From NCBI GenBank assembly GCA_016866255.1, contig VGMY01000006.1, positions 1-64,000 of the forward strand: 64,000 nucleotides of DNA. Direction: 5' to 3'. Shown here one piece after another: positions 1-64,000 of the stretch. The notes below the pieces were generated by a model that worked only from the letters and a program-made list of their open reading frames with translations, was not told the DNA's origin and ran no database searches. A program made the translations under genes and the position numbers. Position 1 is the stretch's first letter. The number at the start of each line of letters is the position of its first letter. The DNA is from Bacteroidota bacterium. Its GTDB lineage: Bacteria > Bacteroidota > Bacteroidia > Flavobacteriales_D > Crocinitomicaceae.

Positions 1-3000
1 AGGTTCCTGCAAAAAGGTTGTTGAGATCTTGGGTAAGGGCTCCGTTGGACCACGCATACGAATAAGGAGGGGTGCCAAAGGAAGGAGTAAGGTTAACGCT
101 CCCGTTATTACCACCAAAACAGGTAACGTTCGCGTTAGCAAAGGCCAACGAAAGACCATTGGCAGGTTGGGTAATCAATACTGTCTGTGTATCGATGCAT
201 CCCGCTGCGTCGGTAATCGTAACATTGTAGGGTCCTGCTGGTATACCCGTTAAATCCTCCGCGCTGGAACCGTTCGTCCAAGCAAATGTATACGGTGCTA
301 AGCCACCCGATACGCTTAAATTTATTGCTCCTGTGCTGGTGCCAAAACAGGTAACATGGCTTTGTAAATACGAACTTGTCAGCGCACCTGGGGGTTGAGA
401 TATCGAGTCAATAATATAGACACTGCAACCGTTGGCGTCAGTCACGGTAACAGAGTAATTTCCAACAGCGAGATTTGATAGGTTTTGCTGATTAGAGCCA
501 GTATTCCAAGAGAATGTGTAAGGCAATGTACCTCCACTTACCGTTAGGGTAATTGAACCCGAAAAATCGCCGTAACATGCGATGTCATTATGCGATGAAA
601 TAACTACTAAGGCACTATCGGGCTGGGTAATGGTTTGGCTTAGGAAAAGTCCGCAACCGATAACATCGGTGACATTCACAAAATAATTCCCTGAGCTTAA
701 ATTGTAAAGGTCTTGCATCACGCTTCCGTTCGACCATTGGTAGTAATAGTTTGGATTTCCGCCCGATACGCTCAAATCAATAAAACCATCGGCACCACCA
801 AAGCAATTGACATTGCCAAAAGTGTTGCTTAGCGCCATTCCATTCGAGGGATCTATCAATGGTATGCTGAATGGAATTTGACATCCATTAGCGTCTAACA
901 CGAGTACGGTATAGGTTCCCGCGAACAGGGTATCGATATCTTGTGTTGTTTCACCATTGTCCCATTGATAGGTATAACCAGGGACTCCTCCTGCCACGGT
1001 TAAATCAATACTACCTGTAGTTCCGCCAATGCAGGAAGGATTGATATGCGTTTCGGAAATCACCAAAGCATTTGGGGGTTGTGAAATGGTGGTTACCAAG
1101 GTGTCGGTGCAAAAATTAGCATCGGTAACCACTACGCTGTACGTTCCCGCGGCTAATCCGGCAATATCCTGAGAGATTGCGGCATTGCTCCAGCTGTAGG
1201 AATAGGCAGGCGTTCCACCTGAAACCGTTAAATCAATCGAACCCGTAGCAAATCCATTACAAAGCACATCTTGATGCGTTTCGGATAATACGATTGGTAC
1301 GGAGAGATCAATCAGGGTTTGCGAAATGGAGTCTGAACACCCGTTGGCATCTTGCACCACGACGGAGTAGGTTCCTGAAGGGATGTTGTTTAAATCCTGA
1401 CTTACTTGATTGTTGGACCACAAATAGCTGTAAGGGAGCGTTCCACCGATTGGCGTTAGGTCAATGGTACCCGTTGCCGCCCCAAAGCAAAAGATATCTG
1501 TATGAGTGACCGAAACCGATAGCGGTGAAAGGGGTTGTCCAACAAAGTAACTTCCGCTTAAAGGACAACCGTTGGCATCTAACACATTTACGCTGTAATT
1601 CCCAGTAGATAAACCCGAAATAATTCCGGTGGTTGCTCCATTACTCCAAACGTAGGAATAGGGAGGAGTTCCACCTGAAACCCCCATGTTGATCGCCCCG
1701 GTACTACCGTTAAAGCAAGCCACCGGAGTAATCACCGCAGAATTGGTGAGTGGAGCAGCAGGTTGATTTACCACAACAGAGAACTGTCCAATGCAATTGT
1801 TGGCGTCGGTAATGAAAACGGTATAGACCCCAAAAGGGAGGTTGCCAATGTCTTGGGTCGTTGCTCCAATATTCCATGAATACGTATATCCCGGTGTTCC
1901 ACCTGTCACTGAAAGGTCAATGGAACCGGTGGCATCCCCGTAGCACCCCACATTGATATGCGTCTCGGACGGGGTGATGGGTTGCGCGGGCTGTAGCACG
2001 GTATCGCTGATAACTTGCGTACAGCCATTGATGTCGTTAACCGTAACAGTAAAGATTCCAGCGGGTAGATTGATGGCGTTTTGGTTGTTAGTGTTGTTCG
2101 ACCAAGCAAAGTTGTATGGGAAAGTCCCTCCCGTCGCGCTCAGGGTAATGCTTCCGTTGAAACCGCCAAAGCAGGTCACATCCGAATGCGTTGTTGCTAA
2201 CACAATGGGTGTTGGTTCGGTCAAAAATACGGTGTCATAGGCCAGGCAGCCGTTGGCATCGGTTACAATTACAGAATTGAACCCAATATTTAATCCTGTG
2301 GCGTTTGCGCTGGTTTGTCCGTTGGACCAAAGGTAAGAGTAGGGTGCGGTTCCACCGGAAGCAACAACAGAGGCAGTTCCGTCGGAAGCATTAAAACAAC
2401 TGATTTGTTGACCGTTGTAATTGGAAGTGACGGCGGCATTGGCAATGAGTAAGGTGGGTTGCGTGATTTGATAGGAGGCCGAGGACTGGCAGGTGTTTCC
2501 GTCGATGACAGTTACGGTGTACTGCCCCGGAATAAGGTTGTTAATGGTCGAATTGGTTGATGCGTTATTCCATAAATACGTGTAGCTTGGGGTGCTGCTT
2601 GCTTGAACAGTGAGGGACCCGTTGCCAAAATTGAAACAGGACACATTGCTCAAATTAACCAAATTAATGGTAGGATTCGGGTGAACGACCACTGTGTCAA
2701 GTAAGTTGAAAAACGAACAAGAACTCCCGTTAAAGGTAATATTTAGCTGGTAGGTTCCCGCGTTGTTTGCACCAGCATTATAAATTACAGGGGCGGGTAA
2801 ATTTGAGGAGAAAGCATTAGGACCAGACCAAGAATAAGAGGCGATCGGGCTGAATGGTACAAAAAACTGAAGGGAGTCGCCAAGGCAAATAGGGTCGTTG
2901 TGAGTTACAGTAGGAGGCGGACAATTTGAATTTATTACCAATTGATTATTCACATTGGTAGGACAACCGTTGGCGTCGTAAACATCGGAAAGACCATTAT

Positions 3001-4519
3001 TAGTAAATGGATTATTCGATATATTTCCTGTACCGAAGATGTAGGCTTTGTTGGTTAAGGTACTGTCGCAGGAGAGCAATAAACAGTCAGTTACTACTTG
3101 CACTCGAAAACGAACAACGGCTGAATCTGTCCCGTTGGGGGAATTGATCATGGTGCCTCCCACCGCAGCATTAGCTCCAGTATTCACCCTGGCCTTAACA
3201 AAATGACCCGCAGCATCGTATTCGGCCTGATCATCCCCGCTAACATCGGTTTTTCCCCCGATGAAAGGACCGTTAACGTAGGTTATTGAACCAGGAACGT
3301 AGGTGGTTCGAATGTCTAATGTATCTACCATGAAGGTGTTATTGGAGACGTCACTTCCGATGTTCTTGCCAATCATGGTGTATTCCAATATATCGCCAGG
3401 CAACACCTGTCCACCATTTAAGTCCTGCACATACACGGAGGCACGAAGGTCGGGTTCGTAAATGTCAATCGCCGATGTAAAGGCTCGAGCTAAAATGTTT
3501 TCAGAGCTTGTGGTAACACGAATGGTGGCCGATGTTGCATTGTTGCCGATGTAATTTAGGGCGGAATTGTTCGGATAAAAAATACCCGCATCGTATCCTA
3601 AATTATTATTTTGACTTGGATTTCTATAGGGAGTAAGCACAGCATTGTCCGAAATGGTACTATTGAAGAAATTCGTCTGAGGATGAAGCGCGTCTGAAAT
3701 GTTCACAAACGTTCCAGCACCGTTAAATTGCAACTGATCCCCTTGCGAATCCCGGTCACCATCTAAGCCTATCACCCCCAATTCAAAGGTAACGGGTCCC
3801 GTTGGAGGCGTTGTAAAGCCATTTATCGGTATGTTTAATGAATTCCCCGATGAAATATTCGCGAATCCATCGAATACCGTAAGGTTCCTCATGGATTGAA
3901 GAACGTTTTTATAGACGATGATTACGGACCAACCTGCCCAACGGTTTATTCCCGTTTCAGCTACTACATTCGCTACTGTAAATCGCGTATTGGTTCCTGA
4001 AGAGGTCAAAATAGAAGTAATGTTCTTAAAACAATAATAACTGGGATGCGCCCAAGATTGCCCTCCAATTGTAGGGACATCCAGGGTTTGATCTGCCGTC
4101 AGCGATTGATAAGCACCGCTGTTTAATTTTAGTCGAACCTGGTTTCGAGAAGCGTAATTCGGTGTATTGGCTGTTATTCGAGCGCTCCAATATAACCCTG
4201 CCCATAATATTTCAGAACAATTCGGAAGGGCTATGCTATCGCTGCTGGACATGAACGTGGTAGCATCGTTGTCAATATCCACATAGGACATATTAAAATC
4301 ACCATTAGCATAGATCCCACTTGGTGGAACTTCATTTTTAGCGGTGGTACAATTGTTTGAGTTGGGGCAACTCAATGCCACATTGGAAACGAGTTTTATT
4401 CCTCCTTTGGCATTGGTTTGATAACGCACGCTGAAAGGAGCAACAATTTGACTGAAGCTAACATTCCAAAATCCGAGAAATATAAATAGTGGAATGTAAA
4501 ATTGCCGTGTTTTTATCAA
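1..4519 (-). CDS. Giant SprB-repeat surface adhesin (partial, C-terminus beyond left edge)
   Basis: About 1506 codons are open in this frame and continue off the left edge. The N-terminus is a signal peptide (basic start, hydrophobic core, ending near NVSFSQ). About 350 residues of globular sequence follow, then a DUF11-like module (around residues 350-420, containing GDILEYTMIGKN). From about residue 600 onward come at least eleven SprB-type repeats of about 76 residues, each ending with a motif like DANGC and carrying YSWSNG and NLPAGTY-like segments. Such proteins are exported by T9SS and act as gliding or attachment adhesins. No ATG lies in frame before the signal peptide, so I chose TTG at 4519; a TAACTTTG box at 4544-4551 fits that start. 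The sorting domain should lie beyond the window. Family call is strong; ligand unknown. Confidence 0.85.
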   Translation of the reverse strand, partial: MIKTRQFYIPLFIFLGFWNVSFSQIVAPFSVRYQTNAKGGIKLVSNVALSCPNSNNCTTAKNEVPPSGIYANGDFNMSYVDIDNDATTFMSSSDSIALPNCSEILWAGLYWSARITANTPNYASRNQVRLKLNSGAYQSLTADQTLDVPTIGGQSWAHPSYYCFKNITSILTSSGTNTRFTVANVVAETGINRWAGWSVIIVYKNVLQSMRNLTVFDGFANISSGNSLNIPINGFTTPPTGPVTFELGVIGLDGDRDSQGDQLQFNGAGTFVNISDALHPQTNFFNSTISDNAVLTPYRNPSQNNNLGYDAGIFYPNNSALNYIGNNATSATIRVTTSSENILARAFTSAIDIYEPDLRASVYVQDLNGGQVLPGDILEYTMIGKNIGSDVSNNTFMVDTLDIRTTYVPGSITYVNGPFIGGKTDVSGDDQAEYDAAGHFVKARVNTGANAAVGGTMINSPNGTDSAVVRFRVQVVTDCLLLSCDSTLTNKAYIFGTGNISNNPFTNNGLSDVYDANGCPTNVNNQLVINSNCPPPTVTHNDPICLGDSLQFFVPFSPIASYSWSGPNAFSSNLPAPVIYNAGANNAGTYQLNITFNGSSCSFFNLLDTVVVHPNPTINLVNLSNVSCFNFGNGSLTVQASSTPSYTYLWNNASTNSTINNLIPGQYTVTVIDGNTCQSSASYQITQPTLLIANAAVTSNYNGQQISCFNASDGTASVVASGGTAPYSYLWSNGQTSANATGLNIGFNSVIVTDANGCLAYDTVFLTEPTPIVLATTHSDVTCFGGFNGSITLSATGGTFPYNFAWSNNTNNQNAINLPAGIFTVTVNDINGCTQVISDTVLQPAQPITPSETHINVGCYGDATGSIDLSVTGGTPGYTYSWNIGATTQDIGNLPFGVYTVFITDANNCIGQFSVVVNQPAAPLTNSAVITPVACFNGSTGAINMGVSGGTPPYSYVWSNGATTGIISGLSTGNYSVNVLDANGCPLSGSYFVGQPLSPLSVSVTHTDIFCFGAATGTIDLTPIGGTLPYSYLWSNNQVSQDLNNIPSGTYSVVVQDANGCSDSISQTLIDLSVPIVLSETHQDVLCNGFATGSIDLTVSGGTPAYSYSWSNAAISQDIAGLAAGTYSVVVTDANFCTDTLVTTISQPPNALVISETHINPSCIGGTTGSIDLTVAGGVPGYTYQWDNGETTQDIDTLFAGTYTVLVLDANGCQIPFSIPLIDPSNGMALSNTFGNVNCFGGADGFIDLSVSGGNPNYYYQWSNGSVMQDLYNLSSGNYFVNVTDVIGCGLFLSQTITQPDSALVVISSHNDIACYGDFSGSITLTVSGGTLPYTFSWNTGSNQQNLSNLAVGNYSVTVTDANGCSVYIIDSISQPPGALTSSYLQSHVTCFGTSTGAINLSVSGGLAPYTFAWTNGSSAEDLTGIPAGPYNVTITDAAGCIDTQTVLITQPANGLSLAFANANVTCFGGNNGSVNLTPSFGTPPYSYAWSNGALTQDLNNLFAGT

Positions 4520-4543
4520 AGTTCTAGTTATTACGCAATACAA

Positions 4544-4551
4544 CAAAGTTA
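4544..4551 (-). promoter_or_regulatory. -7 promoter box (TAACTTTG) for the SprB-repeat gene
   Basis: The minus strand reads TAACTTTG, matching the Bacteroidota -7 consensus TAnnTTTG. It lies 24 bases before the TTG start at 4519. No convincing -33 element was seen. Confidence 0.5.
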
Positions 4552-4601
4552 ACAATCCTCCTACGATAATAAAAAGAAATGGTTTGCTCGTAATGAGTTC
4601 T

Positions 4602-5582
4602 TTATAAGCGTAACTGGATGGAAACTGGGAGATGGTCCGAATATCCACCGAGGTATTTTGTAGCGCCGTAGGTCCTTTTCGGTTGTATTACTCCTTTATA
4701 TTCTTCCATGAGAAAAGGAAAATTATGGATCATTCCAGAATTTTTAAGGACCCCTTTTTTCGTCCCAATGAAGTTGGGGCTAACATATATATGGTCCAAA
4801 ATTCCCCATTCGTTGTTGTAATAATGCGTCCCTTTGGTGGGGCCACTTGCTGTCGTTATCATAGGATCTAATCGTTCATCCAATAGTTTAGGTCCCGCGT
4901 TCTCAGGGTAGTCGTTCAAATCACCCAATAACACGATCGGAAGACCGTTGGCTTTCTTCACGGAATCAATGAATTGACAAGCAATTTTAGCCGCTGCAAC
5001 CCGCTTTACATCGCTTTCGTTGGTTCCTCCTCTGCGGCTAGGCCAATGGTTCACCATGACGTAAAACACCTGTTTTTTTGATTTAAATTGGGCCCATAGA
5101 ATATCCCGGGTGGTAGCTTTGGTTTCTCCAGGTAAGATAAATCGGAGTTGGCTGTAGGCTAACAATTTAAGTTTGCTGCTATCGTAGATCATCGCAACGT
5201 CGATTCCACGAGCATCGGGGCTTTCAGCATGCAGCGCACCATAATTTTTAAAATCCCTTTGCTTCGCGATGATTGCCCGAACGACTTGTGCGTTTTCCAC
5301 TTCAGAAAAACCGCAAATTAACGGTTTTCCCATGGCCAGCAATACCTCGCGGATGTGGGAGAGTTTCTCTTCGTATTTGAAACTATTCCATTCATTCTTG
5401 GCATTTGGTAAAAATTCAGCATCGTCATTAGGTCCGTCTATGGTATCGAACAGATTTTCCACATTGTAAAAGGCAATGGCCCTTGTCTTTTGGCCAAGGG
5501 CTTGCGTTAGGATTGTGACAAAAAAGATGGCTAGAATAGTTGTTAATATAAAACTACACGGGGGGTTTTTTTCTTTTCTCAT
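4602..5582 (-). CDS. Secreted endonuclease/exonuclease/phosphatase-family protein
   Basis: This 326-residue protein has a signal peptide (about residues 1-31, hydrophobic core ending ALGQ) followed by an EEP fold. The family motifs are present in order: FYNVENLF near residue 40, GFSEVEN near 93, a NHWPSRRGG segment near 180, LGDLNDYP near 222 and YSDHLPV at the C-terminus. These supply the expected metal and phosphodiester-binding Asn, Glu, Asp and His residues, so it is probably an active extracytoplasmic nuclease or phosphodiesterase; the substrate is unknown. The ATG at 5582 overlaps the upstream stop codon by one base (TGATG), pointing to translational coupling with the VWA gene. A longer start at 5615 would add 11 residues before the signal peptide and is less likely. 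Confidence 0.85.
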   Translation of the reverse strand: MRKEKNPPCSFILTTILAIFFVTILTQALGQKTRAIAFYNVENLFDTIDGPNDDAEFLPNAKNEWNSFKYEEKLSHIREVLLAMGKPLICGFSEVENAQVVRAIIAKQRDFKNYGALHAESPDARGIDVAMIYDSSKLKLLAYSQLRFILPGETKATTRDILWAQFKSKKQVFYVMVNHWPSRRGGTNESDVKRVAAAKIACQFIDSVKKANGLPIVLLGDLNDYPENAGPKLLDERLDPMITTASGPTKGTHYYNNEWGILDHIYVSPNFIGTKKGVLKNSGMIHNFPFLMEEYKGVIQPKRTYGATKYLGGYSDHLPVSIQLRL

Positions 5583-7663
5583 CAGTACGCGCCAAAATAA
5601 CGTTTCAAAAACCATTCAGTAAAAAAACAAAAAGCGATTAAAAGCAGGTATAACCAGGAATCTACCATATCCCAAAATTGGGTATTGATGCGTTCTATGG
5701 AGGTAATATCGCTACGCTTTTCAATACTATCTAAGGCCTTTTTGTAGGCTGAAAAGGGATAATAATTACCTCCCGACTGTTTGGAAAGTTGTTTAAGAAC
5801 CCCATGATTCGCGGCATTAACACTTTTTTCCAAAGAAATATCCTCCACTAAAAAATCTCCCTCCTTTTTATAGGTTTTGTTTTCGTGAGTTGCTGTGGCA
5901 ATCCAATGGTATTTTCCCGGTGCCAAGATTCCTAAATCTAAACTGTATCCTTGGTTGAGCACGCGGAATTGATGAACATATTTTTTACCATCCTTGGCCC
6001 GTAAACTGAGGCTTATTTTTGGGGTGGTTATGGCTTCTAAACTCGCGTTATAGAAATTGGCATTCACGCTTATGCGGTCGTTTTTCGAAAATCGTTTTTC
6101 GAATTTAACCGTCAATCCTATTCCTTCGCGTTTGACCAGCAGGTAGGCAAAAATTTTCAGAAAAATTTCGTTGAAGTGTTCGTGGTTTTTATTCTTCATG
6201 TAGTTCGCAAGACGCCATCTCCAAATACCTTCCCCGAAAATGAGTCCATGGCTCAAAGTTGCGCTTTTGTTGAAATAGCACAAAGGTTCTTTTTTTACGG
6301 TCTTTCCCACCTTCTGAAATAAAAACGTTTCGTAGTTTCCTTTTGGCACTAAACTTCCAAATTTCGAAACCAGGGGAGGGTAGAGTTCTAGGGAATTTCT
6401 GGTCGTTTCGTCAAGCGTAAAGGAGGTAAACCCTGGGTTAAATGCGCTTTGTATCTCATCCGTTTGTCCTCGTTGGTTGGCGAGGTTAAAGAGGTCTAAT
6501 GCGGTAATAGATGCATTGGTAATATTTCCCGGGATGACAAAAAGAACAGGTATCTTGTTACTTCTTAGAAACTCGAATGCGGGTTGATCGGCGGGTAAAT
6601 TTGGTCCGTGCCAAACCACCAAATCAGGTTTGACATTTCCGCTGACCAATTCTTTTGGCGTCGAGAAGGTAGTGAGATAATTTTCATTTGTTTCAGCTGC
6701 CGAACGCAAAGCAGAAAGGTCGGGATGGGGGGAGGAGGTAACGAAACAAAGAGAATTTCGAGAGTCAATTACCTCAATATAACACGTTTTTGAATTGTTC
6801 GTTCTTGAATATTCGCCGTCCAGATAATCAATGGAAACGGTATAGGCTTGAAACCCTGTTTTTTCGGCAGCAACCTGGAATTGAACCTGTTTAAAGGCTT
6901 GTTCCTCCGCGGAGTAGTCCACGGTTTTCGTAGCAAGGGTTACTCCGTTGTGAATCAAGCGTATGTTTGCTCGCGTATTTTTGATTTTAAAGGCTTCAAC
7001 ATCTACTTCAATAGGGAATAGGTCCTTCAGAAAAACAACGTCGTTGTAAAATAAATTGCCAATGAGTTGGTCGCGTTTTGGGGTGGTGTCTCCGACTCCA
7101 AGCGTGATGATTGGAGTTAAACTTAATTGCTCAGCAGCATAGCTAGGATTATCTCCGGTGTTAAAATTCCCGTCGGAAGCAAAAAGAACAGCGCCTACGT
7201 TGCGGTTTAAGTATTGTTCGGACAAATGCTTGAATCCTAATTCATGATTCGATTGATCCTCGTTTAATGAGATCTTTCCTCCCTCTTGAATGTCGCTACC
7301 TACCGAATAAAAAAGAAGATCATATTTTCCACTGAAACGCTCTTGAACTCCTTTTTTGAAGTTTTCTAATTCACGTACAATTCGTCCGCTGTCGCGAAAA
7401 CGCATCATGGAAGAAGAGTTATCGATTAATGTAATCAGGGAAGGGCGCTCAACTTCGGTTTTGTTGAAAAGTAATGTGATGTTGAGCAAAAGCAACATCA
7501 GTAGAAAAAGACCTAGTCCTCTTAAGATTGGAAGGGTGCGCTGAATCAACTTAGATTGTGTTGATAACCAGGCGTTTTCTCGGTAAAAATACCATGCTAA
7601 AACAAAGGCTAAGGGCAATAAAAGCAGCATCCATAAAAGGGAGAAAGACGCTTGTAGATCCAT
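5582..7663 (-). CDS. Membrane protein with von Willebrand factor A domain
   Basis: The 693-residue protein has two N-terminal membrane segments (about 8-26 and 45-66), a VWA domain starting near residue 78 and a C-terminal membrane segment (about 668-688). The MIDAS motif is intact (DNSSSM, a DxSxS pattern), followed by a SDGNFNTGD segment typical of VWA folds. The long central region is probably extracytoplasmic and built of beta-sandwich modules, one around residues 525-610. Topology resembles BatA/BatB-type aerotolerance proteins, but it lacks the usual moxR/bat neighbours and is larger. It is coupled to the downstream EEP protein by a one-base overlap, which suggests they work together at the cell envelope. 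Function unknown. Confidence 0.75.
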   Translation of the reverse strand: MDLQASFSLLWMLLLLPLAFVLAWYFYRENAWLSTQSKLIQRTLPILRGLGLFLLMLLLLNITLLFNKTEVERPSLITLIDNSSSMMRFRDSGRIVRELENFKKGVQERFSGKYDLLFYSVGSDIQEGGKISLNEDQSNHELGFKHLSEQYLNRNVGAVLFASDGNFNTGDNPSYAAEQLSLTPIITLGVGDTTPKRDQLIGNLFYNDVVFLKDLFPIEVDVEAFKIKNTRANIRLIHNGVTLATKTVDYSAEEQAFKQVQFQVAAEKTGFQAYTVSIDYLDGEYSRTNNSKTCYIEVIDSRNSLCFVTSSPHPDLSALRSAAETNENYLTTFSTPKELVSGNVKPDLVVWHGPNLPADQPAFEFLRSNKIPVLFVIPGNITNASITALDLFNLANQRGQTDEIQSAFNPGFTSFTLDETTRNSLELYPPLVSKFGSLVPKGNYETFLFQKVGKTVKKEPLCYFNKSATLSHGLIFGEGIWRWRLANYMKNKNHEHFNEIFLKIFAYLLVKREGIGLTVKFEKRFSKNDRISVNANFYNASLEAITTPKISLSLRAKDGKKYVHQFRVLNQGYSLDLGILAPGKYHWIATATHENKTYKKEGDFLVEDISLEKSVNAANHGVLKQLSKQSGGNYYPFSAYKKALDSIEKRSDITSIERINTQFWDMVDSWLYLLLIAFCFFTEWFLKRYFGAY

Positions 7664-7729
7664 AGTGCGAAAGTAAGAAATTTAGGGAACAATTGAGGCT
7701 GGCCTCGGGGGTCTCTGATAATAAATGTG

Positions 7730-7737
7730 TACCTTTA
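7730..7737 (+). promoter_or_regulatory. -7-like promoter box (TACCTTTA) for the thiolase gene
   Basis: TACCTTTA differs from TAnnTTTG only in the last base and lies 16 bases before the thiolase ATG. Confidence 0.35.
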
Positions 7738-7753
7738 CCCATAAAACAACTCC

Positions 7754-8941
7754 ATGAGAAAAGAAGTATTTATTTGTTCTGCTGTGCGCACTCCGATGGG
7801 TTCTTTCATGGGCGCTTTCGCCAATGTTTCTGCGACGGAACTGGGTTCCATTGCCATAAGGGCAGCCGTGAAGCGCGCTTCGGTTGAAGTTTCGGCCATC
7901 GACGAAGTTTTCATGGGAAATGTACTTCAGGCAGGTGTGGGTCAAGCTCCAGCGAGGCAAGCTGCTTTAGGAGCAGGCCTCGGAAAAAACGTTCCTTGTA
8001 CCACCGTGAATAAAGTCTGTGCCTCCGGTATGAAAGCCATCATGTTAGGAGCTCAATCGATTCTTGCGGGGGATAATCACGTTGTTGTAGTCGGAGGCAT
8101 GGAAAATATGTCCCAAACTCCTCACTACATGAATGGGCGAAGCGGTAGCAAATTTGGTAACATTACAATGCTCGATGGAATAACCAAAGACGGCTTACTG
8201 GATGTGTATTCAAATGTTCCTATGGGAAATTGTGCCGAGATTTGTGCCAAGGAACATCATATAACAAGGGAAGAACAAGATGCTTTTGCCATCGAGTCAT
8301 ATCGGAGGGCGGCGGCAGCTTGGGATTCTGGAAAATTTGACGATGAAATTGTGGGCGTACCGGTTCCTCAGCGAAAAGGGGATGCTATTTTAGTCACCAA
8401 AGATGAAGAATTCACCAATGTTTTCTTAGACAAAATACCGAGCTTGAAACCGGCTTTCGATAAAGAAGGCACCATTACAGCCGCCAACGCATCAACCTTA
8501 AACGATGGTGCCTCGGCTTTGGTTTTGGCTTCGGCTGAGGCAGTAGAAAAGCACGGGTTAAAGCCTTTGGCGAAATTGCTTTCGTACGCGGATGCTGCAC
8601 AAGCTCCCGAATGGTTTACCACAGCCCCTTCTTTAGCGGTACCGAAAGCTCTTGAGAAAGCAGGTTTATCGGTTAAAGATGTGGATTTTTGGGAGTTGAA
8701 TCAGGCATTTTCCGTGGTGGGTATAGCAAATGCTCGTATTCTTGGACTCGATGCTTCGAAAGTTGATGTCAACGGAGGGGCTGTTGCCTTAGGACATCCT
8801 TTGGGAAATTCCGGTTCGAGGATTGTGGTAACCCTCATTCATGTTTTGAAGCAAAACCGGGCCAAAACAGGTGGGGCCGGAATTTGCAATGGAGGTGGAG
8901 GCGCTTCTGCGCTCCTTGTTGAAAATATTGCGTCAATGTGA
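7754..8941 (+). CDS. atoB: Acetyl-CoA C-acetyltransferase (thiolase)
   Basis: A 395-residue, full-length type II thiolase. The nucleophilic cysteine is in NKVCASGMKA (about residue 89), the catalytic His is in ALGHPLGNSGSR (about 347) and the second active-site Cys is in GICNGGGGAS (about 377). The enzyme condenses two acetyl-CoA or runs the reverse thiolysis in the cytosol. It could feed the last step of beta-oxidation or ketone and butanoate metabolism; the short biosynthetic-type length fits acetyl-CoA acetyltransferase better than FadA, and no fadB-like partner is adjacent. It is a single gene flanked by a divergent VWA gene and a convergent TPM gene. Confidence 0.93.
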   Translation: MRKEVFICSAVRTPMGSFMGAFANVSATELGSIAIRAAVKRASVEVSAIDEVFMGNVLQAGVGQAPARQAALGAGLGKNVPCTTVNKVCASGMKAIMLGAQSILAGDNHVVVVGGMENMSQTPHYMNGRSGSKFGNITMLDGITKDGLLDVYSNVPMGNCAEICAKEHHITREEQDAFAIESYRRAAAAWDSGKFDDEIVGVPVPQRKGDAILVTKDEEFTNVFLDKIPSLKPAFDKEGTITAANASTLNDGASALVLASAEAVEKHGLKPLAKLLSYADAAQAPEWFTTAPSLAVPKALEKAGLSVKDVDFWELNQAFSVVGIANARILGLDASKVDVNGGAVALGHPLGNSGSRIVVTLIHVLKQNRAKTGGAGICNGGGGASALLVENIASM

Positions 8942-8978
8942 AATAACGGTCAAGGGTTGGTCACGACAGGTCTTTTTA

Positions 8979-9713
8979 TTACCAGCTTCCGCTGGCACCG
9001 CCACCGCCAAAACTACCCCCGCCAAAACCGCCAAAACCGCCAGACGAACCTCCTCTGGAGTGACCACCTCCCCATCCACCTCCCCAATAGCCACCACCTC
9101 CTCCGAGAGTTGTGCCATGTACTCCCGACCGAACCGTAACGAAAATGATGAGGAGTATAACTCCAACAATCAGCAGTAAGCCCATCCACCCTAATTCGTG
9201 TTCTTTATGATAGTCCTTGTGGTTGTATTCTTTGATGGACAACGCCTTTAATACCCTGAGACTTGCGTTAATAGCCTGCTCAGGATGGTTTTTTTTCATG
9301 TTAGGAATGAATTCATAATCAAGGATGTCGCGGCAGGTAACATCCGGTATTACGGCTTCTAAACCTCTACCAATCCTCAGCGTTGCTTCTCGTCGACCTT
9401 CTCCAAAAGGTTTAATTAAAAACACGATGCCGTTGTCATTTTTCTCGTCGCCAACTCCCCATAGTTCTCCTAGTTTATCGGCAAAATCTTCTATGGCCAT
9501 GCCTTGCAAGTCATCGACAACCACAACAACTATGGCGTTGGAGGTGGATTTTTCAAAATTTACCAGCTCTTTCTCAATGTTCTGAGCTGCTTCGGGTGAA
9601 AGCAGTTGTTGTGCACTGTAATCGTTGTAAGCCCTTGGTGGATTTGGTCGTATGGGTAATTGCGCAAACGAGGTTCCGGCAAGGAGGCTGCAAAGGAGTA
9701 CGAGGTGTTTCAT
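8979..9713 (-). CDS. TPM-domain protein with glycine-rich tail (YgcG-like)
   Basis: This 244-residue protein has a signal peptide (about 1-18, SFAQ), a TPM domain (about 30-150, with VVVVVDDLQGMAIEDFA and the WGVG segment), one membrane helix (about 176-195) and a strongly glycine-rich C-terminus rich in GGG, GGW and GGS units. This architecture is that of the YgcG/TPM_phosphatase family: membrane-anchored, domain outside the cytoplasm, role in Bacteroidota poorly defined and often linked to LemA. Its ATG overlaps the stop of the upstream TPM gene (ATGA), so it is the third gene of a lemA-TPM-TPM unit. Confidence 0.85.
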   Translation of the reverse strand: MKHLVLLCSLLAGTSFAQLPIRPNPPRAYNDYSAQQLLSPEAAQNIEKELVNFEKSTSNAIVVVVVDDLQGMAIEDFADKLGELWGVGDEKNDNGIVFLIKPFGEGRREATLRIGRGLEAVIPDVTCRDILDYEFIPNMKKNHPEQAINASLRVLKALSIKEYNHKDYHKEHELGWMGLLLIVGVILLIIFVTVRSGVHGTTLGGGGGYWGGGWGGGHSRGGSSGGFGGFGGGSFGGGGASGSW

Positions 9714-10129
9714 TCTTCCAGTACGTCGTTGCTTAGTTCATTTACATCATCTTCCCGATGTGGGTAAAATATGCTCAGGTTTTCGCCGATTTTCAATACC
9801 GCTTTACATATTCCTTCCGTAAAATCGCCTTTCTTGAAGTGCTCTGCCAGCAAAAGATAAATATCGTCCCAAAATCCAGCGGGGACTTTTTCATTGATTC
9901 CTTGGTCCCCAAGAATCGCGATTTGGTGCCTCGAAAAGCAGAGATAAATGAGCACTCCGTTGCGTTCCTGGGTTCGAGTCATTCCTAATCTTTCAAAGGT
10001 TTTAGTCGCTTTTTCCATTGGGCTATCGGACCCAGTGCGATTGAGGTACACCCGAATTTCACCACTTGTAAAAGATTCAGCTTGTTGAATGGTTTTAACT
10101 ATGGTGTTTTTCTGTTCCTTGGACAGCAT
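9710..10129 (-). CDS. Second TPM-domain protein, soluble
   Basis: A 139-residue protein with a TPM domain (about 5-125) containing SGEIRVYLNR and NGVLIYLCFSRHQIAILGD. It has no signal peptide or membrane helix, unlike its downstream paralogue. I place the start at 10129, where the ATG follows the lemA stop after one base (TGA-A-ATG); the start at 10156 would run 26 bases into lemA. Paired TPM genes behind lemA are common in Bacteroidota, and the products are presumed to act together at the membrane. Molecular activity is not established. Confidence 0.82.
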   Translation of the reverse strand: MLSKEQKNTIVKTIQQAESFTSGEIRVYLNRTGSDSPMEKATKTFERLGMTRTQERNGVLIYLCFSRHQIAILGDQGINEKVPAGFWDDIYLLLAEHFKKGDFTEGICKAVLKIGENLSIFYPHREDDVNELSNDVLEE

Positions 10130-10130
10130 T

Positions 10131-10688
10131 TCAATCGAAGTTAACCTCGGGGGCATTCTCCGCCCCGCTTGCGGCCTTGAACATGTCTTTCTTTGGGAAG
10201 GTTTCGCGGTTTAAAATCATGCTAGCAAAGAAACCTCGAATATGCGTATTGTATTCTTTTACTGCTTCGTTGTACACATCGCGCTCGCGTTTTACCCGAT
10301 TTTCGGTGCCTGTTAAATCTACTTGAAAATCGCGGAAATTTTGAGTGGATTGGATATTGGGGTAGGCCTCGTACATTAGGTTAATGGCCGTGTTGATTTT
10401 TTTACCCATAAGCTCCATGTCCTCGGGTGTTTTTGCTTCAACAATTCCCGCACGCGCACGCGTTACCTCCGTAAGAATGTCTTTTTCGTTTTTTGCGGCG
10501 GCTTTGACCGTTTTCATAAGGTTGGGGATTAAATCTAACCTGCGTTGGTAAGCGGATTGTACGTTGCCCCATTTTTCGTCCACCCCTTCTTGAAGCGCTA
10601 CCGCTTTATTGTAGGTGTTGTAGTACACAAGAAAGCCCATGAGTAGAATCCCTCCAACGGCGATTAATGCGATAAGTCCCTTTTTCAT
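10131..10688 (-). CDS. lemA: LemA family membrane protein
   Basis: A 185-residue protein with an N-terminal membrane anchor (about 4-23) followed by the helical LemA domain. Diagnostic segments are WGNVQSAYQRRLDLIPNL near residue 40 and the FRDFQVDLTGTENRV region near 118, then ARDVYN-like ERDVYNEAVKEYN. Length and domain content match the family. LemA proteins sit in the inner membrane with the helical domain outside; their molecular function is unclear. First gene of the lemA-TPM-TPM unit, preceded by a TAACTTTG box. Confidence 0.93.
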   Translation of the reverse strand: MKKGLIALIAVGGILLMGFLVYYNTYNKAVALQEGVDEKWGNVQSAYQRRLDLIPNLMKTVKAAAKNEKDILTEVTRARAGIVEAKTPEDMELMGKKINTAINLMYEAYPNIQSTQNFRDFQVDLTGTENRVKRERDVYNEAVKEYNTHIRGFFASMILNRETFPKKDMFKAASGAENAPEVNFD

Positions 10689-10704
10689 AGTATTTTGTTT
10701 TTTA

Positions 10705-10712
10705 CAAAGTTA
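10705..10712 (-). promoter_or_regulatory. -7 promoter box (TAACTTTG) for the lemA unit
   Basis: The minus strand reads TAACTTTG, an exact TAnnTTTG match, 16 bases before the lemA ATG. Confidence 0.5.
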
Positions 10713-10745
10713 CATTGTTTTTCATTGGCGCATTGATGGAAATAG

Positions 10746-11339
10746 TTAATTGCATCCATTTTGATAGTCTTTATGGTGAAAGGCAATCCAATATTCCTGA
10801 AATCCTTCGTTGCTTGTGAAAAATCGACACTCCATTTTACCGACACTGATGTTGGTAAGCGCTTGCTTTTGCTTTTTTAAACGTTGGTTCAAGAATAATT
10901 TGGGCCGGTAATTCCAGCTCCCGCAATGTTCAATCCCCGTATGAGCGGAACATGGACCAGCAGATTGAAATGGAATTTCTAGGAGGTAGTAAACGTTGGC
11001 CTCTTGATCCAAGCCTCGCGTCGTAATTTTTGTGCGTTTCAAATCGATCCTTAAATACGTTTTTTTGCGATAATATTCTTTCAGATATTCTCCAATAACC
11101 CGAGCGGCTTTATTCGAGAATTGATGCGCGATATCGCCCTGTTCGTTGAATTCCGGACCTTGGTAATATCCTTTAAACCCCTTAGTGGTCATTACAATGC
11201 TATCGTATTTTGGAGCTTGTTGTATGTTGGACTGCTGTGTTTTGTTCAGGGAATGGTTCGGATTTTTATGGAATTTTGAATCCGTGGTACATCGTAAAAA
11301 CAAAGATGTAATCAAGAGTAGTGAAAAAAAACGCTCCAT
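10746..11339 (-). CDS. Hypothetical lipoprotein-like protein
   Basis: A 197-residue protein whose start has a hydrophobic stretch ending in LFLRC at residue 17, a possible lipoprotein signal, although Arg just before the Cys is unusual. The rest is basic and mixed in composition, with a cysteine-containing segment (GPCSAHTGIEHCGSWNYRP, about 132-150) and three further cysteines toward the C-terminus. I do not recognise the family. It is divergent from dinB and shares an 82-base intergenic region that carries two copies of a 15-bp direct repeat. Existence as a gene is likely; function unknown. Confidence 0.6.
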   Translation of the reverse strand: MERFFSLLLITSLFLRCTTDSKFHKNPNHSLNKTQQSNIQQAPKYDSIVMTTKGFKGYYQGPEFNEQGDIAHQFSNKAARVIGEYLKEYYRKKTYLRIDLKRTKITTRGLDQEANVYYLLEIPFQSAGPCSAHTGIEHCGSWNYRPKLFLNQRLKKQKQALTNISVGKMECRFFTSNEGFQEYWIAFHHKDYQNGCN

Positions 11340-11340
11340 T

Positions 11341-11379
11341 TTGATTAAAAATTAAACAAGTTAATTGATTAAAAATTAA
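11341..11379. repeat. 15-bp direct repeat pair in the dinB upstream region
   Basis: TTGATTAAAAATTAA occurs exactly at 11341-11355 and again at 11365-11379, 24 bases apart start to start. Both copies lie between the divergent lipoprotein-like gene and dinB; the second ends one base before the -7 box. This looks like a tandem operator. Confidence 0.6.
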
Positions 11380-11380
11380 G

Positions 11381-11388
11381 TATATTTG
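11381..11388 (+). promoter_or_regulatory. -7 promoter box (TATATTTG) for dinB-dnaE
   Basis: Exact TAnnTTTG match 33 bases before the dinB ATG at 11422. The upstream TTG codon at 11386 lies inside this box and therefore cannot be the start. Confidence 0.5.
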
Positions 11389-11421
11389 TTGTATTCAAAG
11401 ATAATTTTTTTATTCCTTCTT

Positions 11422-12639
11422 ATGTCGTTATTACGCAACATTGTACATATGGACCTTGACACTTTTTTTGTTTCTTGTGAACGGCTGTTGGATAGCCGCC
11501 TTAATGGAAAGCCCATCTTGATTGGCGGTACTAGCGATCGTGGGGTAGTGGCATCTTGCAGTTACGAAGCAAGGCGCTTTGGAATTCATTCAGCCATGCC
11601 TATGAAAATGGCGAAGGAACGATGTCCGGAAGCCATTGTTATTAAGGGGAATTCAGAAACCTACAGCCGTTATTCTCGCTGGGTAACGGAGATTATACAT
11701 GAGGCAGCCCCATTGTACGAAAAAATGTCGGTGGACGAATTTTACCTTGATTTTACCGGAATGGATCGTTTTTTTGGCATCTTGAAATATGCAACAGAGT
11801 TGCGGCAAAAAATCATTTGCGAAACAGGTCTTCCCATTTCTTTTGGGCTTTCACAGAATAAAACCGTCTCTAAGGTTGCTACCGGTGAGGCAAAACCCAA
11901 CAACCAGCGGATCGTTTCGCACGGAGAAGAACGGGCATTTTTAGCGCCTTTGTCCGTAGCTAAAATTCCGATGGTTGGGACTAAAACCTATCAAATTCTG
12001 TGCAATTTAGGGATTCGTAAGATTCAAACCCTTCAGGAACTTCCAGTACAGATGATGGAACATGCGCTCGGCGAAAACGGGGTGAGTATCTGGAAAAAAG
12101 CTCAAGGAATCGATCATTCTCCGGTAATTCAACATACTGAACGAAAATCCATTTCTACGGAACGCACCTTTGATTACGACACGATTGATGTAAGAAAACT
12201 TCAGGCCATCATCAGTGCCATGGGGGAGAATCTTGCTTATCAGCTACGTCGAGGAGGTAAACTTACCGGCTGTGTTACTGTGAAAATTCGTTTTTCTGAT
12301 TTTCAAACACAAACGCTTCAACGTAAAATTGCTTACACGGCGGCAGATCACCAATTGATGCCTTTGGTGGCCGAACTGTTCGATCGAATCTACAACCGTC
12401 GTTTGCTCGTACGTTTAATTGGAGTACGCTACAGCGATTTGGTTACCGGATGTCATCAGTTGAGTTTGTTCGATGATCAGGTAGATTACGCCCGTCTCTA
12501 CCAAGCTATGGATCGTATTCGGGTCCGTTACGGAGATCGCGCAGTAATTCGTGCTTTGGGCATGGAAGCACGTACTATCGGGCGTTGGAATCCTTTCGAC
12601 GGCGATGTACCGCCCTTGTTGGCCAATCGAAGAAGTTAA
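11422..12639 (+). CDS. dinB: Y-family DNA polymerase IV (translesion)
   Basis: A 405-residue Y-family polymerase. Catalytic acidic residues are present in HMDLDTFFVSCE (about residue 10) and MSVDEFYLDFTG (about 107), so it should be active, unlike many ImuB-type relatives. The steric-gate region and SYEARRFGIHSAMPM follow the family pattern, the thumb has a helix-hairpin-helix (about 185-225), and a little-finger domain occupies about 240-350. It ends with a short tail and I saw no clear beta-clamp motif beyond an LSLFDD sequence near residue 349, which resembles one. ATG at 11422 was chosen because of the promoter position. dnaE follows after 11 bases, so the two polymerases are almost certainly co-transcribed for damage-tolerant synthesis. 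Confidence 0.92.
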   Translation: MSLLRNIVHMDLDTFFVSCERLLDSRLNGKPILIGGTSDRGVVASCSYEARRFGIHSAMPMKMAKERCPEAIVIKGNSETYSRYSRWVTEIIHEAAPLYEKMSVDEFYLDFTGMDRFFGILKYATELRQKIICETGLPISFGLSQNKTVSKVATGEAKPNNQRIVSHGEERAFLAPLSVAKIPMVGTKTYQILCNLGIRKIQTLQELPVQMMEHALGENGVSIWKKAQGIDHSPVIQHTERKSISTERTFDYDTIDVRKLQAIISAMGENLAYQLRRGGKLTGCVTVKIRFSDFQTQTLQRKIAYTAADHQLMPLVAELFDRIYNRRLLVRLIGVRYSDLVTGCHQLSLFDDQVDYARLYQAMDRIRVRYGDRAVIRALGMEARTIGRWNPFDGDVPPLLANRRS

Positions 12640-12650
12640 CCGTTTTTTCG

Positions 12651-15605
12651 ATGAAAATCCACTCTTATTTCAGTTTGAAGTATGGTATTTATTCCCCTGA
12701 AACGCTGGCTGAATGGGGAGTGGGAGCCGGGTATTCATTCCTTTTTTTAGCGGATATTAACCATACTGGTTCGGCGCTTGCTTTTGTGCGTGAGGCACAG
12801 CGATTGGGCATTCGCGCAGTGGTGGGTGTTGAATTGCGTAACGGAATGCAGACAGTAGCCACCTTAATGGCGCGCAACAACCGCGGCATACATGAAATGA
12901 ACCGTTTCATCACCCCATTTCTTCACAAGGAACAACCCTTTCCTGTCGCATTACCTCACTTTTCGAATTGTTGGGTATTTTATCCTCTTGAAACGGTGCT
13001 GTCGCGCTCTTTGTTTGAACATGAGTTCTTTCAGGTGGATTTAGCCTGCTTGCCGCATTGGGAACTTCGCTATGCCAATAAATGCCCTCGCGAAAAAGCG
13101 GTATTACTCACGCCAATGATTTTTCAGACGAAACGGGATTTTAATTGCCATCGGTTACTCCGCGCGATTCACCACAACGTCTTACTGTCGAAACTTTCTG
13201 CGGAGCAGCATGCCCGAGGAACCGAGGTGTTGTTATCTCAAGACGCTTTAATCGAGGCTTGTGGCGAATACGTGGATTTTTGGGAGCGCACAAAACATTG
13301 TATGGAAGATTGCGAAGTTTCTTTTGCTTTCGGCGATGAGGCGCTGCCGCAAAATCCGGCATCCTATACGGGTTCTAAAATCATGGACGAACAGTTGCTT
13401 CGCAAGTTATGTGCAGAGGGAGCAGCCTACCGCTACCCACAGTTGAACGATGAGATCGTAGAACGAATTGAAAAAGAAGTGGAGCTCATTACACAGAAAG
13501 ACTATCTCTCGTATTTTTTGATTGCATGGGATTTTACTTCCTATGCACGTTCTCGCAGTTTTTTTTATGTGGGACGCGGAAGCGGCGCCAACAGCATTGT
13601 GGCTTACCTACTGCGTATCACAGATGTTGATCCTCTGGAATTGGATTTATATTTTGAAAGATTCATCAACCTCTACCGAAAAAACCCACCCGATTTTGAT
13701 ATTGATTTTTCGTGGAAAGACCGCGATGAAATCGTGCGTTATATTTTTGAAAAATACCCCAATGCGGCTTGGTTATGCACCTACAATACCTTTCAGTACA
13801 AAGCTACAGTACGCGAACTGGGCAAGGTGTTTGGCCTGCCCAAGGCAGAAATTGATAAGCTGAGCAATCGCAGCGTTTCGCTCCAGCAGGCGGACAGCAT
13901 GTCGTCCTTGGTATTGCGCTATGCGTCCTATCTGCAGGATATGCCGTCGCATCTGAGCGTACATTCCGGTGGAATTGTCATCAGCGAACAACCCATTACT
14001 TGGTTTTCAGCAACCTTCATGCCTCCGAAGGGATTTCCCACCACTCAATTTTCAATGCTCGAAGCCGAGGACGTCGGACTATATAAGTTTGATGTTTTAA
14101 GTCAGCGTGGCCTCGGAAAAATCCGCGAGACCTTAGATATTGTTGCGTACAATCAGCCGGGAGTACCCCTCGAAGACATTCATAACATTGCCCATTTTAA
14201 AGAGGATCCGAAGATTAGAACCTTATTACTAGAGGCCAAGGCCTTGGGGTGTTTTTACGTGGAATCACCGGCTATGCGTATGCTTATGGTAAAATTGAAA
14301 GTTACTACTTACTTGGAGTTGGTGGCCGCTAGCTCTATCATTCGGCCTGGAGTTTCCCAATCGGGAATGATGAAGGAATATATTTTACGGCATCGCGACC
14401 CTTCTCGCAGAGCTATGGCAAATCCCTTACTGGTCGAAATTATGCCTGAAACTTATGGGGTCATGGTTTACCAAGAGGACGTGATTAAAGTTGCGCATTA
14501 TTTTGCCGGTTTGACCTTAGCAGAGGCAGACGTTTTGCGAAGGGGGATGTCGGGAAAATTTCGCTCAAGGGAGGAATTTACCAAGGTAAGGCAGCGGTTT
14601 TACACAAATTGTGCTAAGCGGGGTTATGATTCTGAACTCGTGGAATCGGTTTGGAATCAAATTGCCAGTTTTGCGGGCTATGCCTTTGCTAAAGGCCATT
14701 CTGCTTCCTATGCCGTAGAAAGTTATCAGAGCCTTTACCTTAAGGCATATTTTCCGGTAGAGTATATGACGGCAACAGTGAATAATTTCGGAGGATATTA
14801 CCGTACGGAGATTTATGTGCACGAAGCTCGTAAATACGGCGCGCAAATCGAAGCGCCTTGTGTTTTGGAGGGATCTTATCCCTGCATTTTGCAGGGAAAG
14901 CGTTTGATTTTGGGTTTTTTATTAGTTGAGGGGTTGGAATCAGAGGGGGTGTTAAACATGCTGAAGGAGCGCCATAAAAACGGACAATTCAAGGATTTTG
15001 AGGATTTTATAAATCGCATGAGAATGCCCTTAGATCAGATAGCGATTTTAATTCGGATAGGCGCTTTCCGTAGATTTGACGTATCGCGAAAGCAATTGCT
15101 ATGGCAGGCATACTACCGTTTATCAAAAGCGCCTGTAAAGACCGCAAAAGAAGCGCTATTTTTTCAACCGACAAAACAGTTTATCTTACCTGACTTTGAA
15201 GAGCACCCCATGGAGGAGGTGTTTGATCAGTTGGATTTATTGGGTTTTCCCTTGTGCAATCCTTTTGATTTACTTTCCGAACCCATACCAAAACACACTC
15301 CTGCGGCAGAAATTCCTTGTAATCGCTCTTTACACATTGAAACTTATGGCTATCTGGTTACGGTAAAGCGTTCTAAAACAGGCCGCGGCGATTACATGCA
15401 TTTTGGTACTTTTTTGGACATTCACGGAGACACCATTGACACGGTGCATTTTCCAGAGTCCGGAAGAAAATACCCGTTTCAGGGAAAAGGCATTTATCGC
15501 CTCAAAGGTATGGTAAGTGAGGCCTTCGATTATTACTCCATAGAAGTGGGAGAAATGAGCAAACTTCGCTGGATGGACGATGTTCGGTATCGGGATGCGG
15601 GGTAA
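12651..15605 (+). CDS. dnaE2: Short DNA polymerase III alpha subunit, error-prone (DnaE2-like)
   Basis: A 984-residue C-family polymerase, shorter than a replicative DnaE (usually over 1150). The N-terminal PHP domain is degenerate: the opening has only IHS rather than HxHS, and the usual TDHG metal motif reads ADINHTG. The polymerase palm is intact, with GRGSGANS near residue 310, the catalytic PPDFDIDF near 350 and KFDVLSQRGL near 480. Fingers (LRRGMSGKFRS) and the helix-hairpin-helix region follow, and it ends soon after an OB-like region, lacking an extended tau-binding tail. Directly downstream of dinB, it matches the mutagenic imuB-dnaE2 type of cassette; no imuA is present. The replicative DnaE is expected elsewhere in the genome. 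Confidence 0.88.
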   Translation: MKIHSYFSLKYGIYSPETLAEWGVGAGYSFLFLADINHTGSALAFVREAQRLGIRAVVGVELRNGMQTVATLMARNNRGIHEMNRFITPFLHKEQPFPVALPHFSNCWVFYPLETVLSRSLFEHEFFQVDLACLPHWELRYANKCPREKAVLLTPMIFQTKRDFNCHRLLRAIHHNVLLSKLSAEQHARGTEVLLSQDALIEACGEYVDFWERTKHCMEDCEVSFAFGDEALPQNPASYTGSKIMDEQLLRKLCAEGAAYRYPQLNDEIVERIEKEVELITQKDYLSYFLIAWDFTSYARSRSFFYVGRGSGANSIVAYLLRITDVDPLELDLYFERFINLYRKNPPDFDIDFSWKDRDEIVRYIFEKYPNAAWLCTYNTFQYKATVRELGKVFGLPKAEIDKLSNRSVSLQQADSMSSLVLRYASYLQDMPSHLSVHSGGIVISEQPITWFSATFMPPKGFPTTQFSMLEAEDVGLYKFDVLSQRGLGKIRETLDIVAYNQPGVPLEDIHNIAHFKEDPKIRTLLLEAKALGCFYVESPAMRMLMVKLKVTTYLELVAASSIIRPGVSQSGMMKEYILRHRDPSRRAMANPLLVEIMPETYGVMVYQEDVIKVAHYFAGLTLAEADVLRRGMSGKFRSREEFTKVRQRFYTNCAKRGYDSELVESVWNQIASFAGYAFAKGHSASYAVESYQSLYLKAYFPVEYMTATVNNFGGYYRTEIYVHEARKYGAQIEAPCVLEGSYPCILQGKRLILGFLLVEGLESEGVLNMLKERHKNGQFKDFEDFINRMRMPLDQIAILIRIGAFRRFDVSRKQLLWQAYYRLSKAPVKTAKEALFFQPTKQFILPDFEEHPMEEVFDQLDLLGFPLCNPFDLLSEPIPKHTPAAEIPCNRSLHIETYGYLVTVKRSKTGRGDYMHFGTFLDIHGDTIDTVHFPESGRKYPFQGKGIYRLKGMVSEAFDYYSIEVGEMSKLRWMDDVRYRDAG

Positions 15606-15626
15606 AAATCCAACTGGGCTTTTACA

Positions 15627-16097
15627 TTATTTAAGGACCTCTTCATCGAAATCAGCCGATTTACGTTGGATTTCCCAGGTGTGGTCGGAAAGAAGTTTTA
15701 TGCTTGCCAAATATATCAGCCTCGTTGTAGTTCTCCCCCAATCTTCTGGGGCTACGAGCGAAAGTAACCACTCCCGATCTTTGCGGTAAAGATGGTAAAC
15801 GTGGTGGATTAATGGCTCAAATTTGAGGTTGCATTGATAAATCAGGGTAGAGACGTATTTGCGGTCCTGTAATGCTTTTGCTTGATTCGCTAATACTTGA
15901 ATTTGCTCGTAAATCTGTTTCAATTGAACGTCTGTTTGGTACTCCATTGCCCGTAAGGCACGGCTTTTTAATCGCCCTTCGTCTTCAGGTTTTATGGGTA
16001 AACTGCCCGAATGGTGAGCATACGGAAGGAGACCTGGGCGGTCGGTTATTTTGTCCGGATCTATGGGGTTAATAAAGGGTTCTCCTTCTAAATTCAT
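15627..16097 (-). CDS. DUF2452-like protein
   Basis: A 156-residue soluble protein with no signal peptide. A proline- and charge-rich start (PINPIDPDKITDRPGLLPYAH-like, about 7-30) is followed by helices with YEQIQVLANQAKAL (about 64-77) and LIHHVYHLYRKDREWLLSLVAPEDWG (beginning about 96). This pattern resembles the DUF2452 family of Bacteroidota, of unknown function; the family name is from memory. Its ATG overlaps the stop of the upstream FAD oxidoreductase (ATGA), and it converges on dnaE. Confidence 0.65.
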   Translation of the reverse strand: MNLEGEPFINPIDPDKITDRPGLLPYAHHSGSLPIKPEDEGRLKSRALRAMEYQTDVQLKQIYEQIQVLANQAKALQDRKYVSTLIYQCNLKFEPLIHHVYHLYRKDREWLLSLVAPEDWGRTTTRLIYLASIKLLSDHTWEIQRKSADFDEEVLK

Positions 16098-17212
16098 ACT
16101 AATAATTTGCTCAATTTTTCACCCACTAAGGCACCGATGGCTATGCCCATTCCTCCCATTCTTACACCGGCCACAACACCTGGGGCAAGCTGTCGAACAA
16201 TGGGTTCTTTCGCAGGGCCAAGGCCCAAGGTGCCAGCCCATCGGTACTCAACTTCAAACACCTGATTTGGAAGAATGTTCGCACGAAGCAAGGATTCTAA
16301 ATGGTTTTGCAAACGGCTGCTAATCTCCATGGAAATAGTGGATTCCTCCTCAAGAGCTTGATTTCTTCCTCCGCCAAATAATACGCGCTTGCCCACATTC
16401 CTGAAATAGTAATAACCCGCATCAAAGTGAAAGGTGCCGTCAATTGGGAGTTCGTTTATCGGAGAAGTCACCAAAACCTGGGCTCTTGCAGGCCGAACAT
16501 CTAAGGGCAAAAGTTGCTGAGCAAAAGCATTCGTGCACAAGGCAATTTGATGAGGTTTAAGGATACCGTGTGACGTGGTCACCGATTTTTCGGTCGATTC
16601 AAAGGAGAGTTTCGTGACTTCGGTTCCGAACAAAAAATGCACGCCCATTTCCACGCATTTTCGAAACAACGCCTCCATCAACTGTCCGGTATCAATGCTT
16701 CCTTCGCTCCGATTTTTATAGGCAAAATTAAATCCGTGAAAGTTGCAGGATTGAATTTTAGCGGAGTCCTCCGAATAAACCTCGGAAATTCCTGTGATTC
16801 GCTCAATTTGTCGGTTTAAGTAGTGAATGAAACCCCCTTCCATGGGTTCTTTCGTCAAGTCCCATGAACCGCACGCGGAATAGGACATGAAATGTTTTGG
16901 AACGATTTCAAAAAGTTTCTGCAATCCTTCATAACGCATGGACAAGGTTTCCCACACCTGGGTCTCTGGCATATGTTGGAAATCATCCTGCAATTCACTG
17001 GGGCTTCCAAAACAAGCAAATCCTGCATTTTTGGTACTTGCCCCTGTGGGTAGGTACCCCCGTTCTAATACCACAATTTTTCGCTGCGGATGCCGCTGTT
17101 TCTCATGAAAGGCGCAGGTCATTCCCACGATTCCAGCACCAATTATGAGGGTGTCGATTTCTTCGGTATAGGTGCGTTTTTCCCAAAAACTCAAATGTTC
17201 GTAGTTCAGCAT
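16094..17212 (-). CDS. FAD-dependent oxidoreductase (DAO family)
   Basis: A 372-residue enzyme with an N-terminal Rossmann FAD motif (IIGAGIVGMTCAF, about residues 22-34) and the second strand ending VVLERG. The ASTKNAGFACFG segment near 58 and the C-terminal GVVAGVRMGGMGIAIGALVG complete the D-amino-acid-oxidase/glycine-oxidase fold. It probably oxidises an amine or amino acid in the cytosol; the substrate cannot be read from sequence. It forms a two-gene unit with the DUF2452-like gene by a four-base overlap and is divergent from the coiled-coil secreted protein. Confidence 0.88.
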   Translation of the reverse strand: MLNYEHLSFWEKRTYTEEIDTLIIGAGIVGMTCAFHEKQRHPQRKIVVLERGYLPTGASTKNAGFACFGSPSELQDDFQHMPETQVWETLSMRYEGLQKLFEIVPKHFMSYSACGSWDLTKEPMEGGFIHYLNRQIERITGISEVYSEDSAKIQSCNFHGFNFAYKNRSEGSIDTGQLMEALFRKCVEMGVHFLFGTEVTKLSFESTEKSVTTSHGILKPHQIALCTNAFAQQLLPLDVRPARAQVLVTSPINELPIDGTFHFDAGYYYFRNVGKRVLFGGGRNQALEEESTISMEISSRLQNHLESLLRANILPNQVFEVEYRWAGTLGLGPAKEPIVRQLAPGVVAGVRMGGMGIAIGALVGEKLSKLLV

Positions 17213-17275
17213 TTCGTTATTTGCACAAATTTGCCGATTTTTGCATAGATAGCTTGGTTTTTGTCTAGATTTTCT

Positions 17276-20053
17276 ATGGTACCTAGGATAAGTATGGGTT
17301 TAAGGTTATTCTTTGTAAGCTTTGCTTTGGCATCATTGAGCTTTGCTCAAGTCGAAATAAAGTTGATTTTCAAAGGGTTAATAAGTGATACGAGCAAAAA
17401 TCCAACTTCTGGTACAAGCGTTTATTTACTTCAGGATAATCAAACCTTCGCAACAGCATTGAGTGTAAAAAACGGGACCTTTATTCTTGTTGGGAGTGTT
17501 TACAAGAAGACGCCGGTAATCGTTCAATTTTCAAAGCCCGGTTTTCTCACACGAAATTTATATTACGATATTTCTACTTTAGCCCTTTCGAAAAAAATTG
17601 AAAGTGTAACCGTGATGCTTGCAGAAAAATTGATGGTTCAAATGGTTCGGGTAAACCCAATTTTTCAGTTCTCGGTTGGTGCAAACGATTATGCAGAAAA
17701 ATTCAAATGGGATGAATCGCAGTTAAAGCCGATTCCCGATTTGGCCCATAAAACTGCTTACAACGACTCTTTAAAGAATAGGATTTGGCAAGAAGAAGGA
17801 AAGTTAAAATTAGAAAAATATAAGGCAAAAAGCAGGGAATTGGAACAAGTGCAGAATTACAAACTGGCTCTGGATTATTTGGATACGGCCATGGCGGCGC
17901 AAACCAACTACAAATTAGTGGACACCTCCTTAACACGTAAGAAATCATTGCTTCAGAAGGCATTTTCGGCTCAACAATTGGCTCAACAAAAGCAAAAATC
18001 CATCGATAGTCTCTTTCACATCGGGGATTCCCTATTGGCTTTGTTAAAATGGCAAGATGCTGAAAAAATTTATAATTCGGTTTCACAATACGATCCAAAG
18101 TCCGATAAATTGAAAACCAAGTTAGCCTCAATTGCTGCTATCAGAAAGGAAGAAGACGAACTGAAAAAAGAGTTGGAGGCATGCCGGACAAACCGGGTTG
18201 AGTGCACGCGTTTAGCAGCAAACAAAAAGTACAACGAGGCCATCGTTACGATTAGTAAAAGCAATTCGCTGCCGCGAATATCTCAGGCAATCAAATATGG
18301 CGTATCGGTAACACTAGATTCTTTAAAACTGTTAATTAAAGAACAGAATTTAGACGGGGAAGTTGCCAAATTAATGAAGGTTGCACAAACCACCAAAGGC
18401 GATAATTCTGCGATGAAAAACGCATTGGAAAGCATCATTTCGCTAATCGGAAATTATCAGACAACCGCCAAACAAGTGGCGGCATACGGAACGTTAGATC
18501 AGGTAATTACGGGTTATGTTCAAGCGGAAATCCAGCGAGGCTACGAGTTGCAGAGCAATCAAGACTATGACAAGGCCATTGATGTTTACGTTCGATTAAA
18601 AGACGTTTTAGCATTCACCCACGATCTAAATCTTAAACAAAATAAAGTCAGTGACATTGATCAAAAAGTTGAGGCCGCCAAAAAAGCCAAGGAACAGGAA
18701 ATCTTAAATGTTAGTGAAGCCATGAAAAAGGTTAAAAATATGATGGATTCCTTAACTTTTGATGCGCAATACGGTCCAAATTACCAGCCAAAAATAGCAT
18801 TAGGCATCATTAAAACCCTATTAGCAAACTCTCCACTCAAGCAAAAAGCCACTACACCTGAGGTTGTTGCTATTAAAACGCGCTTGATGAAATTAGAGCC
18901 TTATTTTCTTACCAATCAGCCAACTCTTAAAAATATTTCGCTAAAAGATTCTACCAAAGCGTTACAAGCAGCAAATGAATTATTAACGAAAGCCGGCGTT
19001 GCCGAAACAGGTATGCTTGAGTTGTCGTACATAAAATTAAAAATTGATTCCATTCAGGCCAACATGAAAATTGCTTCTTCAGCAAATTCGGCAAATAACA
19101 CGGTGCGCAGCACAATCATCTCAGCTCCTCCTGGTGCAAAATTGTTTACGGGCAACCCGACTGCTTTACAAGCTTCCTTATCCAGTTCTTCGGACCGGAA
19201 AGCCTTGAGGGTGAAAAATGCCATAAATAATTTGAAATATTCGGCGGATGAAGCGAATTATCGCGCGGATGTTCAACATGAAGAGGCGGTTCGAGCAAAC
19301 CGCCATTTTTTGGAGGAACAAAACACGTCGCTTAGTCGTGCTAATGAAAATGAAGCGGATCGGGCTAAAAAAGGTGAATTAACGGGTCGCGCACTCGCCA
19401 GCAATACCCAAGCTGCAATCGCGCAAGAAAATGCAGAAAATCAAGCAATGATTCAGCGTTCGCAAGATCAACAAGACAAATTGCGAAATCGTCATGATTC
19501 CTTGATGACCAACCAGCTGGATAACCACTCTTCGGCGCGCGAGGCAACGCGTGATTTTGTCGATTCCATGGTGGTCTCCCGAAGCCAACAAGATATCGAT
19601 GCGGCTCAACAAAATAAACGGTTGGATGAAGCTCAGCGCAAAGTCATCAGCCAGAACCAAATGGCGAATCATGTATCAGATCGCGCTGCATACGAACAGA
19701 GTAAGCATACTCAAAGAAGGCAGGAGGAGCGAAGGAACTTTATCCCTCTTGAAACGTTCGCGCCGAATTATCTGAAAAACGACAGCGGCGAATGCTTTAT
19801 TTGGAATAGCATGACGGAGTTGGTTTATACTTACGAAGATGCTTTCGGTTTTGAAATTGGAAAGCTTGTGCGAAGAGTAGTGGTTAATGCAAATGGTTAT
19901 GGTATGGTGTATGAGCAAATGGTAGATGAAAATGGAATCTCAAGTTTCACCATGAACCAACAACCCATCACAGAATTCGTTTGGTTACATGACTCCGAGG
20001 GAATACCTTTCATTTCTGAGGGTGGGCCTATAACGCCGCCTATGTGTCCTTAG
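17276..20053 (+). CDS. Large secreted protein with carboxypeptidase-regulatory-like N-domain and long coiled coil
   Basis: A protein of about 925 residues with a signal peptide (ending ASLSFAQ). A beta-rich module (about 27-110, KGLISDTSKNP through KPGFLTRNLYYD) resembles the carboxypeptidase-regulatory fold of Bacteroidota surface proteins. A helical region with TPR-like pairs follows (for example YKLALDYLDTAMAA and YDKAIDVYVRLKDVL), then a highly charged Q/N/E/R-rich coiled coil (about 640-820). The last 90 residues are globular and aromatic (ECFIWNSMTELVYTYEDAFGFE). No T9SS sorting tail is evident. I do not recognise the family; a periplasmic structural role is possible. I took ATG 17276; ATG 17294 is also plausible, while TTG 17261 is unlikely. 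Confidence 0.75.
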   Translation: MVPRISMGLRLFFVSFALASLSFAQVEIKLIFKGLISDTSKNPTSGTSVYLLQDNQTFATALSVKNGTFILVGSVYKKTPVIVQFSKPGFLTRNLYYDISTLALSKKIESVTVMLAEKLMVQMVRVNPIFQFSVGANDYAEKFKWDESQLKPIPDLAHKTAYNDSLKNRIWQEEGKLKLEKYKAKSRELEQVQNYKLALDYLDTAMAAQTNYKLVDTSLTRKKSLLQKAFSAQQLAQQKQKSIDSLFHIGDSLLALLKWQDAEKIYNSVSQYDPKSDKLKTKLASIAAIRKEEDELKKELEACRTNRVECTRLAANKKYNEAIVTISKSNSLPRISQAIKYGVSVTLDSLKLLIKEQNLDGEVAKLMKVAQTTKGDNSAMKNALESIISLIGNYQTTAKQVAAYGTLDQVITGYVQAEIQRGYELQSNQDYDKAIDVYVRLKDVLAFTHDLNLKQNKVSDIDQKVEAAKKAKEQEILNVSEAMKKVKNMMDSLTFDAQYGPNYQPKIALGIIKTLLANSPLKQKATTPEVVAIKTRLMKLEPYFLTNQPTLKNISLKDSTKALQAANELLTKAGVAETGMLELSYIKLKIDSIQANMKIASSANSANNTVRSTIISAPPGAKLFTGNPTALQASLSSSSDRKALRVKNAINNLKYSADEANYRADVQHEEAVRANRHFLEEQNTSLSRANENEADRAKKGELTGRALASNTQAAIAQENAENQAMIQRSQDQQDKLRNRHDSLMTNQLDNHSSAREATRDFVDSMVVSRSQQDIDAAQQNKRLDEAQRKVISQNQMANHVSDRAAYEQSKHTQRRQEERRNFIPLETFAPNYLKNDSGECFIWNSMTELVYTYEDAFGFEIGKLVRRVVVNANGYGMVYEQMVDENGISSFTMNQQPITEFVWLHDSEGIPFISEGGPITPPMCP

Positions 20054-20112
20054 TTAAAAAATCGTTGTCAGTAATTTCCCAGTTCTCAGAATTTCAGGGA
20101 ACTTCTCTTGGT

Positions 20113-20120
20113 TATTTTTG
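20113..20120 (+). promoter_or_regulatory. -7 promoter box (TATTTTTG) for mpl
   Basis: Exact TAnnTTTG match ending 12 bases before the ATG at 20133. It overlaps the TTG codon at 20118, ruling that out as a start. Confidence 0.45.
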
Positions 20121-20132
20121 AAGAAAAAAGGA

Positions 20133-21506
20133 ATGAAAGTTCATTTTATTGCAGTCGGTGGAAGTGCTATGCACAATTTAGCTATTGCCCTAAGCCGCAA
20201 AGGAAATCAAGTGAGCGGTTCCGACGATGAGATATTAGATCCCTCCAAGTCGCGTCTTGAACGAGAAGGAATATTACCGAATGAAATTGGTTGGTTTCCC
20301 GAGAAAATAACCAACGATTTAGATGCTGTAATTCTTGGAATGCACGCTCGGGAAGATAATCCTGAGTTATTACGTGCTAAGGAATTGAACATACCCGTAT
20401 TTTCCTATCCGGAATACCTCTACGAGGCGAGTAAAACCAAGAAACGGGTGGTTATAGCGGGTAGCCATGGGAAAACGACCATAACCTCCATGATTTTGCA
20501 TGTTGCCAAGAAAATGAACGTGAACGTGGATTATATGGTGGGGGCGCAATTGGAAGGCTATGATTGCATGGTGAAAATTTCGGAGGATGCTCCATGTATG
20601 ATTTTGGAAGGAGATGAGTATTTAAGTTCTCCGATAGATCGACGTCCAAAATTTCATTTGTACAAGCCTCATATTGCGCTAATCAGTGGAATAGCATGGG
20701 ACCACATCAATGTATTTCCAACGTTTGAGAATTACGTAGATCAATTCAAGATTTTCATGGAAACGCTTGAGGAGAATGGAGCTCTCATTTATAATTGCAA
20801 CGACCGTTCTTTGACACAACTCGTAAATGAGCTCTCGAACGAAATGGTGAAAAGGCCCTACACCATTCCCGAATACAAGGTGCTTGATGAAGGGGTCGAA
20901 TTGGTCCACAACGGTGAAATTTTTTCCTTAAAGATATTTGGGGACCATAACTTGCAAAATCTATGGGGAGCAAGCCTTGTTGGTTTGGAAATGGGAATTG
21001 CACAAGAGGATTTCTTTGAGGCCATGAAGGATTTCAGAGGAGCGGGAAAACGCCTTCAGGCTGTTATCGATGTACCGTATTTTAAAATGTTCAAAGATTT
21101 TGCACATTCCCCCTCCAAGCTCAAAGCAACAACGGAAGCCGTTAAGAAGCAATTTCCTCATTTAAAGGTGATTGCATGTATGGAATTGCATACCTTCTCT
21201 TCCTTGAAAAAAGAATTTTTGCCTCATTATCTAGGGAGTATGGCTGCAGCCGATGAAGCCATAGTTTACTTTAATCCGCATGTTGTAGAACATAAAAAAT
21301 TAGCCATGATCAGCAAAGAGGATGTGGCCCGCGGTTTCGGAGGAAAGATTGCAGTAGCCAATAGAACGGATGAGGTATTGCATTTTATTGATCATCAGCT
21401 ATGTCTAAATAGCGTTTTACTTATGATGTCTTCGGGGAATTTTGATGGTATCGACTTCGATAATCTTGGCTCAGACATCGAGGCACGATTAGCGTTCTCG
21501 AAATAA
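20133..21506 (+). CDS. mpl: UDP-N-acetylmuramate:L-alanyl-gamma-D-glutamyl-meso-diaminopimelate ligase
   Basis: A 457-residue Mur-ligase-family enzyme. The N-terminal domain has the MurC/Mpl-type FIAVGGSAMHNLAIAL and GSDDE; the ATP loop is AGSHGKTTITSMIL (about 110-123), and EGDEY with the central and C-terminal Mur ligase domains follow. The GAQLEGYDCM and LEGDEY region and overall length favour Mpl over MurC. Mpl reattaches the recycled L-Ala-gamma-D-Glu-mDAP tripeptide to UDP-MurNAc in the cytosol, so this is a peptidoglycan recycling gene, along with murQ elsewhere in the window. Its 3' end overlaps the convergent DUF4199 gene by 18 bases. Confidence 0.88.
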   Translation: MKVHFIAVGGSAMHNLAIALSRKGNQVSGSDDEILDPSKSRLEREGILPNEIGWFPEKITNDLDAVILGMHAREDNPELLRAKELNIPVFSYPEYLYEASKTKKRVVIAGSHGKTTITSMILHVAKKMNVNVDYMVGAQLEGYDCMVKISEDAPCMILEGDEYLSSPIDRRPKFHLYKPHIALISGIAWDHINVFPTFENYVDQFKIFMETLEENGALIYNCNDRSLTQLVNELSNEMVKRPYTIPEYKVLDEGVELVHNGEIFSLKIFGDHNLQNLWGASLVGLEMGIAQEDFFEAMKDFRGAGKRLQAVIDVPYFKMFKDFAHSPSKLKATTEAVKKQFPHLKVIACMELHTFSSLKKEFLPHYLGSMAAADEAIVYFNPHVVEHKKLAMISKEDVARGFGGKIAVANRTDEVLHFIDHQLCLNSVLLMMSSGNFDGIDFDNLGSDIEARLAFSK

Positions 21507-22037
21507 CAGTTTACGGTAGATAATCCCTATAAAAATGCTGTTAAAAATGGAATACATGGTAAGACCAAGCAGCGAAATGACGAACGTGAAATTGGCGCTG
21601 TAAATAAGGACATCTTGTTGTCGCAGCATGTTGCGAATTTCTTGATCCGATCTGTTTTTCAGGTCGGGATTTTTACTCCGGATCTTTTCAAGATTTCCCG
21701 GCTTATCCAATAATTCTGTGGATTTTTGAAGTTGATATTGGTTATATCCGGGGTGAATTTTTGCATAGAATAAATAGATAAATCCGCTAACGAGCAGGGT
21801 GTATATCATTCCACAGGCTACCCCTTTTTTAATATCCATGAGTAAATTTCCCGGATTCACTTCCTGGCGCTTAAGCAAATAGGTGCCACCAGCTACGGCG
21901 ATTGTTAAAAGAAACATGTTCGCAAGGACATAGGGGCCTGTGCTGCCAAAGGTAAATATTCCCAGGAGCCAACTTGTGTATTTTATTCCCATCCACAGAA
22001 TGGCAAAAACACATGCAAGAATATATGCGCGGTTCAT
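21489..22037 (-). CDS. DUF4199 membrane protein
   Basis: A 182-residue integral membrane protein with four predicted helices (about 5-27, 36-53, 73-92 and 148-172) and a soluble loop between helices 3 and 4 carrying many charged residues. Arrangement and length match DUF4199, a Bacteroidota family of unknown function. It starts four bases after the rho stop, so it is probably read through from rho. Confidence 0.8.
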   Translation of the reverse strand: MNRAYILACVFAILWMGIKYTSWLLGIFTFGSTGPYVLANMFLLTIAVAGGTYLLKRQEVNPGNLLMDIKKGVACGMIYTLLVSGFIYLFYAKIHPGYNQYQLQKSTELLDKPGNLEKIRSKNPDLKNRSDQEIRNMLRQQDVLIYSANFTFVISLLGLTMYSIFNSIFIGIIYRKLLFRER

Positions 22038-22041
22038 TCCA

Positions 22042-23613
22042 TCAACTGTTCATAGAAACCAAAAACTCTTCGTTAGAAAGGGTGTTTTCCATGTGGGATT
22101 TAAGAAATTCCATGGCCTCTACCGGAGTCATATCGGCAATGAATTTGCGGATCAACCATACTCGTTGTAGGACCTCCTTATTTACCAACAAATCTTCCCT
22201 ACGCGTTCCTGAGGCAGTGATGTCAATCGCAGGATAAATTCTTCGATTGGATATTTTTCGGTCAAGTTGTAATTCCATGTTTCCGGTTCCTTTAAACTCT
22301 TCGAAAATCACTTCGTCCATCTTAGAACCAGTTTCAGTTAAAGCAGTCGCAAGAATCGAAAGAGATCCCCCGTTTTCAATTTTACGGGCTGATCCAAAGA
22401 AGCGCTTCGGTTTGTGGAGCGCGTTCGCGTCCACTCCACCGGAAAGCACCTTGCCCGAGGCCGGTGAAACCGTATTGTAGGCACGCGCTAAACGTGTTAT
22501 GGAATCCAGCAGGATGCACACGTCGTGGCCGCATTCTACCAGTCGTTTTGCTTTTTCTAGAACCATGTTGGCAACTTTCACGTGACGTTCTGCCGGCTCA
22601 TCAAACGTCGATGCGATAACCTCTGCTTTAACGCTTCTGGCCATATCAGTTACCTCTTCGGGGCGTTCATCAATTAACAAGACAATTAAATACGTTTCGG
22701 GATGGTTTGCGGCAATAGCATTTGCAACATCCTTCAATAACATGGTCTTTCCCGTTTTTGGTTGAGCTACAATCATACCTCGCTGTCCTTTTCCAATGGG
22801 GGCAAATAAATCCATAACGCGAGTTGACAGAGACTCCTGCACGTGTCCGGTAAGTTTGAACTTTTGATCGGGAAATAACGGCGTTAGGTATTGGAAAGGA
22901 ACCCTATCCCGAATGTAGGAGGGTTCGCGGCCATTAATGGATTCAACCTTTACGAGAGGGAAATATTTTTCTCCTTCGCGCGGGGGACGTATGGTTCCAC
23001 GAACTGTGTCGCCGGTTTTAAGTCCAAATAATTTTATTTGGTTTTGACTTACGTAAATATCGTCGGGCGAGGGCAGGTAGTTGTAATCGGAAGAGCGAAG
23101 AAATCCGTAACCGTCCTGGATAATTTCTAGGACACCTTCCGCCGTCACGATGCCTACAAGATCATAACTATCTTCTTTTTGATTCGCCATGTTTTCTGTT
23201 GCAGCAGCGGGGCGCTCTATTTCGGAGGTGTTGGAGTGCTGGGGTGATGCTTTTTCTGGCACATTTGGGGAATATTCAACAGGAGCTTCTTCAGAAGGCA
23301 GGTCATGGCTCTTGTCGGGTAGCGCGCTAACGTCTTCCGAGCTGAATAAATCTGAAGTTTCACTAGGGCTCATATCAGTCCGCTTTCGGGGCCGTAACCT
23401 CCTCCCTGAACTTTCTTTTTCAGGAGGGGAAGGATCGGTAGTGTTTGAATCTTGGGATTCAAAAGTTTCTTCGTCCAAGAGTCCGGCAGCCCCTTCGGTT
23501 AAAGCACTGATCAGTTGGTCTTTGTTCAACTCTTGTGCATTTTCAATACCCAACGTTGTTGCTATTATTCTTAAATCATTGAGACTTTTCTTCGATAAGC
23601 TTGTTTTATCCAT
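22042..23613 (-). CDS. rho: Transcription termination factor Rho
   Basis: A 523-residue Rho. A SAP-like Rho_N motif ([19 protein letters not shown], about 10-28) is followed by a long acidic Ser/Pro/Glu-rich insert (about 40-150), typical of Bacteroidota Rho. Then come the RNA-binding cold-shock-like domain ([20 protein letters not shown]), Walker A ([12 protein letters not shown]) and Walker B ([15 protein letters not shown]), with the Q/R-loop segment [17 protein letters not shown]. It forms a hexameric ATP-dependent RNA helicase that terminates transcription. The ATG at 23613 was chosen because a TATATTTG box at 23668-23675 covers the upstream ATG at 23670. Confidence 0.96.
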
Positions 23614-23667
23614 AAAATTTGATGAGTGGTCGATTTCAGAAAGGACGGAGATGCTTGAAATCGTAGA

Positions 23668-23675
23668 CAAATATA
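23668..23675 (-). promoter_or_regulatory. -7 promoter box (TATATTTG) for rho
   Basis: Exact TAnnTTTG match on the minus strand. It gives rho a leader of roughly 45-50 bases, which could host autoregulation, though I see no strong hairpin. Confidence 0.45.
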
Positions 23676-23700
23676 ATAAAAAAAGATTACATAGGTAACC

Positions 23701-25014
23701 TTAAGTTTTTCTTTTTTTCTTTTTTGCTGCAGGAAATAAGATGTTATTCAGAATTAAGCGGTAACCGGGCGAATTAGGGTGAAGATTCAGGTCTGTGGGA
23801 GGATCTCCCACAAAATGTTGGTAATCTTCAGGGTCATGACCTCCGAAGTAGGTCCACATTCCCTGACCAAACTCGCCGTGCAAGTAGCGCGCTGTATTTA
23901 TTGACTTCGTTTCTCCCATGATCAACACGTTGGGTTTGATAAAGTCCTTCCTGAAATCGGTGCTTTGCCCCATAAATCCTTTAACTACATTGGTATGACA
24001 TTGAGTTAGCATCGTAGGCACAACATCCCATTTTGCGGAGTATTCAAATAAGGTAAAGTAGTCCTCGGCTTCGCGAACGGTTAAATTATTGCGTAAATCC
24101 GAGGCATCTATGTTGGAATATTCGTAAAAATAGGGATCGCGGTTGAGCGTGAAATTTTGAAAGGCAAGAGATTTATTAAAATCCAATTTTTGTTGTGCTT
24201 TCTGATCGGCGGCATCTCCGTCGTAGATTTGGTCGCAGATATCAATGCCTTCAGCCGTTAATGCAATGTCGAAACTATCCGTTCCGCTGCACATAGTGAA
24301 TAGAAATCCCCCTCCCAAAACGAAATTTTTAATGTTTTTTGCAACAGCTAATTTGAATTGGGATGCCTTATTAAATCCGAATTTACGGGCATTTGCTTCC
24401 GTGATTTTGACTTGTTCCTTATACCACGGTTGGAATGAGGCGGAACTGTAAAATTTACCGTATTGTCCTGTAAAATCCTCGTGATGCAGGTGCAGCCAGT
24501 CGTATTTAGGGAGCAATCCCATCACAATCGCTGAGTCGTAAATTTTATCATATTTTATTTCAGCATATTCCAAAACCATGGTTACGGCATCATCCCATGG
24601 TTGTTTATTGGGCGGGGTGTAAACAGCAATCTTCGGGGCTTTTTCCAATTGTATGACCTCCATGTTCACCTCAGGATTGGCAATTTGTGCTTTAATCGTT
24701 GCTATTTGTCCGTCTGTGAGCACTTGGTAGCGGACTCCCCTGATTTTTAGTTCTCGTTCGATTTCTTGCAAGTGGGGTATCAGGAAAGAACCTCCTTTGT
24801 AGTTCAATAACCACTCGATGATTACGCCATTCTCAAGGGTCCAGTAGGCAATGCCATAGGCCTTTAAGTGGTTATTTTGCGTTGCATCCATTGGAATCAA
24901 CAGTTGGGTAGCCCATGAGCTCACAGCCGTGGTCATGCAGCAAAAAAGTAAGAATGAGTGAAGTAGATGCTTAAAAGGGAACGTTTTGATCTCCCTGAAA
25001 ATTAAAGTCTTCAT
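23701..25014 (-). CDS. Secreted protein of unknown function (family sometimes labelled asparagine synthetase B)
   Basis: A 437-residue protein with a signal peptide (hydrophobic stretch about 16-36, ending SSWAT), so it is exported. The mature part begins QLLIPMDATQNNHLKAYG and continues with GGSFLIP and a PKIAVYTPPNKQPWDDAV segment. Cys- and His-containing segments such as FTMCSGTDSFDIAL and GMWTYFGGHDPEDYQHF look like a catalytic or metal-binding core, possibly a gasdermin- or amidotransferase-like fold. From memory, close relatives are often called asparagine synthetase B, but I see neither an N-terminal catalytic Cys nor an AsnB ATP-pyrophosphatase motif, so I reject that label. The start overlaps dnaB by 44 bases. 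Function unknown. Confidence 0.7.
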   Translation of the reverse strand: MKTLIFREIKTFPFKHLLHSFLLFCCMTTAVSSWATQLLIPMDATQNNHLKAYGIAYWTLENGVIIEWLLNYKGGSFLIPHLQEIERELKIRGVRYQVLTDGQIATIKAQIANPEVNMEVIQLEKAPKIAVYTPPNKQPWDDAVTMVLEYAEIKYDKIYDSAIVMGLLPKYDWLHLHHEDFTGQYGKFYSSASFQPWYKEQVKITEANARKFGFNKASQFKLAVAKNIKNFVLGGGFLFTMCSGTDSFDIALTAEGIDICDQIYDGDAADQKAQQKLDFNKSLAFQNFTLNRDPYFYEYSNIDASDLRNNLTVREAEDYFTLFEYSAKWDVVPTMLTQCHTNVVKGFMGQSTDFRKDFIKPNVLIMGETKSINTARYLHGEFGQGMWTYFGGHDPEDYQHFVGDPPTDLNLHPNSPGYRLILNNILFPAAKKKKRKT

Positions 25015-26509
25015 AGTTTTGATTCATTTTACTTTGAATGGTAACGGTGCTGGATTCTTGATTAAAACGCATTAGGCTATCTTGGTTACCACTGTCAGAC
25101 ATAAAATCAGGTTCGCTTAAACTTGAGAAACGTGCAAAATCCTCTTCAAAGCGCAGCCTTACCGAGGCGGTTTTTCCATTACGGTGCTTTTCAATTAAAA
25201 ATTCACCGATGCCGTGAGTTGAGGTGCCATCGTCGTATTTGAGTATTTTGTAGTAAGACGGTCGATACAGGAAGGAAACAATGTCGGCATCTTGCTCGAT
25301 CGCACCCGACTCGCGCAAGTCGGAAAGAATTGGTTTTTTATCGCTCCTTTGTTCCACAGAGCGACTTAATTGCGAAAGCGCTATGATTGGAATGTTCAAT
25401 TCCTTCGCTATTTCTTTAATGGATCGTGAAATCATGGAAATTTCTTGTTCGCGGTTTCCTGTATTTTTGCCGTCTTTTGCCGACATCAATTGCAAATAGT
25501 CGATGATGACCAGTTGAATGTCGTATTGCGCTTTTAGCCTTCGGCATTTGGCCCTGAAATCAAATATGCTTATTGCTGCGGTATCGTCAATATAAATAGG
25601 AGCTTTGGATAGTTGTTGAATTCGAGAATGGAGCTGTTGAAACTCATGATCAGCCAAATCCCCTTTCCGAAGTTTTTCGGAATTGATGCGCGACTCACCC
25701 GCAATAAGACGCTTAACCAGCTGAACGGAAGACATTTCCAAAGAAAAGATAGCTACACCATGGCCTTGAATCGCAGTATTTCGGGCTGCCGATAGGACAA
25801 AGGCCGTTTTTCCCATACCCGGACGCGCCGCGATGACAATCATATCCGAACGTTGCCAGCCTGCGGTTACCTTATCAATCTCCAAGAATCCGGAGGGGAT
25901 TCCAGATATTCCATCGGCATTTTTCCGTGCAACCTCAATTTCTTCAATGGCATTTCTTACAACATTGGACATCACATCCACCTGTTTTGACATGTTTGAG
26001 TCCCCAATTTGAAAAAGGTCTCTTTCTGCGGCATTCAACAATTCAAATACATCCATGGTATCGTCGAAGGCATTTTTTATCACCTCATTGCTCAAACGGA
26101 TTAATTCCCGCTTGATGGATTTTTCTGCGATAATACGGGCATGGTACTGTACATTAGCCGTAGAACCGACTCGATTGGTGAGTTGCGAAATATAACCTGC
26201 TCCACCTGCTGCACTTAATTCTCCTGATTTTGACAAACGATCAGTTACCGTGACCAAATCTACCGGACTCGTAGCAGCGAATAGGGCGCGAATGGCTTTA
26301 TAAATGTATTGATGTTTGGGATCGTAAAAGCTGTTCTCATTGATGATATCGATGGTTTCGTTCACCGCATTTTTTTCCAACATCATGGCGCCTAAGACAA
26401 CTTGTTCGAGTTCCACTGCTTGAGGCGGAATTTTTCCAATATCCTGGGTTAGTGGATTGATGATTTTAGCGCGACTGGTAGGCTTCCTGGAAGCGTTTGG
26501 AGTATCCAT
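24971..26509 (-). CDS. dnaB: Replicative DNA helicase DnaB
   Basis: A 512-residue DnaB. The N-terminal helical domain (about 25-130, PQAVELEQVVLGAMML) is followed by the RecA-like ATPase with Walker A ARPGMGKTAFVL (about 226-237), Walker B LVIIDYLQLM (about 330) and SQLSRSVEQRSDKKPILSDL-like motif H4. The C-terminal tail beyond the ATPase (about 445-512) is low in complexity and Q/S/N-rich. DnaB is the hexameric helicase at the replication fork. No intein is present. It is preceded by a TAACTTTG box and followed by the overlapping unknown secreted gene. Confidence 0.96.
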   Translation of the reverse strand: MDTPNASRKPTSRAKIINPLTQDIGKIPPQAVELEQVVLGAMMLEKNAVNETIDIINENSFYDPKHQYIYKAIRALFAATSPVDLVTVTDRLSKSGELSAAGGAGYISQLTNRVGSTANVQYHARIIAEKSIKRELIRLSNEVIKNAFDDTMDVFELLNAAERDLFQIGDSNMSKQVDVMSNVVRNAIEEIEVARKNADGISGIPSGFLEIDKVTAGWQRSDMIVIAARPGMGKTAFVLSAARNTAIQGHGVAIFSLEMSSVQLVKRLIAGESRINSEKLRKGDLADHEFQQLHSRIQQLSKAPIYIDDTAAISIFDFRAKCRRLKAQYDIQLVIIDYLQLMSAKDGKNTGNREQEISMISRSIKEIAKELNIPIIALSQLSRSVEQRSDKKPILSDLRESGAIEQDADIVSFLYRPSYYKILKYDDGTSTHGIGEFLIEKHRNGKTASVRLRFEEDFARFSSLSEPDFMSDSGNQDSLMRFNQESSTVTIQSKMNQNYEDFNFQGDQNVPF

Positions 26510-26535
26510 AAGGCATGGGTGAATAAAGCAGCAAT

Positions 26536-26543
26536 CAAAGTTA
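26536..26543 (-). promoter_or_regulatory. -7 promoter box (TAACTTTG) for dnaB
   Basis: Exact TAnnTTTG match on the minus strand, 26 bases before the dnaB ATG. Confidence 0.45.
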
Positions 26544-26578
26544 GTTAAAAGTTGTGTTAATTTAAAAGCTGTTTACAA

Positions 26579-27223
26579 CTATTTTAACTCTTTCAGCGCT
26601 TTTGCAGTTCCGACGCGCATTGTGATGTAGTCAATTTCTTTTTTGGGACTTCTCGCCGGACTGTATTCTCTTCCGTAAAAAATGATTTGAAGGTGTAATT
26701 TATTCCAATGTTCTTTCGGAAATAACCGTTTCGCAGCTTCTTCTGTTTTCTTCACGTTTTTTCCGGAGGAAATACCCCAACGCGTGAGCAAGCGATGGAT
26801 ATGGGTATCTACCGGGAAGGCTGGAAAACCGAAGGCTTGTGCCATGACTACCGAGGCAGTTTTGTGGCCTACTCCCGGAAGTTTTTCTAATGCTTCAAAA
26901 CTTTGGGGAACCTTGCCGTTGTGCTCTGCTAAAAGAATTTCCGACAAATGAAAAATGGCTTTGGATTTCATCGGAGAAAGCCCGCAAGGCCGCACAATGG
27001 ATTTGATTTCTTCGATGCTGAGTTTGACCATGTCCTGAGGAGTATTGGCCTTCGCAAAAAGCAGAGGAGTAATTTTGTTCACGCGCTCATCGGTACATTG
27101 AGCCGAAAGCAGGACCGCAATGAGCAGGGTAAAGGCGTCGCTATGATGCAAGGGCACAGGAGTTTCGGGATACAAGCGCTCAAGCTCAGCGATAATGTAA
27201 GTGGCTTTTTCTTTTTTTGTCAT
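26579..27223 (-). CDS. nth: Endonuclease III (DNA glycosylase/AP lyase)
   Basis: A 214-residue HhH-GPD glycosylase. The helix-hairpin-helix LPGVGHKTASVVMAQAFG carries the catalytic Lys (about residue 116 region), and the Asp follows in FPVDTHIHRL. The first Cys of the usual C-terminal FeS cluster (C-x6-C-x2-C-x5-C) is absent: the tail reads FYGREYSPARSPKKEIDY with no cysteines, so the protein probably lacks the [4Fe-4S] cluster. It removes oxidised pyrimidines in base excision repair. ATG 27223 overlaps the stop of the J-domain gene (ATGA); the longer start at 27316 adds a sequence from the neighbour's coding region. Last gene of the dnaX unit. Confidence 0.9.
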   Translation of the reverse strand: MTKKEKATYIIAELERLYPETPVPLHHSDAFTLLIAVLLSAQCTDERVNKITPLLFAKANTPQDMVKLSIEEIKSIVRPCGLSPMKSKAIFHLSEILLAEHNGKVPQSFEALEKLPGVGHKTASVVMAQAFGFPAFPVDTHIHRLLTRWGISSGKNVKKTEEAAKRLFPKEHWNKLHLQIIFYGREYSPARSPKKEIDYITMRVGTAKALKELK

Positions 27224-28056
27224 GGGAAGTATCCAAAGGTGAAGAGGGAAATAAATCGAAAATAAAATAATACGATATAGGCAATCAGCGTCCCTGATAG
27301 GTAGAAGTTTATCCACGAACCAAGCACCATAAAAGCGGAAGGTTTTCTAAAAAAGGGAATCACGAGGCTGAGGCTCAAAAAAAGGAAAATGGGGATTTTA
27401 AGGCGACAAATGCTAAAGTGAATTTCGGGCGTATAGGTTTCTTTATCCGCCCGGTGTGTGAGCGAACGGTTTGACCTGCAAATGGCCGTCTGGTGCAAGG
27501 TTACTTCAGGAAAATCGTAAAACCGTTTGGGGTAATAATTGGCCAAGTAAACCGTGCCATGATCCCGAAGCGTTACCTCCTGTACATAATCGTTGTCGGA
27601 ACTTTGGTAGCGCGTAAAATTATAGGCGATCACTACATCTTTCGTCTTTTTTAGAGGGAGATACTCATCGGCAATCATTGCGCTCATAATCCAAAGTGCT
27701 AGGATGGCGTAAAGAATTTTGAGCCTGTACCTCCAACCGGTTACTAATCCATGATAATAATGGTTCAATTCTTCTTCTTCTTCCTTCCATTTTCGATTCA
27801 TTTGCTCCCAACGTTCGCGATGCACTTCTTCACGCGTCCGCTGGGGTTGTTGAGGGGGTTTTGGTCGAGCGCCAAAATCTTGTTTTAGAATGCGTTCATA
27901 GGCATCTAATAGTTGCTGAAATATTACGGTTGCCTCCTCGCCCGGATGAAGGTCTGGGTGAAATTCCTTAGCGAGTGAGCGGAATTTTTTCTTGACCGAG
28001 GCCATCGAACTGTTTTCGGGCAACCCTAAAAGATCATAGTAGTGCTTGCCACTCAT
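27220..28056 (-). CDS. J-domain membrane protein
   Basis: A 278-residue protein with an N-terminal J domain (about 4-60) holding an intact HPD motif in EFHPDLHPG, so it can stimulate an Hsp70 ATPase. A P/Q- and charge-rich linker follows, then a membrane helix (about 113-130), a soluble loop and two more helices near the C-terminus (about 215-235 and 243-270). It is not canonical DnaJ (that gene is at the right edge) and probably recruits DnaK to a membrane site. It overlaps menE by 23 bases and nth by 4, so it is embedded in the dnaX-menE-nth unit. Confidence 0.82.
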   Translation of the reverse strand: MSGKHYYDLLGLPENSSMASVKKKFRSLAKEFHPDLHPGEEATVIFQQLLDAYERILKQDFGARPKPPQQPQRTREEVHRERWEQMNRKWKEEEEELNHYYHGLVTGWRYRLKILYAILALWIMSAMIADEYLPLKKTKDVVIAYNFTRYQSSDNDYVQEVTLRDHGTVYLANYYPKRFYDFPEVTLHQTAICRSNRSLTHRADKETYTPEIHFSICRLKIPIFLFLSLSLVIPFFRKPSAFMVLGSWINFYLSGTLIAYIVLFYFRFISLFTFGYFP

Positions 28057-29038
28057 GTTTTTTCAATGTTTGGTACATTTTGGGACGATCAATTTTTCCA
28101 GTTTTGGTCGTAATCATTTTATCCACTAATGCGAATTTTCGGGGCATTTCATTGGAAGTGTAGAGTTTCTTCAATTCCGCCAACGTCGGAATTTTTCCTG
28201 TTTTGAGCAGGACAATTCCCACACTTTCACCCCATACTTCGTCGGTTATTGGCATCGCAAGGCAAGGTTCATTCAGCAAGGTGCTGAGTCGGTCTTCTAC
28301 ACGTTCAGGGTGTATTTTTATCCCACCGCTGTTAATGACAAAATCTCGTCTGCCCAACAGGTGAAAAGCCTCTTCGCCTACCAGCTGTACGCAGTCATTG
28401 GTTTGTACAAAACCGTTCTCAAACGCCTCACAATGTATTACAAGGCAGTCCTCCTGAACGGATAATGTAACACCTTCAAGGGCTTGGTAGGGTTCTTTAA
28501 AATTGTGAGATATTTTTCGGACGGCAACGTGCGATGCGGTTTCCGTCATACCGTAGGTTTGATAGGCTTGTGAAAAGTATTGGGAGATTCGTTGAAATTG
28601 TCGTTCATTCAACGGTGCTCCACCGATTAACACGACTCCTTGCTGTGGCAATGGTTGGGCTTGATCCAGGTAATTCATGGCTTGCACAGGCACAAGGGCA
28701 TTGAAGTCGAGGGCCATCTCCAAGTCTTTCAGGGGATTCTTATTCACAGGCAGTACGTGCAATTCCATGTTTGCGAGGAGAGAACGAACAACCATCATTT
28801 TTCCCGCAATTGAGGAAAGGGAAAGGCATAAGCCTGCTTTCATTCCCGGTGATAGGTTGAAGTGGGTTATGGTGCGCTCTGCAGATTTGGCTAACAAACT
28901 CTTCGAAAGTTGTAGCGTTCGAGGTTTACCGGTTGAGCCCGAGGTGTTTACCTCCACATAGTTCAAAGAGTCATCCCATCGTTGGATAAATTCCTTAACT
29001 TCCAGCATTCTATTTAAATCGTGGTATACGATGTCCAT
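28034..29038 (-). CDS. menE: O-succinylbenzoate-CoA ligase-like AMP-binding enzyme
   Basis: A 334-residue, unusually compact member of the ANL adenylating superfamily. The ATP P-loop motif is NTSGSTGKPRTLQL (about 31-44), the adenylate motif is YGMTETASHVAVR (about 160), the hinge is GRRDFVINSGGIKIHPE (about 226) and the C-terminal lysine motif is TTKTGKIDRPK. Bacteroidota MenE proteins are of this short type, so the enzyme probably forms OSB-CoA in menaquinone synthesis. No other men genes are in the window, so another acyl substrate is possible. It starts two bases after the dnaX stop and is co-transcribed with it. Confidence 0.82.
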   Translation of the reverse strand: MDIVYHDLNRMLEVKEFIQRWDDSLNYVEVNTSGSTGKPRTLQLSKSLLAKSAERTITHFNLSPGMKAGLCLSLSSIAGKMMVVRSLLANMELHVLPVNKNPLKDLEMALDFNALVPVQAMNYLDQAQPLPQQGVVLIGGAPLNERQFQRISQYFSQAYQTYGMTETASHVAVRKISHNFKEPYQALEGVTLSVQEDCLVIHCEAFENGFVQTNDCVQLVGEEAFHLLGRRDFVINSGGIKIHPERVEDRLSTLLNEPCLAMPITDEVWGESVGIVLLKTGKIPTLAELKKLYTSNEMPRKFALVDKMITTKTGKIDRPKMYQTLKKHEWQALL

Positions 29039-29040
29039 CG

Positions 29041-30746
29041 CTAAAATTCAATATCCAGGTTAAATCGGTTTCGAAGGGTGTGCAAATTTGGATTTTTGCG
29101 CGCAAGGGCTTGGAATTTTTCTATCCCGGTGTAGGGTTTATTTTCTTTCGCAACCTCATTCGTTAGTTCCAAATTAAATTTGATAAAACTGTTGTTCAAT
29201 TCTTTTTTTAAATAAGATGCGAAGTCCGCCAAAAGAGGAGATATGTACGCTATTTGCACTTCATTATCCAAAATCCAAGTTATGGTTTCATCATTTAAGA
29301 AAAAATCGCGCTTAATTACAGCGTGGTAAAAGGTATCTTTCCCCTCGTTTTTCATTTGTGTTGCATAATTGCGGCTCGCAATTCTTAACGATTCCCCATT
29401 GAAGGGGGTTCTCGGCAATTGGTCATCGGGAATCAAAGGTGCCTCCTTAAAAAGTTCCAGCGATGCTTTAATGCTAATATTTTGGAAAGAGGCAACTGTG
29501 GTTTTTGGACTTTGGGCCTCGGGAATCGATGCGGGAGTCGGTGAGGGACTCGAGGGTGACTCATCTTTTACCGCGGTTGTTGAATTCTTGGCTTGCTGAT
29601 GTTTAAAAGGGAGAATACTAATCGGATCTGTCAGGGATTTTTTTTTTCCGACTCCTGTTGTAACGAGCCCAATTCCATGAGGGTAACTTCCACCAGCAGA
29701 CGTTGATTTTTCGAACTTTTAAAGCCCACATCTGCCTTACTGATGGCGTGAAGCGCGCGAACAATGGCCTGTTTTTCCCATTCATTGGCTTGTTGGGTGT
29801 ATTTTTGGCGTACGCCTTCCGTTGCCTCTAACAAAGGAGCTGTTCGAATGTCTTTAACCATCAGTAAGTTCCGAAAGTGCTCCGCTAATCCTAACAGGAA
29901 TTGATGACCGTCGAAGCCTCGATTTAAAATATCGCTGAAAACCAGTAAGGATCCGGCAATATCCTCTTTACGCAAGTACTCCACCACCTTAAAGTAATAG
30001 TCATAATCCAATACGTGCAGATTATTTAGTACTTGTTGGTATGTGATATTGCCTTCGCTAAACGTCACCAATTGGTCAAAAATAGATAAGGCATCTCTCA
30101 ATGCACCATCGGCTTTTGAAGCGATCAAATGAAGTCCCTCCTGCTCATAGCTAACCTCTTCTTGTTCTGCGATTTTACCCAAGTGTTGGGCAATATCGTT
30201 AACCCGTATACGGTTAAAATCGAAGATTTGACAGCGTGAAAGTATCGTCGGTATAATTTTGTGTTTTTCCGTGGTTGCCAGAATGAAAATAGCATGGGCA
30301 GGTGGCTCTTCCAAGGTTTTCAGGAAGGCATTGAAAGCCTGCGCTGAAAGCATATGCACTTCGTCGATGATGTAGACCTTGAAATCTCCCAACTGTGGTG
30401 CTATTCGGACTTGCTCAATTAATCCCCGAATGTCGTCCACCGAATTGTTGGAAGCGGCATCCAGTTCATAAACGTTTAATGAACTACCCGAATTAAACGA
30501 CAAACAGGACTCGCATTGATCACAAGCTTCCACATTATCTGTTCGATTGAAGCAGTTGATCGTTTTGGCCAATATCCGGGCGGTGGTCGTTTTGCCAACT
30601 CCTCGGGAACCGCAGAACAAAAATGCCTGAGCAAGATGTTTGGTTTTAATGGCGTTTTTGAGCGTTTCAGTTATGCCAACCTGCCCGACCACAGTGTCAA
30701 AAGTCTGTGGGCGGTATTTTCTTGCAGAAACGACGAATTGGCTCAT
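29041..30746 (-). CDS. dnaX: DNA polymerase III gamma/tau subunit, full-length form requiring a -1 frameshift
   Basis: Reading frame 0 from 30746 enters an A10 run (29638-29647) and stops at 29631. A -1 shift on that run opens the frame that continues to 29041, giving a product of about 568 residues. The extension has a Pro/Ser/Thr-rich linker and then a DnaX C-terminal domain (SYATQ-like RNYATQMKNEGKDTFYHAV through FQALARKNPNLHTLRNRFNL), the part expected to contact the alpha subunit and DnaB. The join is inferred from sequence only. It could be programmed ribosomal or transcriptional slippage, or a sequencing error in the homopolymer. The well-kept C-terminal domain argues against a dead gene. 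Confidence 0.8.
29631..29656 (-). other. Candidate frameshift/slippage site in dnaX
   Basis: On the coding strand: AGGAG (29652-29656), four bases, ten A residues (29638-29647), then TCCC and the frame-0 stop TGA (29633-29631). E. coli dnaX has the same elements: an upstream SD-like sequence, an A-rich slippery site and a nearby stop. Thermus dnaX uses an A-run for transcriptional slippage. I see no strong downstream hairpin. Confidence 0.7.
29631..30746 (-). CDS. dnaX: DnaX short form (gamma-like), in-frame product
   Basis: The 371-residue product of frame 0. It holds the complete clamp-loader ATPase: Walker A GSRGVGKTTTARIL (about 44-57), the zinc-binding cysteines CFNRTDNVEACDQCESC, Walker B VYIIDEVHML, sensor 1 ILATTEKHK and the SRC arginine-finger motif, then the collar domain. 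It ends SEKKNP directly after the A-run. It is about the size of E. coli gamma without its C-terminal domains and should assemble into clamp loaders. ATG 30746 was chosen over ATG 30761 because a TATTTTTG box lies at 30751-30758. Confidence 0.93.
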   Translation of the reverse strand: MSQFVVSARKYRPQTFDTVVGQVGITETLKNAIKTKHLAQAFLFCGSRGVGKTTTARILAKTINCFNRTDNVEACDQCESCLSFNSGSSLNVYELDAASNNSVDDIRGLIEQVRIAPQLGDFKVYIIDEVHMLSAQAFNAFLKTLEEPPAHAIFILATTEKHKIIPTILSRCQIFDFNRIRVNDIAQHLGKIAEQEEVSYEQEGLHLIASKADGALRDALSIFDQLVTFSEGNITYQQVLNNLHVLDYDYYFKVVEYLRKEDIAGSLLVFSDILNRGFDGHQFLLGLAEHFRNLLMVKDIRTAPLLEATEGVRQKYTQQANEWEKQAIVRALHAISKADVGFKSSKNQRLLVEVTLMELGSLQQESEKKNP

Positions 30747-30750
30747 GGTA

Positions 30751-30758
30751 CAAAAATA
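30751..30758 (-). promoter_or_regulatory. -7 promoter box (TATTTTTG) for dnaX
   Basis: Exact TAnnTTTG match on the minus strand with only four bases between it and the dnaX ATG, so the message would be leaderless or nearly so. Confidence 0.4.
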
Positions 30759-30808
30759 CACCTTTCCCCTTTGCTAATCTTTGTGCTGCGGGTAATTGTT
30801 GATAAATT

Positions 30809-32383
30809 TTAATGGGCTTTGGTAAATCGTAAAACTTGACTTCCACCAACGCCAATGCATCGCAGCAGGTAATTGCCTTTGGGAAGTTGAGCAACGGAAA
30901 ACGTTCCGTTCTCAGCTGGACTACCAACGAAAAGGAGTTGTCCTAATTCGTTGAATACTTCAACACGCAAGGATTCTGGATTTATGAGGTTTAATTGTAG
31001 AGCATCGTTTACGGGATTGGGATAAAGGTGAACGTTGGAGGTCGAAGGTATTTCATGTACGCTGCCACTTTGGGTATGCACGTTCCATTTGTGAAGGTAA
31101 ATTTTGAGCGTTCCGGTTCGAACATCGCCCCAAATAGCGTAACACGAGTCTCCATGGAATACAACGCTCATGAAATCATTGCCGCTTCCTTCGAGCACGC
31201 TGTCGTGGGCAGCAACCGTGGAAGATAAGGGATAGTCTGCCGTGAATGCTGGATTTCCATAAAATTTAACCGCAGCATAAATTTCCGAGGGTTGACTGTA
31301 GCCATCTGCTGGGGCGTTTCTTCGGTCTCTCCACGTTACCACAAGGTCTCCGCTAAGGTTAAAATCCGCCCAAACCAAATCCTGTACCCGGTTATTGCCT
31401 ATGGGGTCTTGATTTACCCGTTGCATTGGCCCCCAAGTTAACCCTGCATCCGAAGTTTCCATCACATAGACGTCCGATTGGTCGTTTTGTTCGCTGAGAA
31501 AACAATAGGCCAAATGCCCTGTATGTGCCTCGTCGGCGAGCAATTTTCCAGCGCGTTTGAATTGGCTATTGCTCACGCCAACGTTTAAGCCTTGGTAAGC
31601 AACTTGATGGCTCAGATCTATTCCGCTGTGGTCTGAAAAGGCTATAATTTGGCGTGGATAAGGCGATTGCGCAACAAGGTACGAAGGGTACAGCGCATAA
31701 AATCTTCCGTTACCATCGATTGCCGGGGTAGGCATCGGTTGCGGGATGCTGCTGCCTGCCAAAAAGTTCAAGGTATCCAGATACCGAGGATTCATAAATG
31801 TTTGTCCTCCGTCGATACTTACCGTTACGTAAGGATTGTAAGGCGGCGTAACGAGGGCTGGTTGATTTGCGTTCATGGACGTAACGTAGATGGTGGTTTG
31901 CGGTCCGTTGGAGGGATCAATCACCATCCAGGGACGGTCTAAGCATAATTTACCCGGGCAATCGGCGATGTTCACCGCTTCAACAGCGGGTCCCCATGTT
32001 AGGCCCCCGTCGGTGGATTTTCGCACGACAATTTTTCCTTGGGTAAAACCTACGTTGTCGTAATCGATATAACACATGAACGCATCCCCGTTTGGCCCAA
32101 AGCCCAAACTCACATCGGCGGATGCATTCCCGGGGGCTTCATGAGGTTGGTAGATGGGCATGGACCACGTAGTACCTCCGTTCATCGAAACCGAGGATTT
32201 GATGGTGATTTTCTGTCCGAATTGAAATCCCATCCATGCTGCTATGAGGTGTTGGGGGTTTTGCGGGTTGAGGGCAATGGAGGGTTCTCCTTCAAAGATA
32301 TTGGCATTGGAAACCAGGGTGTTTTGACCAACCAGTTGGTTTATGCAGGTTACTAATACGATATAAAGCAGGTATTTCCCCAT
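30809..32383 (-). CDS. T9SS-exported Asp-box (BNR) repeat protein
   Basis: A 524-residue secreted protein. A signal peptide (about 1-20) is followed by a sialidase-like beta-propeller with at least four Asp-box motifs (SMNGGTTW, STDGGLTW, SIDGGQTF, TSDAGLTW). The last 80 residues form a T9SS type A sorting domain (YPNPVNDALQLNL, ELGQLLFVG, LPKGNYLLR). Sialidase catalytic residues (FRIP and the arginine triad) are not evident, so enzymatic activity should not be assumed; it may be a carbohydrate-binding or structural propeller. It should be surface-attached or released by the T9SS. ATG 32383 chosen; ATG 32401 adds six residues. Confidence 0.85.
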   Translation of the reverse strand: MGKYLLYIVLVTCINQLVGQNTLVSNANIFEGEPSIALNPQNPQHLIAAWMGFQFGQKITIKSSVSMNGGTTWSMPIYQPHEAPGNASADVSLGFGPNGDAFMCYIDYDNVGFTQGKIVVRKSTDGGLTWGPAVEAVNIADCPGKLCLDRPWMVIDPSNGPQTTIYVTSMNANQPALVTPPYNPYVTVSIDGGQTFMNPRYLDTLNFLAGSSIPQPMPTPAIDGNGRFYALYPSYLVAQSPYPRQIIAFSDHSGIDLSHQVAYQGLNVGVSNSQFKRAGKLLADEAHTGHLAYCFLSEQNDQSDVYVMETSDAGLTWGPMQRVNQDPIGNNRVQDLVWADFNLSGDLVVTWRDRRNAPADGYSQPSEIYAAVKFYGNPAFTADYPLSSTVAAHDSVLEGSGNDFMSVVFHGDSCYAIWGDVRTGTLKIYLHKWNVHTQSGSVHEIPSTSNVHLYPNPVNDALQLNLINPESLRVEVFNELGQLLFVGSPAENGTFSVAQLPKGNYLLRCIGVGGSQVLRFTKAH

Positions 32384-32541
32384 TTTCCTTAAATCCGGCA
32401 TAAAACTAATTATTTTTGATCATTAAAAATAGGGTTTGATAGGTCGAGGACATTTTATCAAGGAATCACTTCTAAACGTCGAACGGGTTCCAACTACCGG
32501 ATTGGTCACACCATTAACGCGTGCTGTAAAACACTACGAGG

Positions 32542-32775
32542 TCATTCAAGTGAATCGATTTGTAGGGCTAGGTCATAATCCAATTTGGAAATTTTTCCCT
32601 CGCTGTGAGTAGTTGTCTGTATCCGTACTTGATTGTAGTTGTGCATCAAAATTTCGGGATGATGATCCGACTGTTCAGCAACCGCTGCAACCTTATTTAC
32701 GAAGTCCAGTGCTTGCATAAAGGTGTCAAAATGAAAGTTTTTTTCGAGGAATAAACCGTTTATTTGCCATTTCAT
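32542..32775 (-). CDS. phhB: 4a-hydroxytetrahydrobiopterin dehydratase
   Basis: A 77-residue pterin-4a-carbinolamine dehydratase, slightly shorter than usual. The signature is present: EQSDHHPEILMHNYNQVRI with the paired histidines, a downstream His (TTTHSEGKI) and the terminal Asp (LDYDLA). The enzyme dehydrates 4a-hydroxytetrahydropterin, regenerating cofactor for an aromatic amino acid hydroxylase; no hydroxylase is nearby. A TAACTTTG box precedes it, so it is probably a single-gene unit. Confidence 0.92.
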   Translation of the reverse strand: MKWQINGLFLEKNFHFDTFMQALDFVNKVAAVAEQSDHHPEILMHNYNQVRIQTTTHSEGKISKLDYDLALQIDSLE

Positions 32776-32793
32776 GTTAGTGCTAAATTAGTA

Positions 32794-32801
32794 CAAAGTT
32801 A
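32794..32801 (-). promoter_or_regulatory. -7 promoter box (TAACTTTG) for the pterin dehydratase gene
   Basis: Exact TAnnTTTG match on the minus strand, 18 bases before the ATG at 32775. Confidence 0.45.
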
Positions 32802-32859
32802 CCTTAATGGGACTTATTGCTATTCAAATTCCATAAACTACGCTTGTTGGAGCACATGA

Positions 32860-33708
32860 TTAATGAGTTTGATTCAGCTGCATTACCGTATATCCCGCAT
32901 TTCGGAGCAGGGTAATCACGCCTTGCTCTCCGGGTAAATGACCCGCCCCAACGGCAATGAACGTGGCACCACGCTCAATTTGGTCGCTGATGACAGGAAT
33001 CCAATTCCGGTTTCTTCGGTTGAGGAAATCTTCGATGAAATTGGGAAAGCCCTCCGATTCAGCGACGATATCCTTATACAGTCCGTCCAAATCCTCAGCA
33101 AGGTAAGCCTGTAACATTCCTTGATATTTTTGCGGTTGGTTAATTCCGTCCAACAGCATGCTCACTTGATCTTCCAGCGAAACAGAATTGATGGTTTCCA
33201 TTTGTACTTGGATCGATTCGAGGCCCATGGTACTTTTCTTTCCTTTCTCAGCCATTTTTTGGAATTCCATTTCGTACGATTTGATGTCTTTCAGTTGGTC
33301 TTGCAGCATGGCACTGGAAAAGAAGAAGGGTTTCAATCGAGAGTAACGCTTGAGTTTTTTCTTGCTCATTCCGCAACTGTCCAAGCAATACCGAACAATT
33401 TTGGCATATTCTTCAGGAGTGGTGAGATCTTTCAGGGTTTTTCCGTCAGGTAGAATAGTTTGCTGCGCCACCGCTATTTTGGCCGATAAATTCATGTTCA
33501 AGTCAACTTCCATAGCGAGGGTACTGCACGACTCAAAAGCCTTAATCAGGGAAGATGAAAGTTGAAACCGGTCTTTTGGCATCATGTGGATGGTGCCATA
33601 TAGATACGAAACGGCATTACCGTTCTTGGGTTGAATCGTGTAAAGTAATTGTCCTTTTATACTCGCAACCGAGGAGAGGAAAAGGAACCAAAGAAGGTAT
33701 TGCTTCAT
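32860..33708 (-). CDS. TraB/GumN family protein
   Basis: A 282-residue protein with a signal peptide (about 1-19, ending SIKGQ). The TraB/GumN fold is shown by YLYGTIHMMPKDRF near residue 36, the acidic AMEVDL segment near 66 and the C-terminal FIAVGAGHLPGEQGVITLL near 246. The conserved GT-H and G-GH motifs suggest a metal-dependent hydrolase, by analogy with Tiki-type TraB proteases, but bacterial members are biochemically uncharacterised. It follows the M16 protease pair after 47 bases on the same strand and may act with them in the periplasm. Confidence 0.85.
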   Translation of the reverse strand: MKQYLLWFLFLSSVASIKGQLLYTIQPKNGNAVSYLYGTIHMMPKDRFQLSSSLIKAFESCSTLAMEVDLNMNLSAKIAVAQQTILPDGKTLKDLTTPEEYAKIVRYCLDSCGMSKKKLKRYSRLKPFFFSSAMLQDQLKDIKSYEMEFQKMAEKGKKSTMGLESIQVQMETINSVSLEDQVSMLLDGINQPQKYQGMLQAYLAEDLDGLYKDIVAESEGFPNFIEDFLNRRNRNWIPVISDQIERGATFIAVGAGHLPGEQGVITLLRNAGYTVMQLNQTH

Positions 33709-33755
33709 TGAAAGGGTTTTATTAGTCCGTTTATTGACGCAAGTAAGAAGATCAC

Positions 33756-35846
33756 CTATTGAAATTCAGCAACCTTAACTTTTCCGTTCACGAGAATCTC
33801 GTCAATTTTTTGGGTGAAGGTCATAGATCCTGCATTCAAAAGCGATTGGTAGGGAAACATGAAGCCTTTAACCGATCGGTAGTCGCTGTACTCAGTGGTC
33901 GCAGAGAAAGACTCCTCCATTTTTAGAACCGTTTTTACCATTTTTCCTTTTAAAAAGGTCTCTTTTTCGTAGTAATGCAAACTTTCGTTTTGAGGTCCGG
34001 TGCTGAATTGGAGCACGTAGTATTCTTTATTGTTCTCCTTCTCGACACCTATCAGCGTTAGATAACGAGCGTTTTCCGGCCGTAACCATAACAACTCTGG
34101 GAATAGCGCATTTTCTAACATTTCGGCTTTCATTTTAAGTTCGTCATAAACGGTTTTACCTGTTTGCATGTTTTTTTCGTAACCTGAAACTCCGTCGTAG
34201 TATTTGCTCTGTGCCACGTTGCCGTTGAATTCAATCCTGTCAGCTCTAACGCCTTTATTGGTGTAGAGGCTGTACGATTGAAGCGGGAAAGGTATTTTAT
34301 CGGAACGTAATTCGGACCTTTGAAGAACATTCTTAACTTTTTTAATTTTCTTTTGAGCGTTTGCTAGTGAGGTTGATTGGGTTACCGCTAACAGGTAATT
34401 TTCAAGGATTTCGTTGGTGCTAAAATTTGATGGGGTTCGTTCAAGTTTGATATTCCCAAACTCGTCAAGTGTAGTAACTTTTCCATCGCTATCAAAAGCT
34501 TTAATTTTGTCCAAAACCGACTCGTTACCGACTACAACGATGTTGTAATTGTTCGATTTGATGTAGGTTTTTGCCATGCGGCTCAACTCCATAGCGTCGA
34601 TGCTTTCTAAGCGTTGAAGGTAATTCCGGTAATAGTCTTCCGGAAATTTGTATTTGCTGATGTTGTAGGCAAAACGAGCAATGGTTTGCGGTCTTTCCAG
34701 TGAACGGGCGAAGCTTCCGTTTTTTACGGCTTTCGTTAGCTCGAGCTCAGGAGTCGTAATGGTTTCGCTTAACAAACGGTTCAGTTCGTTCAGAATTTCT
34801 TGGATGGCAGAATCAGTTACCGCGTTTCGAAAATTTCCGCTGATCGAGATCCATCCGCCGAGGTCTTGGTTGTTCAAACCCGAATAACAACCATAGGTAA
34901 AGGCTTTGTCCTCACGAAGATTTTGCATTAGACGTGTACCAAATCCGCTTCCACCAAATACGTCGTTTAAAACAGACATCGCTAATTGATCTTGGTTGCC
35001 CATGCGCATTGGTATGGGAAAGGATACCTGAATCACCGATTGAACCGCACCCGGTTTGTTGACAAAATACACTTGGTTACCGTTGCTCTTTACAGGGTCC
35101 TTGTATTCTGCAGTAACCGGCTTTGGACCTTGCCATGTCCCGAAATAGGCATTGATCATCTTTTCGGCTTGAACTCGGTTGATGTCACCTACAATCACCA
35201 AGTAAGCGTCTTGTGGAGTGTAGTGCGACCGATAAAATTCCTTAACGTCCGAAAGACTAATAGCAGATAGGGTAGTGAAGGTCATAACCTCACCGTAGGG
35301 ATGTTGGGGAAAATTGACTTTTACGGTGGCATTACCGGCCATACCCGCAGCCTCTGATTTCAAGGAAACCATTCCTGAACGAAACTGGTCGGAGACTCGT
35401 TTGAATTCATCTTCTGGAAAGGAGGCATTTTTCGTAACATCCGCCATGAGGGATAACCCTTGGTCCAAATGCTTTGTAAGTACGGATAAGTAAACATTGG
35501 AGGCACTTGCGCTTAACGAAGCACCTAAGAAATCAATTTCTTTATCCAGCTGGTCTTTACTTCGATTAGAAGTTCCTGACATCACCAAGGAACCGGCTAA
35601 TTCGCTCAACCCTGCTTTTTCACCTTCCAAGGTTGCTCCGCTTCCCAGCGTTAAGTCAAAGGAAACTTTGGGGAGTTTATGGTTTTCGGATAGAATGACG
35701 GTGATTCCGTTGGCGGTGGTCCAAGTTTCGGTAGGTTTAATTTGAATTTGTGGGGCAGGAGCCGGTTTGGGCATGATGGAACGGTCAAGTTGTCCATAAA
35801 CTAGACCAAGGGCACCAAGCAATACGAAAGATAATAAGAACTTCAT
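33756..35846 (-). CDS. M16 family peptidase-like protein, non-catalytic subunit
   Basis: A 696-residue secreted protein (signal peptide about 1-18). The N-terminal M16 domain aligns in layout with the active partner but lacks the HxxEH zinc motif: the position reads LSELAGSLVMSG. The second M16 domain contains FYRSHYTPQDAYLVIVGD and FGGSGFGTRLMQNLRE. Residues about 500-696 form an extra C-terminal region resembling a LolA/outer-membrane carrier-like fold (GPQNESLHYYEKET, SDYRSVKGFMFPYQ). It lies three bases downstream of the HxxEH-containing gene, so the two probably form a heterodimer in the periplasm, the inactive half supplying the substrate-binding Arg/Tyr pair. Confidence 0.85.
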   Translation of the reverse strand: MKFLLSFVLLGALGLVYGQLDRSIMPKPAPAPQIQIKPTETWTTANGITVILSENHKLPKVSFDLTLGSGATLEGEKAGLSELAGSLVMSGTSNRSKDQLDKEIDFLGASLSASASNVYLSVLTKHLDQGLSLMADVTKNASFPEDEFKRVSDQFRSGMVSLKSEAAGMAGNATVKVNFPQHPYGEVMTFTTLSAISLSDVKEFYRSHYTPQDAYLVIVGDINRVQAEKMINAYFGTWQGPKPVTAEYKDPVKSNGNQVYFVNKPGAVQSVIQVSFPIPMRMGNQDQLAMSVLNDVFGGSGFGTRLMQNLREDKAFTYGCYSGLNNQDLGGWISISGNFRNAVTDSAIQEILNELNRLLSETITTPELELTKAVKNGSFARSLERPQTIARFAYNISKYKFPEDYYRNYLQRLESIDAMELSRMAKTYIKSNNYNIVVVGNESVLDKIKAFDSDGKVTTLDEFGNIKLERTPSNFSTNEILENYLLAVTQSTSLANAQKKIKKVKNVLQRSELRSDKIPFPLQSYSLYTNKGVRADRIEFNGNVAQSKYYDGVSGYEKNMQTGKTVYDELKMKAEMLENALFPELLWLRPENARYLTLIGVEKENNKEYYVLQFSTGPQNESLHYYEKETFLKGKMVKTVLKMEESFSATTEYSDYRSVKGFMFPYQSLLNAGSMTFTQKIDEILVNGKVKVAEFQ

Positions 35847-35849
35847 GGG

Positions 35850-37316
35850 CTATTTTTCTTTGGGTAAATAATAAAGAATGACTCTGGCGTTATTGTTCAG
35901 GTAGGTTTTCGCTACGCGTTGGATGTCGGCTCGCGTTACTTTCCGGTACAAATCCAACAGTTGATTTACCCGAGCTGCGGAACCGAAATACACGTGGTTG
36001 TCCGCTAAACTTTCAGCAATTCCGGCCACCGAGGAGTTAGCTTCTATGACTTGTTTTTCAAATTTGTTCAACACCGATTGGTATTCCTCTTCCGTGATCA
36101 ATTCATTTTTAATGACCTCGATTTGCGCATCAAAAGCGGACTTCAAAGAACCCAACGAGGCCATGTCTTTGGCTAGCGCTAAAAAGATGTTCATACCTCC
36201 GTCCTCAAGTCCGTAATTGAAGGAGCTGGCATAGGTTGCAATTTGTTGTTTTTCGACCAAATTTTTATTGATTCTCGAACTGTTTCCCCCGGATAGGATT
36301 TCGTTCATGAATTCTAAGGCATAGGCATCCGGGTGTTTTTGGTCTGGGATTTTATACCCCATAAACACAGCAGGTAACTGAATGTTATCGTAAATGGTGT
36401 CCTCAATGGTTTGCTTGAGGGGATCATTGTCCTTGGTTGTTCTTGGAATTACCATGGGTCTGGCACTCAATTCAGCGTACAGTTGGTTGCCCGCTTTGTT
36501 GGTGCCTAACTTCGGATTTTTCGCGTTTACATCACTTTTCGCTACACCGTATTTTATTTTGAAAGCATCGTCGCTTAAGGCTAATTGGTCGCGGTAAAGG
36601 TTGATCGCCTGCCCCGAAGGAATGCTGCCGAAATACATTTCGATCCATTTTTTGGTTTGTTCCAAGGGAATGTCCCCTGCAATGGAAAGGGTAGCATTGG
36701 CAGGAACGTAAAAGTCTTGGTAAAACTGAACGTAATCTTTTTCTTGGGCGGCATCGAGGTGCTCCATAGAACCAATAGGCACCCATCGGTACGGATGTTT
36801 TGGGAAGGCCCGTTGGAACATTTCCGAAATAAAGCTCGCATAAGGTTGGTTGTCTACCCGCTGACGTTTTTCCTCCTTTACAACACTGCGTTGCGTTTCA
36901 ATGCCAATATTTTCGACTTTCGCGTGCAACATGCGTTCGCTTTCCAACCAAAGCCCGAGCTCTAACTGGTTGGATGGAAGGATTTCGTAATAATAGGTGC
37001 GGTCTTGCGATGTATTGGCATTCAAGGTGCCTCCGTTTTTCTCAACCAATTTGGAATATTCTCCGCGTTCGATGTTTTCGGAACCTTCGAACAGTAAATG
37101 TTCGAAAAAATGCGCAAAGCCGGTCCGAGAAGGGTTTTCATTTTTTGAACCTACGTGGTAAAGAACCGATATTGCCACAATAGGCGTTGCGTGTTCCTCA
37201 TGAAGAATGACATGTATTCCATTGGCCAAGTCATACTCTACGTAGTTGATTTTATTCTGCGCTCTTAAAGAAATCGCGCACCCGGTGGCAATTAAAATAG
37301 CTAACCAGTGTTTCAT
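35850..37316 (-). CDS. M16 family zinc peptidase, catalytic subunit
   Basis: A 488-residue secreted metalloprotease with a signal peptide (about 1-19, CAISLRAQ). The inverted zinc motif HFFEH sits near residue 68 in TGFAHFFEHLLFEG, and the downstream Glu is in SVVKEEKRQRVD. The C-terminal M16 domain contains YQDFYVPANATLSIAGD and SGGNSSRI. It degrades peptides in the periplasm or at the outer membrane, in complex with the non-catalytic subunit encoded just downstream. A TAACTTTA near-match to the -7 box lies 11 bases before the ATG. Confidence 0.92.
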   Translation of the reverse strand: MKHWLAILIATGCAISLRAQNKINYVEYDLANGIHVILHEEHATPIVAISVLYHVGSKNENPSRTGFAHFFEHLLFEGSENIERGEYSKLVEKNGGTLNANTSQDRTYYYEILPSNQLELGLWLESERMLHAKVENIGIETQRSVVKEEKRQRVDNQPYASFISEMFQRAFPKHPYRWVPIGSMEHLDAAQEKDYVQFYQDFYVPANATLSIAGDIPLEQTKKWIEMYFGSIPSGQAINLYRDQLALSDDAFKIKYGVAKSDVNAKNPKLGTNKAGNQLYAELSARPMVIPRTTKDNDPLKQTIEDTIYDNIQLPAVFMGYKIPDQKHPDAYALEFMNEILSGGNSSRINKNLVEKQQIATYASSFNYGLEDGGMNIFLALAKDMASLGSLKSAFDAQIEVIKNELITEEEYQSVLNKFEKQVIEANSSVAGIAESLADNHVYFGSAARVNQLLDLYRKVTRADIQRVAKTYLNNNARVILYYLPKEK

Positions 37317-37407
37317 AATTTTTTTGATAAAGTTAATGCTTTTCCGATTATTGGAAACTCAATCATTTTTCTCGAATGCATTCTACAGCTTGGTACTAAA
37401 ATTGTTC

Positions 37408-37415
37408 TACCTTTG
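37408..37415 (+). promoter_or_regulatory. -7 promoter box (TACCTTTG)
   Basis: Exact TAnnTTTG match ending four bases before the ATG at 37420, implying a leaderless or near-leaderless message. A TTG lies 15 bases upstream at 37390-37392, closer than the usual spacing. Confidence 0.4.
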
Positions 37416-37419
37416 GTAA

Positions 37420-38502
37420 ATGTGGCAAATATTACTTTTGACTACTATCCTTCTGCGAGCAAGCTGCCTTTCGGCACAAACGGTTCTGCCATTCAGAGAC
37501 TTCAATAATTTTTTCTTAACCTATGAGAATGGGGGATTTAAAACTCTCGAGATTCAACCTGTCATAGATTATCAAGCGGGCGATGAGTTTGTTGCATACA
37601 TTGACACTAGGGGAAATTTACGCGTTTACGATGGCCGGCAACGGAAGGACATTACGAATCTCAATGTTGTTTATCAGGTTTCTGACCACTTGTTGGGGTA
37701 CATGATTGGGCCTACGCTCAATATGTGGGAGCGCGGCAGGCTCCAAACATTAACGTATTTCGGACGAAATTTTACCGTAAAAGATTCTTTGATCCTGTAT
37801 GAGGATACCCGCTTTAATACCTTGAACCTTTATTGGAGAAAAAATACGATGCCTCTAGCCACCATCATCGGAGATTTATCCATTCCAAGCACCGTTGGTG
37901 AGAACATCGTTGTGTTCAAGGATAACGGAAACTTGTACAAGATTTTTTACGAGGGATTGATTTATGAAATCTTTTCGTGGAGCGGAGCTGTTGATTTTCA
38001 ATTAGGCACGGACATACTTTGTTTTAACGACCCTACCACAAGAACTTTTGTTGCTTTTGAAAATGGGATTTTTTCAGATGTTGAATCCCAATACATGCGC
38101 AAGTACAAAGCAGGTCGAGGCTTTATTGTGTACGAAGATTTGAATTCCAACCTTTGGTATTATCGAAAGGGGGAGAAAATACTCTTGACCAATTTTATTT
38201 CTTCTTTTTGGGATGTCAGGGACGATGTGGTCGTTTGGGGTGAAAACAATTACATGTTTACATTGGTCGATGACCAAAAAATCCAGATTGCCAATTTTAT
38301 TCCTTCAACTTGGGAGATAAAAAATAACACCATCGCTTATCGAAATATTATGGGCGGTGTTTCGGCTGTGGTAAATGGTATATCCACCGATATAACCTTA
38401 CTGCCCGACTCTGAATTCAAGATTTTAGGAAATTCAGTGTTGGTTAAGTTGTTTAACAGTTCGCATTTAGTGCTTTCGGATGGAAAAATTTATTCGAACT
38501 AG
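37420..38502 (+). CDS. Secreted beta-propeller-like protein of unknown function
   Basis: A 360-residue protein with a signal peptide (about 1-20, CLSAQ). The mature protein is built from about seven loose repeats of 40-45 residues, each with a VxYxD or VVFKDN-type strand, an aromatic N-x-W or LYW segment and a short turn (for example FIVYEDLNSNLWYY and VVVWGENNYMFTLV). This suggests a beta-propeller without Asp boxes. No sorting tail is present. The 3' end overlaps the NlpC/P60 gene by 23 bases, so the two form an operon and may act together on the cell wall. I do not recognise the family. Confidence 0.7.
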   Translation: MWQILLLTTILLRASCLSAQTVLPFRDFNNFFLTYENGGFKTLEIQPVIDYQAGDEFVAYIDTRGNLRVYDGRQRKDITNLNVVYQVSDHLLGYMIGPTLNMWERGRLQTLTYFGRNFTVKDSLILYEDTRFNTLNLYWRKNTMPLATIIGDLSIPSTVGENIVVFKDNGNLYKIFYEGLIYEIFSWSGAVDFQLGTDILCFNDPTTRTFVAFENGIFSDVESQYMRKYKAGRGFIVYEDLNSNLWYYRKGEKILLTNFISSFWDVRDDVVVWGENNYMFTLVDDQKIQIANFIPSTWEIKNNTIAYRNIMGGVSAVVNGISTDITLLPDSEFKILGNSVLVKLFNSSHLVLSDGKIYSN

Positions 38503-39373
38503 TCGTTTACTGCAGCGAATCCTTTTCTCCTTACTTATTATTTCCCAAAAGCTCAATGCTCAGGTTGCGGCCTTTGACCGCATGGAACAACTTTACAGCC
38601 AAGGGCACTATCGCATGGTATATCGCCGCGCAGTCCGCTGTTTAAATAAGCCAGAATACGATTATTCCCTCTTCCCTCAATACTACAAATCCCTTGCGAC
38701 TTTACAAGGAATCCAAAGAGATGGGTTTCGTCAACGAAAAGCAACGCAGATCAGGGAGTCATTGGAGTTTCTTGCCGGTTTATCCCTAACCCAGAAGGGA
38801 AAAGAGCTTCAACGCACCCATTTTAACGAGTTGGAAGCCTTGACCTTGGATTTAAACGCTTGGATTCAGTGGACATTGGATCGCGGAGATACAGAGGTTG
38901 CTGAATACTACCGCAGGTTAATTCAAAAAAGCTTGCCTAACCAAAAGCTACCAGCGGGTATCCATGTTTCGTGGAGTGCGAGCAATGCTGCGGAGTTAAA
39001 AACTCAAGAGGCAATGATTGCATTTGCACAAACGCTTGAAGGAATCCACTACGTTTGGGGAGGATTTTCGAAAGAGGGCTTCGATTGCAGCGGTTTTACC
39101 TCTTACGTGTTTAATGAATTTGGAATCAAGCTACCGAGGGTCTCTGCTGAGCAATATGAGAATTCAACGAAAATTTCAGCTGATGAAGCGCGGATAGGAG
39201 ATTTGGTTTTTTTCGGGAAGGACAGGAACATTTCTCACGTTGGAATTTTAGTCAATCAACTTGGAGAGCCCAAAAAAATGATCCATGCCTCAAGCAGTAA
39301 AGGTGTTGTTTTTCAGTCAATTGAAGATTCAGAGTACTTCAGTTCTCGCCTAATTGGATTCGGCCGGTATTGA
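38480..39373 (+). CDS. NlpC/P60 family cysteine peptidase (C40)
   Basis: A 297-residue exported protein. A hydrophobic signal (about 13-28) is followed by about 140 residues of helical sequence and then the NlpC/P60 domain (about 175-297). The catalytic Cys is in EGFDCSGFTSYVF (about 207), the His in ISHVGILVN (about 256) and the polar third residue in MIHASSS (about 270). Such enzymes cleave D-Glu-mDAP bonds in peptidoglycan stem peptides. It overlaps the upstream propeller-like gene, which may guide or restrain it, and ends one base before a convergent gene. Confidence 0.9.
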   Translation: MEKFIRTSRLLQRILFSLLIISQKLNAQVAAFDRMEQLYSQGHYRMVYRRAVRCLNKPEYDYSLFPQYYKSLATLQGIQRDGFRQRKATQIRESLEFLAGLSLTQKGKELQRTHFNELEALTLDLNAWIQWTLDRGDTEVAEYYRRLIQKSLPNQKLPAGIHVSWSASNAAELKTQEAMIAFAQTLEGIHYVWGGFSKEGFDCSGFTSYVFNEFGIKLPRVSAEQYENSTKISADEARIGDLVFFGKDRNISHVGILVNQLGEPKKMIHASSSKGVVFQSIEDSEYFSSRLIGFGRY

Positions 39374-39892
39374 TTATTTAACCACTTTTTTGTCTTCCAG
39401 AAACACGATAAAAAGGCACCAAAAACCGGTAATGCATACCAAAACAATGATGAGCGGCATCAATGCCTGAACCTTGAAAGCGATTGATAGGATGGTCATG
39501 AACCAAATGATGCAAATAGCGATCAGGGCAGACCACTTAAAAGGGTATTTTCCACTCCAAAGCACATCGAAGGAATTGATCGTGAGTTGGTTTACAATCG
39601 GTATGCTGAACCAAGTCCAATAGAGTTTGACACTATCTGGGAAAGCATTAAAATAAACGATCATTAGGGCAATCGTTCCAAAATTGACAATGGACAACCA
39701 TTCAGCGCGCGTTGAACGGGATTTAATCAATAAGTGAATGCCGCTGGTGAAAAACGGTGTTGCTAAAAAAAATACCCAACGGTAGGCAAACACGCTTGTG
39801 AAAGATGCAGCCTGATATAGGAAAAACAAAAATGCTAGGGTGTTTCCGATAAAGAGAAGCTGCCAAAAATTATATTTGATGCGTTCTAACAT
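39374..39892 (-). CDS. Integral membrane protein of unknown function
   Basis: A 172-residue protein with about five hydrophobic helices (roughly 10-30, 34-56, 66-85, 115-135 and 140-162) and a Lys-rich C-terminus (EDKKVVK). I do not recognise the family. ATG 39892 overlaps the end of the arginase-family gene by seven bases; the longer start at 39985 only adds sequence from that gene's frame. It is the last gene of the phosphoribosyltransferase-murQ-arginase unit. Confidence 0.65.
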   Translation of the reverse strand: MLERIKYNFWQLLFIGNTLAFLFFLYQAASFTSVFAYRWVFFLATPFFTSGIHLLIKSRSTRAEWLSIVNFGTIALMIVYFNAFPDSVKLYWTWFSIPIVNQLTINSFDVLWSGKYPFKWSALIAICIIWFMTILSIAFKVQALMPLIIVLVCITGFWCLFIVFLEDKKVVK

Positions 39893-40926
39893 GTCTTTCT
39901 TCGGCTTAATTCGGTTGCGCATACCAATTGCCACAAGACTCGCGCACCGACGTTGGCATCCCAATCGCCATCCATTCCCGGACACACCTCATTTAAATCA
40001 AATCCAACAATGGATTTTCCGGAGTTTACCACCTTAAACAGCAAATAACTCACTTGCTCAAAACTTAGACCACCTGCAACGGGAGTTCCTGTATTCGGAC
40101 ACAGGTAAGGTTCTAAACCATCTATGTCGAACGAAATATATACCTCATTACTCAATTCTGCTAAGATGCTTTCGCATTGGTTATCCCAAGATATCCCCTT
40201 AAATGCCGATGCTTTCATATCCCAGTCGTAGTAACTGCTTATTTTAGGGTGGGAATGGGCAAATTGAGCCTCCGCTTCTGAAAGGTCCCGAATGCCCACT
40301 TGCACGAGTTTGTGCAGGTTATTGCAACGTCCTACGACATTGTGCATTATGCTCGCGTGGGATTGATCGAAGCCTTCATAGGCATTTCTTAAGTCGGCAT
40401 GGGCATCAATTTGCAGAATACTGAAATTCTGTAGCTGCTTGTCCAGGGCGAGGATGAGTCCGAGCGGTGTGGAGTGCTCGCCTCCGAGTACCGCCACTTT
40501 TTTTCCGTTGTCCAATAATTCCTCAACACGAGCTTGTAAGTTGTAAGTTAATGCCTCATGGGCTTTATTTACAGCAACAAGGAGCTCACGGTGTTTATCC
40601 GAGGCCGCCCTTTCGCCCAAGGTTTCCAAATCCTGAAAATACGCCGAAGTCGACTGGTTGAATTCATCGTTTATTTCCTGCCATTCGGCGGAAATCGGCG
40701 CCATGTAAACGCGTGTCTCGTAAGCTTGAGAAAGTTGAGGATGAAAGAAGTCCAATTGTGTTGAAGCCTTAAGGATGGCCTCAGGTCCGCGGCTGCTGCC
40801 TTTTTTATAGGAGGCTGTTACGTCCCAGGGGATGGGTAAAATTACAAGGTCGGCTGCAGTTTCAGCTACCGGAAAACCGAAAATATTACCGTTGGAAACA
40901 CCAACACCGTTGGGGTCGAAGTTCAT
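39886..40926 (-). CDS. Arginase/agmatinase/formimidoylglutamase family hydrolase
   Basis: A 346-residue ureohydrolase. The binuclear Mn ligands are present: GGEHST (about 147-152), the QIDAHADLRNAYEG segment (about 174-187) with Asp-His-Asp, and SFDIDGLEP (about 266-274). The N-terminal segment PIPWDVTASYKKGSSRGPEAI is the ureohydrolase substrate-entry region. Specificity among arginase, agmatinase and formiminoglutamase cannot be settled by eye. The cyanophycin locus 3 kb away releases arginine, which would make arginase activity useful here; that link is inference. It overlaps murQ by four bases. Confidence 0.85.
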   Translation of the reverse strand: MNFDPNGVGVSNGNIFGFPVAETAADLVILPIPWDVTASYKKGSSRGPEAILKASTQLDFFHPQLSQAYETRVYMAPISAEWQEINDEFNQSTSAYFQDLETLGERAASDKHRELLVAVNKAHEALTYNLQARVEELLDNGKKVAVLGGEHSTPLGLILALDKQLQNFSILQIDAHADLRNAYEGFDQSHASIMHNVVGRCNNLHKLVQVGIRDLSEAEAQFAHSHPKISSYYDWDMKASAFKGISWDNQCESILAELSNEVYISFDIDGLEPYLCPNTGTPVAGGLSFEQVSYLLFKVVNSGKSIVGFDLNEVCPGMDGDWDANVGARVLWQLVCATELSRRKTC

Positions 40927-41744
40927 GAGGAGCGTTTCGAATTATGGTAAGCATCAATGCTTGCTCGTACCGAAATGTGTTCGTCCAAAAGTTTTTTTGC
41001 TTCTGCGCGAGTAACATGGATCTCCTCGCAAACCATTCGAATGGCGCGATCCACCAATTTATCATTGCTCAACTGCATATCGACCATTTTATTGCCTTTT
41101 ACGCGACCTAATTGAACCATGAGCGAAGTTGAAATCATATTTAGCACGAGTTTTTGAGCTGTACCCGATTTCATTCTGGTGCTGCCCGTAACGAATTCGG
41201 GACCAACTACCGGAACCATAGGAAACCGCGCGATTTGGCTAAGTGGACTTCCCGGATTGCAGGTTATTCCACCAGTCAAAACTCCAATCTCATTGGCTTT
41301 TTCCAAAGCCCCCAGAACGTAGGGCGTGGTGCCTGAAGCCGCTATTCCAACAAGCGTATCCATTGGATTAATGGAATGTTCTAATAAATCTTTCCACCCC
41401 TGATCTCGGTCATCTTCGGCAAATTCGACCGCTTTTCGAATGGCGGCATCTCCGCCGGCAATCAAACCAATCACCAGCCCTTGGGGTACTCCAAAAGTTG
41501 GAGGGCATTCGCTGGCGTCGACAATGCCCAAACGGCCACTTGTCCCCGCTCCCAGGTAAAATAACCTTCCTCCTTGCTTCATTTTCGGGGAGCATGCCTC
41601 AATAAAGGCTTCTATGGCAGGGAGGATTTGCTCAACGGCCACCGGAACTTTGGCATCCTCGGTGTTAATGGAACGCAACAATTCGTTGGTGCTCAGTATT
41701 TCCAAGTTCTCATAATCCGACGCTTGTTCCGTGATTTTTTTCAT
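40923..41744 (-). CDS. murQ: N-acetylmuramic acid 6-phosphate etherase
   Basis: A 273-residue SIS-domain enzyme. The opening ITEQASDYENLEILSTNELL is characteristic of MurQ, and the sugar-phosphate-binding SIS motifs include LFYLGAGTSGRLGIVDASE (about 62-80) and GIAASGTTPYVLGAL, with the catalytic-site segment GPEFVTGSTRMKSGTA. MurQ removes the lactyl ether from MurNAc-6-phosphate to give GlcNAc-6-phosphate in peptidoglycan recycling, complementing mpl elsewhere in the window. It overlaps its neighbours at both ends by four bases (ATGA). Confidence 0.93.
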   Translation of the reverse strand: MKKITEQASDYENLEILSTNELLRSINTEDAKVPVAVEQILPAIEAFIEACSPKMKQGGRLFYLGAGTSGRLGIVDASECPPTFGVPQGLVIGLIAGGDAAIRKAVEFAEDDRDQGWKDLLEHSINPMDTLVGIAASGTTPYVLGALEKANEIGVLTGGITCNPGSPLSQIARFPMVPVVGPEFVTGSTRMKSGTAQKLVLNMISTSLMVQLGRVKGNKMVDMQLSNDKLVDRAIRMVCEEIHVTRAEAKKLLDEHISVRASIDAYHNSKRSS

Positions 41745-42235
41745 GACATAAAAGCAAGATACTGGGGATTGGAAAGATCGATTTCCACCCGATTTTTTAG
41801 GGTGGTGGAGAGGCTTAAACCAACAAAATCGGCTTTAATGGGGAAACGTCGATGTTGGCGATCAACGAGCGTCAATACCTTGATGGAATGCGTGGCCTGT
41901 TGCAGAAATTTTAGCAGCGCGTATTGCATGGTTTTTCCTGAGTTAATTACATCGTCGACTAAAATGATGTAGCCATTTTTTAGTTTTGCTTCGTCCAAGC
42001 TTAGGGAAATGGGCTCAGACCAAGGTTCTTCTTTGTTGAGACGAACTTCAAAAACCACAACTTTTGGCCCTCCGTGTTGGTCCATAATGTTCTTAAGCAG
42101 ATTTGCCAGAATAAGCCCGTTTCCTTGAATTCCTCCAATAAAAAGGTTTTTTTGGAGGGTTGTTTGTTCAAGTATTTGGTAGGCCAACCTGCAGATTTTT
42201 CGCTCTATTTGTTGATGTTCAAGAATGATTTGCAT
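41741..42235 (-). CDS. Phosphoribosyltransferase (PyrR-like)
   Basis: A 164-residue type I phosphoribosyltransferase. The PRPP loop is ILVDDVINSGKTMQYAL (about 90-106) and a PyrR-like hydrophobic start (QIERKICRLAYQILEQ) precedes the strand FIGGIQGNG. Length and pattern resemble PyrR, the bifunctional uracil phosphoribosyltransferase/pyr regulator, but no pyr genes are near and it may be a hypoxanthine- or pyrimidine-type enzyme. First gene of a four-gene overlapping minus-strand unit. Confidence 0.82.
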   Translation of the reverse strand: MQIILEHQQIERKICRLAYQILEQTTLQKNLFIGGIQGNGLILANLLKNIMDQHGGPKVVVFEVRLNKEEPWSEPISLSLDEAKLKNGYIILVDDVINSGKTMQYALLKFLQQATHSIKVLTLVDRQHRRFPIKADFVGLSLSTTLKNRVEIDLSNPQYLAFMS

Positions 42236-42249
42236 AGGTAAGTGTATGA

Positions 42250-42257
42250 CAAATATA
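42250..42257 (-). promoter_or_regulatory. -7 promoter box (TATATTTG) for the phosphoribosyltransferase unit
   Basis: Exact TAnnTTTG match on the minus strand, 14 bases before the ATG at 42235. It would fall inside the radical SAM gene if that gene started at GTG 42242. Confidence 0.4.
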
Positions 42258-42313
42258 AGCGATTCCGCGAATTCAATAGGGATTTATTATCAAAGCTTAA
42301 CTACCTTCGTGGC

Positions 42314-43333
42314 ATGACAAGAAATCCTTCTTGCTTACGTTGGATTCCTATATTGACTTTTTACAGGGTGTGGAACTTTTTGTTATTGGGGCTGAGTTTT
42401 TGCCTAGCTCGTATAACGAAAAAACCGGTTCATTTAGGCCTGCCATATCATGTCAGTTTTGAGCCCACAACGGCTTGCAATTTAGGGTGTCCGGAATGCC
42501 CAAGTGGTCTGAAGCAATTTACCAGAGCCACAGGTAAGATCAATTTGGAGAGCCATTCCACGTGGTTGAAATCCATGTCGCCACACCTAATGTACGTTAC
42601 CTATTATTTTCAAGGTGAACCTTTTTTACACCCTCAATTATTATCCCTGATTGTAGAAGCCAAAAAACACCGCGTTTTTACAGCAAGCTCCACCAATGCC
42701 CACTTCATTGACGAGACAAATGCACAAGATATCGTTCGAAGCGGTCTTGATCAATTGATCATTTCGGTAGATGGAGTCACTCAAGAGGTTTACGAGCAAT
42801 ATCGCGTTCATGGCGATCTTGAAAAAGTTTGGAAAGCAACTAGAGCGTTAGTGCAAGCCAAAACGCGTTTAAAAAGTTTAACCCCTCGGCTGATTTTTCA
42901 GTGCTTGGCGGTCAAACCCAACGAGGCCCAAATTCCTGCTGTATTTGCAAAGGCCAAGGAACTCGGAGTGGATGAAGTTCGCATTAAAAGCGCTCAACTG
43001 TACGACTATGAAAACGGTAACCCGCTTATGCCCGATAACGAGGAATATCGACGTTATCGTTTAGGTAAAAACGGAAAATTTACCTTGAAAAATCCGGGTG
43101 GAAACCGCTGTTGGAGAATGTGGACTGGCTGTGTTATTACATGGGATGGAAAGATTGTCCCCTGTTGTTTCGATAAAGATGCAAAACATACTCTTGGAAG
43201 CCTTCAGAACACCCGATTTACCGACATTTGGGGTTCTGAATCGTACCGTCAATTTCGAAACACCCTTCTCAACAACCGAAATGAAATCGACATTTGCCAG
43301 AATTGTTCCGAGGGAGCAAAGGTTTGGTTGTAG
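42314..43333 (+). CDS. Radical SAM/SPASM domain protein
   Basis: A 339-residue radical SAM enzyme. The cluster motif CNLGCPECP (CxxxCxxC, about residues 55-62) is intact, followed by YYFQGEPFLHP and the LIISVDGVTQEVYEQYR region of the SAM barrel. A C-terminal SPASM region has about seven cysteines (CWRMWTGC, VPCCFD, CQNC) for auxiliary FeS clusters. The reaction is unknown; relatives modify peptides or sugars. ATG 42314 leaves a normal divergent promoter region of 78 bases and has TACCTTCG just upstream. A GTG start at 42242 would add 24 basic residues but leave only six bases to the divergent gene. Confidence 0.87.
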   Translation: MTRNPSCLRWIPILTFYRVWNFLLLGLSFCLARITKKPVHLGLPYHVSFEPTTACNLGCPECPSGLKQFTRATGKINLESHSTWLKSMSPHLMYVTYYFQGEPFLHPQLLSLIVEAKKHRVFTASSTNAHFIDETNAQDIVRSGLDQLIISVDGVTQEVYEQYRVHGDLEKVWKATRALVQAKTRLKSLTPRLIFQCLAVKPNEAQIPAVFAKAKELGVDEVRIKSAQLYDYENGNPLMPDNEEYRRYRLGKNGKFTLKNPGGNRCWRMWTGCVITWDGKIVPCCFDKDAKHTLGSLQNTRFTDIWGSESYRQFRNTLLNNRNEIDICQNCSEGAKVWL

Positions 43334-43357
43334 CCCTTCATGAGTTTGAGATAGGCG

Positions 43358-45973
43358 CTAAGCGTTCAGTTCTTTTTCCTTAAACTCTTTCACCAAATTC
43401 AGGGCCTCTGGAATGATGTCGCTGCACAAGACAATTAACGAACCGTCTTTGGCATTTTCTATCGCGTAGGTGATGGCTTCGCGTTCGTTCGGAATCACTT
43501 TAACAGGTTTTTTCGGGTCAATCTTTTTGATGCCGTCCTCCAACATTCGAATGATTTCTTGGTCGGTTTTTCCGCGCAGGTTTTTATCCTGACGAATGAT
43601 GATTTCGTCGAACATTTCCGCTGCCACCGAACCGATGTCGTTGTTGTCTTGTTCTCTTCGGTCGCCAATTCCTGCAATGAGGCCGACTTTCACCGTCCCT
43701 TCCAGGGTATCTGTGAACTTTTTCAAGGCCCGCATTCCAGCCGCGTTATGCGCAAAGTCTAAAAGGACCGTAAATTTTTTAAATTCGAAAAGATTCAGTC
43801 TTCCAGGGGTTTGATTAGGTGAGGGAATAAAGGTGGATAGTCCTGCCTTCATATCTTCGATGCTAGCTCCCTGCAAGTTAGCCGCGATGATTGCCGGCAA
43901 TACGTTTTGAATCATAAACTCTGCTTTACCACCGTAGGTAATTGGAATCTCGTGGGCCTGCATAACCCTCATTTTCCATTCTCCTCGGCATAGCGTAACA
44001 TAACCGTTTTCGTACACTGCAGTAATCCCGCCTTTCCGTTGAAGGGCGAGAATGCGAGGATTATTTTCATTCATGGAAAAAAGCGCCACATTGCAATGCA
44101 ACCCTCGTCGCATTTCATAAACCAGGTCGTCGTCAGCATTCAAAATCGCATGGCCGTCCGAAAGCACGGTTTCGGGCACCACTCCTTTGACTTTCGCGAG
44201 TTGTTCGATGGTGTGAATTCCTTTTAGCCCTAAATGGTCCGGAGCGATGTTCGTAACCACCGCGACATTGCAATTTTTGAATCCAAGGCCTGCGCGCAAC
44301 AGACCACCTCTTGCGCATTCCAGTACGGCGAAATTTACCGTTGGATCTTTCAGCACGAATTCAGCGCTGTTCGGACCTGTACAATCTCCCTGTAGCAGTA
44401 GGCGGTTTTGAATGTAGACGCCGTCAGTAGTTGTGTAACCCACGCGAAATCCTTGCATTTTCATCATGTGGGCAATCAGGCGGGTGGTGGTTGTTTTTCC
44501 GTTGGTTCCGGTTACGGCGACAATCGGAATTTTACCGTTACTGCCTTTGGGAAATAACTTTTCAATCACCGGAGCTGCAACGTTTCTAGGAAGTCCTTTG
44601 GCTGGAGCAAGGTGCATACGAAATCCTGGACCGGCATTCACTTCCAATACGGCGCCGCCAGTCTCCTTGAGCGGTTGTGAAATGTCGGAGGTCATAATAT
44701 CTATTCCGCAAATGTCTAAGTTGATGATTCGAGAGATGCGTTCCGCCATGGCAATATTTGCAGGATGTACGAAATCCGTCACGTCCTCGGCAGTGCCTCC
44801 CGTAGACAGGTTTGCCGTATCTTTCAAGACGAGCATTTCATGTTGGGCAAGTACACTGCTCAATTCATACCCTTTAGCTTTTATCAACCCCAAGGTTAAG
44901 TCGTTTATCGTGATTTGTGTTAAAATTTTTTCATGCCCATATCCACGTCTAGGATCGGCATTTACCACATCAATAAGTTCCTGAATGGACGCTTTTCCAT
45001 CACCAATAACGTGGGCAGGTGTTCGCAAGGCTGCAGCTACGAATCGATGGTTGATAACCAGCAAACGATAATCAACCCCCGTTACAAAGCGTTCAATAAT
45101 GACGCTGTTGGATACTCTTTTTGCAGCATGAAAGGCAACCGTAGCCTCTTCAAGGGAAGTAATATTCACCGTTATTCCTCGGCCGTGGTTTCCATCTATG
45201 GGTTTAACCACTAAGGGAAATCCCACACGTTGACAAGCTTCGTCGAGGCTGGATTCGTTTCGGATGATTTGCCCTTTTGGAACCGGAACCTCGGATTGTT
45301 CAAGAAGGAATTTTGTTTCCTCCTTGTTCCCTGCAAGCTCAACACCGATGCTGCTGGTTTCGCTCGTAATTGTTGCGCGAATGCGTTTTTGGTTTTCCCC
45401 ATAGCCTAACTGACACAGCGAATGTTGGTTCAATCGAATCCAGGGAATACCCCGTATTTCTGCCTCATGAATGATGGATCCGGTTGAGGGTCCTAAGCGA
45501 ACGGCCTCGCGAATTTCCCGCATCCGTTGAATATCGGACAGCAGGTCATAGGGTTTATCTTCAATGAGGGCATTGCATATGTCAAACGCCGCCTTTGCAG
45601 CAAATCGACCTACCGCCTCTTCCTCGTAATCGAAAACAACGTTGTAAACCCCTTTTTCGCCGTAACCCCGCGTCCGACCGAAACCTACCTCCATGCCAGC
45701 AAGGTTTTGAATTTCTAGGGCAATGTGTTCTATAATATGTCCCATCCAAGTGCCGCTTTCTATCCGCTGAAAGAAACCTCCTGGCTCTCCAATCGAACAG
45801 CGGTGATCATACATTCCTGGAAACATGGTTCTAATGCGATCCGAGAAACCGGGAACTTTGTTCGAAGGCCGTTCCTCCATGTCCTCTAAATCCAAAACCA
45901 TTACGATGAGTTTATGGCGTTTAACCGACCAATAGTTTGGGCCTCGCATTGCGTTAACCTCTCGGATTTTCAT
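43358..45973 (-). CDS. cphA: Cyanophycin synthetase
   Basis: An 871-residue CphA of standard size and order. The N-terminal domain (about 1-160, YWSVKRHKLIVM, SGTWMGHIIEHIALEIQ) leads to an ATP-grasp domain (about 200-470, VVKPIDGNHGRGITVN and VLEVNAGPGFRMH). A Mur-ligase-like domain (about 485-871) follows, with P-loop AVTGTNGKTTTTRLIAH and the GRLNLFEFKKFTVLLDFAHN region. The enzyme makes the multi-L-arginyl-poly-L-aspartate storage polymer from Asp, Arg and ATP. It is divergent from cphB across a 90-base region with symmetric sequence elements. Both ATP sites look intact. Confidence 0.95.
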   Translation of the reverse strand: MKIREVNAMRGPNYWSVKRHKLIVMVLDLEDMEERPSNKVPGFSDRIRTMFPGMYDHRCSIGEPGGFFQRIESGTWMGHIIEHIALEIQNLAGMEVGFGRTRGYGEKGVYNVVFDYEEEAVGRFAAKAAFDICNALIEDKPYDLLSDIQRMREIREAVRLGPSTGSIIHEAEIRGIPWIRLNQHSLCQLGYGENQKRIRATITSETSSIGVELAGNKEETKFLLEQSEVPVPKGQIIRNESSLDEACQRVGFPLVVKPIDGNHGRGITVNITSLEEATVAFHAAKRVSNSVIIERFVTGVDYRLLVINHRFVAAALRTPAHVIGDGKASIQELIDVVNADPRRGYGHEKILTQITINDLTLGLIKAKGYELSSVLAQHEMLVLKDTANLSTGGTAEDVTDFVHPANIAMAERISRIINLDICGIDIMTSDISQPLKETGGAVLEVNAGPGFRMHLAPAKGLPRNVAAPVIEKLFPKGSNGKIPIVAVTGTNGKTTTTRLIAHMMKMQGFRVGYTTTDGVYIQNRLLLQGDCTGPNSAEFVLKDPTVNFAVLECARGGLLRAGLGFKNCNVAVVTNIAPDHLGLKGIHTIEQLAKVKGVVPETVLSDGHAILNADDDLVYEMRRGLHCNVALFSMNENNPRILALQRKGGITAVYENGYVTLCRGEWKMRVMQAHEIPITYGGKAEFMIQNVLPAIIAANLQGASIEDMKAGLSTFIPSPNQTPGRLNLFEFKKFTVLLDFAHNAAGMRALKKFTDTLEGTVKVGLIAGIGDRREQDNNDIGSVAAEMFDEIIIRQDKNLRGKTDQEIIRMLEDGIKKIDPKKPVKVIPNEREAITYAIENAKDGSLIVLCSDIIPEALNLVKEFKEKELNA

Positions 45974-45985
45974 AGTTCAGGCGAA

Positions 45986-46034
45986 ATTTAAATTGCGATA
46001 CTCGATTTTTTATCGCAAAATAAAACATTTAAAT
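45986..46034. promoter_or_regulatory. Symmetric sequence array between cphA and cphB
   Basis: The self-complementary octamer ATTTAAAT occurs at 45986-45993 and 46027-46034, 41 bases apart. Between them is a perfect 8-bp inverted repeat, TTGCGATA (45993-46000) and TATCGCAA (46011-46018), with a 10-base spacer. The position between divergent synthesis and degradation genes suggests an operator, but the region is AT-rich. Confidence 0.45.
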
Positions 46035-46035
46035 T

Positions 46036-46043
46036 TATTTTTG
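46036..46043 (+). promoter_or_regulatory. -7 promoter box (TATTTTTG) for cphB
   Basis: Exact TAnnTTTG match 20 bases before the cphB ATG, immediately after the right-hand ATTTAAAT element. Confidence 0.45.
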
Positions 46044-46063
46044 TCTACTCTAAGTAAAATAGC

Positions 46064-46930
46064 ATGAAAATTCACGAACCAAAAGGGATTTTGATACCTA
46101 TCGGCGGTAACGAGGACAAGGGAATTGGTGACAACGAAATGCACACGCTGGAATTTATAGACGAGGGTATTCTGAGTCACCTGGTGCGGTCTGCTGGTGG
46201 AATTGATGCGGAAATCGTTGTAATTCCCACGGCCTCGAGTATCCCGGATCAAGTTATAGCCTCCTACACAAAAGCTTTTTCGCTACTTGGTTGTTACAAC
46301 ATTTTCCCCATGGACATCAGAGAACGTTCTCAATCCTACGATCCTTTATTTTTGGAACGCATGCAATCGGCCAACGCTGTGTTGTTTTCCGGAGGAAATC
46401 AATCAGAAATTACGGCAAAAATATCCGGGACCCGTTTACACGAAATCATGATAGATCGCTATCAACAAGAGTCTTTTGTAATTGCGGGAACGAGTGCTGG
46501 TGCTATGTGCATGTCGACCCAAATGATTACCGGAGGAAACACAACGGAAGCGTTTAGAAAGGGGGTTGTTGGCATCGGAAGCGGCTTGGGATTTACGCCG
46601 AATTTAATCATCGATTCTCATTTCATTCAGCGTGGTAGATTCGGTCGCCTCACCGAGGCAGTGGCCAAATTTCCCGATCTCATCGGCATTGGATTAGCGG
46701 AAGATACCGGGCTCATCATCCGTAATAACGACGAATTTCAGGTAATCGGCTCGGGAATGGTCATTATTTTTGACGGTAGAAAACTCGAACATAACAACGA
46801 AGCGATATTAAAAGAAGGTTGTGCAATGACGCTAACGAATATGGTTACCCATGTTCTTTCAAACGGCGACCGGTTTGAAATCAATACTCGCAAAATTAAG
46901 GTGCTTCCTATTGGGTCTCCGTTTATTTAA
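46064..46930 (+). CDS. cphB: Cyanophycinase
   Basis: A 288-residue S51 serine peptidase. The N-terminal PIGGNEDKG and VIPTASSIPDQV segments, FSGGNQSEI, and the nucleophile elbow VIAGTSAGAMCMS (Ser at about residue 146) match cyanophycinase, as does DSHFIQRGRFGRL with the catalytic His. There is no signal peptide, so it is the cytosolic type that mobilises stored granules, cutting cyanophycin to beta-Asp-Arg dipeptides. It is divergent from cphA, and its stop overlaps the convergent iaaA gene by four bases. Confidence 0.95.
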   Translation: MKIHEPKGILIPIGGNEDKGIGDNEMHTLEFIDEGILSHLVRSAGGIDAEIVVIPTASSIPDQVIASYTKAFSLLGCYNIFPMDIRERSQSYDPLFLERMQSANAVLFSGGNQSEITAKISGTRLHEIMIDRYQQESFVIAGTSAGAMCMSTQMITGGNTTEAFRKGVVGIGSGLGFTPNLIIDSHFIQRGRFGRLTEAVAKFPDLIGIGLAEDTGLIIRNNDEFQVIGSGMVIIFDGRKLEHNNEAILKEGCAMTLTNMVTHVLSNGDRFEINTRKIKVLPIGSPFI

Positions 46931-47856
46931 TCCACATAGATTGCTGCATAACTTGCACCATCACTGCAACGATACCCTCGGTACATGCCCTCGGTATTGA
47001 ATGAAAAACAGACTTCTGCTTTTGCGTTCACGGCAATCAGCCCCCCGTCTCCTCCCAAGGCTAAAAGTCTTTTTTTGATGACCTCATCGCAGGCAGTCTG
47101 AAGATCCAGTTGGCAATGCTCAATGAGGCAGGAAACGTCGTAGGCGGCAGCTCCTCGAATAAAAAACTCTCCACTCCCGGTACACGAAATGGCGCACGTT
47201 TGGTTGTTGGCATAGGTACCGCTTCCGATGATTGGGCTGTCACCAATGCGTCCAAATTTTTTGTTGGTCATTCCTCCCGTGGATGTTGCGGCAGCGATGT
47301 TGCCGCGAATATCGCAAGCTACTGCCCCAACCGTACCAAATTTACGGTCGCTTGCGACATGATCGAGTTGCGTTTTGTCAGAACCTTTGAGTTCTTGCCA
47401 TTGATCGTAGCGAAATTGGTCATAAAAATAGGAGGGAGGAAGGATTTGGTAATTGCGTTGAGCAGCGAAAGCCATGGCTCCTTGACCTGCAAGCAGCACA
47501 TGCGCACTGTGTTCCATAACATCCCGCGCCAGTAAAATGGGGTTTTTAATCCCCGTAACCATAGCCACAGCTCCTGCCCGGCGAGTGGCTCCTTCCATGA
47601 TGGAGGCATCCATTTCATGGGTTCCTTCCGCTGTGAAAACGCTTCCCTTTCCCGCGTTGAATAGAGGACAATCCTCAAGCCGTGTTACGGCGGCCACAAT
47701 GGCCTCGGAGGCGTTGGCGCCTTTTTCGAGCAACGCATAGCCCGCATCAAGGGCCTCATTGATCCCGCTAAGGTAGGCGGCTTCTTGCTGCGAATTCATC
47801 ATTCCGCGCGTCAAGATCCCAGCACCGCCATGAATAGCTATAGAGAAAGGACGCAT
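46927..47856 (-). CDS. iaaA: Isoaspartyl peptidase/L-asparaginase (Ntn hydrolase)
   Basis: A 309-residue plant-type asparaginase. The autocleavage and catalytic Thr is in KFGTVGAVACD (about residue 172), followed by ATSTGGMTNKKFGRIGDSPIIG and SGSGTYAN-like substrate-site segments. The N-terminal IHGGAG motif (about 7-12) is conserved. The precursor cleaves itself into alpha and beta chains, and the enzyme hydrolyses beta-aspartyl dipeptides, here most likely the beta-Asp-Arg released by cphB. No signal peptide, so it is cytosolic. It completes the cyanophycin locus and has a TATATTTG box 11 bases before the ATG. Confidence 0.93.
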   Translation of the reverse strand: MRPFSIAIHGGAGILTRGMMNSQQEAAYLSGINEALDAGYALLEKGANASEAIVAAVTRLEDCPLFNAGKGSVFTAEGTHEMDASIMEGATRRAGAVAMVTGIKNPILLARDVMEHSAHVLLAGQGAMAFAAQRNYQILPPSYFYDQFRYDQWQELKGSDKTQLDHVASDRKFGTVGAVACDIRGNIAAATSTGGMTNKKFGRIGDSPIIGSGTYANNQTCAISCTGSGEFFIRGAAAYDVSCLIEHCQLDLQTACDEVIKKRLLALGGDGGLIAVNAKAEVCFSFNTEGMYRGYRCSDGASYAAIYVD

Positions 47857-47867
47857 AGTTTTTTCAA

Positions 47868-47875
47868 CAAATATA
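47868..47875 (-). promoter_or_regulatory. -7 promoter box (TATATTTG) for iaaA
   Basis: Exact TAnnTTTG match on the minus strand, 11 bases before the ATG at 47856, giving a very short leader. Confidence 0.45.
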
Positions 47876-47915
47876 GGTAACCGCAGGAAGTGCTCGATTA
47901 ATTCTCGGTAAATTC

Positions 47916-47945
47916 TTGGAAATTCGCAATTATTGCTTAATTTTG
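47916..47945 (+). promoter_or_regulatory. Promoter of rpsO (TTG -33 and TAATTTTG -7)
   Basis: TTG at 47916-47918, 19-base spacer, TAATTTTG at 47938-47945: the best match in the window to the Bacteroidota housekeeping promoter. The predicted start of transcription is about 47951. Confidence 0.6.
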
Positions 47946-47953
47946 CAACGCTT

Positions 47954-47968
47954 TAACGAAAATCGTTA
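47954..47968 (+). other. Small hairpin in the rpsO leader
   Basis: TAACGA, AAA, TCGTTA forms a perfect 6-bp stem at the predicted 5' end of the rpsO message. It could stabilise the transcript or take part in S15 feedback control. Confidence 0.35.
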
Positions 47969-48001
47969 GGGCTACATAAAAATTATTGATAGAATATTGG
48001 C

Positions 48002-48271
48002 ATGTACTTAGAAGCAGAAAAGAAAAAAGAGATTTTTAGTAAATACGGGGGTTCTGAAACCAATACCGGATCTGTTGAAGGCCAAATTGCGCTGTTTTCT
48101 TACCGAATCAATCACCTAACAGATCATTTGAAGAAAAACCGCAACGATTTTGGTACGCAACGAGCTCTTCAATTACTTGTTGGAAAGCGAAGGAGTTTGT
48201 TAGACTATCTGAAAGGAAAAGACATTCAAAAATACCGATCCTTGATTAAAGAGCTTGGGCTACGGCGTTAA
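48002..48271 (+). CDS. rpsO: 30S ribosomal protein S15
   Basis: An 89-residue S15, full length. The signature GSVEGQIALFSYRINHLTDHL (about 20-41) and the LLVGKRRSLLDYL segment (about 60-72) are conserved. It binds 16S rRNA helices 20-22 and is an early assembly protein of the small subunit. It is followed by pnp after 102 bases, the classic rpsO-pnp arrangement. A weak terminator-like structure lies between them. Confidence 0.97.
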   Translation: MYLEAEKKKEIFSKYGGSETNTGSVEGQIALFSYRINHLTDHLKKNRNDFGTQRALQLLVGKRRSLLDYLKGKDIQKYRSLIKELGLRR

Positions 48272-48291
48272 GCGTTGGTATAGATTTATTG

Positions 48292-48329
48292 AAGAGGGGC
48301 TTTCGGCTTTGGTCGATGTCCCTTTTTTT
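48292..48329 (+). terminator. Possible terminator or attenuator between rpsO and pnp
   Basis: AAGAGGG (48292-48298) can pair with CCCTTTT (48320-48326), one G-U pair included, followed by a run of T to 48329. The 21-base loop contains a further small stem. It may partly terminate rpsO transcripts or act as a processing site. Confidence 0.35.
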
Positions 48330-48373
48330 GTGCTTGAAGAAAGATAAATGTTAACATACGTAAAAAAGTAAAA

Positions 48374-50500
48374 ATGAATATAGGTATAACGAAAACCATC
48401 AATACGGGTGGTAAACAAATTAGCGTAGAAACGGGTAAATTAGCAAAACAAGCCGACGGGTCAGTCGTCGTGCGAATGGGAGACACCATGTTGCTCGCAA
48501 CGGTGGTTGCGGCTCCGGAGGCGAAAGAAGGGGTCGATTTTCTTCCTTTAACGGTTGATTATCGGGAAAAATACGCTGCAGCAGGAAGGTTTCCAGGCGG
48601 TTTTTTCCGAAGAGAGGCACGTCCGTCGGAAAGTGAAATTCTTATCATGCGCCTTGTTGATCGTGCATTGCGGCCCTTGTTTCCCGACGATTATCACGCT
48701 GAGGTCCAATTAATGATTCAACTATTGTCTTACGATGGGCAAAACAACCCCGATGCCTTATGCGGTTTTGCTGCTTCTGCAGCCATTGCGGTCTCCGATA
48801 TTCCTTTCAATGGCCCCATGTCAGAGGTACGTGTGGCACGTGTTAATGGAGCATATATCTTAAATCCGACCAAAGAGGAAATGGAAGGAGCGGATTTGGA
48901 TGTCATGATTGCGGGAACGGAAAAGGACATCAACATGTTGGAAGGTGAAATGCAAGAAATCTCCGAGGAGGATTTGGTGGAGGTTATCAAAATTGCCCAC
49001 GAAGCGATCAAGGAACAGTGTGCTTTTCAATTGCAGTTGGCAGCTCAAATTTCAACTTCGAATCCAAAAAGAGAATACTCCCACGAAGTTCACGACGAAA
49101 CCGTCAAAGCAAGGGTTTTTGAAATGGGCATGGAAAAGTGTAAAAACGTAGCCCGAATGGGATTGGCTAACAAGGCAAAGCGCGCGGAGTTGTTTGATGA
49201 AATTAAATCTGAAATTAAGGCGAGCTACAGCGAAGAGGAGCTAGGGGAAGTGGGGAAATTCATCGGGGTGTATTTTTCCGAAGTCAAGAAAAAAGCCGTC
49301 AGGTGGGTAATGTTAAACGAACGTAAACGATTGGATGGGCGAGCATTCGATGAAATTCGTCCGATTTGGGCTGAAGTTGATTATTTACCCAACGTGCATG
49401 GTTCAGCCGTCTTTACCCGAGGGGAAACACAATCCCTCACTACGTTAACGTTAGGCGGCAAAATGGATGAACAAATGATAGATGGAGCTACTTTCCAAGG
49501 TACCGAGAAGTTTTTATTGCATTATAATTTTCCTCCATTTTCAACAGGTGAAGCAAAACCCATTCGAGGAACTTCCCGAAGAGAAATAGGACATGGAAAT
49601 TTGGCTCTTCGTGCTTTGAAGCCCGTGTTACCGAAGGAAAATCCTTACACGATTCGAATTGTCTCGGACATTTTGGAATCTAACGGTTCTTCCTCTATGG
49701 CGACCGTATGTGCAGGAACTTTGGCCCTCATGGATGGAGGAGTTAAAATTACCGCTCCTGTATCAGGCATCGCCATGGGACTGGTTGCAGACGAAGGCAA
49801 ATTTGCCGTTTTGTCCGATATTTTGGGTGATGAGGATCACTTGGGAGATATGGATTTCAAAGTGACCGGTACTGCAAAGGGAATTACCGCTTGTCAAATG
49901 GACATTAAAGTGGATGGTCTCCCTTATGAGGTACTAACGCAGGCGCTGCTTCAGGCCAAAGCGGGGCGCCTTCATATTTTAGGTAAACTCACGGATACAC
50001 TCGCTCAACCTCGCGAGAATTATAAAGATTCAACACCGCGCATTGAGGTACTTTTAATACCTAACGAAATGATTGGAGCAGTGATCGGACCAGGTGGTAA
50101 GATCATTCAAGGGCTTCAGAAAGAAACGGGAACAACCATTACCATTGAGGAGTTATCAAACGGTGAGGGGTCGGTTCAAATCCTTTCCAACGATGGTCCG
50201 AGCATGGAAGAAGCTTTGCGTCGAGTGCGCATGATTGCTTTCCCACCGCAAGTGGAAGAAGGTGCCACCTACGAAGGAAAAATTAAGTCCATCAAAGAGT
50301 TCGGTTGTTTCGTGGAAATCATTCCTGGAACGGACGGATTAATTCACATTTCCGAGTTTTCTTGGGAAAAAGTGAAGAAGATGGAAGACGTTTGCAAAGA
50401 AGGGGAGGTGCTCTCGTTCAAGGTGGTTGGCAAAGATCCAAAAACCAAAAAATGGAAATTGTCCCGTAAGGTTTTATTACCGAAACCGGAAATGAACTAA
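48374..50500 (+). CDS. pnp: Polyribonucleotide nucleotidyltransferase (PNPase)
   Basis: A 708-residue PNPase with the full domain set: two RNase PH domains (about 5-215 and 315-550), the helical linker between them, KH (about 555-615, with [14 protein letters not shown]) and S1 (about 625-695, [17 protein letters not shown]). Catalytic-site segments include [11 protein letters not shown] near 297, [17 protein letters not shown] (about 399) and [17 protein letters not shown] (about 484) with the metal-binding acids. It degrades RNA 3' to 5' by phosphorolysis. The gene ends before a strong terminator. Confidence 0.97.
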
Positions 50501-50505
50501 GGTAC

Positions 50506-50542
50506 AAAATAGGGGAAAAATGATCCCCTATTTTTTTTTTTA
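50506..50542 (+). terminator. Rho-independent terminator after pnp
   Basis: AAAATAGGGG (50506-50515), a 9-base loop, CCCCTATTTT (50525-50534), continuing into a T-run to about 50541. Perfect 10-bp stem. Confidence 0.85.
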
Positions 50543-50571
50543 AAAACTTCACTTCTTTAGCTAAGAGAAAT

Positions 50572-50579
50572 TAACTTTG
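50572..50579 (+). promoter_or_regulatory. -7 promoter box (TAACTTTG) for the MopE-repeat gene
   Basis: Exact TAnnTTTG match 17 bases before the ATG at 50597. Confidence 0.45.
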
Positions 50580-50596
50580 TACAATAATTTTTACCT

Positions 50597-53500
50597 ATGA
50601 GAAATTTACTTTTACTCTTGTGTTCTGCGCTTGTTGGAGCCTCGTTTTCCCAAGCTTGGGAGCCTTTTAATTACCTAGGAGCGGTGAACGCCAACGGTTG
50701 GACGACCCACTCAGGTATTTCCGGGCAAATTCAAACGGTTAATACGGCTTCCAATAGCGGTAGTAGCCTTTCTTATCCAAACTTGGAAGCCTCGGTTGGA
50801 AACCGCGTTCAATTGGTTGCCGGAAATACGGAAGATGTGAATAAGGCGTTATCCAATCTAAGCGGAAGCGGATATTTTTCCTTCCTTTTAAACGTACCGA
50901 ATACCACCGGTCTTCATCTCAACGCCAATGCAGGAGATTATTTTACGGGTTTTGGAGCAACCGCAGGAAATCCCGTGACTTCGCTAGGAGCTCGCGTCTT
51001 CATCAAGGCTGGCGCCACGCCAAACACGTTCGTTTTAGGACTAACCAACAACAGCGGAGGGGCATCAAATACGACTTGGAATCCAACCGAATACCCATGC
51101 GGTACGACTGTTTTTGTAGTGGTTAAATTGGTTAATTCTTTAAGTCCTGTAGCGGCATCTATGTGGATTAACCCTACACCAGGTACTGCTGAACCAGTAG
51201 CTACAATTACCAATGCGTCAGGTACCAATGCTATTGCAGCTTTGGCTTCGGTTTACTTACGGCAAGGGGGTACAGCAGCAGCAGGTACAGGATCTTTGGA
51301 AATCGACGAGATGCGAGCCGGTTCAACATGGACCTCGGTAACGCCATGTGCAACTCCCACGACGTATTATCAAGATGTGGACGGTGACTCGTTTGGAGAT
51401 CCAAATACGGCAACCCTTTCGTGTTTGCCTTTGCCTGGACTGGTTTTAAACAATCAAGACTGCAACGATAACAATGCTGCTATCAATCCAAACACCGTAT
51501 GGTATGCGGATGCAGACGGTGATGGATTTGGGAATCCAAGTGTTTCGCAAACCGTGTGCATTGCACCTCAAGGATACGTATCGAATAATACGGATTGTAA
51601 TGACAATGATGCAAATGTTAATGCTATAAGCACTTGGTTTATCGATGCCGATGGGGATGGATACGGTTCTTCTTCAACGTCCATCCAAAATTGTGGACAA
51701 CCTGTTGGATATGTTGCGAATAGCACCGACTGTAATGATGCTTCTGCTGCCGTTAACCCAGCTGCCGTGGAGGTATACAACGGAATTGATGACAATTGCA
51801 ATAATACGATTGATGAAGGTTTTACCCCGGTAAATTACTATTTGGACAACGACGGTGACGGGGTAGGAGGGAATACGTTTGTGGTTGGTATAACTTCCCC
51901 GGGTCCCAACTATGTTTTAATAACGGGAGATTGCAACGACAATAACCCTGCAATGTATCCGGGTAACAACGAGGTCTGCGATAACCTGGATAACAACTGT
52001 AACGCCTCCATCGATGAAGGGTTAATTTTTCTAACGTATTTTCAAGATAATGACGGCGACAACTTTGGAAATGTGGCGGTAACGCTCTCTGCATGTTCTG
52101 CACCTCAAGGTTACGTGCTAGATAGTACCGATTGCAACGACCAAAACGCAAACATTAATCCTTCTGCTATCGATATTCCTGGGAACGGTATTGATGAAAA
52201 TTGCAACGGTATAGATGCACCAATTATTGCAGCCCAACTTGGTCTTTATGAGTTTACGCAAGCTGCAGGTTGTCCTGTACTTGCCAATACCGTTACGACT
52301 CAACCCGCCAATGCTACTTTTTCGATATATTCCAATCAAGGAGGTTTCTGTGTAGCAGCGGCAAACGTCTTTAATAACAACACGTGGAATACTGGAGCAG
52401 TGGTTAATCCGGCGAATTACAACGAATTTTCGTTACTAGCCGATAGTTGTTTTGGATTAACATTAACCAAATTAACATTTACGCACAAAGTAAGTAATGT
52501 GAACACAATCCCTACATGGCATTTACGCTCTAGTTTAGACAATTTTGCGGCAGACATTGCATCAGATTCGATAACAACCAACGTGATATTAAACGATACG
52601 GTACTTCTTGGAGCTTCTTTTGCCAATATAAATCAAGTTACTTTTAGGTTTTATATAACGGGAATTTCGACCTCCGGAGCAACGTGGAGAAATGATAACG
52701 TTAGCGTTTGGGGATTCATTAATCCCGTTCAGCCTCAAACCTATTATGCCGATACAGATGGTGACGGTTTTGGTGACGCTGCGAATACCGTGCTTTCATG
52801 TACCTTGCCTTCGGGTTATGCTGCCAACAATACAGATTGTGACGATTCAAATGCTCAAATTAATCCCAATACCATTTGGTTTGTGGATGCCGATCAGGAC
52901 GGCTATGGAGATCCAAACAGCTTCACCACATCTTGTTTAACGCCACCGGGAACGGTCTTGAACGGTGACGATTGCGATGATACAAATCCGCAGTTGGCTT
53001 TAGTGGATATGTACTATGTTGACGCTGATGGTGATGGATATGGGGACGACGCAACCGGTGTGGAAACCTGTGCGCAACCCGCTAACACGGTTTTAGTAGG
53101 AGGTGATTGCGATGATATGAACGACCAGATTTATCCTGGTGCTGTCGAAATTTGCGATGGCGAAGACAATAATTGCGATGGTAATTTTGATGAAGGACTA
53201 CCTACCAACCTCTATTATGAAGATGCGGACAATGACGGATATGGTTCAGAGGTAACGACCGAGACTTGCGATTCATTAGGTGTAGGATTTACCTTAGTAC
53301 CTGGAGATTGCGACGATCAAAACGATGCGGTATATCCTGGTGCAACCGAAATTATCGACAATGGCATCGATGAAAACTGCGATGGAATGGATAATTATGT
53401 TGGGTTAACTGATGGACTTACTTGGGAACTTACGCTTGCACCCAATCCTTCGGAAGGAGAGGTGAAAATTAATACAAATTTTGGGGGAGAATTCTCAATC

Positions 53501-53653
53501 GCCATTAGCGATATCTCAGGAAAAGTAATCTATCACAAGAATCAAGTAATCAATGGATATGTACTCAATACCCGCGCTTGGGCGCCTGGAACGTACCTTG
53601 TTTCAATAGCGCAAAACAATCAGCAGATTATTGCGAGGTTGATGGTGAAATAA
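50597..53653 (+). CDS. T9SS-exported MopE-repeat (putative metal-binding) surface protein
   Basis: A 1018-residue protein. A signal peptide (about 1-19, GASFSQ) is followed by a lectin-like N-domain (about 20-250) and nine MopE-type repeats around DADGDGYG or variants, each with a cysteine pair and a DCND or DCDD turn. Six lie at about 255-560 and 700 onward, on either side of a beta-sandwich insert (about 555-705). Several repeats carry the NGIDDNCN or DGEDNNCDG extension. The Asp-rich loops resemble calcium-binding EF-hand-like or thrombospondin-3 loops. The C-terminus is a type A T9SS sorting domain (LAPNPSEGEVKIN, ISDISGKVIY, APGTYLVSI). Probably a calcium-rigidified cell-surface protein; ligand unknown. 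Confidence 0.88.
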   Translation: MRNLLLLLCSALVGASFSQAWEPFNYLGAVNANGWTTHSGISGQIQTVNTASNSGSSLSYPNLEASVGNRVQLVAGNTEDVNKALSNLSGSGYFSFLLNVPNTTGLHLNANAGDYFTGFGATAGNPVTSLGARVFIKAGATPNTFVLGLTNNSGGASNTTWNPTEYPCGTTVFVVVKLVNSLSPVAASMWINPTPGTAEPVATITNASGTNAIAALASVYLRQGGTAAAGTGSLEIDEMRAGSTWTSVTPCATPTTYYQDVDGDSFGDPNTATLSCLPLPGLVLNNQDCNDNNAAINPNTVWYADADGDGFGNPSVSQTVCIAPQGYVSNNTDCNDNDANVNAISTWFIDADGDGYGSSSTSIQNCGQPVGYVANSTDCNDASAAVNPAAVEVYNGIDDNCNNTIDEGFTPVNYYLDNDGDGVGGNTFVVGITSPGPNYVLITGDCNDNNPAMYPGNNEVCDNLDNNCNASIDEGLIFLTYFQDNDGDNFGNVAVTLSACSAPQGYVLDSTDCNDQNANINPSAIDIPGNGIDENCNGIDAPIIAAQLGLYEFTQAAGCPVLANTVTTQPANATFSIYSNQGGFCVAAANVFNNNTWNTGAVVNPANYNEFSLLADSCFGLTLTKLTFTHKVSNVNTIPTWHLRSSLDNFAADIASDSITTNVILNDTVLLGASFANINQVTFRFYITGISTSGATWRNDNVSVWGFINPVQPQTYYADTDGDGFGDAANTVLSCTLPSGYAANNTDCDDSNAQINPNTIWFVDADQDGYGDPNSFTTSCLTPPGTVLNGDDCDDTNPQLALVDMYYVDADGDGYGDDATGVETCAQPANTVLVGGDCDDMNDQIYPGAVEICDGEDNNCDGNFDEGLPTNLYYEDADNDGYGSEVTTETCDSLGVGFTLVPGDCDDQNDAVYPGATEIIDNGIDENCDGMDNYVGLTDGLTWELTLAPNPSEGEVKINTNFGGEFSIAISDISGKVIYHKNQVINGYVLNTRAWAPGTYLVSIAQNNQQIIARLMVK

Positions 53654-53673
53654 TCAACGCTGTTAGAAATTTG

Positions 53674-53700
53674 AAAGCCGTCCCGTGGACGGCTTTTTTT
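53674..53700 (+). terminator. Rho-independent terminator after the MopE-repeat gene
   Basis: AAAGCCGTCC (53674-53683), loop CGT, GGACGGCTTT (53687-53696), ending in a seven-T tail. Perfect 10-bp GC-rich stem. Confidence 0.92.
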
Positions 53701-53722
53701 ATGGTAACCCGTTCTAATTTCT

Positions 53723-53730
53723 TACCTTTA
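53723..53730 (+). promoter_or_regulatory. -7-like promoter box (TACCTTTA) for the M1 peptidase gene
   Basis: One mismatch to TAnnTTTG, 18 bases before the ATG at 53749 and just downstream of the terminator. Confidence 0.35.
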
Positions 53731-53748
53731 CTTTTATCAAATGAACGT

Positions 53749-56700
53749 ATGAAACGACTTATACTCTTTTTAGGATTAATCCTCAGCCAATTTTCCATAG
53801 TTGCGCAATACTGGCAGCAACGAGTTGATTACCGCATAGACGTGACCTTAGACGACCAAACGCATCGTTTGTATGCGAATTTGGCCTTCGACTACACCAA
53901 TAATTCTCCTCACACTCTTGACAGTCTTTACTTGCACGTGTGGCCGAACGCCTACAAAGATCGGACAACGGCCCTAGCTCAGCAATTGAATGGGCAAGGG
54001 ACGAAAATATCGACGATGGACACCTCCGATTTAGGTGATATAACCCGCTTGGATTTTAAAATAAACGGAAAGCCCGTTTCTTGGAGTTACAATCCAAAGA
54101 ACATCGACATCGTAGGGATAAAACTGAACGAATCCCTAAATCCTGGGAAATCCCTAACCTTAACCACTCCGTTTACCGTTAAAATTCCTTCCGGATCCAT
54201 ATCCCGTTTGGGTCATATTGGCCAATCCTATCAAATCACCCAGTGGTATCCAAAACCTGCGGTTTTTGACCGTAAAGGGTGGCACGCGATGCCTTATTTG
54301 AATCAAGGAGAATTTTACTCCGAATTCGGCTCCTTTGATGTTTCTATTACGGTACCTAAAAACTACGTTTTGGGAGCCACCGGGGAGCGCCAGAGTGTCG
54401 AAGAAGCTGCTTTTATGGATTCCCTTGCAGCCCATACGCAAACCAACCTTACTTCCATTATTGCCTTGCCCTCAGGGGCACTCAGGGATTCTTTTCCTGC
54501 CTCTTCCAAGGAATGGAAAACGGTTCGGTTTACCCAAGACAATGTCCATGATTTCGCGTGGTTTACCGATAAGCGCTACAAAGTGCTGAAGGGTTCGGTA
54601 AAGCTCCCGCATTCCGGACGTACCGTCACCTCTTGGGCCTTATTTACCCCGGCAAACGCTCTGCTTTGGAAAAATTCCATCGAATACCTCAACGATGGCA
54701 CCTACTATTACTCGCAATGGAACGGAGATTATCCCTACACAGCGGTAACAGCCGTAGATGGTACTATCAGCGCGGGAGGGGGCATGGAATATCCGATGAT
54801 TACCGTTATCGGCAATTCGAGTACGGCGCGGGATTTGGAGGTGGTGATTGTTCACGAGGTTGGACATAACTGGTTTTATGGCATTTTAGGGTCCAACGAG
54901 CGAGAACACGGTTGGATGGACGAAGGAATAAACACGGCCAATGAAATGCGTTATGTTGCCACAAAATATCCCAACAATAATTATTTATCCGACATAGTGG
55001 CAGGAGGGAGGCTTCACTTAAACGATTTGAGCCATCACGATTTGGGAGACATAATGTACCGTTTTCTTGCGGTAATTAGTGCAGACCAACCGATACAAAC
55101 CCATTCAGCTTCGTTCAGCGCTGCGAATTATGGAGCCATTATGTACCAAAAAACGGGCTTGGTTTTTCATTATTTGCGCAGTTACTTGGGCGACAAGTTG
55201 TACGATCAATGCATGCAGCGCTATTACGATTTGTACCAATTCAAACATCCCTATCCGGAGGATATGCAAGAAGTAGTTGAAAGCATTTCTGGCCGAAAAC
55301 TCGATTGGCTTTTTCGAGATTTAATTCAAACTACCAAGGTGGTAGACTATCGCATGGTACGTGCTAAATACTTGAGCGCTATGAACACCTATTCGGTTAA
55401 GGTAAAAAACAAAGGAGCGATTCAAGGTCCCATTCAAGTGGTCTCATTGGATAATTCGGGTAAGGTGTTGGAGAGCCAATGGACGGATCCAAAGAAAAAG
55501 TGCAGCACTTTGATGTTTCAAGGAGGCGAAGAAATTGCACTTTTTGCAATCGACCCCACGAAACAAATTCCTGAAATCAACCGGTCCAATAACCGAATCA
55601 ATCCGAATAAGTTCTTGTTCAAAAAGTGCGAGCCTTTGGCATTTGAATTCATGATCGGAGACCACGAACCGAGCAAAACTCATGTTTTCTGGACTCCCAT
55701 GATGGCCTTCAACCGTTCTGATAGGTTCATGATTGGAGCAGCCTTCCACAATTTTGGTTTACCTTTCAAACCTTTCCAGTTTTTGGTGGTCCCCATGTAC
55801 TCTGTTGGAAGAAATACCATTGGAGGAGTGGCAGAATTGAGTAAAATGTATTTTCCTTCGAAAGACCTTAGATCGATTAAAGCAGGGATTAGCGTAAAAT
55901 CTTTTGGCATCCAGGAGGATCCCAAAGGGCAAACACAGTCGTATTTTGTGGCCATCACTCCTTATCTCAACGTTAACCTCGTTCCGAATCGAACTCCAAA
56001 AGGGTTTTCAAATGACCTTACCTTCAAATGGCTTTGGCGACGAGATGTAATGTCCGCCTATGATAACAGCGTTGAAAATGGATTAAAGGTCAACCAAACG
56101 CTTAGTTGGAGAAAAAAGCGCATTTCCCACGAAAGCCAACTTCAATTTGAAGGAGTTCTGGGTTATTCGATTCTACCTCTTGACATTGCGAGCTTCGCAC
56201 GCATTTCAACTGCTCAATCCTTGACGGTTACGTATTTGGACCGTAAAATGAACCGAAAAATGAATTTCCGTGTTTACGGAGGGTATAATTTAGCCTACAA
56301 TCCCGGTACAAGTACTTACCAAAGTATGGGACGTTATTCGATTTCGATGTTCGGTGCTGCAGGTTACCAAGATGTATTTGCCGAGAACTATTATTTCAAC
56401 CGTGGATCGTTATATGGGGCTCAATACGCCAACGACATGGGCGGTTTTCGAACGGCAAGTGATGTGCTTAAAATGTCCAACTATTGGGCAAGTTCTTTGA
56501 ATGCAACGATTCAACTGCCCGTGAAACCCAATATCTTTGTGGCTTATGCTGATGTTGGGATTTACGAAGACGGCATGAGAGCAGCAACGATTTACAATGC
56601 AGGACTCGGAATGAACCTAGCGGATGTAATCGGAGTATATTTTCCATTGGTTCAGTCTTCAAATATGGGGAACTTGTATCAAAATTACGCTTTAAGCATT

Positions 56701-56766
56701 CGACTTACCCTGAGGTTTAACCCGTTCAACGCTCCAGTCAAACTTGCGAATTTAATTAATCGTTAA
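53749..56766 (+). CDS. M1 family zinc metallopeptidase with C-terminal membrane-type beta region
   Basis: A 1005-residue exported protein (signal peptide about 1-18, FSIVAQ). The N-terminal beta domain is followed by the M1 catalytic domain with the substrate motif GGGMEYP (about 343) and the zinc site HEVGHNW with its third ligand Glu in EREHGWMDEG (about 367-390). Residues about 590-1005 are beta-rich with alternating hydrophobic residues and resemble an outer-membrane or beta-barrel-like region, unlike the helical domain of classical M1 aminopeptidases. It probably trims peptides in the periplasm or at the outer membrane. A longer ORF from 53578 runs through the terminator and is rejected; ATG 53749 gives the signal peptide. 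Confidence 0.88.
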   Translation: MKRLILFLGLILSQFSIVAQYWQQRVDYRIDVTLDDQTHRLYANLAFDYTNNSPHTLDSLYLHVWPNAYKDRTTALAQQLNGQGTKISTMDTSDLGDITRLDFKINGKPVSWSYNPKNIDIVGIKLNESLNPGKSLTLTTPFTVKIPSGSISRLGHIGQSYQITQWYPKPAVFDRKGWHAMPYLNQGEFYSEFGSFDVSITVPKNYVLGATGERQSVEEAAFMDSLAAHTQTNLTSIIALPSGALRDSFPASSKEWKTVRFTQDNVHDFAWFTDKRYKVLKGSVKLPHSGRTVTSWALFTPANALLWKNSIEYLNDGTYYYSQWNGDYPYTAVTAVDGTISAGGGMEYPMITVIGNSSTARDLEVVIVHEVGHNWFYGILGSNEREHGWMDEGINTANEMRYVATKYPNNNYLSDIVAGGRLHLNDLSHHDLGDIMYRFLAVISADQPIQTHSASFSAANYGAIMYQKTGLVFHYLRSYLGDKLYDQCMQRYYDLYQFKHPYPEDMQEVVESISGRKLDWLFRDLIQTTKVVDYRMVRAKYLSAMNTYSVKVKNKGAIQGPIQVVSLDNSGKVLESQWTDPKKKCSTLMFQGGEEIALFAIDPTKQIPEINRSNNRINPNKFLFKKCEPLAFEFMIGDHEPSKTHVFWTPMMAFNRSDRFMIGAAFHNFGLPFKPFQFLVVPMYSVGRNTIGGVAELSKMYFPSKDLRSIKAGISVKSFGIQEDPKGQTQSYFVAITPYLNVNLVPNRTPKGFSNDLTFKWLWRRDVMSAYDNSVENGLKVNQTLSWRKKRISHESQLQFEGVLGYSILPLDIASFARISTAQSLTVTYLDRKMNRKMNFRVYGGYNLAYNPGTSTYQSMGRYSISMFGAAGYQDVFAENYYFNRGSLYGAQYANDMGGFRTASDVLKMSNYWASSLNATIQLPVKPNIFVAYADVGIYEDGMRAATIYNAGLGMNLADVIGVYFPLVQSSNMGNLYQNYALSIRLTLRFNPFNAPVKLANLINR

Positions 56767-56785
56767 TTTTATAGAAAATTTTGCT

Positions 56786-58597
56786 ATGAGCGAATCGTCT
56801 AAAGTCCCTTTTAATAGAGTTTTCTGGCCGGCTTTAGTGGCTATTGTGATCGCGTTATTTCTTGGAATGCTGTTCTTCCTTCTCGTGCTTGGGGGTATCA
56901 TAGGTTCCTTCAAGGACTTTGGTCCTGAGCCTTATTCGGTGCAAACTGGTTCTGTTCTGAAAATGAAGCTCGAGGGAAATATTCAGGAAAAAAGCTCTTC
57001 CGAATTTGACCCCACAAGTTTATCCATCGAAGGCTCAATCGGGTTGCCGGATATTTTATTTGCCATTGACAAAGCCAAAACGGACAGAAGGGTAAAAGGG
57101 ATTTATTTGGATATTGACAATTTAAATTGCGGCATATCCACCATGTGCTCCATTCGGGAGGCTCTTGAAAATTTTCAGAAAGAGTCAAAGAAATTTGTTA
57201 CCGCTTATTTTCAAGGTGAGTCGATTTCCCAAAAAGAGTACTATTTGGGATCTGTAGCCAAGGAATGCTATGCTTTTCCTACATCTTCGTTTTACCTAAC
57301 AGGTTTGGGTTCCGAGCAAGTGTTTTTTAAAAATTTATTTGACAAACTCGATGTAGAAGTGGATATAGTAAGGGGTGAGAACAACGATTTTAAGAGCGCT
57401 GTGGAACCGTTTTTTTTATCAAAACTCAGCGATTCAGCCAAACTTCAAAACATACGATTATTGGAGACCATGTGGGAAGAAATGTTAACTGATATGGTAA
57501 ACAGCAGAAAAGTTTCGGCGGATAGCATGAACCTTTGGATTAACGAAATGGAAGTGGTGAATGCTTCACAGGCATTGAAAAAGAATTTGGTTGACGCGCT
57601 ACTTTACAAAGACGAGGTAATGCAAAAAATTGCCGATAAGGTATCAGAGTCGAATCCTAAAGATATTGAATGGGCAGATTTCAACGAGTATGCAAAAAAT
57701 AAATTCTACGAAAGTCAGTTGCTCATTCAGAACCAAGCGCCCTCCATTGCTGTAATTATTGCCGAAGGGGAGGTTTCAGTAGATGGCGACGGATTGAGCA
57801 GCGATAAGATGGGTAAATTATTTGCCAAGGTCAGGGCTGATAAAGATATTAAAGCGGTGGTATTTCGCATTAATAGCCCGGGTGGAAGCGCATTGGCAAG
57901 CGAAGAAATTTGGCGCGAAGTATCGTTGACTCAGCAACAAAAGAAGGTTTTTGTTTCCATGGGGGATGTAGCTGCATCCGGAGGTTATTATATCGCAACT
58001 CCTGCCGAACGCATTTTTGCTGAGCCTACCACAATTACAGGTTCAATCGGTGTTTTTGGCATGATTCCTTACACGGGGAAAATGTTGGAGAATAAGCTCG
58101 GAATTACGTTTGATCGCGTACAAACCCATGAGCATGCCATCATGTCGATGAATCGTAAGCTTACGCGGAAAGAATTAGCCAAAGTGCAAGACGAAATTAA
58201 CGACATTTACCTTCGGTTTTTGCAACGCGTTTCAGAAGGAAGAAAATTAACCATTGAAGAGGTGAATGTTTTGGCAAGGGGCAGGGTTTGGTCAGGGGTT
58301 GATGCTTTGGATATTGGTTTGGTTGATGAATTAGGTACCTTAACACAAGTCATTGATTACGCAAAGAAGTCGTTGGATTCCGAAGGGGCAGACGTCATTT
58401 ATTATCCTCTGGTAAGAGAAGATAAACTGGGAACTTGGTTAAAACTGTTGCAAGAGCAATACGAAGAAAATGAATCCGTCAGGGTTAGGCGGAGCAAGCT
58501 TCCCGAAAACCTCTTAGAATACTATCAGCAACTAAAAAGTTTAGAACGAAGGTTGGGTTTTCAAATGCGTATGCCTTACGATTTAACCATTCGCTGA
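56786..58597 (+). CDS. sppA: Signal peptide peptidase SppA, 67-kDa type
   Basis: A 603-residue S49 peptidase with an N-terminal membrane anchor (about 12-38) and tandem S49 domains. The catalytic Lys is expected in ENNDFKSAVEPF (about 206) in the first half, and the nucleophile Ser is in GDVAASGGYYIAT (about 397) in the second. The INSPGGSALASEEIW segment is also conserved. It digests cleaved signal peptides in the inner membrane and fits a genome with heavy protein export. It starts 19 bases after the M1 peptidase and overlaps the convergent thioredoxin-like gene by 22 bases. Confidence 0.94.
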   Translation: MSESSKVPFNRVFWPALVAIVIALFLGMLFFLLVLGGIIGSFKDFGPEPYSVQTGSVLKMKLEGNIQEKSSSEFDPTSLSIEGSIGLPDILFAIDKAKTDRRVKGIYLDIDNLNCGISTMCSIREALENFQKESKKFVTAYFQGESISQKEYYLGSVAKECYAFPTSSFYLTGLGSEQVFFKNLFDKLDVEVDIVRGENNDFKSAVEPFFLSKLSDSAKLQNIRLLETMWEEMLTDMVNSRKVSADSMNLWINEMEVVNASQALKKNLVDALLYKDEVMQKIADKVSESNPKDIEWADFNEYAKNKFYESQLLIQNQAPSIAVIIAEGEVSVDGDGLSSDKMGKLFAKVRADKDIKAVVFRINSPGGSALASEEIWREVSLTQQQKKVFVSMGDVAASGGYYIATPAERIFAEPTTITGSIGVFGMIPYTGKMLENKLGITFDRVQTHEHAIMSMNRKLTRKELAKVQDEINDIYLRFLQRVSEGRKLTIEEVNVLARGRVWSGVDALDIGLVDELGTLTQVIDYAKKSLDSEGADVIYYPLVREDKLGTWLKLLQEQYEENESVRVRRSKLPENLLEYYQQLKSLERRLGFQMRMPYDLTIR

Positions 58598-59127
58598 CGC
58601 ACTAACTCAGTTATCTCCTCCATCACCTCTTGTCCTTTGTTTTTGGCATAAAAGGAATGGATGTGAGAATGAAGTTCTTTTTTTTCCATTGCCGTAATTG
58701 ACAGTTGATCAACGCGTTTTTGTAAAGTTTTTGGCCGCGGACCCCAAGTAAAAATATCCTCATGATTTTCGTCTCTAACGATTACCTTGGGAATTGATCT
58801 CTTTCCATGGGTTAAATAACGGTCAATTAAACTACCCTGATCCCGCAGTTCGAGGGAATAACTTGCGCCGGGTAGTTGCTCGATGATTCTCAGCAAAACA
58901 GGAACATTTTGTGCTGCGTCGCCACACCAGGGCTCGGTAACAATAATCCAAGTGCTTTTTTGGTGAATTTTATCAAGGAGTTGATTGAATTCCAGTGAGG
59001 TAGAAAACGTTTTGTAGATTCGGTCGAATCTAAAACGGTTGAGCGTCAAATATTGCTCGTAATCAGTTGGATACAATCCACCATGAAGCGCCTTATCCCA
59101 GTGAGTTAGGTAATCGTTTATTTCCAA
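58576..59127 (-). CDS. Thioredoxin-fold protein with a single active-site cysteine
   Basis: A 183-residue protein with a thioredoxin-like fold. The active-site loop reads EPWCGDAAQNVPVL (about 64-77): the first Cys of CxxC is present but the second is replaced by Ala. The cis-Pro strand is SIPKVIVRDEN and the tail is helical. No signal peptide, so it is cytosolic. It cannot perform the usual dithiol-disulfide exchange; a monothiol reductase or peroxide-sensing role is possible. It begins five bases after the E1 fusion stop and is probably in its operon. Confidence 0.8.
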   Translation of the reverse strand: MEINDYLTHWDKALHGGLYPTDYEQYLTLNRFRFDRIYKTFSTSLEFNQLLDKIHQKSTWIIVTEPWCGDAAQNVPVLLRIIEQLPGASYSLELRDQGSLIDRYLTHGKRSIPKVIVRDENHEDIFTWGPRPKTLQKRVDQLSITAMEKKELHSHIHSFYAKNKGQEVMEEITELVRQRMVKS

Positions 59128-59132
59128 TGAGC

Positions 59133-61559
59133 CTATAGATTTGGGAATTGGGTGGGATTGGCTTTGGACATAATTTCGTATACACGCTCTACAATATCAT
59201 CGATGCTTGGTTTTGAGAAATAGTCACCGTCGGTTCCATAGGCAGGACGATGGTCTTTTGCTGTCAACGTATGCGGTGCTTCGTCGAGGTGGTAATACCC
59301 CCCTTGCTCTACGAGAATTTTTTCCAAGATGTACGCGCTTGCCCCTGCACTTACATCTTCATCAACAATAAGCAGGCGATTGGTTTTTTTGAGGGATTCT
59401 GCGATTTCGTGCCCTAAATCAAAAGGGAGTAAAGTTTGAACATCAATGATTTCGACTGAAATTTTTAAATTTTCGAAAGCTGTTGTTGCTTGTAGGCATA
59501 AATTGAGGGTGGATCCGTAGGAAACTAACGTAATATCAGTACCCTCGCGTACTACTTCAATTTTACCAAGAGGCAAGCAAAACGCTCCAAGGTTGTTGGG
59601 GATTTTTTCTTTCGTTCGGTATCCGTTCAAGGGCTCAACAATCAGTGCAGGTTCATCGGATGCTAGCAGCGTATTGTAAAATCCTGCAGCTTTCGTCATG
59701 TTTCTTGGCACGCAAACGTGTATTCCCCGCAACGAATTGACAATCATTCCCATTGGGGATCCGCTATGCCAAACCCCTTCCAAACGGTGGCCTCGGGTGC
59801 TGATGATTAGAGGTGCTTTTTGGCCGCCTTTAGTTCGATATTGGAGCGTAGCCAAATCGTCCGATAAAATTTGTATCGCATAGAGCAAGTAGTCCAGGTA
59901 TTGTATTTCGGCAATCGGTCGAAGTCCTCTCATCGCCATTCCGATTCCTTGCCCAATGATCGTGCATTCGCGAATCCCGGTATCAAAAACGCGTAAATTG
60001 CCGAAAGTTTCTTGCAGCCCTTCATAGGATTGGTTAACACCCCCTATTTTCCCTGTGTCCTCCCCAAAAATCAACAGGTTGGGATATTTTTCCAATAACA
60101 CCCGATGGTTGTCCCGAAGAATAATTCTGCCGTCCTCTTCTGGAGCATCAGGCGCATAGGTGGGTTCGACGCTCGTGACATATTTAATGGACTCAGGCGA
60201 TTCACTGAATAAATAGGACGAGTAGCGATTATGGCTTTCTGCTTTTTTTTCATCAAGCCATTTTCGGAGGGCAGCTTTCTCGGAATCCCCCGAAAATCGA
60301 ATGCTGATGAGCGCTTGACGAGCCAAAGAAAAAACTTCTTTTCTTAACGGTTCTCGGCTATCCAGCAGGGAATTCAATCTGTTTTCAATTGCTGCATCGA
60401 GGGCTCCTTGTTGGATGAGTGGCTTGAGCAACGATTCAAGTGAATGACACTCGGTTTTGATCTCATCAATGTATAAATTCCATGCTGCATTTTTCGCTTC
60501 ACGCACCTCAGTTTTTGCCTCTTCGGAAATACGGTCCAATTCTTCTGCGGTGGCAAGGGATTGTGGACCCCCATCGTAAGAGGTAATCCATTCTTTAAAT
60601 TTGACGATACAATCGTGGGTTTTTTCCCATTCCATTCGTTCGGCACTTTTATAGCGTTCATGCGATCCAGAAGTGGAGTGGCCCTGCGGTTGATTTACTT
60701 CCTCTACGTGAACGAGCACGGGAATATGTTCCTCGCGGGCTGTTTTAACCGCTTTTTCATAGGTTCGGCATAAATGGGGGTAATCCCAACCTCGCGTCTT
60801 AAGAATTTCAAAACCGGGAATGTGTTCTGTGCGTTGAAAACCTGCCAAGGCCTCAGAAATACTGTTTTTGGTGGTTTGAAGTTCACGAGGTACAGAAATT
60901 CCAAATCCGTCGTCCCAAACCGACATCACCATGGGCACTTGTAATACCCCTGCAGCATTCATGGTTTCCCAAAAGGACCCTTCCGACGTGGAGGCATCTC
61001 CGATTGAACCAAAGGCAACTTCATTGCCTTGAATGGAAAATTGTTGAAATTCAGGGGCATTCAGGGCCGGATTTTGTCGATAGATTTTGGAGGCCAAGGC
61101 AAGACCAAGAAGTCGTGGCATCTGACCGGAAGTGGGCGAGATATCCGCCGAGCTGTTTTTTTGCTCGGTTAAGTTTTTCCATTTTCCCGATTCATCAAGA
61201 TTTCTTGTTGCGAAATGCCCTCCCATTTGTCGTCCGGCTGATTGCGGTTCGATGTTGACGTCCGTGTGTGCGTAGAGGCCTGAAAAATAAACCTGAATGT
61301 TCAATTCTCCGATGGCCATCATCCATGTTTGGTCTCGATAATAACCCGAACGAAAATCTCCTTTTTTGAATTGTTTTGCCAAAGCAATTTGCGCCAATTC
61401 CTTTCCGTCACCGAAGATTCCAAATTTTGCTTTTCCGGTTAAAACCTCTTTTCGACCCAGCAGTGAGGCCTCACGTGAAAGGCATGCTAACTTGAAATCG
61501 GAAAGAACCTCTTGTTGGAATTTGACAAAGTCGTAAGCTTCGGTCGCAGGCGCGGACAT
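59133..61559 (-). CDS. 2-oxoacid dehydrogenase E1, fused alpha and beta subunits (branched-chain type)
   Basis: An 808-residue fusion. Residues about 30-390 are the E1-alpha part with the thiamine diphosphate site GDASTSEGSFWETMNAAG (about 190) and VWDDGFGIS. Residues about 470-808 are the E1-beta part (LLIFGEDTGKIGGVNQSYEG, FDTGIRECTIIGQGIGMAMRGLRP-like segment, and STLNLCLQAT). Such alpha-beta fusions in Bacteroidota are annotated as branched-chain 2-oxoacid (2-oxoisovalerate) dehydrogenase E1, which would supply branched acyl-CoA primers. No E2 or E3 gene is adjacent. ATG 61559 follows a TATATTTG box; the longer start at 61631 would lie upstream of the promoter. Confidence 0.9.
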   Translation of the reverse strand: MSAPATEAYDFVKFQQEVLSDFKLACLSREASLLGRKEVLTGKAKFGIFGDGKELAQIALAKQFKKGDFRSGYYRDQTWMMAIGELNIQVYFSGLYAHTDVNIEPQSAGRQMGGHFATRNLDESGKWKNLTEQKNSSADISPTSGQMPRLLGLALASKIYRQNPALNAPEFQQFSIQGNEVAFGSIGDASTSEGSFWETMNAAGVLQVPMVMSVWDDGFGISVPRELQTTKNSISEALAGFQRTEHIPGFEILKTRGWDYPHLCRTYEKAVKTAREEHIPVLVHVEEVNQPQGHSTSGSHERYKSAERMEWEKTHDCIVKFKEWITSYDGGPQSLATAEELDRISEEAKTEVREAKNAAWNLYIDEIKTECHSLESLLKPLIQQGALDAAIENRLNSLLDSREPLRKEVFSLARQALISIRFSGDSEKAALRKWLDEKKAESHNRYSSYLFSESPESIKYVTSVEPTYAPDAPEEDGRIILRDNHRVLLEKYPNLLIFGEDTGKIGGVNQSYEGLQETFGNLRVFDTGIRECTIIGQGIGMAMRGLRPIAEIQYLDYLLYAIQILSDDLATLQYRTKGGQKAPLIISTRGHRLEGVWHSGSPMGMIVNSLRGIHVCVPRNMTKAAGFYNTLLASDEPALIVEPLNGYRTKEKIPNNLGAFCLPLGKIEVVREGTDITLVSYGSTLNLCLQATTAFENLKISVEIIDVQTLLPFDLGHEIAESLKKTNRLLIVDEDVSAGASAYILEKILVEQGGYYHLDEAPHTLTAKDHRPAYGTDGDYFSKPSIDDIVERVYEIMSKANPTQFPNL

Positions 61560-61575
61560 AAGACACAATTTTGTG

Positions 61576-61583
61576 CAAATATA
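61576..61583 (-). promoter_or_regulatory. -7 promoter box (TATATTTG) for the E1 fusion gene
   Basis: Exact TAnnTTTG match on the minus strand, 16 bases before the ATG at 61559. Confidence 0.5.
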
Positions 61584-61640
61584 GGCAAAACAAATGCGAG
61601 AAGTGCGTGAGGGTTGGTGAGAATTTTGCAATTTTACAAG

Positions 61641-62342
61641 GTGAAAATAGAAATTTGTGCAGCCAGTGTAGAGGCCTTGCAGGGAGCTCTTGCGTTACAT
61701 GTCGATCGTGTTGAGGTGTGCTCCTGTCTTGAACAGGGAGGGCTTTCTCCCTCTATTGGTTTTATACAAACTGCGTTGGATTTAGGGCTGAATACCCAAG
61801 TGCTGGTGCGGCCTCGGTCGGGGGGGTTCTTGTACTCTTCGGAGGAAAAAGCCTTAATATCCCGAGAAATTAAATTGTTGGAATCGATGGGCGTGCACGG
61901 GGTGGTTTTTGGTGCACTGGATGCCAATTTGCGCTTGGACAAAGCTTTAATGGACCAAGTACGGAACGATTTTTCAAACGAACTCACCTATCATCGAGCG
62001 TTTGATGATTTGGTGGAATGGCAAACGGATTTGGACGGGTTAGTCGAGATTGGGGTAAATCGGCTTTTGTCTTCAGGCTTGGCCACCTCTGTTGTAAATG
62101 GTATTCCAACGTTGTGTGAAATGGTCGATCATTCGAAAGGACGCATTGAAATCATGGTAGGAGGGGGGATTAACCTCATGAATCTGCCCGAAATCCTGCT
62201 AAAAGTACAACCGGATGCCATACATTTCTCAGCTTCCACCAAGGAATCCCAAGATCCAAATTCATTCTTCTCCGAAGAACGGCTAGTTTTTGATGTCAAT
62301 AAGGCGATGAAGTTGGTAGAGTTGTGCCGAAATTTCAGTTAG
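61641..62342 (+). CDS. cutC: CutC family protein
   Basis: A 233-residue TIM-barrel protein of the CutC family. The start IEICAASVEALQGAL, the segment RVEVCSCLEQGGLSPS, VLVRPRSGGFLYS and the later TYHRAFDD match the family, including the conserved Cys and Arg residues. CutC was first linked to copper tolerance in E. coli, but the direct role is disputed. I chose GTG 61641, which gives the standard KIEIC-type start; TTG 61614 adds nine residues. It is divergent from the E1 fusion. Confidence 0.92.
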   Translation: MKIEICAASVEALQGALALHVDRVEVCSCLEQGGLSPSIGFIQTALDLGLNTQVLVRPRSGGFLYSSEEKALISREIKLLESMGVHGVVFGALDANLRLDKALMDQVRNDFSNELTYHRAFDDLVEWQTDLDGLVEIGVNRLLSSGLATSVVNGIPTLCEMVDHSKGRIEIMVGGGINLMNLPEILLKVQPDAIHFSASTKESQDPNSFFSEERLVFDVNKAMKLVELCRNFS

Positions 62343-62368
62343 TCCTCGTCAAATAACCGCAATTTTTG

Positions 62369-62381
62369 TGACATTTTGTCA
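62369..62381. promoter_or_regulatory. Perfect inverted repeat upstream of grpE
   Basis: TGACA TTT TGTCA is a perfect 13-base palindrome with a 3-base centre. It overlaps a TTG that sits 18 bases before a weak -7-like box (GCAGTTTG, 62397-62404), so a bound regulator could block or position RNA polymerase. Confidence 0.5.
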
Positions 62382-62444
62382 AAGCAAGGGATTATCGCAG
62401 TTTGGAACTTTTATTGTTCACAGTAAAAAAAAATTAAATCCATC

Positions 62445-62981
62445 ATGAGGAGAAAAAAAATGAATCCGGAAAATAATGCGACTACTGAGAGCGATTCTGA
62501 TAAAACGCCGACAGAATTGGAAGTCCTGGAGCAGCGAATTGCTGAACTGGAATTAGGATTAAAAGAGCAGGAGGATAAATACACGCGCTTGTATGCTGAA
62601 TTTGAAAACTACCGAAAGCGAAGCATACGAGAAAAAGCCGATTACCTTTCGGCAGCAAGTCAAGACATGATAGTGGCATTGCTGCCCGTGTTAGATGACT
62701 TTGAAAGGGCAGTTGCCAACAACGCAAAGATTGAAGATACAGCTTTGTTGAAAAATGGTTTTTCCTTAATTTTTAACAAGGTACATCAAATATTAGAGGC
62801 CAAAGGTTTGAAATCCATGGAAACGCTCAACCAGGATTTTAATTACGAGTTGCATGAGGCCATAGCCAATGTACCCACCGAGAATGATGAACAAAAAGGC
62901 AAAGTCATGGATCAAGTGGAAAAAGGATATTTTTTAAACGATAAAGTAATACGCTACGCAAAAGTGGTGGTTGGTCAGTAA
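62445..62981 (+). CDS. grpE: Nucleotide exchange factor GrpE
   Basis: A 178-residue GrpE. An acidic disordered start leads into the dimerising coiled coil (about 27-70), the segment YAEFENYRKRS (about 53-63) and the four-helix bundle with LLPVLDDFERA. The C-terminal beta domain holds NYELHEAIANVP and VEKGYFLNDKVIRYAKVVV. GrpE releases ADP from DnaK and acts as a thermosensor. ATG 62445 overlaps an AGGAG stretch that precedes a second ATG at 62460, so the true start may be five residues downstream. dnaJ follows after six bases. Confidence 0.95.
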   Translation: MRRKKMNPENNATTESDSDKTPTELEVLEQRIAELELGLKEQEDKYTRLYAEFENYRKRSIREKADYLSAASQDMIVALLPVLDDFERAVANNAKIEDTALLKNGFSLIFNKVHQILEAKGLKSMETLNQDFNYELHEAIANVPTENDEQKGKVMDQVEKGYFLNDKVIRYAKVVVGQ

Positions 62982-62987
62982 AATGCG

Positions 62988-64000
62988 ATGAGTAAAAAAA
63001 GAGATTACTACGAAGTGTTGGGGGTGTCCCGAAGCGCCTCAGAAAGCGAAATCAAGAGTGCTTACAGAAAGTTAGCCCTGAAATATCATCCGGACAAAAA
63101 TGCCGATAATCCGGATGCCGAGGAAAAATTCAAGGAAGCAGCCGAGGCATACGAGGTGCTATCAAACGCTGAAAAGAAGTCTCAATATGATCGATTTGGT
63201 CACGATGGTTTGAAGGGAGGTTTTGGATCGGGGATGAATATGGAAGATATTTTTTCTCAGTTTGGCGATATTTTCGGCGGTGCATTTGGTGGGAGTTTTG
63301 GCGGTTCGCGATCAGGTAATCGGGTAGTTAAAGGTTCCAACCTGCGGGTCAAGATGAAACTCACGTTGGAGGAAATTGCCACAGGGGTAAAAAAGAAAAT
63401 CAAGGTAAATAAATTGGTTCAAGCCGAAGGGGTTACCTTCAAAACGTGCACTGCCTGTAATGGTACCGGACGAATTAGCCGCGTAACGCAAACTTTTTTG
63501 GGGGCCATGCAAACTCAATCAACCTGTAACGTATGTCAGGGAGCAGGTCAGGTTATCGACAACCGACCAGCAGATACCGATGCTTACGGATTAAGAAAAC
63601 AGGAGGAAATTGTTGAAGTTGAAATTCCGGCAGGGGTAGAGGATGAGATGCAGTTGTCTTTAAGGGGCAAAGGAAATGCAGGCCCTTTCAATGGAATAAA
63701 CGGCGACTTAATCGTTGTTATTGAAGAATTAGAACACAAGGAGCTCAAGCGAGAAAATGAAAACATTCACTACGAAGCCGTGATAACGTTCAGCGATGCC
63801 GTTCTCGGGGCTTCCTTGGAAATTCCAACATTGGGAGGCAAAGCGAAAATAAAAATTGAGCCAGGTACGCAAAGCGGTAAAGTACTCCGCTTGAAAGGTA
63901 AAGGTTTAGCGGCAATTCAAGGATACGGAACAGGAGATCTGCTCGTTCATATTCATGTTTGGACCCCAACCCATTTATCCAAGGAGGAAAAGGCGTGGTT
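62988..64000 (+). CDS. dnaJ: Chaperone DnaJ (partial, 3' end beyond the right edge)
   Basis: The first 337 residues of DnaJ are present. J domain with HPD in [10 protein letters not shown] (about 35), a Gly/Phe-rich linker ([15 protein letters not shown] to FGGSFGGS, about 75-105), then the zinc region and the substrate-binding beta domains. Only two CxxCxGxG motifs occur (CTACNGTG and CNVCQGAG, about 150-190) instead of four. The retained pair matches motifs 2 and 3, so one zinc centre remains and the centre made by motifs 1 and 4 is missing. DnaJ recruits substrates to DnaK. It forms an operon with grpE; dnaK is not in the window. Confidence 0.95.

Follow-up and report, generated by a model that had tools for sequence, protein, structure and literature searches.

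The window, a stretch of 64,000 nucleotides from a Bacteroidota bacterium of the family Crocinitomicaceae (GCA_016866255.1, contig VGMY01000006.1), carries a dnaX gene written as two open reading frames that require a −1 shift, with a poly-A run at their junction (Table 1). On the minus strand, positions 29656-29631 read AGGAG-TCGG-A10-TCCC-TGA. The initial annotation had described a dnaX gene split by ten A residues, with a tau-like product needing a one-base change of register and an AGGAG four bases before the run, and the sequence confirms both points; the frame-0 stop, placed there six bases after the run, in fact begins four bases after it. The proposed product lengths, 371 residues for the gamma-like and about 568 for the tau-like form (frame 0 joined to the −1 frame), were reproduced from the open reading frames. 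The −1 frame ends directly before the next gene, as had been stated, with the ATG of a menE-like ORF at 29038. The phase of the run includes A_AAA_AAA, a possible −1 ribosomal site, and stops lie close behind the run in both frames that do not lead to tau. Nine-A matches are no rarity for the base composition of the window (6 observed, 10.7 expected), so the significance of the A10 run rests on its position.

Table 1. Features of the dnaX locus in the window.
Feature	Coordinates	Strand	Remarks
dnaX, whole gene	30746-29041	minus	
dnaX frame-0 ORF, gamma-like product, 371 aa	29631..30746	minus	ATPase, lid, domain III; start ATG 30746
A10 slippage tract, predicted	29638..29647	minus	frame-0 phase GAA AAA AAA AAT
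Frame-0 stop TGA (gamma stop)	29631..29633	minus	four bases past A10
Third-frame stop TAG	29618..29620	minus	would be met by mRNAs with 9 or 12 A's; product also gamma-sized
−1 frame: tau-specific linker and C-terminal domain	29041..29647	minus	TAG 29041-29043
tau C-terminal domain, modelled: KH / DnaA-domain-I-like alpha-beta core	29044..29490	minus	
AGGAG, SD-like	29652..29656	minus	probably no functional stimulator here; not conserved

The frame-0 product matched TIGR02397 with an E-value of 7.1e-131 and 436.7 bits (cut-off 250), contained PF13177, PF22608 and PF12169, covered positions 1-369 of PRK14971 and also matched solved gamma/tau structures. With the AAA+ ATPase, lid and domain III all present, it is identified as the N-terminal part of DnaX. 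The initial annotation had assigned the −1 frame to the DnaX C-terminus, which was borne out: residues 22-200 of its product (P0002) correspond to positions 432-613 of PRK14971 (E 1.3e-18), a 614-residue model of DNA polymerase III gamma/tau, and thus to the tau-specific C-terminal domain. The two pieces were scored separately against PRK14971 and neither alone reaches its 685-bit cut-off, whereas an unbroken relative from the same family (L034) scores 761.3 bits. No Pfam match above cut-offs was obtained for the −1-frame C-part. In fold comparison, the top matches of the modelled tau C-domain were DnaA domain I and DciA/KH-like folds, with no E. coli tau domain among the matches listed. Purifying selection acts on the −1-frame C-part in close relatives, judged from dN/dS values of 0.018-0.246 in the 10 of 14 close pairs where it was computable (the window being in none of these pairs).

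Loci with the dnaX N-part were collected from genomes of the genus, family and order and from 80 named genome records (302 loci in total), the named loci being the best 80 of at least 594. Six of the 302 were duplicates in the compared part, leaving 296 (77 named, 139 family and 80 order-level). Nine of these had no match to the C-domain (L004, L088, L095, L098, L109, L122, L202, L241 and L258) and were dropped, and 287 were used. The 139 distinct family loci derive from part of 193 family matches, and at the order level outside the family 81 of 87 matches were fetched, one of the 81 being a duplicate. From an even draw over the phylum, 28 of 47 same-class genomes and 18 of 148 other-class genomes were fetched; the 28 class-level genomes were picked from a list, many by rank, and do not form a random sample. 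Fifteen further family genomes are reported apart, outside the 287.

A dnaX match was present in 78 of 86 genomes of the genus, the window's own included. The open frames around the N-part were 351-393 residues long in 74 of the 78; the others were G053 (592 residues), G085 (486, with A10 and the stop still present) and two partial matches, G008 and G056. Across the family, 193 of 200 genomes had a match, and frames among the matches listed measured 371-430 residues except in G085, G134 (595), G092 (448), G229 (587) and G026 (358). A run of A9 or more stands immediately ahead of the stop or within the linker in 131 of the 139 distinct family loci (A10 in 115, A11 in 13, and A9, A12 and A14 in one each) and is lacking in eight; a −1 split is likewise found in 131 of the 139. 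The three family members that are unbroken carry A11, A11 and A14. In 125 of 126 family-type split loci, a set pre-filtered for a stop no more than 9 nt from the run, the frame-0 stop shares bases with a YTR codon read in the −1 frame. Judging from this recurrence across the genus and most family loci, the split in the window is no local error.

The dnaX genes of two records titled as MAGs of Chryseobacterium gleum (L052) and Chitinophaga pinensis (L054) are also of the type found in the window's family. Over the compared part, L052 does not differ from a locus of that family (L136, genome G086), and the public organism names of L052 and L054 therefore look wrong.

Over the whole set, family loci included, a run of A9 to A14 occupies the same dnaX linker in 268 of the 287 Bacteroidota loci with a C-domain (A10 in 227, A11 in 27, A9 in 11, A12 in two and A14 in one). 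Over all 287 loci, runs of A9 or more numbered 269 in 93,493 nt of linker, one in 303,609 nt of N-part and four in 103,236 nt of C-domain, and no run of T9 or longer was found in any of the three parts. Two loci retrieved later (L325, L346) do contain a T9, located behind the N-part. At the scale of a whole genome, the 2.34 Mb of G000 hold just 15 distinct A/T runs that reach a length of 10 (L305-L324). The dnaX tract was present in all 20 records titled as strains (17 unbroken, 3 split −1), and A9 or more was found in 28 of 28 fetched same-class genomes vs. 5 of 18 other-class genomes. Three loci from other classes of the phylum (L366, L367, L368) have dnaX split −1 with A9-A10, and cases in Chlorobium and Chloroherpeton have been described (PMC3711429).

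All 81 order-level loci outside the family carry A9 or more; 40 are unbroken, 21 are split −1, 19 are split +1 and one is without a C-domain. The initial annotation had taken most flavobacterial dnaX genes to be unbroken frames and had proposed an independent origin of the two-product strategy. The first statement does not agree with the even division between 40 split and 40 unbroken genes, and the second finds no support where every order-level locus has the run; an older, shared tract whose register has changed would explain the data better. It had further looked to relatives with one intact frame and no A run as evidence against its reading; such loci make up seven of the 287, and none of them is in the family or order sample.

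The register of the gene relative to the tract varies. Among the 268 tract-bearing loci, 88 are unbroken, 159 are split −1, 20 are split +1 and one falls in none of these classes. On a FastTree tree of the dnaX N-part, the loci with the tract show a minimum of 27 changes of register, and presence of the tract changed five times, counts that are approximate because this is a quick tree in which 74 of 283 inner branches are weakly supported and some long branches are joined. Restricting the count to the 226 loci whose run is exactly A10 still leaves at least 19 register changes, so the changes are not just miscounts of the A run. A single register was found in 48 of 52 genera and −1 is nearly always used in the family; register is therefore not simply neutral, and may determine which product is the default.

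Stops behind the tract close both non-tau frames within 8 codons in 83 of 88 unbroken genes, 147 of 159 genes split −1 and 17 of 20 split +1 (85-94%), a three-class test from which L259 ("split0" with an A run) was excluded. At random positions further down the same linkers, both frames were closed within 8 codons in 15-18%. The same closure was seen in 24 of the 28 class-level genomes, and 20 of 267 loci leave one non-tau frame open for more than 8 codons.

We consider it likely that programmed slippage of RNA polymerase on the A10 tract of dnaX gives rise to both gamma and tau; that the polymerase rather than the ribosome changes register, and that both products are made and used, we infer from these sequence patterns. 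Slippage on A10 would yield dnaX mRNAs with a varying number of A's. Unslipped or unrepaired messages would run into a stop in frame 0 or the third frame and encode a gamma-like subunit ending after domain III, at about 371-376 residues, while messages with 11 A's (or 8, or 14) would place the C-terminal domain in frame and encode the predicted tau, about 568 residues long. On the model of E. coli tau, this longer subunit would tether the clamp loader to the replicase. Since a slipped mRNA pool would have three registers, one for tau and two for gamma, both non-tau frames would need a nearby stop. A ribosomal −1 shift needs one stop only and cannot serve the +1 genes, and closure of both frames therefore favours such a pool. 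Orthologs that shift in different directions have also been taken as a sign of transcriptional realignment (PMC3711429).

A wider reading, to which we attach somewhat less confidence but which still appears probable, is that dnaX of Bacteroidia has no fixed register. The conserved unit would be the A10 slippage tract with stops in both non-tau frames, and the genomic spelling of gamma or tau would have flipped many times, because on the same reading the mRNA pool holds every register anyway. Register may then only tune the tau:gamma ratio.

Several observations count against polymerase slippage. Register is non-random, the frame being conserved over long spans in the family and within genera as described above. 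The phase of the A10 run contains a possible ribosomal heptamer, 19 of the 287 loci are without the tract, and some loci leave a non-tau frame open as noted. L259 combines an A run and a frame-0 stop with a C-domain in frame 0, an arrangement that a one-base slip does not explain; an error of assembly may be responsible. The split −1 class also includes L068, which breaks 471 nt past the run and not at the run.

A programmed −1 ribosomal frameshift on A_AAA_AAA, boosted by AGGAG in the manner of E. coli except that the shifted product would be tau, would account for the in-phase heptamer in the window, the AGGAG four bases upstream of it and the predominance of −1 splits in the family, and a few bacteria in which tau seemingly comes from ribosomal frameshifting are mentioned in PMC5009743. 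We nevertheless regard this explanation as unlikely. The same tract is found in 20 loci that need a +1 shift for tau and in 88 that need none, and the third frame is closed as well. In the 65 nt behind the tract there was no stem-loop signal (mean z −0.32 over 268 loci vs. −0.52 and −0.22 in controls; +2.3 in the window), and the SD-like element was not conserved, with GGAG within 14 nt upstream of the tract in 30 of the 126 family-type split loci. Moreover, sequestration of the 16S tail is reported to keep ribosomes of Bacteroidia from recognizing SD sequences (PMC9976891). The SD-boosted shift to gamma and tau in the initial annotation thus stands in part: the two-product outcome is likely, but stimulation by an SD element is not upheld.

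Ribosomes might instead slide on the AAA-rich tract with no programmed stimulators, alone or together with polymerase slippage, and so scatter into all frames. Sliding on iterated AAA has been described for E. coli ribosomes (PMC4363877) and would explain both shift directions, but it is slow relative to normal elongation and termination (PMC4363877), and runs of at least nine A or T have been cited as sites where polymerase slips in variable directions (PMC6260861). We hold this explanation to be doubtful. Rather improbable, in our estimate, is a role in rescue only, where tau would be the sole product needed, slippage would repair a tolerated frameshift and gamma would have no role. Slippage-corrected dnaX frameshifts have been proposed in Blochmannia (PMC3017870), but rescue does not predict that 88 unbroken genes retain the tract, nor that 83 of them retain stops close behind it in the two remaining frames. 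That the split reflects a mistake in sequencing or assembly, or the decay of a pseudogene, is very improbable even though homopolymers are error-prone and the A11, A11 and A14 of the three unbroken family members are as indels or errors would yield. The same tract and split occur in many separately assembled genomes, and the split also appears, judged from open frames, in the single-contig family genomes G141, G151 and G174. The gene is moreover one of replication, has a single close match in the genome, and its C-part in relatives has a dN/dS far under 1. For the family as a whole, this explanation is ruled out.

The 19 loci without the tract comprise seven unbroken named records (L078, L086, L091, L092, L099, L108 and L114), three loci with an in-frame TAG, L090 and eight family loci. 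A subclade of the family (g5, g9, g12 and g21) is split −1 without an A run in 15 loci, seven and a further eight (L275, L278-L283, L382-L384, L386, L387 and L389-L391), so tau must be reached there by some other route, or the C-domain must be made as a separate protein. Overlap of the frame-0 stop with ATCNTAR (e.g., GTATCTTAAGTT) is seen in 13 of these loci; the remaining two have the start-stop overlaps ATGA (L280) and GTGA (L391). The C-domain of this subclade may be a separate, translationally coupled protein, or may be reached through another recoding signal. A further, divergent locus (L276, g23) also lacks the tract. Among the 15 family genomes reported apart, six have A10 or A11 and eight are without the tract, while in one the locus is truncated where the contig ends.

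In the three loci with an in-frame TAG, all from metagenome-type records of Bacteroidales or Bacteroidetes, the TAG stands just before ATTGCWAGG and the C-domain continues in the same frame (L089 near 2790, L111 near 4104 and L118 near 4101). This arrangement of the sequence suggests UAG readthrough; a search of dnaX in 395 class genomes did not recover this exact motif. Two of the unbroken records without an A run (L078 and L092; Bacteroidaceae, Bacteroides MAG) have a G-run in the linker followed by CGTAG, where a −1 shift would meet TAG at once, a possible different signal for gamma.

If polymerase slippage is the mechanism, making gamma and tau in this way would be usual in a whole bacterial class and no curiosity of Thermus, and dnaX genes annotated as seemingly frameshifted would be explained. 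Natural variants in all three registers would offer material for asking what purpose gamma serves and whether the tau:gamma ratio matters. The mechanism would also suggest how a replication gene may switch reading frame between genera with its set of products unchanged. In our literature search, we found no published account of the tract being present throughout Bacteroidia in every register, with the two remaining frames closed by stops.

The split gene itself belongs to a known type, and the novelty implied by the initial annotation does not hold: a GeneTack cluster of two-ORF dnaX genes, reported in 2013, comprised 17 fs-genes from 12 genera with a −1 shift at the DNA level, nine of them with 10 A's, and its authors called the type new and proposed transcriptional realignment (PMC3711429). 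The window gene, split −1 with A10, is like these genes and is a member of that type; unbroken or +1 relatives with the same tract are not reported for the GeneTack dnaX genes in the accessible sections of that paper. As in E. coli, one dnaX gene is predicted here to give two products with a common N-terminal part, and an AGGAG-like element lies upstream. However, E. coli uses a −1 ribosomal frameshift at A_AAA_AAG and its tau is the unshifted product, whereas in the window tau would be the shifted one, and the SD element and stem-loop that act in E. coli (PMC3711429; PMC5009743) are both unconserved here. The closest parallel to the proposed mechanism is dnaX of Thermus thermophilus, where transcriptional slippage at A9 makes gamma (PMC1088944). 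There, as in the window, an A homopolymer lies inside the gene with stops close behind it, and slippage leads to gamma and tau, as proposed here. The difference is one of spelling: the Thermus genome encodes tau and slippage makes gamma, whereas the window encodes gamma and slippage would make tau, and the 88 unbroken tract-bearing relatives have the Thermus arrangement.
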